From NCBI GenBank assembly GCA_001592145.1, contig BCWJ01000023.1:1-42542 (forward strand): a stretch of 42,542 nt of DNA, given 5' to 3'. The notes under the pieces were generated by a model. The model was not told the DNA's origin. It saw only the letters and a program-made list of their open reading frames with translations, and searched no databases. The translations under genes and the position numbers were made by a program. Positions 1 through 42,542 of this stretch are shown one piece after another. The stretch comes from Xylanimicrobium pachnodae JCM 13526 = NBRC 107786 (lineage in GTDB: Bacteria > Actinomycetota > Actinomycetes > Actinomycetales > Cellulomonadaceae). How positions within the stretch are numbered: position 1 is the stretch's first letter; the number at the start of each line of letters is the position of its first letter.

Positions 1-1856
1 CGGAGGTCTCCGCACCGATCCCTTCGCAGGACGGGCTCGCCACCCAGACGATCGTCACCGTCGACGCGGCCGCGGACGTCGCCGCGGTGGTCGCCGCCCT
101 CCGGGACTCGGCGCTCGCGGCGGCCCCGCCCGGGGTCGAGGTCCGGGTCACGGGTCCCGCCGGCTTCACCGCCGACCTGGCCGACGCGTTCGGCGGCATC
201 GACGTGCTGCTGCTCGGCGTCGCGCTGGGCGCCGTCCTGCTCATCCTCATCGTCGTCTACCGCTCGCCGCTGCTGCCGATCCTGGTGCTGATGACCTCGG
301 TGTTCGCGCTGTGCGTGGCGCTGCTGACCGTGTGGTGGCTGGCGAAGGCCGGCGCCGTCGTGCTCAACGGTCAGGTGCAGGGGATCCTCTTCATCCTGGT
401 GATCGGCGCCGCGACCGACTACGCGCTGCTGTACGTCGCGCGCTTCCGGGAGGCGATCGGGGGCGGGCTGTCGCGATGGCGTGCGACGACGCGGGCGTGG
501 CGCGCGGCCGCCGCACCCGTGCTCGCCTCGGGCGGGACGGTCATCGCAGCCCTGCTGTGCCTGCTGCTCAGCGACCTGGCCACCAGCACGGCGCTCGGCC
601 CGATCGGCGCCGTCGGCATCGTGTTCGCCGTCCTGTCCGCGCTGACGTTCCTGCCCGCGCTCCTCGCCGTCGTCGGTCGCGCCGCGTTCTGGCCGTTCGT
701 CCCCCGTACCGGCGTCGTCGACCTGCCGGACGACCTGGAGACGCCGGCGCGCGGCCTGTGGCCGCGCCAAGCCCGCCTGATCGCGCGCCGTGCACGCACC
801 GTGTGGGTCGTCACCGCCGTCGTGCTCCTCGCCGGGGCGGGCGGCCTGTTCCAGGTGAGGGCCGACGGCGTCCCGGTCAGCGACCTGGTGCTCGGCACCT
901 CGCAGGCGCGCGACGGGCAGGCCGCGCTGGCCGAGCACTTCCCGGCCGGGGCCGGCAGCCCCGCCTCCGTCATCGTGCCCGAGGACCTGCTCGTCGACGC
1001 GCTCGCCGTGCTCGACACCAGCCCCGGGGTCGCCTCCGTGACCGTCGCGGCCGACACCCCGTCCGGGCAGGCGGACGTCGCGCTGCGCGACGGCGCGGCC
1101 GTGGTCGAGGCGTTCGGCCCGCGCGGTACTCCCGCGCCCCGCCCCACCGTCTCGGAGGGCGACCTGCTGCTCTCGGCCACGCTCACCGACCCGGCCGACT
1201 CCCGCGCCGCCGAGCGGACCGTGCGCGCCCTGCGCACCGCGTTCGCCGGAGCCGTGCCGGGGGTGCTCGTCGGCGGTGCGACCGCGACCACCATCGACAC
1301 CGACGACACGACGATCCACGACCGCACGGTGATCATCCCGGCGATCCTCGCGGTGATCCTCGCCATCCTCACGGTGCTGCTGCGCGCTGTCGTGGCACCG
1401 CTGGTGCTCATGGCGTCCACGGTGCTGTCGTTCGGCGCCGCACTCGGCATCAGCGCGCTCGCGTTCAACCACCTGTTCGGCTTCCCCGGAGCCGATCCCG
1501 CCGTTCCGCTGTACGGGTTCGTGTTCCTCGTGGCGCTCGGCGTGGACTACAACATCTTCCTCATGTCCCGGGTCCGCGAGGAGACGCGCCGCCACGGCAC
1601 CCGCCGTGGCATCACGCGCGGTCTGGTCGCCACCGGCGGCGTCATCACCTCGGCCGGGCTGGTGCTCGCGGCGACCTTCGCAGCCCTGGCCGTGCTGCCG
1701 ATCCTGTTCCTCGCCCAGCTGGCGTTCATCGTGGCGTTCGGCGTGCTGCTCGACACGTTCGTGGTGCGATCGCTGCTCGTCCCCGCCGTGGCGTACGACG
1801 TCGGAGCGGCGATCTGGTGGCCGTCCCGCCTCGACCGCAGTGACCGCCTGGCTTGA
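1..1856 (+). CDS. MMPL/RND-family transporter, C-terminal part (5' end outside window)
   Basis: The frame is open from the first full codon at base 3 to the stop at 1854-1856, giving 617 visible residues; the N-terminal helix and the start of the first extracytoplasmic domain lie outside the window. The visible part shows a cluster of membrane segments (about 190-720), a large extracytoplasmic domain (about 840-1320) and a second membrane cluster (about 1325-1810). Each cluster carries the Asp-Tyr pair expected of the proton relay in MMPL/RND pumps: GAATDYALLY near 410 and LGVDYNIFLM near 1540. MMPL proteins use proton motive force to export lipids or small hydrophobic molecules across the inner membrane; the substrate cannot be read here. 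Members are usually 700-750 residues, so about 100-130 are missing. The gene converges on the next gene across a short hairpin. Confidence 0.93.
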   Translation, partial: EVSAPIPSQDGLATQTIVTVDAAADVAAVVAALRDSALAAAPPGVEVRVTGPAGFTADLADAFGGIDVLLLGVALGAVLLILIVVYRSPLLPILVLMTSVFALCVALLTVWWLAKAGAVVLNGQVQGILFILVIGAATDYALLYVARFREAIGGGLSRWRATTRAWRAAAAPVLASGGTVIAALLCLLLSDLATSTALGPIGAVGIVFAVLSALTFLPALLAVVGRAAFWPFVPRTGVVDLPDDLETPARGLWPRQARLIARRARTVWVVTAVVLLAGAGGLFQVRADGVPVSDLVLGTSQARDGQAALAEHFPAGAGSPASVIVPEDLLVDALAVLDTSPGVASVTVAADTPSGQADVALRDGAAVVEAFGPRGTPAPRPTVSEGDLLLSATLTDPADSRAAERTVRALRTAFAGAVPGVLVGGATATTIDTDDTTIHDRTVIIPAILAVILAILTVLLRAVVAPLVLMASTVLSFGAALGISALAFNHLFGFPGADPAVPLYGFVFLVALGVDYNIFLMSRVREETRRHGTRRGITRGLVATGGVITSAGLVLAATFAALAVLPILFLAQLAFIVAFGVLLDTFVVRSLLVPAVAYDVGAAIWWPSRLDRSDRLA

Positions 1857-1877
1857 CCGACGCGGCCCGACCGGTGT

Positions 1878-1897
1878 CGTGCCCGGCGGCGGGCACG
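1878..1897. terminator. Hairpin between convergent genes
   Basis: An 8-bp perfect stem (CGTGCCCG / CGGGCACG) with a GCGG loop fills the 41-bp gap between the MMPL stop and the stop of the convergent acetyltransferase gene. There is no T-tract, as is common in high-GC actinobacteria. Its position suggests a two-way terminator. Confidence 0.55.
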
Positions 1898-3016
1898 TCA
1901 GGTGAGGATGCGCTGGAACAGGAGGTGGTCCTGCCACCGCCCTGCGATGCGCAGGTACTGCGGTGCCCGGCCGATCTGCGCGAACCCGGTGCGGCCGAGC
2001 ACCGCCTGCGAGGCGGTGTTCCCCGGCAACGTCGCGGCCTGGAGGCGGTGCAGGCCCAGGTCGTCCCGGCAGTGGGCGGCGGCGATGTTGACGGCGGCGG
2101 TCATCAGCCCGCGCCCCACGTGACCCTCGTCGAGCCAGTAGCCGAGGTGCGCGTTCTGGAACGCCCCGTGCACGATGTCCGACACGGTGAGCCGACCGAC
2201 GACTCCACCGGCCGTGTCGGTGAGCACGAGCGGCACCGCTCGACCCGCCGCGTACTCGCCCAGCAGGGTCGTCACCTGGCGCTCTTGCGTCCGCGGCGCG
2301 AAGAACTCCGGGTCGCGGCTCGGCTCCCACGGTTCCAGGTGCTCGCGGTTGCGGTGGTAGGCGGCGGCGAGACGCCCCCCGTCGCCGTGCTGCACCACTC
2401 GCAGCACGACGCCGTCGCCGACGCGCCGGGCAGGGAACGCGGACGGTGGGGGAGCGGCCCACTCCTCGGCGAGGACTGCGTAGTCCATGCCGTCCATCCA
2501 CCGGCCCGACCGGTGCAGCCCGGACTTCCGGCTCGACTCCTCGCGGTGCATCCCGGCGCGCTCCATCACCCGCCAGGAGGGCTCGTTGGCGGCGAAGCAG
2601 CCGGCGTGGACCCGGCGCAGGCCCAGGTCGGTGAAGCAGAGGCCGATCGTCGCGCGCACCGCCTCGGTCGCGTAGCCGTGGCCATGGTAGGCGGGGTCGA
2701 GCGTCCAGCCGAGCTCCGCCTGGGTGCCGCGGGCCCCGGCCGTGATCTCGTCCTGCGCCCAGGCGTCCTCGACCTTCACCATGAGATCCCCGATCGGCTC
2801 GCCGTCGAGCTCGATCAGCAGGGTGCGGGCCAGGCGTGCCGGGTCGGTGACTTGCGCGCGGTAGGTGGCGACGTCGGTCGGCGCACGCGTGAGCCACTCG
2901 CCCACCTCGGGCAGCCGACGCCACCGCCACGTGACCTCGGCGTCGTCGGGCGTCATCCGCCGGATCGAGAGCCGAGGGGTCTGGACGGGCCAGCTGACGG
3001 CATCGAGCGGGTGCAT
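1898..3016 (-). CDS. Tandem GNAT acetyltransferase (two RimJ/RimL-type domains)
   Basis: The 372-residue product has two GNAT N-acetyltransferase domains in a row. The first (about residues 5-185) carries the acetyl-CoA loop YHGHGYATEA and the late motif ANEPSWRVMERAGM. The second (about 190-372) carries HVGRGLMTAAV and GNTASQAVLGRTGF. Both resemble the RimJ/RimL branch, which acetylates N-terminal amines of proteins or small amines; the substrate is unknown. A single RimJ-type enzyme is about 180 residues, so this is a fusion of two. The frame stays open upstream to 3202, into the isomerase gene, but I chose the ATG at 3014-3016 because a TACGAT box ends 6 nt before it and there is no Shine-Dalgarno sequence, which suggests a leaderless mRNA. 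Confidence 0.88.
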   Translation of the reverse strand: MHPLDAVSWPVQTPRLSIRRMTPDDAEVTWRWRRLPEVGEWLTRAPTDVATYRAQVTDPARLARTLLIELDGEPIGDLMVKVEDAWAQDEITAGARGTQAELGWTLDPAYHGHGYATEAVRATIGLCFTDLGLRRVHAGCFAANEPSWRVMERAGMHREESSRKSGLHRSGRWMDGMDYAVLAEEWAAPPPSAFPARRVGDGVVLRVVQHGDGGRLAAAYHRNREHLEPWEPSRDPEFFAPRTQERQVTTLLGEYAAGRAVPLVLTDTAGGVVGRLTVSDIVHGAFQNAHLGYWLDEGHVGRGLMTAAVNIAAAHCRDDLGLHRLQAATLPGNTASQAVLGRTGFAQIGRAPQYLRIAGRWQDHLLFQRILT

Positions 3017-3022
3017 CGGCAC

Positions 3023-3028
3023 ATCGTA
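3023..3028 (-). promoter_or_regulatory. -10 box for leaderless tandem-GNAT gene
   Basis: TACGAT on the minus strand, 6 nt before the ATG at 3016. No ribosome binding site lies between, so transcription would begin at or next to the start codon. The -35 region is weak. Confidence 0.5.
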
Positions 3029-3073
3029 GAAGGGAGGGGCCGGCGCGGCGTCGCGCACCCGGGTGGTGGACGC

Positions 3074-3109
3074 GAGCGGGCGGCCTCCCCGGAGGGAGAC
3101 CGCCCGCTC
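3074..3109 (-). terminator. Terminator of the FKBP lipoprotein gene
   Basis: A GC-rich inverted repeat (GAGCGGGCGG ... CCGCCCGCTC, with one mismatch further in) and a short loop lies about 50 bp past the isomerase stop codon and before the start of the acetyltransferase gene. No T-tract. Confidence 0.6.
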
Positions 3110-3158
3110 GGCGGAGTCGGCGTGCGCGACGCCGCGCTGAGGAACTACTCGGCGTGAA

Positions 3159-4124
3159 CTACTCGGCGTCGAGGATGTCGACGACGAAGATGAGCGTCTC
3201 ACCCGCGAGCTGATGGGTGTTCGTGTCGCTCTTCTCGCCGTAGGCGAGGTCGGCGGGGATCACCAGGAGCACCTGGGAGCCGACGGTCTGGCCGGCGAGG
3301 CCCTGCGTCCAGCCCGCGATGACCTGCTGCAGGCCGAACGTGGCGGGGGTGCCACGCTCCCAGGACGAGTCGAACACTTCGCCGTCGAGCGTCCAGCCCG
3401 TGTAGTGGGCGGTGATCGACTGAGTGTCCTTGACCACGGGGCCCGTGCCCTTGATGAGGGTCTGGGCGACCAGCTCGGTGGGCGCCTGGTAGCCCTCGGG
3501 GATGTCGATGGACGGCTTGCCGTCGTCGTCGAGGGTGACGGTGGGCAGGCCCTCGGCCGGGGTCACGGCCTCGCCCTCGGCACGCGTCGGGATCGTCTTC
3601 GCGTCGACGACCTCGAAGAACATGAGGGACGTCGTGACCGAGCCGTCGGTGCCCGTCTGCGGGTTGGCCACCAGGACGCGGGCGCCGACGTGCGCGTCGC
3701 CCAGAACGTCGTTGATGGCGCCCAGCGAGGGGTCGCCCAGCGTGAAGGAGTCGGCCTTCCCCTCGTTCTCCTTCCAGGTCGAGGCCGACCGGGAGCCGTC
3801 CTGACCGTTGAACACGACGACGTGCGCGGAGATCCGCTGGCCGTCCTTGAGCGCTGCGCCGTCGCCGTCCTCCACGAGGCGCGTCGTGATGGTCGAGACC
3901 GTCAGCGGAGCGTCGAACACGAGCTTCGGCTCTGCGCCCGCCTCGCCGTCGACCTTGACGCCTGCCAGCGCCGCGACGTCCGCAGCGGACGGTGAGGCCG
4001 CCTCGGTCGGGCTGGCCGTCGGAGACGGTGCGTCGCCGCCATCGGACCCGGAGCCGCAGGCCGTCAGAGCGAGCGCAGCGGCGAGAGCGAGCGCCGTAGC
4101 GCGAGCGGGAAGTCGGAAGTTCAC
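3159..4124 (-). CDS. FKBP-type peptidyl-prolyl cis-trans isomerase lipoprotein
   Basis: The 321-residue product begins with a lipoprotein signal peptide whose lipobox is LTAC (modified Cys23), followed by a Gly/Ser/Asp linker, so it should be anchored on the outer face of the membrane. The C-terminal 90 residues form an FKBP domain with the expected strands: SITAHYTGWTLDGEVFDSS, ATFGLQQVIAGWTQGL, and VLLVIPADLAYGE. These enzymes speed prolyl bond rotation and help exported proteins fold. Residues about 60-165 look like a second, degenerate FKBP-like domain without the active-site aromatics, a layout known in actinobacterial FKBP lipoproteins. The GTG start has GAAGGA six nt upstream. A likely -10 (TAACAT) sits at 4155-4160, so the gene is divergently transcribed from the small gene that begins at 4206. 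Confidence 0.92.
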   Translation of the reverse strand: MNFRLPARATALALAAALALTACGSGSDGGDAPSPTASPTEAASPSAADVAALAGVKVDGEAGAEPKLVFDAPLTVSTITTRLVEDGDGAALKDGQRISAHVVVFNGQDGSRSASTWKENEGKADSFTLGDPSLGAINDVLGDAHVGARVLVANPQTGTDGSVTTSLMFFEVVDAKTIPTRAEGEAVTPAEGLPTVTLDDDGKPSIDIPEGYQAPTELVAQTLIKGTGPVVKDTQSITAHYTGWTLDGEVFDSSWERGTPATFGLQQVIAGWTQGLAGQTVGSQVLLVIPADLAYGEKSDTNTHQLAGETLIFVVDILDAE

Positions 4125-4154
4125 GGTGGATCCTTCGGTTGGGAGTCGCCGGAC

Positions 4155-4160
4155 ATGTTA
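4155..4160 (-). promoter_or_regulatory. -10 box for FKBP lipoprotein gene
   Basis: TAACAT on the minus strand about 31 nt upstream of the GTG start. The -35 hexamer is not clear. Inferred from position and sequence only. Confidence 0.4.
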
Positions 4161-4205
4161 TCGGCCTGGCACCCGCCACTTACCCAGGTTCTGTGAGGAT
4201 TGGGT

Positions 4206-4502
4206 ATGCCTTCTCACCGCCGGTCGTCGCGTCGCCCCTACGGTGCGGACCACGTGCCGCTCGACGTCGACCGGGCGCGTGGGGGGCTGCGTCACGTGTC
4301 CGCCGACGACGGCGAGTGGTCGGTGCGCCGCGCGACGGGGGACAAGACCTACCGCTGCCCGGGGTGCTCGCAGGAGATCGCAGCGGGCACGCCGCACCTG
4401 GTCGCCTGGTTGCGGGACGGGATCGGCGGGGAGGTGGCCGGGCTCGAGGCCCGGCGGCACTGGCACGCCACCTGCTGGGACCGCCGGGCCCGGTTGCGTT
4501 GA
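4206..4502 (+). CDS. Small zinc-ribbon-like protein of unknown function
   Basis: A 98-residue basic protein. The C-terminal half has C51-x2-C54 (CPGC), then H85/H87 and C90 in HWHATCWDRR, a Cys3-His arrangement that could bind one zinc ion. The N-terminus is rich in Arg and Ser. Similar actinobacterial proteins are often labelled 'ATP/GTP-binding', but no nucleotide-binding motif is visible, so I give no function. The ATG at 4206 is favoured over the in-frame TTG at 4200 because GAGGA (4195-4199) lies six nt before it. It is divergent from the FKBP gene and ends about 55 bp before the next gene. Confidence 0.75.
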   Translation: MPSHRRSSRRPYGADHVPLDVDRARGGLRHVSADDGEWSVRRATGDKTYRCPGCSQEIAAGTPHLVAWLRDGIGGEVAGLEARRHWHATCWDRRARLR

Positions 4503-4545
4503 CCACAGTCGAGCCGGCCACGGTCGACCCGTGTGCCGGACCCCG

Positions 4546-4551
4546 TACGCT
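4546..4551 (+). promoter_or_regulatory. -10 box for leaderless hydrolase gene
   Basis: TACGCT lies 6 nt before the GTG at 4558. A GTCGAC hexamer at 4523-4528 is 17 bp upstream and could serve as -35. No Shine-Dalgarno sequence is present. Confidence 0.5.
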
Positions 4552-4557
4552 GGTCGT

Positions 4558-5307
4558 GTGCCGCACGAGATCCGCTCGCTGACCGTCCTGCCCGCGCAGC
4601 GGGAGGACGTCGAGCTCCACACGGCGGACGGTCTGACCCTGGTCGGCGAGCTGGCCCAGCCGCTCGACGCCGCACCCGTGGCGACCTTGATCACGTTCCA
4701 CCCGCTGCCCACCCACGGCGGCTACATGGACTCCCACGTGTTCCGCAAGGCGGCGTGGCGGCTCCCCGCTCTCGCGGACCTCGCGGTCCTGCGGTTCAAC
4801 ACGCGCGGCACGTCGTCGCCCCGGGGCACGTCCCAGGGAACGTTCGACGGCGGCGACGCCGAACGGTACGACGTCGAGGCGGCGTACGAGTTCGCGCAGT
4901 TCCACGGGCTGCCCCGCCGGTGGGCCGTCGGCTGGTCGTTCGGCACGGAGCTGGTGCTCAAGCACGGCGACGACCCGTCGATCGAGGGCGCCATCCTGCT
5001 CTCGCCGCCCCTGCACCGCGCCACCGACGCGGACCTGGACCGGTGGTCCGCGTTCGGCAAGCCGCTCGTGGTGCTGGTGCCCGAGCACGACGACTACCTC
5101 CGGCCCGAGGAGGCCCGCCGCCGGTTCGCGCGGGTGCGTCAGGCCGAGGTGATCGGCGTCGACGGTGCGAAGCACCTGTGGGTGGGGGAGCCCGCGGTGC
5201 GACGCGTGCTCGATGAGATCGTGACGCACGTGGTGCCTGGTCAGGCGCCTCTGCCGCGGACGTGGGACGGTGTGATCACCGACGCGCCGGTCGGCGTCGG
5301 CGACTGA
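4558..5307 (+). CDS. Alpha/beta hydrolase (dienelactone hydrolase-like)
   Basis: A 249-residue cytoplasmic protein with the alpha/beta hydrolase fold. The nucleophile elbow is GWSFG (Ser127), the acid is probably in VPEHDDYL, and the histidine in GAKHLWVG. An early HPLPTHGG stretch is where the oxyanion hole lies in this group. The family hydrolyses ester or related bonds in small molecules; the substrate is unknown. I chose the GTG at 4558 since the product then begins just before the first predicted strand and the start is preceded at 6 nt by a TACGCT box. It lies 35 bp upstream of a second, unrelated alpha/beta hydrolase gene. Confidence 0.85.
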   Translation: MPHEIRSLTVLPAQREDVELHTADGLTLVGELAQPLDAAPVATLITFHPLPTHGGYMDSHVFRKAAWRLPALADLAVLRFNTRGTSSPRGTSQGTFDGGDAERYDVEAAYEFAQFHGLPRRWAVGWSFGTELVLKHGDDPSIEGAILLSPPLHRATDADLDRWSAFGKPLVVLVPEHDDYLRPEEARRRFARVRQAEVIGVDGAKHLWVGEPAVRRVLDEIVTHVVPGQAPLPRTWDGVITDAPVGVGD

Positions 5308-5342
5308 CGGGAGAAGTGACGCGTGCGATACGGAGGACGACG

Positions 5343-6146
5343 ATGACCCCCTTACCCAAGCTGGCGCTGCACGAGCTGCACGACGGGGGCGGCGTCCCCA
5401 TCGTCCTGATCCACGCGTTCCCGTTCGACCACCGCATGTGGGTTCCGGCCGCGGAGGCGCTCCCCGAGACGGTGCGTGCCGTCGCCGTCGACCTGCCCGG
5501 GCAGGGGTACAGCGAGTTCGGCAGCATCCCGCCCCGCCTGGACCTGGTGGCCGACGCCGTGTACCAGACCCTGCAGGCCGTCGGCATCGCGAACGCCATC
5601 GTCGTCGGGGCGTCCATGGGCGGGTACGTGGCCCTGGGGGTTGCCGAACGCCACCCGGGGTTCGTGTCCGGGCTCGGGCTCGTGGATACGAAGTCCACGG
5701 CGGACACCGCGCAGGCGCGCGCCAACCGCCTGCGCATCGCGCGCGAGATGGAGATGGGGCAGTCGCTCCAGCCGGTGCTGGCGATGCCGGGACAGCTCCT
5801 GGGCGCGACCAGCCTCAAGACCCGCCGTCACCTGCTGCCCACCCTCGACGCATGGGTGCACGGTCAGGCACCGCGCGGGCTGGCGTGGGCCTTGCGCATG
5901 ATGGCGGGCCGCGCCGACCGCACCCACGTGCTGGCGCAGTTCGGAGGCCCGGCGGCGATCGTCGTCGGGGAGGAGGACCAGGTCACCCCGTTGACCGACG
6001 CCGAGCACATGCTTGCCGCCGCCGCCGACGGTGCACTGACGGTCGTACCCGGGGCCGGCCACCTCAGCGCCTTGGAGACGCCCCGCGAGGTGGCTGCCGC
6101 ACTCGCGCTGCTGCACCGTCGCGCGGTCAGCCGTCGACGCCGCTGA
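5343..6146 (+). CDS. Alpha/beta fold hydrolase
   Basis: A 267-residue protein with the classical alpha/beta hydrolase layout: VLIHAFPFDHRMW (HG-type oxyanion loop), DLPGQGYSEF, nucleophile elbow GASMGG (Ser91), acid in VGEEDQVTP, and His in VPGAGHLSALE. It resembles haloalkane dehalogenase/BphD-like hydrolases that act on small esters or C-C bonds; the substrate cannot be told. The ATG at 5343 is preceded by GGAGGA at a normal spacing, which decides the start over upstream in-frame codons. It follows the previous hydrolase by 35 bp, so the two may be co-transcribed, and it ends at a strong hairpin shared with the convergent gene. Confidence 0.88.
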   Translation: MTPLPKLALHELHDGGGVPIVLIHAFPFDHRMWVPAAEALPETVRAVAVDLPGQGYSEFGSIPPRLDLVADAVYQTLQAVGIANAIVVGASMGGYVALGVAERHPGFVSGLGLVDTKSTADTAQARANRLRIAREMEMGQSLQPVLAMPGQLLGATSLKTRRHLLPTLDAWVHGQAPRGLAWALRMMAGRADRTHVLAQFGGPAAIVVGEEDQVTPLTDAEHMLAAAADGALTVVPGAGHLSALETPREVAAALALLHRRAVSRRRR

Positions 6147-6181
6147 CCGCGCCCCGGGCTCTGCGGGACGGCGCGGGATGA

Positions 6182-6230
6182 CGACGGCGCCCGGGTCCAC
6201 GGCTTCGGCCGTCGGGTCCGGGCGCCGTCG
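6182..6230. terminator. Bidirectional terminator hairpin
   Basis: A perfect 13-bp stem (CGACGGCGCCCGG / CCGGGCGCCGTCG) with a 23-nt loop that itself can pair (GGC..GCC) lies between the convergent hydrolase and DivIVA-like genes. Confidence 0.7.
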
Positions 6231-6245
6231 CGTGCGGGAGCCGGG

Positions 6246-7721
6246 TCAGGACTTGGCGGTGCTTGCCTCGTCCGTGCTCGTCGCAGCCGCGCTCGTCTCG
6301 TCGGGGGTCGTGTCGGCTGTCGCGTCCGAGACCTCGTCGACGTCGTCGTCATCGCCCGTCGCACCTGCCGCCTCGTCGCCCGCCTCACCGGCCGCGTCGT
6401 CAGGGGCCTCGCCGCGGGCGTGGACGGTGCTGTCGACCGACCGCACGGCGGGGGCCGCCGGCGGGGCAGGTACGGGCAGCGTCGCGACGACGGCCTCCGC
6501 GTCCTTCTCCGCGCCGAGCAGCCCTCGCAGCTCGTCGAGGTAGGTGTTGATCGACTCCTGCTTGCGGGACAGGTCCTCGAACTGGCGCTGGGCGGCACCA
6601 CGGTGGGCCTCCGACTCGGCGCGGGCGTCGCTCACGGTCTGGTCGGCGAAGGCGCGCGCCTCCGCCACGATCCGGTCGGCGGTGCGCCGGGACTCGGCGA
6701 CCAGGTCCTTGACGTACTGGTCGGACTCGGCGCGCACCTTCTCCGCCTGCTGCAGGGCGACGGCGACACGCTTCTCCGCCTCGGCGGCGTGGTCCTCGGC
6801 GGTCTGGATGAGCCGGTCCGTGGCGTCCTTGGCGGATGCGTGGCGCTCCGCAGCCTCCAGCTCCACCTGCTCGCGGCGCTGGGCCACCTCCAGCTCGGCG
6901 TCCGCGAGGGCCTTGCGTGCGGCCTGCCGCAGCTCCTCCGTCTCGGTTGCCGCCGCATGCGCCTCCTCGGTGGCGCGATGCTTGGCCTCGGCGACGATGC
7001 GGGCGGCCTCGCGCCGGGTCGACTCGAGCAGATCGTTGGCCTCCCGGTCTGCTTCCTGACGCACCGTGGCGCAGTCTGCCGCGGTCGCGGCGCGCTGTTG
7101 TGCGGTGTCACGCTCGGCGGCCAGGCGCAGCTCGGTGACCTCGCGTTCGGTGGTCGACCGCAGAACCCCCAGCTCGCGCTCCAGGCTCGCGTGCTTCTCC
7201 GCCGCCTCCGCCTGGACCGTGCTGGCGATCAACGCGGCCTCGCGCTCCGCGGAACCGATCAGCTCCTCCGCGCGCCGCTGAGCGGCCAGCAGGGTTCCCT
7301 CGGCCTCCGCGCGCGTGGTGGTGCGGATCTCCTCGGCCTCCCGGCGGGCAGCGGCGAGCAGCTCGGCGACCTCCGACTCGGCGCGGCCACGCACCTGCCC
7401 GGCCGAGAGCTTGGCGCGCGCCATCACGTCGGCCGACTGCTGGTTGGCCTGGGTGAGCACGTCCGCGGACTGCTCCTCGGCGGACCGCAGCAGCTGCTCG
7501 ATCCGGGACCCCAGGCCCGAGTACGAGGGCCGATCCTGCTCGCGGAGCTGACGCTGGGCCTCCGCCAGCTCGGACTGCACCTGCATCGCGCGCTCGTCGG
7601 AGGCCGCGACGTGGCGGCGCGCCTCGTCGAGGGCCTGCTCGAGGCGGGCGACCTGGTTCTCGACCTGGGCGCGGTCGTAACCACGCATGGTGATCGGGAA
7701 GAGCGTGCGCTCGTCGGACAC
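6246..7721 (-). CDS. DivIVA-domain coiled-coil protein (Scy/FilP-like)
   Basis: A 491-residue protein. The N-terminus FPITMRGYDRAQVENQV is a DivIVA-type membrane-curvature/lipid-binding start. Residues about 30-405 are almost uninterrupted Ala/Glu/Arg/Gln-rich heptad or hendecad coiled coil with no Pro until near the end. The last 80 residues are Pro/Ala-rich and then strongly acidic (a DDDD run). In actinobacteria such proteins (DivIVA/Wag31, Scy, FilP) assemble at poles or septa and organise wall growth. This one is longer than Wag31 (about 260-300) and shorter than Scy. The GTG start has GGAGG seven nt upstream. A promoter at 7765-7794 (GTGACG-18-TATCCT) faces it. Confidence 0.85.
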   Translation of the reverse strand: MSDERTLFPITMRGYDRAQVENQVARLEQALDEARRHVAASDERAMQVQSELAEAQRQLREQDRPSYSGLGSRIEQLLRSAEEQSADVLTQANQQSADVMARAKLSAGQVRGRAESEVAELLAAARREAEEIRTTTRAEAEGTLLAAQRRAEELIGSAEREAALIASTVQAEAAEKHASLERELGVLRSTTEREVTELRLAAERDTAQQRAATAADCATVRQEADREANDLLESTRREAARIVAEAKHRATEEAHAAATETEELRQAARKALADAELEVAQRREQVELEAAERHASAKDATDRLIQTAEDHAAEAEKRVAVALQQAEKVRAESDQYVKDLVAESRRTADRIVAEARAFADQTVSDARAESEAHRGAAQRQFEDLSRKQESINTYLDELRGLLGAEKDAEAVVATLPVPAPPAAPAVRSVDSTVHARGEAPDDAAGEAGDEAAGATGDDDDVDEVSDATADTTPDETSAAATSTDEASTAKS

Positions 7722-7764
7722 GACGGAACCTCCGTGGGGGTGGGGCGAGGGATTCGCTCGCGCC

Positions 7765-7794
7765 AGGATAGTTGCCCAGGTCCGGAGGCGTCAC
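7765..7794 (-). promoter_or_regulatory. Promoter of the DivIVA-like gene
   Basis: On the minus strand -35 GTGACG (7789-7794), 18-bp spacer, -10 TATCCT (7765-7770). It matches a housekeeping sigma promoter well and leaves a leader of about 37 nt. Confidence 0.6.
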
Positions 7795-7907
7795 CGCCGA
7801 ACCGGACGCACCGGTCGCTGGTGAAGGAGTGGTAGAGATCCGGTCCGGTTGCGGCGCCAACGCCGTTCGGTTCACGCTCCCGTGGACCGAGGACCCCGCC
7901 GCGTCCC

Positions 7908-7913
7908 TATCCT
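7908..7913 (+). promoter_or_regulatory. -10 box for the membrane protein/lipoprotein pair
   Basis: TATCCT, about 42 nt before the GTG at 7955. A weak -35 (TGGACC, 7883-7888) is 19 bp upstream. Confidence 0.45.
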
Positions 7914-7954
7914 GGGATGTCGTCCGTGCGCGCCAACCGGAAGGGAACTGCTCG

Positions 7955-9217
7955 GTGCTGCGTAGATTGCTCGGCTCCATCCTGATCGTCCTGGGGCTGG
8001 CTGCCGCCGGCCTCGGTGTCGCTTCGGCGACCCTCTGGCGGGAGTCAGACTCTGTCGTGGCGACGGCCGCTCCCCGCGGGGACGGCACGCTCGTCGTCAC
8101 CGACCCCGGGGTGCTGGAGCTGGTCGGGTCCGACGTGACCGTCGTGGCATCGGTTCCTGGCGACGAGAAGGTGACCGTGGCCGTCGGGCGCGACCTCGAC
8201 GTCGTCGGCTGGGTGGGGATCGACCACTACACGCGCGTCACCGGGCTCACCGACTGGACGACGCTGACGACCAAGGCCGAGGAGCCGGAGGTTCCCGCGC
8301 CCGCCGAGGGTGAGGAGGCCCCGGAGTCGGGTCTCGGAGCGAACCCCGCGGGCAACGACATGTGGGTGGCCGAGGTGACCGGCGAGGGCAGCGCCACCCT
8401 GCGCTGGACGGACCGTCCCGGGCGCTGGTCGCTCATCGCCGCCGGAGTGGGGGAGGACGCGCAGGCGCCCACCATCGAGCTCACCTGGCCGCGCACCCCG
8501 TCCACGCCCTGGCTGTGGCCAGGGGTGGGTGCCGGGGCTGCGCTCGTCGTCGCAGGGCTGGCCGTGCTGCTGGTGCGGCGCCGCAAGCCGCGCCCTGGGG
8601 CACCGGGCGCCGGCCAGGAGGGCGTGGGCCAGGAGGGTGTGGGCCAGGAGGGTGTCGGACCGGACGGCTCCGGTGCGGGCACGGAGGTCGCACCCCGCAC
8701 CGGGCAGGACCTCGTCCAGGACGGGCCTGACGACGTGGCCGACGCGGCGGCACCGACGGCACCCCTGATGACCCGCCGCTCGCGCAGGCAGGGTGCCGCA
8801 ACGGGCGCCTGGAAGGCGGTCCCCGCTCCGGGCCCCACCGCGGGACCCGCGCGCACCGGTGGCGGTGAGCCGACCGATGGCGCCGAGCCCACCGTGGCCG
8901 CGCCGCAGGAGGCCGAGGCCACCGACGGTGCGCCCGAGCAGGAGATGTCGACCGGCGCGATCCCGATGCTCACCCGCCGTGAGCGGCGTGAACAGGAAGA
9001 AGCCCGCCGGGCGGCCGAGCACCCTGGCATCACCGGGCGCCTGCGCGCCCTGACCGGGTCGATCCCCGTGGTGCGCCCGCCCGAGGACCCCGCCACCGGC
9101 GCACCGCCCACCCGGAGCCACACCAGCGCGTGGCGCCAGGCGTGGGGTTTCGAGCCGGTGGCAGGCGACACCAGCCACCGTGACACCGCCCCTGACGCTG
9201 AGGGAGATGCCCGATGA
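7955..9217 (+). CDS. Two-TM membrane protein with repeat-rich cytoplasmic tail
   Basis: I do not know its function. The 420-residue product has an N-terminal membrane segment (about residues 5-25), an extracytoplasmic domain (about 30-185), a second membrane segment (about 187-209) followed by RRRKPRP, which places the rest in the cytoplasm, and a 210-residue low-complexity tail rich in Gly, Ala, Pro and Thr. The tail begins with three 5-residue repeats (GQEGV) and holds two copies of a basic motif, LMTRRSRRQ and MLTRRERREQ. The GTG start has AAGGGA 8 nt upstream. Its stop overlaps the ATG of the next lipoprotein gene (ATGA), so the two are translationally coupled and may work together at the membrane. 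Confidence 0.8.
   Translation: MLRRLLGSILIVLGLAAAGLGVASATLWRESDSVVATAAPRGDGTLVVTDPGVLELVGSDVTVVASVPGDEKVTVAVGRDLDVVGWVGIDHYTRVTGLTDWTTLTTKAEEPEVPAPAEGEEAPESGLGANPAGNDMWVAEVTGEGSATLRWTDRPGRWSLIAAGVGEDAQAPTIELTWPRTPSTPWLWPGVGAGAALVVAGLAVLLVRRRKPRPGAPGAGQEGVGQEGVGQEGVGPDGSGAGTEVAPRTGQDLVQDGPDDVADAAAPTAPLMTRRSRRQGAATGAWKAVPAPGPTAGPARTGGGEPTDGAEPTVAAPQEAEATDGAPEQEMSTGAIPMLTRRERREQEEARRAAEHPGITGRLRALTGSIPVVRPPEDPATGAPPTRSHTSAWRQAWGFEPVAGDTSHRDTAPDAEGDAR
8612..8656 (+). repeat. Three tandem 15-bp repeats inside a gene
   Basis: Three adjacent copies of GGCCAGGAGGGYGTG (8612-8626, 8627-8641, 8642-8656; the last ends in C) encode GQEGV units in the cytoplasmic tail. In-frame copy-number change is possible. 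Confidence 0.85.
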
Positions 9218-10245
9218 CTGCTTCGACGAGCCGTACCCGCCGGTCGCGGTGGACGGCGGCGACCGCGTTGCTCACGGCGGGCCTGCTGCTGACGGGCTGT
9301 GCGGCGGACCTGCCGACACCGTCCCCCGCACCGGAGGAGTCCGGGCCTGCGCTCACCCTCGATCAGAACGCGCGCGTGCTGGAGTCGGTGAACAAGGCTG
9401 TCGCGGCCGCCGACGAGGCGCTCGACCCCGACCAGCTCGCCTCCCGCGTGACGGGGCCGGCCCTCGCCGTGCGCACCAGCCAGCTCGAGGTGGCCAAGGA
9501 GAGCGGGTCGACCGACTGGGTCACCGTGCTGCCCGCCGAGTATCAGCAGATCATCCTGCCGACCACGCAGACCTGGCCGCGCACGTCGTTCGCCATCACG
9601 AACTCCACCGAGGACCTGGCGCCGCCACGCCTGCTCGCGCTGGTGCAGGAGGGCCCTCGCGATCCGTTCAAGCTGTGGGGCTGGGTCCAGTTGCGACCCG
9701 GCCTGCGCATGCCCGCCTTCGCGGACGCCAAGATCGGCAGCGAGATCCTGGCGCCCGACGACTCCTCCCTGCTGATCTCCCCGCAGGACGTCGTGGCGCA
9801 GTACGCGGACCTGCTCACCACGGGTGACGGGTCCGCGTTCGCCGACTCGTTCGAACCCGCCGCGGAGGACCCGTTCCGCACCCTGCTCAAGGGAATCGCC
9901 GAGTCGCAGGGTGCGCTGCTCGCCCAGGAGCGTGTCGAGGGTACCTACACGTTCTCCACCGTGCCCCGCCCCGACACCCCGGTGCAGGCGGTGCGCACCG
10001 CCGACGGTGGCGCCGTCGTCATGGCCGCCCTGGACGGGACCGAGGTCATGGAGGGCAAGGAGGGGTCGGTGCTGAGCCCGACCGGCACGACGGCGTCGGC
10101 CCTGCTCCAGGGTCAGACGCCGACCAACCGCGTCACGGGCGGGTTCACCGACATGATCGCGCTGTTCGTGCCCCCGGCGGGCTCCGACCAGAAGGTCATG
10201 CTGGTGGGCTACTCCCACGTCCAGACGTCCGCCACCTTCGGCTGA
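9214..10245 (+). CDS. Conserved actinobacterial lipoprotein (DUF8094-like)
   Basis: A 343-residue protein with an Arg-rich n-region, hydrophobic core and lipobox LTGC (modified Cys29), so it is predicted to be lipid-anchored outside the membrane. The rest is a soluble domain with no enzyme motif that I recognise; the sequence resembles lipoproteins of unknown function found in Micrococcales, tentatively the DUF8094 type. The ATG overlaps the stop of the membrane-protein gene by 4 bp, which argues for a joint role. The gene is followed by 81 bp with a Shine-Dalgarno start for the YbbN-like gene. Confidence 0.8.
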   Translation: MTASTSRTRRSRWTAATALLTAGLLLTGCAADLPTPSPAPEESGPALTLDQNARVLESVNKAVAAADEALDPDQLASRVTGPALAVRTSQLEVAKESGSTDWVTVLPAEYQQIILPTTQTWPRTSFAITNSTEDLAPPRLLALVQEGPRDPFKLWGWVQLRPGLRMPAFADAKIGSEILAPDDSSLLISPQDVVAQYADLLTTGDGSAFADSFEPAAEDPFRTLLKGIAESQGALLAQERVEGTYTFSTVPRPDTPVQAVRTADGGAVVMAALDGTEVMEGKEGSVLSPTGTTASALLQGQTPTNRVTGGFTDMIALFVPPAGSDQKVMLVGYSHVQTSATFG

Positions 10246-10326
10246 GCAGGGCCCCGACTCGGCTCAGCCCGAGGTGCAGCGGTGGCTTCGCCGACATTGA
10301 CTCGACTGAGTTGAGAGGATTGAACG

Positions 10327-11262
10327 ATGAGCACCCCTGAACCCGCCTTCTCCACGCGCGGCGCCGTCGACCTTTCTGTGCTGCAGCGGCCGCAGTCGCC
10401 CCCGCCGGGCACGCCGGGCGGGGCGCCTGCGGCGGGCGGCTTCGTCGTCGACGTGACGGAGGAGTCGTTCCCGCAGGTGGTGCAGGGTTCGACGTCGTAC
10501 CCGGTCGTCGTGCTGCTGTGGATCCCCACGGACCAGGCGAACGCGGAGATCGGCACGTTGCTGGGGCGTCTCGCGGAGGAGTACGCGGGGCGGTTCCTGC
10601 TGGCCCGCGTGGACGCCCAGGCGTACCCGCAGGTCGCGGCCGCGTTCCGGGTCGAGGGGGTGCCCACCGTGATGGCCGTCCTCCAGGGCCAGCCGCTGCC
10701 CCTGTTCCAGGGGGGCGCGCCCGAGGAGCAGGTGCGCGAGGTGCTCGACCAGGTGCTGGCCGCCGCCGAGCAGAACGGGGTGACCGGCCGGGCGCCGGGT
10801 GCCGCGGGTGCGGAGGCCGTGCCGCAGGAACCGGAGCCGGAGCCGGAGCTGCCTCCGTTGCACCAGGAGGCGTACGACGCCATCGACGCCGGCGACTTCG
10901 AGGGTGCGATCGCCGCGTACGAGAAGGCGTTGCGCCAGGACCCGAAGGACACGCTGGCGTCGGCGGGTCTCGCGCAGGTGCGGCTGCTGCAGCGCACGCG
11001 CGACGCCGATCAGGCGGCGGTGCGACAGGCGGCGGCGGACGCGCCCGCCGACGTTGCCGCGCAGCTCGCGGTCGCGGACCTGGACCTGCTGTACGGCAAC
11101 GTGCAGGACGCGTTCGAGCGGCTGCTCGACCTGCTGCCCGCCGCGGACGCGGAGGCCAAGGAGGCGGTGCGCGTCCGGCTGGTGGAGTACTTCGAGACGG
11201 TCGGTGTCGCGGACCCGCGCGTGCTCAAGGCCCGCCAGAAGCTCTCGCTGTACCTGTACTGA
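10327..11262 (+). CDS. ybbN: YbbN/CnoX-like thioredoxin-TPR co-chaperone
   Basis: A 311-residue protein with a thioredoxin fold (about residues 35-150; VVVLLWIPTDQAN at the usual active-site position, cis-Pro in VEGVPTVMAV) followed by TPR-like helices (about 175-311; DAIDAGDFEGAIAAYEKAL is a clear TPR unit). The CXXC redox pair is absent, being replaced by PTDQ, so it is not a thiol oxidoreductase. This matches the YbbN/CnoX family, which binds unfolded or oxidised proteins and hands them to GroEL/DnaK. GAGAGGA precedes the ATG at 8 nt. It converges on glgB across a long palindromic hairpin. Confidence 0.88.
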   Translation: MSTPEPAFSTRGAVDLSVLQRPQSPPPGTPGGAPAAGGFVVDVTEESFPQVVQGSTSYPVVVLLWIPTDQANAEIGTLLGRLAEEYAGRFLLARVDAQAYPQVAAAFRVEGVPTVMAVLQGQPLPLFQGGAPEEQVREVLDQVLAAAEQNGVTGRAPGAAGAEAVPQEPEPEPELPPLHQEAYDAIDAGDFEGAIAAYEKALRQDPKDTLASAGLAQVRLLQRTRDADQAAVRQAAADAPADVAAQLAVADLDLLYGNVQDAFERLLDLLPAADAEAKEAVRVRLVEYFETVGVADPRVLKARQKLSLYLY

Positions 11263-11268
11263 GTGGTG

Positions 11269-11304
11269 TCGACGGGCTCGACCATCGGTGGTCGAGCCCG
11301 TCGA
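11269..11304. terminator. 16-bp perfect palindrome, bidirectional terminator / dispersed repeat type
   Basis: A perfect 16-bp stem (TCGACGGGCTCGACCA and its complement) around a TCGG loop lies between the convergent ybbN-like gene and glgB. The sequence resembles palindromes such as GGTCTCGACAAGCTCGACC that are scattered between genes in many actinobacteria, so it may be one copy of a dispersed intergenic repeat as well as a terminator. Only one copy is in this window. Confidence 0.7.
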
Positions 11305-11316
11305 GACCGCGGGAGC

Positions 11317-13545
11317 TCAGTCCTGGACCAGGACGATCGCGCCCAGCGGGGGCACCCGGACCTCCGCCGAGTAGGACCGCCCGTGCCACGGCACCGGCTG
11401 CGCGGCGATCGAGCCCTCGTTGCACACGCCCGATCCGCCGTAGACCTCGGCGTCGGTGTTGAGCGCCTCGCGCCACACCCCGCCCTCGGGCAGCGCGAGC
11501 CGGTACCCCTCGTGCGGCACGCCGGCGAAGTTGACCACGACGACGACGGGCTTGCCGTCCAGGCCCTTGCGCACGTAGGCGAGGGTGTTGTGGTCGGCGT
11601 CGTCGGAGTCGATCCACTCGAACCCGTCGGGCGTGAAGTCGCGCTCGTACAGGGCGGGGGTGGCCTTGTAGAGGGCGTTGAGGTCCCGCACCAGGTGCTG
11701 GAGCGCGGCGTGGGACGGGTTGTCGAGCAGCCACCAGTCCAGGCCCACGGACTCGTTCCACTCGGCGTCCTGGCCGAACTCGGAGCCCATGAAGAGCAGC
11801 TGCTTGCCGGGGTGCGTCCACATGTAGGCGAGGAACGAGCGCACGCCCGCGAGCTGCTGCCAGCGGTCGCCGGGCATCTTGCGCAGCAGGGAGCCCTTGC
11901 CGTGCACGACCTCGTCGTGGCTGATGGGCAGCACGTACTGCTCGGAGAACGCGTAGATGAGCGAGAACGTCAGCTCGCCGTGGTGGTAGCGGCGGTACAT
12001 CGGGTTCTCCGCGATGTAGCGCAGCGAGTCGTTCATCCAGCCCATGTTCCACTTGAGGCCGAACCCGAGGCCACCGTGCGACGTCGGAGCGGTCACGCCG
12101 GGGAACGCGGTGGACTCCTCGGCGATCATCATGACGCCGGGGGAGCGCCGGTAGGCGGTGGCGTTGGCCTCCTGGAGGAACGAGATCGCCTCGAGGTTCT
12201 CGCGCCCGCCGTACTGGTTGGGTGCCCACTCGCCGTCGTTGCGGGAGTAGTCGAGGTAGAGCATCGAGGCGACGGCGTCGACCCGCAGGCCGTCCACGTG
12301 GAACTCCTCGAGCCAGTAGGTGGCGTTGGCGACCAGGAAGTTGCGCACCTCGCGGCGCCCGAAGTCGAACACGAGGGTGCCCCAGTCGGGCTGCTCGCCC
12401 CGGCGGGGGTCCGGGTGCTCGTACAGCGCTGTCCCGTCGAACCGGGCCAGGGCGAAGTCGTCCTTGGGGAAGTGGGCGGGCACCCAGTCGACGATGACGC
12501 CGACGCCGGCCTGGTGGAGGCGGTCGATGAGGTGGCGCAGGTCGTCGGGGTGCCCGAACCGTGAGGTGGGGGCGTAGTAGCCGGTGACCTGGTAACCCCA
12601 GGACCCGCCGAAGGGGTGCTCGGCGAGCGGCATGAACTCGACGTGCGTGAAGCCTTGCGCGACGACGTAGTCGGTGAGCTGGTCGGCGAGCTCGCGGTAC
12701 CCGAGGCCGGGCCGCCACGAGCCCAGGTGCACCTCGTACACGGAGATGGGGCCGGAGTGCGGGTCGCGCCGGGCGCGCGCCTCCATCCACTCCCGGTCGT
12801 TCCACTCGTGCGTCGATGCGACGACGACGGAGCCGGTGCGCGGCGGCACCTCGGTGCCCTTGGCCATGGGGTCGGCCTTGGCGCGCCAGTGGCCGTCCTG
12901 GCCCAGGATCTCGTACTTGTACACGGTGCCGGCGCCGACGCCGGGGACGAACAGCTCCCACACGCCGGTCGAACCGAGCGAGCGCATCGGGTGCACGGGG
13001 GTCCAGCGGTTGTGGTCGCCGATGAGCCGCACGGCGCGCGCGTTGGGCGCCCACACCGCGAACCCGGTGCCGTGGATGGTCCCGTGTGCGCTGGGGTAGC
13101 TGCGCAGGTTCGCGCCGAGCGCCTGCCACAGTTCCTCGTGGCGGCCCTCGCCGATCAGGTGCAGGTCCACGTCGCCGAGCGACGGCAGGAACCGGTAGGG
13201 GTCGTCCTGCGTCTGCTCGTCGGTGCCGTAGCGGGTGCGCACCCGGTAGTCGGGGGCCAGCCCTTCCCCGGCGGCCGGCACCACGGCCTCCCACACGCCG
13301 GCGGCCACGTGTGCGGCAGGCGTCTCGCCGTCGGCGGTGATGACCACGACCTCGTCCGCGAGTGGCCGCAGCACGCGCACGACCGCCCACTGCCAGGCGA
13401 TCGTGCCGTCAGGGCCCGTCGTGCTCAGCAGGTGCGGGCCGAGCACGGCATGCGGATCGTGCGTCGTGCCGTCCGCGACGGCGTGCAGCGTTCCATGGTC
13501 GACGGCGGGTGCGGGCGGGGTCTGGCGGGCAGGGCCGGAGGTCAT
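11317..13545 (-). CDS. glgB: 1,4-alpha-glucan branching enzyme GlgB (GH13_9)
   Basis: A 742-residue enzyme that cuts alpha-1,4-glucan chains and rejoins them as alpha-1,6 branches, the last step of glycogen (or GlgE-type glucan) synthesis. It has an extra N-terminal beta domain (about 15-115), a CBM48 domain (about 120-225), the catalytic barrel and a C-terminal beta domain. Catalytic residues are visible: nucleophile Asp423 in [10 protein letters not shown], acid Glu476 in MMIAEES and the third Asp in ISHDEVVHG. The length is normal for actinobacteria (730-745). The ATG at 13545 is preferred over the GTG at 13554 because GGAAAGG is 8 nt upstream of the former but overlaps the latter. It is the last gene of the glg run, separated from mak by a purine permease gene. 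Confidence 0.96.
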
Positions 13546-13647
13546 GGGATTCACCTTTCCACGCCCTGGTCGGTCGTGCTGGTCCGGGGCGTACGCGGAC
13601 CGGCAACCGGGCGGTGTGCGGCGCCGCCTGATGGGGTGGGGTGAACC

Positions 13648-15144
13648 TCAGACGAGGAACTGCAGCACGAACAGCGCGGCGATCGCCGCGGCGGGCCAGC
13701 GGATCTCGCGGTGCCGGCCGGTGGCAGCCTTCAGCACGACGTAGGAGATCAGGGCGAACGCGATGCCGTTCGCGATCGAGAACGTCAGCGGCATGATCGC
13801 GATGGCGAGGAACGCGGGCACGCCCTCGGTCACGTCCCGGAAGTCGACGTCCTTGACCTGCGTCATCATCAGGCAGCCCACGAAGATCAGTGCTGGCGCG
13901 GTGGCGACGACGGGGATGAGCGGCACGAGCGGGGCCGCGACCAGGGCGAGCGCGAACATGCCCGACGTCACCAGGGCCGTCAGCCCCGTGCGCCCGCCCG
14001 CGTTGATGCCCGACGCCGAGGAGACCACGGTCGCCGTGGACGACGAGCCGAGCAGGGCGCCGCCCGCGGTGCCGATGGCGTCCGAGAGCAGGCCCTTCTC
14101 CAGCCCGACGACGTTGCCGCGCTTGTCGACCATCCCGGCCGCGGAGGCGACCCCGAAGATCGTCCCCAGGGAGTCCAGCGAGTTCACCAGGGTATGCGCG
14201 AGCACCATGGCGAGCGCGGTGGCCAGCACGTGACCCAGGTTGCCGAGGCGGCCGAACGTGGCGAAGTCGAGCGTGAACAACGAGTAGGTGGCGAAGTCGG
14301 ACCACTGCCCCGCGACGTCGAACCCGAAACCCTCCGGCAGGCGGGTGTGCCCGGTGAGGTAGGCCAGCGCCGTCGTCACCACGATCCCGAGCAGGATGGC
14401 GCCCTTGACCTGGCGGGCGTGCAGCACCGCCATGACCAGGAACCCGGCGATCGCGACCACCGCCCCGAGGGCCAGCGTGCGGGCGGCGTCGTCGCCGCCG
14501 TTCCACGCGGAGAAGTCCACGAGCGTGACGAACGTGCCTGCGCTGCCCACCGTGATCCCGGCCTGGCGCAGGCCCAGCAGCGTGACGAACAGGCCGATCC
14601 CGGTGCCGAGCGCCACCTTGATGTTGTGCGGGATGCCGTCGATGATCCGCTGCCGCACCCCCGTCGCCGACAGGAGCACGAACAGCGCACCCGAGACAAA
14701 GACCAGCGCGAGCGCCATCTGGTACACCTGCGCGGCGCTCAGCGTGTCCGGCGCGGCCAGCACCCCGATCGCCGGCATGACCGTGAACGCCAGGTACGAG
14801 CCCAGGCCCATGCCCGGCGCCTGCACGAACGGCAGGTTCGCCAGGAACGCCATGAGCAGCGAACCCAGCAGCGAGCTGAGCACCGCCGCGATGTACACGG
14901 CGTTCGCGATACCCGCGCTGGCGTACGCGTCGCCCACGGCAGCGGCTGCACCGCCCGCCATCATGCCGGGGATCGCCAGCACCGTGAACACCGAGGCGAA
15001 GAACGTGGTCAGGCCCGCCATCACCTCGACGCGCACCGTGGTGCGGTGCTCCGTCAGGCGGAACAGGCGCTCCAGCAGCGGGGCGTTCCCGGGCTGCGGG
15101 GTCGACGACTTGGTTGCGTTTTTATACGTGGTTGGCGCAGACAC
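13648..15144 (-). CDS. AzgA-type purine permease (NCS2 family, COG2252)
   Basis: A 498-residue membrane protein with about 12-14 membrane segments. The signatures of the AzgA/PbuG branch are present: APGMGLGSYLAFTV, LVNSLDSLGTIFGVA and SGINAGGRTGLTALVTSG. These proteins import guanine, hypoxanthine or adenine with protons. The GTG at 15144 is chosen because CAGACT ends 7 nt before it and no Shine-Dalgarno sequence is seen, so it is probably leaderless and has its own promoter; an open frame continues upstream into mak but lacks conservation. The gene sits between mak and glgB, both glycogen genes on the same strand, with no known link in function. Confidence 0.92.
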   Translation of the reverse strand: MSAPTTYKNATKSSTPQPGNAPLLERLFRLTEHRTTVRVEVMAGLTTFFASVFTVLAIPGMMAGGAAAAVGDAYASAGIANAVYIAAVLSSLLGSLLMAFLANLPFVQAPGMGLGSYLAFTVMPAIGVLAAPDTLSAAQVYQMALALVFVSGALFVLLSATGVRQRIIDGIPHNIKVALGTGIGLFVTLLGLRQAGITVGSAGTFVTLVDFSAWNGGDDAARTLALGAVVAIAGFLVMAVLHARQVKGAILLGIVVTTALAYLTGHTRLPEGFGFDVAGQWSDFATYSLFTLDFATFGRLGNLGHVLATALAMVLAHTLVNSLDSLGTIFGVASAAGMVDKRGNVVGLEKGLLSDAIGTAGGALLGSSSTATVVSSASGINAGGRTGLTALVTSGMFALALVAAPLVPLIPVVATAPALIFVGCLMMTQVKDVDFRDVTEGVPAFLAIAIMPLTFSIANGIAFALISYVVLKAATGRHREIRWPAAAIAALFVLQFLV

Positions 15145-15151
15145 GAGGAAA

Positions 15152-15157
15152 AGTCTG
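15152..15157 (-). promoter_or_regulatory. Possible -10 box for leaderless purine permease
   Basis: CAGACT on the minus strand, 7 nt before the GTG at 15144. It departs from TANNNT at the first base. No ribosome binding site is present. Confidence 0.35.
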
Positions 15158-15244
15158 GGCGGGCCGACGGCGCTCGCGGCCCGGCTGGCGTGCCGCGCCG
15201 GGCGGTGCGTCCGGCGTTGGTGCGGCGCCGGCGCGGTGCACCCG

Positions 15245-16593
15245 TCAGACGCTGGCGCCGCCCACGATGCGTTCGACGGCGGCCAGCGGGATGTGCACCC
15301 AGTGGGGGCGCTGCCGAGTCTCGTACACCACCTCGTACAGGGCCTTGTCGAGCACCAGGGCGCGCAGCACGGCGTCATCGGCTGCCGTGGTGGGGGCGGT
15401 GTTGGCGTCGATGGTGGCCCGGTAGCCGTCCAGGAACGCCTGTTGTGCGTTCGTGGCCCAGGCGGGGTCGGTCGCGCCGCCTACCGCGGCCGCGTAGTCG
15501 AAGGAGCGCAGCATCCCGGCGACGTCGCGCACCGGTAGGTCGGGGGCGGTGCGCTCGGCGACGGGGCGCTGGGGCTCGCCCTCGAAGTCGAGGAGCTGCC
15601 AGCCGCCCACGCCGTCGGGCCCGGTGCCGTGGAGCGCCTGACCCAGGTGCAGGTCGCCGTGGATGCGTTGCAGGGGGAGCGCGGTGAGGTGCTCCTGGAG
15701 GTCGGCGAGCACCCGGCGGACAGCGGTGGCGTGCGGGGCCAGGGCGGGGGCGGCGTCCAGGGCGGCGTCGGCGCGCCGGTGCAGCCCGCCCACGAACGCG
15801 GCGGGGTCCAGGCGGGCGTGTACGGGTAGGCACTCGCGCAGGGCCGCATGCAGGCGCGCGACGACGGCGCCCAGGTCGGCGGCCAGCGCGTCGAAGGGGC
15901 GGTGCTCGCGCGCGTGGGCGCAGGCGAGCTCGAACCCGTCGTGGGCGTCCGGCACCAGGGCGGCGGCCACGGCCAGGTGATGGGTCGCGGGCCCGAGCTG
16001 GGGCGCCCCCGGTGGCGATGCGGAGGCTGCCGGGAGTTCGACGGCGCCCAGGAAGCGGGGGGTGCCCGTGAACCCAGCCCCGGTGAGGGCCTGCGGCACC
16101 ACGACGTCAGGGTGCGCCCCCGCGGCGACGGTCCGCAGGATCTTGAGCATGGTGCCGTGGGGGGCGCCGTCCGGTCGCGCCGCCGGGAGGATCACCGAGG
16201 TGTTGGACTGCTCCCCGCAGATGGCCCGTCCGCCCGTCGTGTCGGCGGGCAGGCTCGCGGCGCGCAGGTACAGGGCCCATGCGTCGGGGTGTGTGCCGCC
16301 GTCGTGCACCGTGAACCCGGTGGCCCGCCCGATCACGCCGGCGTCGTCGTCGGCCCCGGAGCCGGCGGGGCTCAGGACCAGCGGCACCTGGAGCACTGTC
16401 GTGCCAGGTGTGGCGTCGCCCAGGCGCAGCAGGGCGACGACGACGCCGGGCGCGTCCTCGGAGCTGACCTCCAGCCAGGGCCGCGGGGTGGCTGTGGTGC
16501 CGCCCGGGTACCAGCGGCGCCCGGGCGCCCACGCGGCCACCAGGTCGGTCACGGCCGGGGGCAGGTGGGTTCCGGCGGGGGAGACGGTCAGGC

Positions 16594-16597
<4 letters not shown>
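15245..16597 (-). CDS. mak: Maltokinase (Mak/Pep2)
   Basis: A 450-residue kinase that phosphorylates maltose with ATP to give maltose-1-phosphate, the substrate of GlgE. It has an N-terminal cap domain and an aminoglycoside-phosphotransferase-like fold. The catalytic loop [10 protein letters not shown] and the metal-binding [11 protein letters not shown], both hallmarks of actinobacterial maltokinases, are clear. In many actinobacteria the domain is fused to TreS; here it is a separate gene whose GTG start overlaps the treS stop (GTGA), with GAGGTGA five nt upstream, so the two are co-translated. It is followed by about 100 bp of GC-rich sequence with short inverted repeats before the permease gene. 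Confidence 0.95.
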
Positions 16598-18374
<1,777 letters not shown>

Positions 18375-18378
<4 letters not shown>

Positions 18379-20636
18379 GCCGGCCTCACCTGGAGCACGT
18401 GGGCCACCTGGCGGCGCGGGTCGAGCCGCACGAACGGGTGCGCGCCCCACGAGTACTGCTCGCCCGTGAGCAGGTCGTGCGCCACGAAGAACGGCGCGGA
18501 CCCGTCGGTGCCGGGCGGCGGCGTCAGGCCCAGCTCCGCGAGGTTCAGGTGCAGGGTCGACTCCTGCGTGCCCCACGGGTCCAGGTTGACGACGACGAGC
18601 ACGACGTCGTCGGAACCGCCGGACACATCGGGGCTGCCGCTCGCGAGCGGCAGGTGCTCGGCTCGGATGCGACGCGAGTACGCGAGGATCTGTCCGTTGT
18701 CGGCGCCGTGCACGGTGAGGTTGCGCAGCTGCTGGAGCGCGGGGTGCTCCCGGCGGATCTCGTTGAGGCGGCCGAGCAGCAGCGAGATGCCGATGTCGTC
18801 CGCGTTCTCCCACGCGCGCGGCTTGAACTCGTACTTCTCGTTGTCGATCTGCTCCTCGACGCCGGGTCGCGGCACGTTCTCCACCAGCTCGTACCCGGAG
18901 TAGACGCCCCACGTCGGGCTGCCCGTGGCGGCCAGCACCGCGCGCACCGCGAACCCGCCCACCCCGCCGTGCTGCAGGTAGGGCGGCAGGATGTCGTGCG
19001 TCGTCGGCCAGAACGAGGGGCGCATCACGGAGCCGCCCGGCCCGGAGACCTCCTGGAGGTACTCGAGGATCTCGTCCTTCTCGTTGCGCCACGTGAAGTA
19101 CGTGTACGACTGGTGGAACCCGATGCGGGCGAGCGTGGCCATCATCGTGGGCTTGGTGAACGCCTCCGACAGGAAGATGACCTCGGGGTGCTCGGCGTGC
19201 ACCTGCGCCAGCAGCCACTCCCAGAAGTCGAGCGGCTTGGTGTGCGGGTTGTCGACGCGGAACAGTGTCACGCCCAGCGCGATCCAGTGCTCGACGACGC
19301 CCAGGATCGCCTCGCGCAGGCCCACCGGGTCGTTGTCGAAGTACAGCGGGTAGATGTCCTGGTACTTCTTGGGCGGGTTCTCGGCGTACGCGATGGAGCC
19401 ATCGGCGCGGGTCTTGAACCACTCCGGGTGGGTGGTGACCCACGGGTGGTCCGGGGAGCACTGGAGCGCCAGGTCGAGCGCCACCTCCAGGTCGTTCGCG
19501 GCGGCCGCCGCCACGAACGCCCGGAAGTCGTCCTCCGTGCCCAGGTCCGGGTGGATGGCGTCGTGCCCGCCCTCGGCGGCGCCGATGGCATAGGGGCTTC
19601 CCGGGTCGCCCGGCTGCGCGTCGAGGGTGTTGTTGCGCCCCTTGCGGAACTGCGTGCCGATCGGGTGGATCGGGGTGAGGTAGACGACGTCGAAGCCCAT
19701 CCCCGCGATGGCGGGCAGGCGCTGCGCGGCGGTCGCGAACGTGCCGCTCGTCCACGTTCCGTCGGGTGCCTGCGTGGCGCCCTCGGAGCGCGGGAAGATC
19801 TCGTACCACGAGCCGTACAGCGCCCGACGCCGGTGCACGCGCAGCGGGTAGTCCGCGCTGGGGGACACGAGCTCGCGCAGCGGGCTGCGGGTCAGCGCGT
19901 CCCGCACCGCGGCGGTGGTGGCCACGGCCAGGCGCGCGGCGGGCAGGCGGGTCGTGTCGGCGAGCACCCCGGCGGCGCCCGCCAGGATCGCGGCGTCCTC
20001 GGCGCTGCGCGCGGACTGCGCCTCGGGGGCGGTGATGCGCTCGAACAGCAGCACGCCCTCCGCGAGCATCAGGTCCTCGTCGATCCCCGCCTCGAACTTC
20101 ACCGTCGCGTCGTGCGCCCACGTGGTGTACGGGTCGCCCCACGCCTCGACGCGCAGCGTCCAGTCGCCCTCGGCGTCGGGCTGGACGAACCCCTGGAAGC
20201 GGTCCAGGCCGGGGGCGATGTCCTGCATGGGGGCGGTGGAGTGCACGGCGCCCGACGGGTCGACGAGCACCGCCGTGGCACTGACCGCGTCATGACCCTC
20301 GCGGAACACGGTGGCCTCCACCGGCACCACCTCGCCCACCGTCGCCTTGGCCGGCCACCGGCCGCCCTCGACCACCGGGGACACCTCCACCACGGGGATG
20401 CGGCCGATCGTCACGTGCGGGGCGGGCCGCGGCGCGGGGTGGTCGACCACGACAGGGACGTGGTGGGACGTGGGCTCCTGCGCCAGCGCTTCCCGGCGCG
20501 ATGCCGTCTTCTTCGGTGCTGCCGTCCTGGGTGCTGCCTTCTTCGTCGCCGGCTTCGTTGCCGGTGCCGTGGCTCGGGTCGGTTCGGGGCTGGGCGTGGT
20601 GCTCGCTCGCGTCGTCACCTTGACCACGCTAATCAT
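18375..20636 (-). CDS. glgE: Maltosyltransferase GlgE (GH13_3)
   Basis: Up to 753 residues. GlgE transfers maltosyl units from alpha-maltose-1-phosphate to the end of an alpha-1,4-glucan. Family motifs: [40 protein letters not shown], nucleophile Asp462 in [11 protein letters not shown], acid Glu491 in [10 protein letters not shown] and THDILPPYL. Homologues start at about the [13 protein letters not shown] strand; here about 70 residues precede it, the first 50 being Ala/Thr/Pro/Lys-rich with repeats like KPATKKAAP, similar to histone H1 tails. The start is uncertain: the ATG at 20636 has no Shine-Dalgarno, and the GTG at 20627 has CACGAT seven nt before it, so a leaderless start there is possible. 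The gene overlaps treS by 4 bp. Confidence 0.95.
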
Positions 20637-20708
20637 CGTGAGGGGACCGTGCCCGCTTTCGACGCGGCGCGTCCGGGCGGGCGGCTCGATCGGGAGGCCC
20701 GGGGCGGG

Positions 20709-22409
20709 TCAGCCGCCGGAGGCCAGCCGGCGCCCGGTCACCCGACCGGTGAACAGGCAACCGCCGAGGAACGTACCCTCCAGGGCGCGGTGCCCGTGCA
20801 CGCCCCCGCCCCCGAACCCGGCAGCCTCGCCCACGGCCCACAGCCCGTCCAGCACCGTGCCGTCGTCGCGCAGCACCCGCCCGGCAGGGTCGCACCACAG
20901 GCCGCCCAGGGTCTTGCGGGTCAGCACGGACAGCCGCACGGCGAGCAGCGGTCCGTCCTTGGGGTCGGTGAGCGCCCGTGGTGGCGCCACACGGATCGTG
21001 CGGTCCACGAGGAAGGTCCGGGCGGCACGGGTGGCGACCACCTGCGGGTCCTTGCCGAGCCCGGAGACCACCTGGGCGTCGCGCAGCGCGACGACGCGCG
21101 CCAGCTCGTCCGGGTCGATGGTGCCCGTGGAACCGGGTGTCGCGGCGGTCAGCGCGTTCATCTTCGCGGCGAGCTCGCGGGGCGTCGCGCCCCACAGGAA
21201 CTCGGGGGAGTCCCGCGCGAACCGCGCCACCGGACCCACGGCCCCGGGCAGCACCCGCTGGGCGAGCAGGCGCGGGCTCTTGCCGGTCAGGTCGGGGTTC
21301 TGCTCGGATCCGGACAGGGCGAACTCGGCGTCCATGATGGTCTTGTTGAGCACGAACCAGGAGTGGTCGTGCCCGCCGCGCGTCACGTGCTGCAGCGCGC
21401 CGAGCGCGTCGAACCCCGGGTACAGCGGCGCGGGCAGGCGCACGCCGTCGGCGTCGAGCCACAACGCGGACGGCCCGGCCAGGATGCGGATGCCGTGCCG
21501 GGTCCACACGGGGGAGTGGTCGGCGATGCCCTCCGGGTAGTGCCACATGCGGTCCTCGTGCACCAGCGCGGCGCCCGCGGCGGCCGCGTGCCCGAGCATG
21601 AGCCCGTCCGTGGAGTCCGGGACGCCCTGGAGCATGCGGTCGGGCAGCGTGCCCGCCGCCGGGTCCCAGCGGTGCCTGGCGACGTCGTGGTTCGCGCCGA
21701 TGCCGCCCGTGGCGACGACGACGGCGTCCGCGGTGAGCTCCACCTCCCCGACGACCGTGCGCGACGACGGCGCGGCCCGGCCGCCGTACGGCATCGTCCC
21801 GCGACCGTCGTCGGCGGCGAGCACCTCGGCCCGCACCCCGGTGACCCGGCCGTCCGTGACCACGAGCGACGTCACGCGGTGCCGGAAGCGGATCTCCAGG
21901 AGTCCCGCGTCGCGCAGCTCCTTCGCTCGGGCCACGAACGGGGCCAGGACGGCGGGCCCGGTGCCCCAGGTGACGTGGAACCGCGGCACGGAGTTCCCGT
22001 GCCCGCCCGCGGGGTACCCGCCGCGTTCCGCCCACTGCACCAGGGGGAACCACCGCACGCCCAGCGCGTGCAGCCACGAGCGCATGCCGCCGCCCGCGAA
22101 CTCCACGAAGTTCCGGGCCCACGCGTACCCGTGCCGGTCGGGCCCCTCGCCGCGCGCGGCGCCGTCGTCGAACTGCGCGGAACCGAGCCAGTCCGACCAC
22201 GCGAGGTCGGCGTCGTCGTGCACGCCGACGCGGCGCTGCTCGGGCGAGCCGACCAGGAACAGGCCGCCGAACGACCACCACGCCTGTCCGCCCAGGGAGT
22301 CGGGGTGCTCCTGGTCCAGGATCGCCACGCGGCGCCCGGCCCCCGCGATCTCGCACGCAGCGACCAGGCCGGACAACCCGGCCCCGATGACAAGAACGTC
22401 GGTGTTCAT
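20709..22409 (-). CDS. FAD-binding dehydrogenase (COG3573-like flavoprotein)
   Basis: A 566-residue flavoprotein of the fumarate reductase/3-ketosteroid dehydrogenase superfamily. The dinucleotide-binding start VLVIGAGLSGLVAA is followed by an acidic residue (ILDQEHP), then a GGQAWWSFGGLF loop, VVVATGGIGANHD in the middle and a C-terminal FAD contact, GLWAVGEAAGFGGGGVHG. Relatives are called 'FAD-binding dehydrogenase' with unknown substrate. It lies between glgX and glgE on the same strand. The ATG at 22409 is preceded at 8 nt by TAGGGT, which could be a -10 box (leaderless) and also contains a weak AGGG, so either mode is possible. Confidence 0.88.
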   Translation of the reverse strand: MNTDVLVIGAGLSGLVAACEIAGAGRRVAILDQEHPDSLGGQAWWSFGGLFLVGSPEQRRVGVHDDADLAWSDWLGSAQFDDGAARGEGPDRHGYAWARNFVEFAGGGMRSWLHALGVRWFPLVQWAERGGYPAGGHGNSVPRFHVTWGTGPAVLAPFVARAKELRDAGLLEIRFRHRVTSLVVTDGRVTGVRAEVLAADDGRGTMPYGGRAAPSSRTVVGEVELTADAVVVATGGIGANHDVARHRWDPAAGTLPDRMLQGVPDSTDGLMLGHAAAAGAALVHEDRMWHYPEGIADHSPVWTRHGIRILAGPSALWLDADGVRLPAPLYPGFDALGALQHVTRGGHDHSWFVLNKTIMDAEFALSGSEQNPDLTGKSPRLLAQRVLPGAVGPVARFARDSPEFLWGATPRELAAKMNALTAATPGSTGTIDPDELARVVALRDAQVVSGLGKDPQVVATRAARTFLVDRTIRVAPPRALTDPKDGPLLAVRLSVLTRKTLGGLWCDPAGRVLRDDGTVLDGLWAVGEAAGFGGGGVHGHRALEGTFLGGCLFTGRVTGRRLASGG

Positions 22410-22417
22410 GGCCCGGC

Positions 22418-22423
22418 ACCCTA
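22418..22423 (-). promoter_or_regulatory. -10 box for the FAD dehydrogenase gene
   Basis: TAGGGT on the minus strand, 8 nt before the ATG. It suggests that this gene has its own leaderless transcript and is not simply part of a glgX operon. Confidence 0.4.
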
Positions 22424-22430
22424 GCGCGGG

Positions 22431-24743
22431 TCAGTCCCGGCGGGCCAGGACCACCATGACGCTGAGCGACTCCAGCCGCTGGACGCCGTCCTGGGCCTCC
22501 TCCGACTCGGGTTCGGTGGGCGTGTCCCACGTCGAGCTCCACACCCGCTCCCAGGCGGACGCCCCGGGCAGTACCGGCGGCATGGTGACGTCCAGGTCGC
22601 CCAGGCGGCCGTTGATCACCAGCAGCACGTCGGCGTCGGCCGCGAACGGGCCCGGCCGCAGCATCTGCACCACGCGGCGGTCCGCCTCGTTCCACGCCTC
22701 GGGCGTCATGGGCGTGCCCGTCTCCGTGAACCACAGCAGGTCGGCGTGCTGCTCGCCGGGCCGTGGGGTGCCCAAGAAGAACGAGTCGGCGCGCAGGGCC
22801 AGGTGCTCGCGGCGCAGGGCCAGCAGGAACCGAGCGGTCTCGAGCAGGTCGCGCTGGGCGGGACCGTGGTCCCAGTGCACCCAGGAGATCTCGTTGTCCT
22901 GCGCGTAGGCGTTGTTGTTGCCGCCCTGGGAGCGGCCGAACTCGTCGCCGGCCGTGAGCATGGGTGTGCCGGCCGAGAGCAGCAGCATCGCGAGGAGGTT
23001 GCGCTGGGACCGGGCGCGTAGCGGTGCGACGGCCGACCACGGTTCGGTGGTGGTGTCGTCACCGACGCCGTGACCCTCGATGCCGTGGTTCCACGACAGG
23101 TTGTTCGTGGTGCCGTCGCGGTTGTCCTCGCCGTTCGCCCAGTTGTGCTTGTGGTCGAACGCGACCAGGTCGGCCAGCGTGAACCCGTCGTGGGCGGTGA
23201 TGTAGTTGACCGACGCGACCGGCCCACGGATCAGCGGCGGGTCGGAGTGGCCGAACAGGTCCGCCGAGCCGGACAGGCGGGTGGCCAGGTCGCGCACCCC
23301 GTCCATGGCCAGCCCGTGCGAGCCGGCTGCGGCCGACGCCAGCCAGAAGCTGCGCATCGCGTCGCGGAACCGGTCGTTCCACTCCGCCATCGGCGCCGGG
23401 AAGCTGCCGGTGCGCCAGCCGCCCGGGCCGACGTCCCAGGGCTCGGCGATGAGCTTGAGGTTGTTGAGCACCGGGTCCGTCTGCAGCCCCACCAGGAACG
23501 GGTGGTCGGGCTCGAAGCCGTACGGGCCGCGTCCGAGCGTCACCGCCAGGTCGAACCGGAACCCGTCGACGCCCACCACCTCGGCCCAGTAGCGCAGCGA
23601 GTCGAGCGCCAGCTGGACCACGCGCACGCGCCGGAAGTCGAGCGTGTTGCCGGTCCCGGTGACGTCGGCGAGCGCGGCCTGGGCGTTGCCGTCGTGCAGG
23701 TAGTAGAGCGGGTTGTCGAGCCCGCGCCACGACAGGTGCAGCTGGTCGTCGCCGCCCTCGCACGTGTGGTTGTAGACGACGTCCAGGATCACCTCGATGC
23801 CGGCCTCGTGCAGCGAGCGCACCATGTGCCGCACCTCGTCGAGCACGGCGGTCGGGCCCGCGGCCTGCGCGGCGGCGGTGGCGTAGCTGGGCTCGGGGGC
23901 GAAGAAGCCCAGGGTCGAGTACCCCCAGTAGTTCGTCAGGTCGTGGCCGACGAGCCGCGGCTCCGACGCGATCGCGTGGATGGGCAGCAGCTCCAGCGAC
24001 GTCACGCCCAGGTCCCGCAGGTGCGCGATCGCCGCGGGGTGGGCGAGGCCCGCGTAGGTGCCGCGCAGCTCCTCGGGGACGTCCTCCAGGAGCTGGGTGA
24101 AGCCCTTGACGTGCGCCTCGTACACCACCGTGTCCGCCCAGGGCACGCGAGGCCGGCTCAGCGGTGGGGGGGCCGGCAGCGGTGGCATGACCACGGAGTG
24201 CGGCACGAACGGGAGGGAGTCGCGCGGGTCGGCCTCGCCGTACCGGTCGGCGACCCACCAGCGCCCCTCCGGCGTCGTCGAGTCCTGCGAGCGGGTCCGG
24301 CTGACGGCCCCGAGGACCTCGGGGCCGTAGTGCAGCGAGCCGATCAGGCCGCGCGCGTAGGGGTCCACCAGGAGCTTGGCGGGGTTGTGCCGCAGGCCGG
24401 CCCGCGGGTTCCAGGGGCCGTGCACGCGGAAGCCGTAGCGCTGCCCGGGCTGCACGCCGGTCACGTGCCCGTGCCACACGCCGTAGGTGGGGCCGAAGAG
24501 CGGGACGCGCCGTTCCGCGTACCGTGCCGGGTCGTCCTGCGGCAGGTCGGGCTGCACGACGTCGATGAGGCAGAAGTCGACGGCGGCGGCGTGCGTGGCG
24601 ACGACGGCGACGTCCACCCCGCCGGGGGTGGCGGTGACCCCGAGCGGGGGCACGTGGGAGCGGCGTGCGGTCGGGCGGGTCAGCGGGCGCACCACGGGGC
24701 GTGGTGCGGGCGGCTCCGCGGCTCGGGGTTCCATGCCGAACAT
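22431..24743 (-). CDS. glgX: Glycogen debranching enzyme GlgX (GH13_11)
   Basis: A 770-residue isoamylase-type enzyme that hydrolyses alpha-1,6 branches of glycogen. It has an N-terminal CBM48 domain (about 30-150, RYGFRVHGPWNP, NPAKLLVDPYAR), and a GH13 barrel with VILDVVYNHTCEGG, nucleophile Asp398 in VDGFRFDLAVTLGR, acid Glu434 in LIAEPWDVGPGGW and the third Asp in ITAHDGFTLADL. The GRSQGGNNNAYAQDNEI stretch is typical of GlgX. Typical members are 650-730 residues; this one has an extra Pro-rich N-terminus of about 25. Two starts are possible: ATG 24743 or ATG 24734, the latter with AACGAT seven nt upstream and no Shine-Dalgarno. It is divergent from etfB across a 73-bp gap. Confidence 0.95.
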   Translation of the reverse strand: MFGMEPRAAEPPAPRPVVRPLTRPTARRSHVPPLGVTATPGGVDVAVVATHAAAVDFCLIDVVQPDLPQDDPARYAERRVPLFGPTYGVWHGHVTGVQPGQRYGFRVHGPWNPRAGLRHNPAKLLVDPYARGLIGSLHYGPEVLGAVSRTRSQDSTTPEGRWWVADRYGEADPRDSLPFVPHSVVMPPLPAPPPLSRPRVPWADTVVYEAHVKGFTQLLEDVPEELRGTYAGLAHPAAIAHLRDLGVTSLELLPIHAIASEPRLVGHDLTNYWGYSTLGFFAPEPSYATAAAQAAGPTAVLDEVRHMVRSLHEAGIEVILDVVYNHTCEGGDDQLHLSWRGLDNPLYYLHDGNAQAALADVTGTGNTLDFRRVRVVQLALDSLRYWAEVVGVDGFRFDLAVTLGRGPYGFEPDHPFLVGLQTDPVLNNLKLIAEPWDVGPGGWRTGSFPAPMAEWNDRFRDAMRSFWLASAAAGSHGLAMDGVRDLATRLSGSADLFGHSDPPLIRGPVASVNYITAHDGFTLADLVAFDHKHNWANGEDNRDGTTNNLSWNHGIEGHGVGDDTTTEPWSAVAPLRARSQRNLLAMLLLSAGTPMLTAGDEFGRSQGGNNNAYAQDNEISWVHWDHGPAQRDLLETARFLLALRREHLALRADSFFLGTPRPGEQHADLLWFTETGTPMTPEAWNEADRRVVQMLRPGPFAADADVLLVINGRLGDLDVTMPPVLPGASAWERVWSSTWDTPTEPESEEAQDGVQRLESLSVMVVLARRD

Positions 24744-24767
24744 CGTTGCTTACGTCGTGAGACAACG
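24744..24767. promoter_or_regulatory. Imperfect dyad in the glgX-etfB divergent gap
   Basis: CGTTG and CAACG arms, 14 nt apart, lie directly against the first possible glgX start. They could be an operator for a repressor of glgX. Arms are short, so this is tentative. Confidence 0.25.
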
Positions 24768-24802
24768 CGACCACCTGGCGCAGCGCGCCGCGCACCAGCG
24801 GG

Positions 24803-24808
24803 TAGTGT
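24803..24808 (+). promoter_or_regulatory. -10 box for leaderless etfB
   Basis: TAGTGT lies 8 nt before the GTG at 24817; no Shine-Dalgarno sequence is seen. Confidence 0.5.
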
Positions 24809-24816
24809 CGGTGCTC

Positions 24817-25635
24817 GTGCGCATCGTCGTCCTGCTGAAGTACGTTCCGGACATCTCCAGCGACCGCCGGTTCGAGGAGGGGCGGGTCGTGCGCGATCCT
24901 GCCGCCGGGTCGCTCAACGAGCTCGACGAGCACGCGGTCGAGGCCGCGTTGCGGATCGTCGAGTCCCAACCCGGCGGCGACCACGAGGTCGTGGCGGTCA
25001 CGCTCGCCCCGGCCACGGCGGACATCGCGCTGCGCAAGGCGTACCAGATGGGCGTGCACCGCGGCGTGCGCGTCACGGACGACGCGCTGGCCGGCTCGGA
25101 CTACTTCGGCACGGCGGCCGCGCTGGCCGCGGCCGTGCGCCGCCTGGACGCGGAGAACGGTGCCGTGCGGCCCGTCGACCTGGTCATCACCGGGATGGCG
25201 GCGCTCGACGGCCTCGGCTCCGTGGTGCCCGCGCTCGTGGCCGAGGAGCTCGGATGGGCGCAGCTCACCCTGGCAAAGTCGGTTGCTCTCGACGGCGATG
25301 CTCGGGGCGCCACGCTGACCATCACGCGTGAGGTCGACGACGCGCACGAGACGCTGGCGGCGCCGCTGCCCGCCGTGCTGTCCGTCACCGACACCGCGAA
25401 CTCGCCGCGCTACCCGAACTTCAAGCTCATCATGGCGGCCCGCTCCAAGGCGATCGAGGAGTGGTCGGCCGCGGACCTGGGCCTGGACCCCGCCACCGTG
25501 GGGCTCGCCGGGGCCCGGACGGTCACCGTCGAGGCGGCACCGTCGCCCGCGCGCCCGGAGGTGCAGGTCGTCGTCGACAAGGGCGAGGGCGGCAAGGCCC
25601 TGGCCGAGTTCCTCATCCGCAACGACCTGGTCTGA
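24817..25635 (+). CDS. etfB: Electron transfer flavoprotein beta subunit
   Basis: A 272-residue protein that starts MRIVVLLKYVPD as typical EtfB/FixA proteins do. It binds AMP and, with EtfA, one FAD, and carries electrons from acyl-CoA and other dehydrogenases to the quinone pool. Typical EtfB motifs are DEHAVEAALRI, the adenine-binding TLAPATADIALRKAYQMG region, and MAALDGLGSVVPALVAEELG. The GTG at 24817 is chosen over one at 24811 since it gives the family's N-terminus and lies at the right distance from a TAGTGT box. It is followed by etfA after 10 bp, so both form one operon. Confidence 0.93.
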   Translation: MRIVVLLKYVPDISSDRRFEEGRVVRDPAAGSLNELDEHAVEAALRIVESQPGGDHEVVAVTLAPATADIALRKAYQMGVHRGVRVTDDALAGSDYFGTAAALAAAVRRLDAENGAVRPVDLVITGMAALDGLGSVVPALVAEELGWAQLTLAKSVALDGDARGATLTITREVDDAHETLAAPLPAVLSVTDTANSPRYPNFKLIMAARSKAIEEWSAADLGLDPATVGLAGARTVTVEAAPSPARPEVQVVVDKGEGGKALAEFLIRNDLV

Positions 25636-25645
25636 GGAGCACGCG

Positions 25646-26665
25646 ATGACCATCCGCACCCGCCCCACCGTCCTCGTCTTCCTGGACAGCCCGCAGCGCA
25701 CCGTCGAGACCGTGCGGCCGGCAGTCCTGGAGCTCATCACCCTGGGCCGCACGCTCGGCCGTGTCGACGTCGTCACCCTGGGCGCCCCCACCGTCGAGGT
25801 GCTGGCGACCCTGGGCGCGTACGGCGTCCACCTGGTCCACCAGGCGCAGGTGCCGACGTCGCTGCCCGAGTCGTCCTACCGCCTCACGTCGGTGCTCGCC
25901 TCGGTGCTGGCGACGGCGGTGCGCCGCAACGACGCCGACGTGCTGCTGGTCCCGTCGAGCTTCGCCGGCAAGGAGGCCGCCGCGGTGGCCGCCGCGCGCC
26001 TGGGCTCGGGCCTGGTGGTCGACGCGTCGAGCCTCGCGTGGACCGGCGAGCCGGGTGCGGGCGACCCGGCGCCGCTGCGCCTGGGCAAGCGCGTGTTCGC
26101 CGGCACGTGGACCACCGTGTCCACGGTGGCTTCCGACCCTGCCGTCGTGACCGTGCGCGCCAACACGGTGGTCGCGGAACCGGCCGCGGTGGCCACCGAG
26201 GCCGTCGTCGAGCCGCTGCCCGTCGAGGTCGAGGCGCCGCGCGTGACCGTCGTCGAGCGCACGCTCAAGGAGCGCGCCGCGGGACGCCCCCAGCTGGAGG
26301 AGGCCGCGATCGTCGTGGCCGGCGGGCGCGGGACCAACGGCGACTTCGGTCCGGTCGACGACCTGGCCGACGCGCTCGGCGCCGCTGTGGGAGCCACGCG
26401 TGACGCCGTCTTCGAGGGTTGGTTCGACCGGTATATCGGGCAGACCGGCGTGACCGTGGCCCCGCGCCTCTACATCGGTGCGGGTATCTCGGGTGCACCG
26501 CACCACCGCGGCGGCATGCAGGCCTCCCAGGTGATCGTGTCGGTCAACAACGACCCCGAGGCGCCCATCGTGGAGCAGAGCGACTTCGCCGTCGTCGGTG
26601 ACCTGGCGGACGTGCTGCCGCAGGCCGCCGCCGCCATCCGGGAGCACAAGGCCGCCCGCGCCTGA
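25646..26665 (+). CDS. etfA: Electron transfer flavoprotein alpha subunit
   Basis: A 339-residue protein with an N-terminal alpha/beta domain (residues 5-190) and the C-terminal FAD domain: AAIVVAGGRGT, VGATRDAVFEGW, IGQTGVTVAPRLYIGAGISG, HHRGGMQASQVIVSVNNDPEAP and SDFAVVGDLADVLP. It pairs with EtfB to hold FAD. An insert-like acidic/Val-rich linker (about 170-210) joins the domains, which makes it slightly longer than the usual 310-325 residues. The ATG has GAGGAG seven nt upstream, next to the etfB stop. Confidence 0.94.
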   Translation: MTIRTRPTVLVFLDSPQRTVETVRPAVLELITLGRTLGRVDVVTLGAPTVEVLATLGAYGVHLVHQAQVPTSLPESSYRLTSVLASVLATAVRRNDADVLLVPSSFAGKEAAAVAAARLGSGLVVDASSLAWTGEPGAGDPAPLRLGKRVFAGTWTTVSTVASDPAVVTVRANTVVAEPAAVATEAVVEPLPVEVEAPRVTVVERTLKERAAGRPQLEEAAIVVAGGRGTNGDFGPVDDLADALGAAVGATRDAVFEGWFDRYIGQTGVTVAPRLYIGAGISGAPHHRGGMQASQVIVSVNNDPEAPIVEQSDFAVVGDLADVLPQAAAAIREHKAARA

Positions 26666-26724
26666 GGCAACGGCGTCCTGCGCGGAGTCGCCGGGCCCAG
26701 GTCCCCACGGTCACGCACGGTTCG

Positions 26725-26730
26725 TAGACT
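26725..26730 (+). promoter_or_regulatory. -10 box for leaderless cysteine desulfurase gene
   Basis: TAGACT lies 8 nt before the GTG at 26739; no Shine-Dalgarno sequence. Confidence 0.5.
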
Positions 26731-26738
26731 GGACCCTC

Positions 26739-27941
26739 GTGACCACCAGCGCCTACCTCGACCACGCGGCCACCACCCCCATGTCGGTGGCCGCGCTGGA
26801 AGCGTTCGCGCAGGAGGCCGTGAGACCGGGCAACGCCTCGTCCCTGCACGCTGCCGGCCGGGCGGCGCGCCGCGTGGTCGAGGAGTCACGGGAGCAGTTC
26901 GCGGCCGCGCTGGGTGCGCGCCCGTCCGAGGTGATCTTCACCAGCGGCGGTACCGAGGCGGACAACCTCGCGGTCAAGGGCATCTTCTGGGGTCGGCGCG
27001 CGCAGGACACCCGCCGCACGCGCGTGCTCGTGTCCGCCGTCGAGCACCACGCCGTGCTGGACCCCGCGTTCTGGCTCGCCGGGCACGCGGGCGCCGAGAT
27101 CGTGCTGCTGCCCGTGGACGCCGACGGCGTCGTGGACCTGGACGCCCTGCGTGCCGAGCTGGCGGCCCACGCCGAGGAGACCGCGCTCGTCAGCGTCATG
27201 CTCGCCAACAACGAGGTGGGCACGCTCCAACCGGTGCGCGAGGTCGCCCGCGTTGCGCGCCAGCACGGCGTCCCCGTGCACACCGACGCCGTGCAGGCCG
27301 TCGGCATGGCGGAGGTCGACTTCGCCGCGCTCGGCGTCGACGCGCTCACCGTCACCGGGCACAAGACCGGCGGGCCGCTCGGCGTCGGCGCGCTGCTCGC
27401 CCGGCGCGACCTGCCGATCGAGGCGGTCCAGCACGGCGGCGGGCAGGAGCGCGGCGTGCGCTCCGGGACCCTGGACGTGCCCGCCATCCGCGCCTTCGCT
27501 GTCGCCGTCGCGGACGCGGTGGCTCGCCGAGAAGACCGCGCCGCCCACGTCGCGGCGCTGCGGGACGCGCTGATCGCGGGGGTGCGCGCCGCGGCCCCCG
27601 ACGCCGTGCTGCGCGGCCCCGACCCGGCGCTGCGGCCTGGCCTGCGCCTGCCCGGCAACGCCCACTTCACCTTCCCGGACGCCGAGGGGGACTCCTTGCT
27701 GTACCTGCTCGACTCGATGGGCGTCCAGGCGTCCACCGGGTCCGCCTGCCAGGCCGGTGTGCCGCAGCCGTCGCACGTGCTGCTCGCCATGGGCGTGCCC
27801 GAGCGCGACGCCCGCGGGGCGCTGCGCTTCACGCTCGGCGAGTCGTCCACGCGCGAGGACGTCGACCTGCTGGTGGCGGCGCTGCCCGCCGTCGTCGCGC
27901 GCGCCCAGGCGGCCGGGCTCGTGGGCGGGGGCCGGTCATGA
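26739..27941 (+). CDS. Cysteine desulfurase (NifS/IscS family)
   Basis: A 400-residue PLP enzyme that removes sulfur from cysteine as a persulfide for tRNA thiolation and Fe-S clusters. Motifs: [34 protein letters not shown], the PLP lysine Lys209 in [12 protein letters not shown], and the sulfur-carrying Cys337 in [17 protein letters not shown]. The stop overlaps the mnmA ATG (ATGA), so sulfur donor and sulfur user are co-translated. The GTG start is placed 8 nt after a TAGACT box, 73 bp beyond etfA, and begins exactly at the family's N-terminus. Confidence 0.95.
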
Positions 27942-29056
27942 GGGTGCTGGCCGCCATGTCGGGCGGCGTCGACTCCGCGGTCGCGGCGGCGCTCGCGGTC
28001 GAGGCAGGGCACGACGTCGTCGGCGTGCACATGGCGCTGAGCCGCAGCCGCAACCAGTTCCGCACGGGCTCGCGAGGCTGCTGCTCCATCGAGGACGCCT
28101 CGGACGCGCGCCGCGCGGCCGACGTGCTGGGCATCCCGTACTACGTGTGGGATCTCTCGGAGCGGTTCGAGGAGACCGTGGTGGCCGACTTCCTGGCCGA
28201 GTACGAGGCGGGCCGCACCCCCAACCCGTGCGTGCGCTGCAACGAGCACATCAAGTTCGAGACGCTGCTGGACAAGGCGACGGCGCTCGGGTTCGACGCC
28301 GTCGCGACGGGGCACTACGCGCGGATCACGGATCTGCCGGACGGCACCCGAGAGCTGCACCGTTCGCCCAACACGGAGAAGGACCAGTCGTACGTGCTGG
28401 CCGTCATGGGCCCGGAGCGGCTGGCGCGCTCGATCTTCCCGCTGGGGGACTTCACGTCCAAGGCTCAGGTGCGCGAGCAGGCGGCCGCGCGCGGCCTTGC
28501 CGTGTCCGCGAAACCCGACTCGTACGACATCTGCTTCGTCGCCGACGGCGACACGCGCGGGTTCCTGCGCGAGCGGCTCGGGTCCCGGCCGGGCGTCGTG
28601 GTGGACGCGGCCGGTGAGGTGGTCGGGGAGCACGACGGCGCCTACGCGTACACGGTGGGCCAGCGCAAGGGCCTGGGCCTGGGCCGCCCGGCCGCGGACG
28701 GCAGGCCGCGGTACGTGGTGGACGTGCGGACGGCCACGAACACGGTGGTGGTGGGCCCCGCCGAGCTCCTGACCGTCGACCGGATCGCGGCCACCAAGGC
28801 CACCTGGCTGATCCCCGCGGACGAGACCCGGATGCTCGACGACGTCGAGGCCCAGGTGCGCGCCCACGGGGCCCCGGTCCCTGCCCGCGTCCTCGCCGCC
28901 GACGACGGCACGGTCGAGGTCCAGCTCACCGGCACCCCGCTCCGCGGCGTTGCGGCCGGCCAGTCGCTCGTCGTCTACCGCGGCACCCGTGTGCTGGGCC
29001 AGGCCACGGTGTCCCGCGCCTGGCGGGCGGCGGCCCCCGCCGGTTCGCGGGCATGA
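27938..29056 (+). CDS. mnmA: tRNA-specific 2-thiouridylase MnmA
   Basis: A 372-residue cytoplasmic enzyme that adds sulfur to U34 in the wobble position of tRNAs for Lys, Glu and Gln. It has the PP-loop [11 protein letters not shown] at the N-terminus, the catalytic Cys98 in TPNPCVRCN, the second persulfide-bearing Cys199 in SYDICFVAD, and the central [12 protein letters not shown] motif. Sulfur probably comes from the overlapping upstream desulfurase. The length is usual. Just past the stop there is a near-copy of the last 14 bases of the gene. Confidence 0.96.
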
Positions 29057-29071
29057 TGCCGGTTCGTGGGC
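29039..29071 (+). repeat. Short direct repeat over the mnmA stop
   Basis: GCCGGTTCGCGGGC (29039-29052) and GCCGGTTCGTGGGC (29058-29071) flank the mnmA stop codon; one mismatch in 14. The second copy also forms one arm (TTCGTGG) of an inverted repeat with CCACGAA at 29097-29103. Confidence 0.6.
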
Positions 29072-29126
29072 CCGGGTCCACGCACCGGCACCGATTCCAC
29101 GAACTGATCACCGGAGGTACCCGCAC

Positions 29127-30179
29127 ATGACCGCCGTCTCCGGCCACGGCGCCTGGCCCGGGCGCGAGAGCGACGAGCTCGACGCGCAGTTCACCGTGCT
29201 CGGCGACCTGTCCGAGCTGCCCACCGGGGTGGACGCCGTGCCGTTCCTCACCCAGCTCACGGACCGTGGCCCGGGGGCGGACGCCGTCGGCCGCACCGCA
29301 GTACTGCTTGCGGAGATGCCCGCCGAGCTGGGCCCGCACGGCTGGAAGCTCACGGACCATGCGGGGGCGGACGCGCGGCGGGCGCGTGCGTTCCTGCGCG
29401 AGGACCTCGGGGCGCTCGCCATCGCGGCGCACGGCCACACGGGTCCGATCGCGCTCGAGGTGCTGGGCCCGTGGACGCTGGCCGCGACGCTGTGGTCGGC
29501 CCGGGGCGACCGCGTCCTCGCCGACGACGGCGCCCGGCGGGAGCTGGCCGGCGCCCTCGCGGAGGGTGTCGCCGAGCATGTCGCCGCGGTGCGCGCGCAG
29601 GTGCCGGGGGTGGGCGAGGTCGTCGTGCAGGTCGCCGAGCCGCAGCTCGGGGCGGTGCATGCGGGGGTGCTGCCCACGTTCAGCGGCTACTCGCGGCTGC
29701 GTGCCGTGCCGGGGCCGGACATCGTCGAGGGGCTGCGCCCGGTGGTCGACGCCGTGCACGCCGCCGGGGCCACGGTCGTGGTGCACCTGGGGGAGACGTG
29801 GACGGGCGTCGCGCCCGTGGTGCTGGCCGGCGCTGATGCCGTCGGGCTCGATCTCGGGGCCCTGGGATCGCGCGCCGTGCCCGGGTGGGACGAGCGGGCC
29901 TGGGACCTGGTGGCACGCGCCACGGAGCGGGGCGTGCGCCTGTGGGCGGGCCTGCCGCCCGCGCAGGTCTCGCAGTGCGCCGGGCCCATGCTGGGCGAGC
30001 TGGTGCGGACCGTCGCGGAGCCGTGGCGCCGGATCGGCCTTCCGGTGGCGGGCCTGGACGCGGTGACGCTGCTGGCCTCGCCCCGACGCAGGCTCGGCGG
30101 CGCTGACGAGCACCGCGGTGAGCTGGCCAACCTGGGCCGCATCGCGGAAGCGCTCGCCGAGCGGGCGGCCGGAGCGTAG
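29127..30179 (+). CDS. MetE C-terminal/UROD-fold protein lacking metal ligands
   Basis: A 350-residue protein with the barrel of cobalamin-independent methionine synthase (MetE C-terminal domain), commonly named 'methionine synthase' in actinobacteria next to mnmA and ligA. Visible family features are GWKLTDHAGADARRARAF, LEVLGPWTLAATLW, VQVAEPQLGAVHAG and the helix SQCAGPMLGELVRTVAEP. The metal-binding His-x-Cys strand, which relatives show as VHCCA, reads VVVHLGETW here, and the place where relatives have TP-x-CGL reads AVTLLASPRRRLG. So both expected cysteines are missing and catalysis by the MetE mechanism is doubtful. GGAGG precedes the ATG at 29127. The 3' end is partly duplicated downstream. 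Confidence 0.8.
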   Translation: MTAVSGHGAWPGRESDELDAQFTVLGDLSELPTGVDAVPFLTQLTDRGPGADAVGRTAVLLAEMPAELGPHGWKLTDHAGADARRARAFLREDLGALAIAAHGHTGPIALEVLGPWTLAATLWSARGDRVLADDGARRELAGALAEGVAEHVAAVRAQVPGVGEVVVQVAEPQLGAVHAGVLPTFSGYSRLRAVPGPDIVEGLRPVVDAVHAAGATVVVHLGETWTGVAPVVLAGADAVGLDLGALGSRAVPGWDERAWDLVARATERGVRLWAGLPPAQVSQCAGPMLGELVRTVAEPWRRIGLPVAGLDAVTLLASPRRRLGGADEHRGELANLGRIAEALAERAAGA

Positions 30180-30279
30180 CGGAGGGTGGGGGTCGAGGGA
30201 CGAGGCGCGCGCCCGTAGCGGAGTGCAGGCCGTACGCGACCGACCGGTCCGAGCGGGCGGCCGGCGCGTAGCGGAGGGT
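30159..30279 (+). repeat. 29-bp direct repeat copying the gene's 3' end
   Basis: Copies at 30159-30187 and 30251-30279 differ at one base of 29. The first encodes the last residues ERAAGA and the TAG stop; the second repeats them in non-coding DNA and touches the stop codon of the convergent peptidase gene. The core CGTAGCGGAG occurs a third time at 30214-30223. Confidence 0.8.
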
Positions 30280-32426
30280 CAGTCCGCGAGTCGCCGGGTC
30301 AGGAACTCCCAGGCGAGTGCTGCCATGTGCGCGGCCTGCGCGTTGTTGGCGGCTCCGCCGTGCCCGCCTTCGACGTTCTCGTAGTAGGTGACGTCGGCGC
30401 CCACGTGTTCGAGCAGCGCGGCCATCTTGCGGGCGTGCCCGGGGTGCACGCGGTCGTCCCGCGTGGAGGTCAGCAGGAGCACGGGCGGGTACGACGTCGC
30501 GGCGTCCACCCGGTGGTACGGAGAGTATTCGCGCAGGTAGGCCCACTGTTCGGGGTCGTCGGGGTCGCCGTACTCGGCCATCCAGGACGCTCCGGCGAGC
30601 AGGTGTGAGTACCGCTTCATGTCCAGCAGCGGCACCTGGATGACGATCGCGCCGAACAGGTCGGGGTGGCGCACCAGCATGTTGCCGGCCAGGAGCCCGC
30701 CGTTCGACCCGCCCTGGGCGCCGAGCCGTGCCGGGGTGGTGATGCCGCGCGCGACGAGGTCGCGGGCGACGGCCGCGAAGTCCTCGTACGCCCGGTGCCG
30801 GTGCTCGCGGAGCGCGGCCTGGTGCCACGCGGGCCCGTACTCGCCGCCGCCGCGGATGTTCGCGACGGCGTAGACGCCGCCGCGGTCCAGCCAGGCGCGT
30901 CCCAGCCCACCGGAGTACGACGGCGTCAGCGAGATCTCGAACCCGCCGTACCCGTACAGCAGGGTGGGCGCGGGGGCGGCGTCGCCGTCGGGGTGCAGCA
31001 CCTCGGTGCGTCCGACGACGAAGTACGGCACTCGGGTGCCGTCGTCGGAGGCGGCGAAGTGCTGGTCGACGACGAGGCCTGCCGTGTCGAAGAACGCGGG
31101 GGCCGCCTTGAGCGCCTCCAGGTGCGCGTCGGGCGCGCCGATCGTGGTCAGCGAGAGCGTGGTGGGCTGGAGGTACCCGGTGGTCACCACCCACACGTCG
31201 TCGCTCTCGACGGGGTCGACGGCGCGGACGCCCACGGTGGCCACGGCGTCGACGGCGGGGAACGCGGAGCGCGCCCACCCGGTGCCGGTGCCATCCGGTG
31301 GCGTCAGCACGTGCAGGCGGTTGACGACGTCGTCGAGCACGTTGAGCACCAGGTGGTGCCGCGTCCACGTCGCACCCGCCAGCGAGGTGGTGGCGGTCGG
31401 CTCGAACAGGACGGTCAGGTCGCGCGTGCCGGCCAGGAAGTCGTCGAGGCGTGCGGCGAGCAGGGCGCCCGCGGGGTAGTCCCGGCCACCCACGGCCCAG
31501 TCGTCGCGCAGCTCGACGAGCAGCCATTCGCGGTGCAGTCCCACCTCGGCCGACTCGGGCACCTCGATGCGGCGCAGGGTCTGTGCCGGCGTTCCGACGT
31601 CGGCGACCAGGAACGTCTCGGAGCGGTAGAACGCGATGGAGCGGTGCACGAGGTCGCGCTCGAAGCCGGGGGTGCGGGACCGACGCCCCGAGATGTACAG
31701 GTCGTCCGTGCGGCCCTCGTAGACGACCGGGGCGGCGTCGAGCGGGGTGCCGCGGCGCCACAGGCGCACGGTGCGCGGGTAGCCCGATGTCGTCGTCGTG
31801 CCGGGGCCCAGGTCGGTGAACACGTACACCGTGTCCTCGTCGGCCCAGGCCAGGCCGCCCTTGGCCTCGGCGCGCTCGAAGCCGTCGGGGGCGGGGACGA
31901 ACCGTAGGTCGACGAGGTCGAACTCGCGGGTGACGTCGGCGTCGGAGCCGGCGACGGACAGGTCGACGAGGGCGCGCCGCCAGGGCTGCCCCGTGGCGAG
32001 CTGGGCGGGGGTGGGGCGTAGCAGGGACGCGCCGTGCCACACCCAGGCCGTCCCCTCCGCCTCCGCGAGGCTGTCGAGGTCGAGCACGGTCTCCCATCGG
32101 GGGGTGTCCGTGCGGTAGCTGTCGAGGGTGGTACGCCGCCAGACGCCGCGAGGGTGTGCGCCATCGCGCCAGAAGTTGTACAGGTGGTCGCCGATCCTGG
32201 AGACCTCGGGTATCCGGTCCTCGGAGTCGAGCACGTCGAGGATGGCTCGTTCCGTGGCCTCGAACCGGGTGCCGGATCCGAGGGTGCGGTGCGTGCGGGC
32301 GTTGCGTTCGCGGACCCAGGTGAGGGCTTCGGTGGCTTCGACGTCCTCGAGCCAGCCGAACGGGTCGTCACCACCATCGGTGGCCGGGGTCACGGGTACC
32401 GGGTCATGTTCGGCGTGCTGGCTCAT
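30279..32426 (-). CDS. Prolyl oligopeptidase family serine peptidase (S9A)
   Basis: A 715-residue peptidase that probably cuts after proline in short peptides. It has the N-terminal DPFGWLEDVEATEALTWV start, a beta-propeller (about 75-430) that limits access to the active site, and the alpha/beta hydrolase domain with the triad Ser574 (GGSNGGLLAG), Asp657/658 (TSTRDDRVHPGHA) and His689 (EGGHGGAAN). No signal peptide is seen, so it is likely cytoplasmic. The ATG at 32426 is preceded at 8 nt by TACAGT without Shine-Dalgarno, so it is likely leaderless. It is divergent from adhE. Confidence 0.94.
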   Translation of the reverse strand: MSQHAEHDPVPVTPATDGGDDPFGWLEDVEATEALTWVRERNARTHRTLGSGTRFEATERAILDVLDSEDRIPEVSRIGDHLYNFWRDGAHPRGVWRRTTLDSYRTDTPRWETVLDLDSLAEAEGTAWVWHGASLLRPTPAQLATGQPWRRALVDLSVAGSDADVTREFDLVDLRFVPAPDGFERAEAKGGLAWADEDTVYVFTDLGPGTTTTSGYPRTVRLWRRGTPLDAAPVVYEGRTDDLYISGRRSRTPGFERDLVHRSIAFYRSETFLVADVGTPAQTLRRIEVPESAEVGLHREWLLVELRDDWAVGGRDYPAGALLAARLDDFLAGTRDLTVLFEPTATTSLAGATWTRHHLVLNVLDDVVNRLHVLTPPDGTGTGWARSAFPAVDAVATVGVRAVDPVESDDVWVVTTGYLQPTTLSLTTIGAPDAHLEALKAAPAFFDTAGLVVDQHFAASDDGTRVPYFVVGRTEVLHPDGDAAPAPTLLYGYGGFEISLTPSYSGGLGRAWLDRGGVYAVANIRGGGEYGPAWHQAALREHRHRAYEDFAAVARDLVARGITTPARLGAQGGSNGGLLAGNMLVRHPDLFGAIVIQVPLLDMKRYSHLLAGASWMAEYGDPDDPEQWAYLREYSPYHRVDAATSYPPVLLLTSTRDDRVHPGHARKMAALLEHVGADVTYYENVEGGHGGAANNAQAAHMAALAWEFLTRRLAD

Positions 32427-32434
32427 GGTTCCGC

Positions 32435-32440
32435 ACTGTA
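32435..32440 (-). promoter_or_regulatory. -10 box for leaderless prolyl oligopeptidase gene
   Basis: TACAGT on the minus strand, 8 nt before the ATG at 32426. Confidence 0.5.
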
Positions 32441-32491
32441 TCGACGCCGTTCACGACGAGCCGGGGAGGCGCGCGCCACACGCCACCCGGT

Positions 32492-32506
32492 TGTGGTCAG
32501 ACCACA
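32492..32506. promoter_or_regulatory. Perfect 15-bp palindrome upstream of adhE
   Basis: TGTGGTC-A-GACCACA. The inner TGGTCAGACCA fits the general TNGTNNNACNA pattern of FadR-type GntR regulators (such as LldR and PdhR relatives). It directly abuts the Rex-type box, so two regulators may meet here. Confidence 0.5.
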
Positions 32507-32526
32507 CTTGTGAAAGTCTTCACAAG
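32507..32526. promoter_or_regulatory. Rex-type operator upstream of adhE
   Basis: CTTGTGAA-AGTC-TTCACAAG is a perfect 8-bp dyad with a 4-nt centre and equals the Rex consensus TTGTGAA-N4-TTCACAA. Rex represses fermentation and respiration genes until NADH builds up, and adhE is a classical target. The core TGTGA-N6-TCACA also fits a CRP/GlxR site, which I cannot exclude. It is 61 bp before the GTG of adhE, a normal place for repressor control. Confidence 0.75.
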
Positions 32527-32586
32527 ACGGAGACGACAAGAGGACGAGGGCCGGTCACGAGCCCCCACCCAGGAGGAGAAACACCC

Positions 32587-35307
32587 GTGAGCACTCCCAA
32601 GAAGCCGAAGCCTGCCGAGCAGGCCCCCGAGCAGGCCGTCGCCCACGACGCCGCCGCCGAGGTCAACGGCCTGGTGCAGCGAGGCCTCAAGGCTCTCGCG
32701 GCCTACGCCGACTTCACGCAGGAGCAGATCGACTACATCGTCAAGAAGGCGTCGATCGCCGCGTTGCACGCGCACGGCACCCTCGCCGCGCACGCCGTCG
32801 AGGAGACCGGCCGCGGCATCTTCGAGGACAAGGCCACCAAGAACATCTTCGCGTGCGAGCACGTCACGCACTCGATGGCCAAGATGAAGACCGTCGGCGT
32901 CATCGGCCGTGACGATCTTCGGGGCATCGTCGAGATCGCCGAGCCCGTGGGCGTCATCGCCGGCGTCACCCCGGTGACCAACCCGACGTCGACCGCGATC
33001 TTCAAGGCCCTCATGGCCATCAAGACGCGCAACCCGATCATCTTCGGCTTCCACCCGAGCGCCCAGCAGTGCTCGATCGCCGCCGCGAAGATCGTGCGCG
33101 ACGCCGCCATCGAGGCAGGAGCCCCCGCGGACTGCGTCCAGTGGATCGAGCACCCCTCGATCCAGGCGACCTCCGAGCTCATGAACCACCCGGGCGTCTC
33201 GCTCGTGCTCGCCACCGGCGGCAACGCGATGGTCCGCGCCGCGTACTCCACCGGCAAGCCCGCCCTCGGCGTGGGCGCCGGCAACGTCCCGGCCTACATC
33301 GCCAAGGACGCCAAGCTCGGCCGCGCCGTCAACGACATCGTCCTGTCCAAGGGCTTCGACAACGGCGTGGTGTGCGCCTCCGAGCAGGCTGCCATCATCG
33401 ACGCCGAGATCTACGACGAGGCGCTCGCGGAGTTCCGCCGCCTGCACGCCTACGTGGTCACCGCGGAGGAGAAGGCGAAGCTCGAGGAGTTCTTCTTCGG
33501 CGTCACCGCGATGTCCGAGAACTGCGCCGGGGCCAAGCTCAACGCGGCCGTCGTCGGCAAGTCGGCCGTCTGGCTGGCCGAGCAGGCCGGCTTCACCGTG
33601 CCCGCCGACACGTCGATCCTCCTCGCGGAGATCTCCGGCGTCGGCCCGCAGGAGCCGCTCTCGCGCGAGAAGCTCTCGCCGCTGCTGGCCGTGCTGCGCG
33701 CGAACAGCACCGAGGAGGGCATCCGCCTCTCCGAGCAGATGGTGGAGTTCGACGGTCTGGGCCACTCGGCCGCCATCCACACTCTCGACAAGGCGCTGTC
33801 CGAGGAGTTCGGCCGCCGCGTCAAGGCCGTGCGCATCCTGTGGAACCAGCCCTCGGCCCTCGGCGGCATCGGCGACATCTACAACGCGCTGATCCCGTCG
33901 CTCACCCTCGGCTGCGGCTCCTACGGTGCCAACTCGGTGTCGAACAACGTGTCGGCCGTCAACCTGATCAACGTCAAGCGCGTCGCGAGGCGGAACAACA
34001 ACATGCAGTGGTTCAAGGTCCCGCCCAAGACGTACTTCGAGCCGAACTCGATCCAGTACCTGGCCGACATGCGCGGCGTCGAGCGCGTCACCATCGTCAC
34101 CGACCGCGTCATGGCGTCGCCCGAGATCGGCATCGTCGACAAGGTGCTCGACGTGCTGCACCGCCGCGACAACAAGGTCGCCGTCCAGATCATCGACACC
34201 GTCGAGCCGGAGCCGAGCGTCGAGACCGTCGAGAAGGGCGCGCAGCTCATGCGCGACCACCGCCCCGACACGATCATCGCCATCGGCGGCGGATCGCCCA
34301 TGGACGCCTCGAAGGTCATGTGGCTCAAGTACGAGCACCCCGAGCTCGACTTCGCCGACCTGCGCGAGAAGTTCTTCGACGTGCGCAAGCGCGCCTTCCA
34401 GTACCCGACGCTCGGCAAGCTCGCCCAGCTCGTGTGCATCCCGACGTCGTCGGGTACGGGCGCCGAGGTCACGCCGTTCGCGGTCATCTCCGACCACAAG
34501 ACCGGCTACAAGTACCCGCTGGCCGACTACGCGCTGACCCCGTCGGTCGCGATCATCGACCCGGTGCTGACCGCGTCAATGCCTGCCAAGCTGGCCGTCG
34601 ACTCCGGCATGGACGCCCTGACGCACGCCACCGAGGCGTTCGTGAGCGTCTACGCCAACGACTTCACTGACGGCCTGGCGCTGCACGCCATCAAGCTCGT
34701 CTTCGAGAACATCGAGAAGTCGGCCCTGAACGGCGACACCGAGGCCCGTGAGCGGATGCACAACGCCGCGACGATCGCCGGCATGGCGTTCGGCAACGCG
34801 TTCCTGGGGATCGTGCACGCCATGTCGCACACGGTCGGCGCCACGCACGGACTGGTCCACGGCCGCACCAACGCCATGTTCCTGCCCTACGCGATCCGCT
34901 ACAACGGCCTGGTCCCGGGCAAGGTCACGGGCTGGCCCAAGGCGGAGAAGTACGTCGCCCCGGAGCGCTTCCAGGTGATCGCCAAGCACCTGGGCCTGCC
35001 GCACTCGACGCCGGAGGAGGCCGTGAACGCCTACGCCGACGCGTGCCGCGACCTGGCCACCCGCATCGGTGTCGAGCAGTCCTTCGCCGCGCAGGGCGTG
35101 TCCGAGCAGGAGTACATCGGCGGGCTCGACGCCCTGGCGATGCGCGCCTACGAGGACCAGTGCGCCCCGGCCAACCCGCGCCTGCCGATGCTCCAGGACA
35201 TGAAGGACATCATGGTGGCCGCCTTCTACGGCGTCACCCAGGCGGAGGTCGCCGCAAAGCGCACCGACGGTGTCGCATACCTCGACATGTTCTCGCCGAA
35301 GGGCTGA
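32587..35307 (+). CDS. adhE: Bifunctional acetaldehyde-CoA/alcohol dehydrogenase AdhE
   Basis: A 906-residue fusion. The N-terminal half (about 25-460) is a CoA-acylating aldehyde dehydrogenase with catalytic Cys263 in GFDNGVVCASEQA and LGVGAGNVPAYI. The C-terminal half (about 470-905) is an iron-dependent alcohol dehydrogenase with the NAD loop IAIGGGSPMDASK and metal site DALTHATEAF, GIVHAMSHTVGATHGLVHG. Together they reduce acetyl-CoA to ethanol with two NADH, restoring NAD+ when oxygen is short; AdhE forms helical filaments (spirosomes). The GTG start has AGGAGGAG 8 nt upstream. The leader carries a Rex-type box, and a 14-bp hairpin follows the stop. Codon use is highly biased, which suggests strong expression. 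Confidence 0.97.
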   Translation: MSTPKKPKPAEQAPEQAVAHDAAAEVNGLVQRGLKALAAYADFTQEQIDYIVKKASIAALHAHGTLAAHAVEETGRGIFEDKATKNIFACEHVTHSMAKMKTVGVIGRDDLRGIVEIAEPVGVIAGVTPVTNPTSTAIFKALMAIKTRNPIIFGFHPSAQQCSIAAAKIVRDAAIEAGAPADCVQWIEHPSIQATSELMNHPGVSLVLATGGNAMVRAAYSTGKPALGVGAGNVPAYIAKDAKLGRAVNDIVLSKGFDNGVVCASEQAAIIDAEIYDEALAEFRRLHAYVVTAEEKAKLEEFFFGVTAMSENCAGAKLNAAVVGKSAVWLAEQAGFTVPADTSILLAEISGVGPQEPLSREKLSPLLAVLRANSTEEGIRLSEQMVEFDGLGHSAAIHTLDKALSEEFGRRVKAVRILWNQPSALGGIGDIYNALIPSLTLGCGSYGANSVSNNVSAVNLINVKRVARRNNNMQWFKVPPKTYFEPNSIQYLADMRGVERVTIVTDRVMASPEIGIVDKVLDVLHRRDNKVAVQIIDTVEPEPSVETVEKGAQLMRDHRPDTIIAIGGGSPMDASKVMWLKYEHPELDFADLREKFFDVRKRAFQYPTLGKLAQLVCIPTSSGTGAEVTPFAVISDHKTGYKYPLADYALTPSVAIIDPVLTASMPAKLAVDSGMDALTHATEAFVSVYANDFTDGLALHAIKLVFENIEKSALNGDTEARERMHNAATIAGMAFGNAFLGIVHAMSHTVGATHGLVHGRTNAMFLPYAIRYNGLVPGKVTGWPKAEKYVAPERFQVIAKHLGLPHSTPEEAVNAYADACRDLATRIGVEQSFAAQGVSEQEYIGGLDALAMRAYEDQCAPANPRLPMLQDMKDIMVAAFYGVTQAEVAAKRTDGVAYLDMFSPKG

Positions 35308-35318
35308 GAGCACGTCGT

Positions 35319-35362
35319 CCACCTGGCGCCCCACCCACTCCTCCGGGCGGGGCGCCAGGTGG
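35319..35362 (+). terminator. adhE terminator hairpin
   Basis: A perfect 14-bp stem (CCACCTGGCGCCCC / GGGGCGCCAGGTGG) with a 16-nt loop, 12 nt past the adhE stop. No T-tract. Confidence 0.7.
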
Positions 35363-35500
35363 CACCCGGGCAGCAGCCCGGGTGCGCCCGCCCGGGGTCG
35401 TGGCCCCGCGGCGGGAGGGTGCCGGCGGGATCGTGGCCCCGCCCGCACCGCTCCGGCCGTCGGCCGGAGGACGCGTCCGGATCGTGGCCCGGACGCCGTC
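35363..35500 (+). ncRNA. Hairpin array with a conserved 8-nt loop (candidate structured RNA)
   Basis: Five hairpins follow the adhE terminator: 35363-35384 (CACCCGGG arms), 35393-35408, 35424-35443, 35451-35469 (CTCCGGCC arms, GTC loop) and 35473-35496. Those at 35393, 35424 and 35473 share the loop (G/A)TCGTGGC on different perfect stems: CGGG/CCCG, GGCGGG/CCCGCC and GCGTCCGG/CCGGACGC. A constant loop on changed but still paired stems is what a selected RNA fold looks like. The run ends at an intrinsic terminator. I see no promoter inside the gap, so this may be part of the adhE 3' UTR and not a separate gene. Confidence 0.5.
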
Positions 35501-35504
35501 GCCG

Positions 35505-35540
35505 AGGCCCGGCAGCGCTCAGCGCTGCCGGGCCTTTGTG
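35505..35540 (+). terminator. Strong intrinsic terminator
   Basis: A perfect 14-bp stem (AGGCCCGGCAGCGC / GCGCTGCCGGGCCT) with a TCA loop, followed by TTTGTG. This is the only terminator in the window with a partial T-tract, and it is oriented to stop plus-strand transcription coming through the hairpin array. Confidence 0.85.
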
Positions 35541-35588
35541 CATCCGCGCGGCTGTGGATAGCCCGCAGGTGAGCCGGTCCCGTTCGGA

Positions 35589-35594
35589 TAGCGT
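35589..35594 (+). promoter_or_regulatory. -10 box for the 740-residue lipoprotein gene
   Basis: TAGCGT about 41 nt before the ATG; the mRNA would have a leader with an ACGGAGA Shine-Dalgarno. It separates this gene from the hairpin array upstream. Confidence 0.4.
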
Positions 35595-35635
35595 GCCCGC
35601 GGCCGGGGCGCGTGCCCCCGGGGACGGAGAAGCAC

Positions 35636-40323
<4,688 letters not shown>

Positions 40324-40360
40324 GGTCGTGGGCTGACGGAGCCGCTCGCGCGGCACCATC

Positions 40361-40366
40361 TACGCT
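40361..40366 (+). promoter_or_regulatory. -10 box for the oxidoreductase gene
   Basis: TACGCT lies 8 nt before a GTG at 40375. The RNA would begin near 40375 and directly contain the hairpin that follows. Confidence 0.5.
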
Positions 40367-40376
40367 GCTGGCACGT

Positions 40377-40401
40377 GCGTCGTCGGCTCGGCCGACGACG
40401 C
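40377..40401 (+). other. Perfect hairpin at the 5' end of the oxidoreductase mRNA
   Basis: An 11-bp stem (GCGTCGTCGGC / GCCGACGACGC) with a TCG loop lies between the predicted transcription start and the GGAAGG ribosome binding site. It could protect the mRNA 5' end or affect initiation. It could also act as a late terminator for ligA, though there is no T-tract. Confidence 0.6.
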
Positions 40402-40413
40402 GGAAGGACCGGA

Positions 40414-41595
40414 ATGGGGCAGGGGAGCGCCATGGGCGGAACAACGGCAGAGCTCGGCATCGGCATGGTGGGGTACGCCTTCATGGGGCGCGCCCACTCG
40501 CATGCCTGGCGCACGGCGCCCCGGTTCTTCGACCTGCCGCTCGCGCCGCGGATGCGCGTCGTCGCGGGCCGGGACGGCACCGCGGCGAGCGAGGCCGCGA
40601 AGACCCTGGGTTGGGACGAGTCCACGTCGCGCTGGGAGGACCTGCTCACGCGCGACGACGTCGGCCTGGTCGATGTCTGCACCCCGGGTGACACGCACGC
40701 CGAGATCGCCATCGCGGCGCTGGACGCGGGCAAGCACGTCCTGTGCGAGAAGCCGCTGGCCAACACCCTGGCGGAGGCCGAGGCGATGGCGGACGCGGCG
40801 GCGCGGGCGGCGCAGCGCGGCGTGTTCGCGATGGTCGGGTTCAGCTACCGCCGGGTTCCCGCGATCCAGCTTGCGCGCAAGCTCGTGGCCGCCGGGCGGA
40901 TCGGGCGGGTGCGTCACGTGCGCGCGCAGTACCTCCAGGACTGGCTCGCAGACCCGCAGGCCCCGCACTCCTGGCGGCTGGACCGGTCCAAGGCGGGGTC
41001 GGGCGCCCTGGGGGACATCGGCGCACACGCCGTGGACCTGGCCCAGTTCGTCACGCGGGAGTCGCTCACGGGCGTCAACGGCATGCTCGCCACGTTCGTG
41101 CCGGAGCGTCCGTTGGCATCGGGGGAGGGCACGGCTCCCGTCACGGTCGACGACGCCGCGTCGTTCCTGGCGAAGCTCTCCGGCGGAGGGCTCGCCGTCT
41201 TCGAGGCGACCCGGTACGCGACGGGCCGGCGCAACGCGTTGCGTCTTGAGGTGAGCGGCACGGCGGGTGCGCTGGCGTTCGACCTGACGGACCTGAACGT
41301 GCTGCACCTGTACGACGCCGACGAGCCGGAGGAGACGGCGGGCTTCCGCCGCATCGAGGTCACCGCGCCCGTGCACCCGTACACCGGTCACTGGTGGCCC
41401 GTGGGTCACGGCCTCGGGTACGAGCACGCGTTCAGCCACCAGGTGGTGGACCTGGTCACGGACCTGGCAGCGGGCCGGCAGCCGACCCCCTCGTTCGCTG
41501 ATGGCCTGGCCGTGCAACGCGTGCTCGATGCCGTCGAGCGCAGCGCCGCGGCGGACGGATCGTGGATGCCGCTGCCGTCGGTGCCGCAACCCTGA
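40414..41595 (+). CDS. Gfo/Idh/MocA family NAD(P)-dependent oxidoreductase
   Basis: A 393-residue protein with an N-terminal Rossmann fold (GIGMVGYAFMGRAHSHAW; VDVCTPGDTHAEIAI; the family's catalytic EKPLA in HVLCEKPLANT) and a C-terminal alpha/beta domain with GSGALGDIGAHAVDLAQFV. The family oxidises or reduces sugars, inositols and related polyols; the substrate is unknown, perhaps a sugar derivative given the nearby carbohydrate genes. The ATG at 40414 has GGAAGG about 6 nt upstream. Another ATG at 40432 also has GGGGAG in front. A GTG at 40375, eight nt after TACGCT, would add an Arg-rich 13-residue start; I consider it less likely since family members begin near the Rossmann strand. Confidence 0.9.
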   Translation: MGQGSAMGGTTAELGIGMVGYAFMGRAHSHAWRTAPRFFDLPLAPRMRVVAGRDGTAASEAAKTLGWDESTSRWEDLLTRDDVGLVDVCTPGDTHAEIAIAALDAGKHVLCEKPLANTLAEAEAMADAAARAAQRGVFAMVGFSYRRVPAIQLARKLVAAGRIGRVRHVRAQYLQDWLADPQAPHSWRLDRSKAGSGALGDIGAHAVDLAQFVTRESLTGVNGMLATFVPERPLASGEGTAPVTVDDAASFLAKLSGGGLAVFEATRYATGRRNALRLEVSGTAGALAFDLTDLNVLHLYDADEPEETAGFRRIEVTAPVHPYTGHWWPVGHGLGYEHAFSHQVVDLVTDLAAGRQPTPSFADGLAVQRVLDAVERSAAADGSWMPLPSVPQP

Positions 41596-41618
41596 GCGCT
41601 ACGCCGCCCCGTGACAGG

Positions 41619-42197
41619 TCAGTCGCGATGCAGCATCACGACGTCGTCGTGCACGCGCCCGCCGACGTCGTACTTCCGGGTGCCGACGACGACGAAGCCG
41701 TGCTTGCGGTAGAAGGCCTGTGCCCGCGCGTTGCCCGCGTTGGTTCCGAGCCACAGGGGCAGCGGTGCGGGATGGCCGTGAGCCGCGGAGAGGTGGGCGG
41801 CGGCGTCGATGGCGCCGCGCATGAGAGCTGCCGAGGCGCCGGTGCCGATGGCGAGCGGGTGGGCGTAGATCTTCGACAGCTCGATGGTCGGACCGCTCGC
41901 CCGGGCGGCGTCGGCGACGACCTGCGTCTCCTCCGATGCATCCTCGCGCAGGTGCAGCAACGCGTACCCGACCATCCCGTCCCCCTGGCCCACGGCGAGC
42001 AGCGTGTGCTCGTCGCTCGTCGCCCACCCGGCGAAGGCCGAGGGAGTCAGATGTGTGGCGATGTGGCGGGCCATCTCGTCCACGGCGGTGCTGGGAGGGC
42101 ACGCGAGAGGAAACGTCGTGGCGGCCAACCAGGCGACGGCGGCAGCCTCCTCGGCCCGGACCGGCCGGACGATCGGGGAACTGGGTGTGAGCGACAC
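41619..42197 (-). CDS. GNAT family N-acetyltransferase
   Basis: A 192-residue acetyltransferase. The core has IELSKIYAHP, the acetyl-CoA loop AIGTGASAALMRGAI and the C-terminal GNARAQAFYRKHGFVVVGTR, a common ending of GNAT enzymes that act on amines or protein N-termini. The last residues contain HDDVVMLHRD, typical of relatives. The substrate is unknown. The GTG at 42197 is chosen because TAGCGT ends 7 nt before it and no Shine-Dalgarno exists; the longer open frame upstream has no conserved sequence. It is convergent with the oxidoreductase gene, with only 23 bp between and no hairpin. Confidence 0.86.
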   Translation of the reverse strand: MSLTPSSPIVRPVRAEEAAAVAWLAATTFPLACPPSTAVDEMARHIATHLTPSAFAGWATSDEHTLLAVGQGDGMVGYALLHLREDASEETQVVADAARASGPTIELSKIYAHPLAIGTGASAALMRGAIDAAAHLSAAHGHPAPLPLWLGTNAGNARAQAFYRKHGFVVVGTRKYDVGGRVHDDVVMLHRD

Positions 42198-42204
42198 GCC
42201 CCTG

Positions 42205-42210
42205 ACGCTA
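42205..42210 (-). promoter_or_regulatory. -10 box for leaderless GNAT gene
   Basis: TAGCGT on the minus strand, 7 nt before the GTG at 42197. Confidence 0.5.
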
Positions 42211-42269
42211 GCGCTCACGCAGGTCGGAGCGTCGTGTGACGCGGGTTGTCGGTCCCGGTCCGGCTCGAG

Positions 42270-42298
42270 TTGTGCCACCGCGCCGGGACATGTACTGT
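42270..42298 (+). promoter_or_regulatory. Possible promoter pointing right
   Basis: TTGTGC (42270-42275), 17-bp spacer, TACTGT (42293-42298). Plausible for the housekeeping sigma factor. No gene was found in the 240 bp that follow. Confidence 0.4.
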
Positions 42299-42478
42299 TC
42301 TCAGAGTCAGCCCGACGGGCCGACGGACTCCGAGCGTCACAACGCGGAGGCCGCGCCGGGGACTGAAACTCACACCGAAGAATCACCGGGGCCTTGTGCG
42401 CTCTCGTGCCCGTCGGGGTGGGGCCTTGTGGATCACGCCATGTGGATGATCCGTGACCTGAATCTCAGGAAACACGGG
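42299..42478 (+). other. Gene-free stretch upstream of the final promoter
   Basis: No convincing coding sequence or tRNA was seen; the frame open through 42505 lacks codon bias and similarity. An 11-bp direct repeat, GGGGCCTTGTG, occurs at 42388-42398 and 42420-42430. The base composition becomes less GC-rich to the right. Confidence 0.4.
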
Positions 42479-42508
42479 TTAGACACCAAAGAAATGGTCT
42501 GCTAAGGT
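42479..42508 (+). promoter_or_regulatory. Strong promoter firing out of the window
   Basis: TTAGAC (42479-42484), 18-bp spacer, TAAGGT (42503-42508). It lies in the most A-rich stretch of the window, and transcription would start near 42515. No start codon follows before the window ends. The form and the A-rich upstream stretch resemble stable-RNA or rRNA operon promoters; the downstream gene is not visible. Confidence 0.6.
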
Positions 42509-42542
42509 TGAGACATCGCCCCGAGAGCACCGGAAGAAATCC

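Follow-up and report, generated by a model that had tools for sequence, protein, structure and literature searches.

The hairpins behind adhE

What is the run of hairpins that lies directly behind adhE in Xylanimicrobium pachnodae, and why should several of them present the same loop on different stems? The window, i.e. the whole stretch of 42,542 nucleotides analysed here, is one contig (C23) of a 4.0 Mb genome in 79 contigs. Its features at and around adhE are the following, all on the + strand.

32508..32525, +: palindrome TTGTGAAAGTCTTCACAA before adhE; similar palindromes occur in the adhE leaders of relatives
32572..32578, +: adhE ribosome-binding site GGAGGAG, a perfect complement of CUCCUCC in the first hairpin loop and kept in 7/7 array genomes
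32587..35307, +: adhE, bifunctional acetaldehyde-CoA/alcohol dehydrogenase of 906 aa (NF010378 at 1341.5 bits, cut-off 951; aldehyde dehydrogenase and Fe-ADH domains by Pfam), with its start at 32587 after GGAGGAG; its 3' UTR holds the hairpin array
35308..35540, +: whole structured region after the adhE stop codon, the proposed RNA element with predicted ends (fold z -9.94; conserved island; covariation)
35319..35362, +: first hairpin, 14-bp stem, with the exposed 8-nt loop ACTCCTCC at 35337-35344 (minimum-energy fold; the loop of relatives is RCTCCTCC or CCTCCTCC/TCTCCTCC, core CTCCTCC in 7/7)
35362..35385, +: H1, stem GCACCCGG/CCGGGTGC, loop GCAGCAGC at 35370-35377 (WTCGTGGC at the loop in 5/6 relatives; stem identical in 7/7)
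35387..35415, +: H2, loop GTCGTGGC at 35397-35404 (fold and loop motif; stem CGGG/CCCG, 4 bp)
35418..35449, +: H3, loop ATCGTGGC at 35430-35437 (model R1, 40.4 bits; stem GGCGGG/CCCGCC, 6 bp)
35451..35469, +: spacer hairpin CTCCGGCC-GTC-GGCCGGAG (minimum-energy fold; loop unconserved)
35470..35500, +: H4, loop ATCGTGGC at 35481-35488 (model R1, 37.6 bits; stem GCGTCCGG/CCGGACGC, 8 bp)
35501..35539, +: long final hairpin, probably the 3' end or a terminator whose T-run is weak (helix 8, in which both partners have changed in 6 of 14 pairs; not called by the strict terminator scan)

The initial annotation had described seven consecutive hairpins after adhE, and all seven are present in the minimum-energy fold of 35318-35540 (at 35320-35361, 35362-35385, 35387-35415, 35418-35449, 35451-35469, 35470-35500 and 35501-35539). 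The fold energy of 35308-35545 corresponds to z = -9.94, and none of 200 dinucleotide shuffles folds as low. It had also been proposed that three of the hairpins share an 8-nt loop, (G/A)TCGTGGC, on differing stems. The loop is indeed there three times, at 35397-35404, 35430-35437 and 35481-35488 on stems of 4, 6 and 8 bp; the first of these stems is short, however, and the energy minimum closes a smaller CGTG loop in its place. If the count is restricted to 8-nt loops whose stems have 5 bp or more, two window hairpins have the common loop, a number reached by 8 of 5000 shuffles (none reaches three). When both strands of the 42.5 kb were scanned in 4232 overlapping segments, 19 of these reached two same-loop hairpins, 18 of them overlapping the array locus and one lying elsewhere (39481, - strand). 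By itself the octamer RTCGTGGC is no rarity, the window having 17 copies for an expectation of 9.3, and ACTCCTCC occurs five times against 1.3 expected. The intrinsic terminator with a T-tract that had been placed at the end of the run proves to be weak: after the last hairpin come the letters TTTGTG, the six relatives lack the T-run and a strict terminator scan found no terminator at the array end. A sigma-70 consensus scan of 35200-35700 likewise gave no promoter-like site.

Ahead of adhE, positions 32491-32525 hold two palindromes, TTGTGGTCAGACCACA and TTGTGAAAGTCTTCACAA, both kept with changes in relatives. The former has the look of a GntR/FadR-type site and the latter (32508-32525) that of a Rex operator.

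Relatives with and without the array

The C-terminus of adhE was searched in the 11 genomes of the window's genus (g1) and in 200 genomes of the family, and the DNA behind adhE was read in the 12 closest genomes, namely all 11 of g1 and G027 of genus g18; the array genomes were found by way of adhE and not by a search for the array itself. The array lies behind adhE in seven of these 12 (the window's genome G000, G001, G002, G003, G006, G010 and G027), and there is none behind adhE in the other five g1 genomes (G004, G005, G007, G008 and G009). Its six array relatives, five of the same genus and one of another, have it at the same place. Conservation in close relatives, which the initial annotation had made the touchstone of its proposal, is thus what the comparison returned, with loops that are kept and stems that covary. 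In an adhE tree G027 branches first, followed by G001 together with G010, and the array-less genomes lie inside the clade (fork support 94/95); the array is therefore probably ancestral and was lost once or twice, the simplest split, with a single loss, having a support of 70/52. The array-less genomes are smaller in the assemblies used (1.5-2.5 Mb), four of the five being 65-79% complete and G007 93%.

The order of parts is common to the array genomes: a hairpin with an N-CTCCTCC loop, H1, a small hairpin (absent in the window), H2, H3, the spacer hairpin, H4 and the long last hairpin. At the H1-H4 loop positions of the seven genomes, 26 of 28 have NTCGTGGC; these 26 units were found by searching TCGTGGC, which makes the identity among them one of construction and the two exceptions, H1 of the window (GCAGCAGC) and H1 of G002 (GCCGTGGC), misses of that search. 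Since five of the six relatives have a fourth loop copy at the H1 position, the full form, as read from this alignment, is one of four same-loop hairpins, of which the window has lost the first loop. The first loop letter is A in 16, T in 9 and G in 1 of the 26 loops. The CTCCTCC loop of the first hairpin, an anti-Shine-Dalgarno motif, is kept in all seven array genomes.

By eye, the gene behind the array is ligA in 5/7 array genomes. It apparently follows the array directly in five relatives, another start lies behind the array in G003, and between the array and ligA the window encodes a protein of 740 aa (35636-37858; no Pfam or NCBIfam match) whose start resembles that of a lipoprotein. Because the gene behind it differs in this way, the array, to judge by gene order, travels with adhE and not with the downstream gene.

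Selection on the RNA structure

Among the hairpins of one genome, outer stem letters agree at 222 of 576 comparisons (38.5%). Over the whole array in seven genomes, both partners have changed in 17 of 81 pairs, whereas shuffles give 5.9 such pairs and slid versions 2-8. Further pair types stand out less in number (32 versus 28.7, with 19 of 500 shuffles reaching 32). For the 26 units, seven of ten pairs have both-side changes and the covariation score is 0.657 as against 0.183 in shuffles, much of this contrast being between H1, H2, H3 and H4 and not between species. The eight stem pairs of H1 never vary and no pair of H4 has changed on both sides, so that neither hairpin gives covariation evidence of its own.

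Pairwise identity per 30 columns is 0.57-0.88 in the array. It is 0.12-0.35 in the gap that separates the adhE stop codon from the first hairpin and 0.16-0.31 just beyond the last hairpin, from where it climbs again (0.67) near the next gene. By this measure the array stands out as a conserved island, with poor conservation on either side. At four-fold degenerate sites adhE stands at 0.75 overall and at 0.59 over its last 25 codons, with no special conservation towards its end, and this figure of 0.59, along with the unconserved gap before the first hairpin, disfavours a conserved promoter of the array's own; most simply, the array RNA would come from the adhE transcript. The suggestion made at the outset, that a repeated loop on changed stems reflects selection on RNA structure, is accordingly supported by the comparison of relatives in both its kept loops and its covarying stems.

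Occurrence elsewhere

The sequence SGGATCGTGGCCCS occurs twice in the window's genome, both times in the array. A search with model R1 found no second array in the seven array genomes, and its three next-best single matches (one each in G001, G010 and G000) lie inside open reading frames; membership of a repeat family was rejected on these grounds. At E <= 0.01, R1 matched 21 of 396 genomes of the order, and only the window's genome had two matches; the other six array genomes are not among these and are evidently outside the 396-genome sample. The DNA surrounding all 22 matches was inspected, and none of the 20 in other order genomes has two TCGTGGC within 100 bases. At least two TCGTGG within 250 bases after the adhE stop codon are found at exactly the seven known array loci among 125 adhE loci of the family. 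A two-loop pattern scan of named genomes gave at least 118 stretches; among the 80 of these that were tested (stems of at least 5 bp), the only array of this kind, L066, is the same array as that of G006. In viral contigs the loop search has one match, L338, which by eye looks like coding sequence. Within the sets searched, then, the array is found once per genome and only in this clade; the sets are samples or, for the named genomes, the 80 stretches tested, and distant copies may exist.

Two kinds of look-alike were noted along the way. Single strong hairpins with loops around TCGTGG occur in other families of the order (L042, L045 and L049) and look like intergenic terminators. On a contig of a marine deltaproteobacterial MAG (L138, near position 1-180, - strand), a 26-nt unit, GTGCGGATCGTGGCCCGCGGATCAGA, is repeated in tandem; every copy could fold into a short hairpin, always with the same loop, and the repeat is probably unrelated to the array.

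Comparison with known RNAs

The initial annotation knew of no described family with this loop, and the Rfam searches agree: Rfam 15 gave no match in the window over family gathering scores, and a permissive search of 35250-35620 gave mir-4433 (27.3 bits, 77 needed) and STnc310 (16.1 bits, 40 needed), both sub-threshold. Among the best matches in the literature on adhE or 3' UTR RNA, Xylanimonas RNA and the loop letters, there was no description of the array element. It is thus as an RNA family that the array has no Rfam match; as a design, repeated loops on variable stems are already known, one case being Rhodobacter RS0680a, which is also called CcsR. In the sRNAs SmelA075 and SmelA099 and in RS0680a, two to four hairpins have the same loop motif on stems of differing sequence, and the repeated rhizobial CCUCCUCCC loops on variable stems are proposed there to block ribosome sites (PMC3927594, section 2.7). 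Like these RNAs, the array has several hairpins with one common loop motif on variable stems, and its one CUCCUCC loop is also anti-Shine-Dalgarno. Unlike them, however, it repeats NUCGUGGC and has CUCCUCC once, whereas their common loop is CCUCCUCCC; the rhizobial sRNAs are also proteobacterial and present in several copies per genome, as opposed to one place behind adhE in actinobacteria. Another mark of these known RNAs is that they are small transcripts, processed and induced by stress. A second parallel is the icaR mRNA of Staphylococcus aureus, in which a C-rich 3' UTR motif pairs with the ribosome site of the same message and which the abstract does not describe as having repeated loops (PMC3868564). 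The 3' UTR motif of the array similarly complements the ribosome site of its own gene (CTCCTCC and GGAGGAG, 7/7); for icaR the pairing was shown by experiment, whereas here it is a matter of complementarity alone (7/7), with an unconvincing family-wide test.

ANTAR targets consist of two hairpins, joined by a linker of 2-25 nt, whose 6-nt loops have A in the first and G in the fourth position; such RNAs are reported across actinobacteria, with three ANTAR proteins and one predicted target RNA in Xylanimonas (PMC8164766). The array resembles them in having hairpins with conserved loops in actinobacteria and differs in that its loops are 8 nt and not 6 nt with A1 and G4; the idea of an ANTAR target was rejected, since besides their length the loops begin with A in only 16 of 26 cases. 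CsrB/RsmZ-type protein sponges show several equal loops on different hairpins, as the array does, and CsrA-type loops hold GGA. In the array, GGA is missing at the CsrA-type place in 10 of the 26 loops, and CsrA (PF02599) is absent from six of the seven array genomes (G027 has it), which disfavours a CsrA sponge. The actinobacterial 6C RNA has hairpins with C-rich open loops; the array has another loop, in another number and at another place, and no Rfam family matches it over the gathering score.

Candidate partners of the loops

For UCGUGGC, pairing with ribosomal RNA was rejected, as the 16S and 23S genes of G002 contain no CCACGA, the complement of the loop (one CCACGA of L339 lies outside the gene). 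The adhE leaders of the seven array genomes hold no conserved complement of UCGUGGC; by eye, an adhE leader hairpin with CACGA is present in 2/7, the window and G001 only.

CUCCUCC, the first loop, is the perfect complement of the adhE ribosome site GGAGGAG, and both are present in 7/7 array genomes. Among 125 adhE loci of the family, CTCCTCC occurs within 180 bases after the stop codon at one further locus, and seven adhE ribosome sites have GGAGGAG with no CTCCTCC behind the gene; within the array clade the pair offers no both-side changes to test. The first complementary pieces were seen in other genera, and 100 more adhE loci were then gathered to test 5'-3' pairing. Out of 127 loci given, two were skipped (short 3' ends) and 125 used; 14 more were dropped for doubtful start codons, leaving 111 in the permutation-length and energy tests. 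Own 5'-3' pairs have a mean length of 6.66 nt versus 6.28 (p = 0.09). At the 111 loci, a threshold of at least 7 nt gives p = 0.24 and one of at least 8 nt p = 0.02, the latter with a poor division into lineages, one of which holds 86 of the 111 loci, and 9 nt gives nothing. In duplex energy, own pairs lie at a mean percentile of 0.465 of swapped ones (111 loci), with G027 at 0.009 and the six g1 array genomes at 0.235, and the best duplexes listed for the clade are not at the CUCCUCC loop. Family-wide 5'-3' pairing is not convincing; we treat it as a hypothesis for the array clade and perhaps for genus g23.

In g23, UCCUCCAG of the adhE 3' UTR and CUGGAGGA within the ribosome site are complementary in 6/6 genomes, and GACCCGAGCG of the 3' UTR is a 10-nt complement of CGCUCGGGUC, just before the ribosome site, in 5/6 (in the sixth by eye). 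The six g23 loci (L218-L223) have an adhE leader hairpin GACCCG-GCCGCT-CGGGTC before the ribosome site and a 3' UTR hairpin GACCCG-AGCGGTA-CGGGTC, with equal stems, complementary loops and a 10-nt perfect complement. In G159 (L233, genus g20), CUCCCCUGGU of the 3' end is complementary to ACCAGGGGAG of the leader, and a 3' hairpin loop with CTCCCCTGGT is a 10-nt perfect complement of this ribosome-site stretch of the same adhE.

What the array may be

Our preferred reading, to which we give roughly even credence, is that the adhE mRNA of the Xylanimonas clade bears the array in its 3' UTR as a conserved, structured and multivalent regulatory RNA, one that shows the same loop repeatedly to one partner. 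The repeated UCGUGGC loops could instead be binding sites of a protein, either one that protects or tags the adhE mRNA or one for which this mRNA acts as a sponge, and we hold this as a tentative possibility, somewhat unlikely on present evidence. It would suit a loop that recurs on unrelated stems at several spacings, for which neither the adhE leaders nor the 16S and 23S genes of G002 yielded an RNA partner; moreover, ANTAR RNA-binding domains are encoded in 7/7 array genomes. These proteins are, however, also encoded in three of the five array-less g1 genomes and in both outside genomes searched, the loops do not follow the ANTAR rule (6-nt loops, A1, G4), and CsrA is confined to G027 among the seven.

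Quite unlikely, in our estimation, is a passive 3' end, in which a stable hairpin stack ends transcription and shields the adhE mRNA from 3' exonucleases, its loops being kept by slow change or common origin. The strength of the fold (z -9.94), the drop in conservation after the long last hairpin, an H1 stem that is identical in 7/7 although stems need only pair, and the single hairpins with similar loops, perhaps terminators, in other genomes would all be in keeping with this, but generic stability does not demand one loop on stems that are only 38.5% alike, and the flanks diverge freely. That there is no RNA function at all, the pattern being a repeat in coding sequence (GSWPR), a dispersed repeat or a chance product of GC-rich DNA, seems highly improbable. 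The window's three loops do lie in one frame of an open frame that reads GSWP three times, in a stretch where all three frames are open; within other genomes, however, the loop frames differ (0,2,0,2 in G027 and 1,1,1,2 in G001), which disfavours a coding repeat, the frames of the window and of G006 (1,1,1,1) happening to agree. The confinement of SGGATCGTGGCCCS to the array, the lack of a second array in seven genomes, and the conservation and covariation likewise argue against such an origin.

To return to the multivalent regulatory RNA, comparison supports the hairpins, their covariation, the kept loops, the one place per genome and the link to adhE. From these we infer an action through the loops, i.e. 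three to four spaced copies of UCGUGGC and one CUCCUCC as open 8-nt loops. Transcription through adhE would yield the array RNA, which would perhaps be cut out as a stable small RNA and would display the one motif together with the anti-Shine-Dalgarno motif. Several equal loops could allow cooperative binding of one kind of partner, or its titration, and the CUCCUCC loop could cover ribosome-binding sites, that of adhE first. Because the RNA would come with adhE, its dose would follow the fermentative state, with feedback on adhE or action on other mRNAs as the result. Pairing with RNA is somewhat ahead of protein binding within this reading; known RNAs of this design act by pairing (the rhizobial CCUCCUCCC loops, icaR).

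We regard the array as a probable regulatory RNA, so far undescribed, that would be produced along with the fermentation enzyme. A bolder version, which we consider unlikely, would assign it to a new class of regulatory RNAs coupled to fermentation. In this version the adhE mRNA would carry its own multivalent RNA, in which the UCGUGGC loops serve as a reusable code recognised by a partner and the CUCCUCC loop closes the adhE ribosome site; the message would thereby limit itself and tune other genes, and other genera, with g23 as the example, may keep the logic with other letters. To our knowledge, little is known of the regulatory RNAs of this part of the actinobacteria; here, the comparison of relatives lends good support to an array located at a central gene of fermentation. 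One loop on unrelated stems is a clean design whose partner can be searched for directly; such a search would put to the test the idea that repeated loops serve as a binding code in bacterial 3' UTRs.
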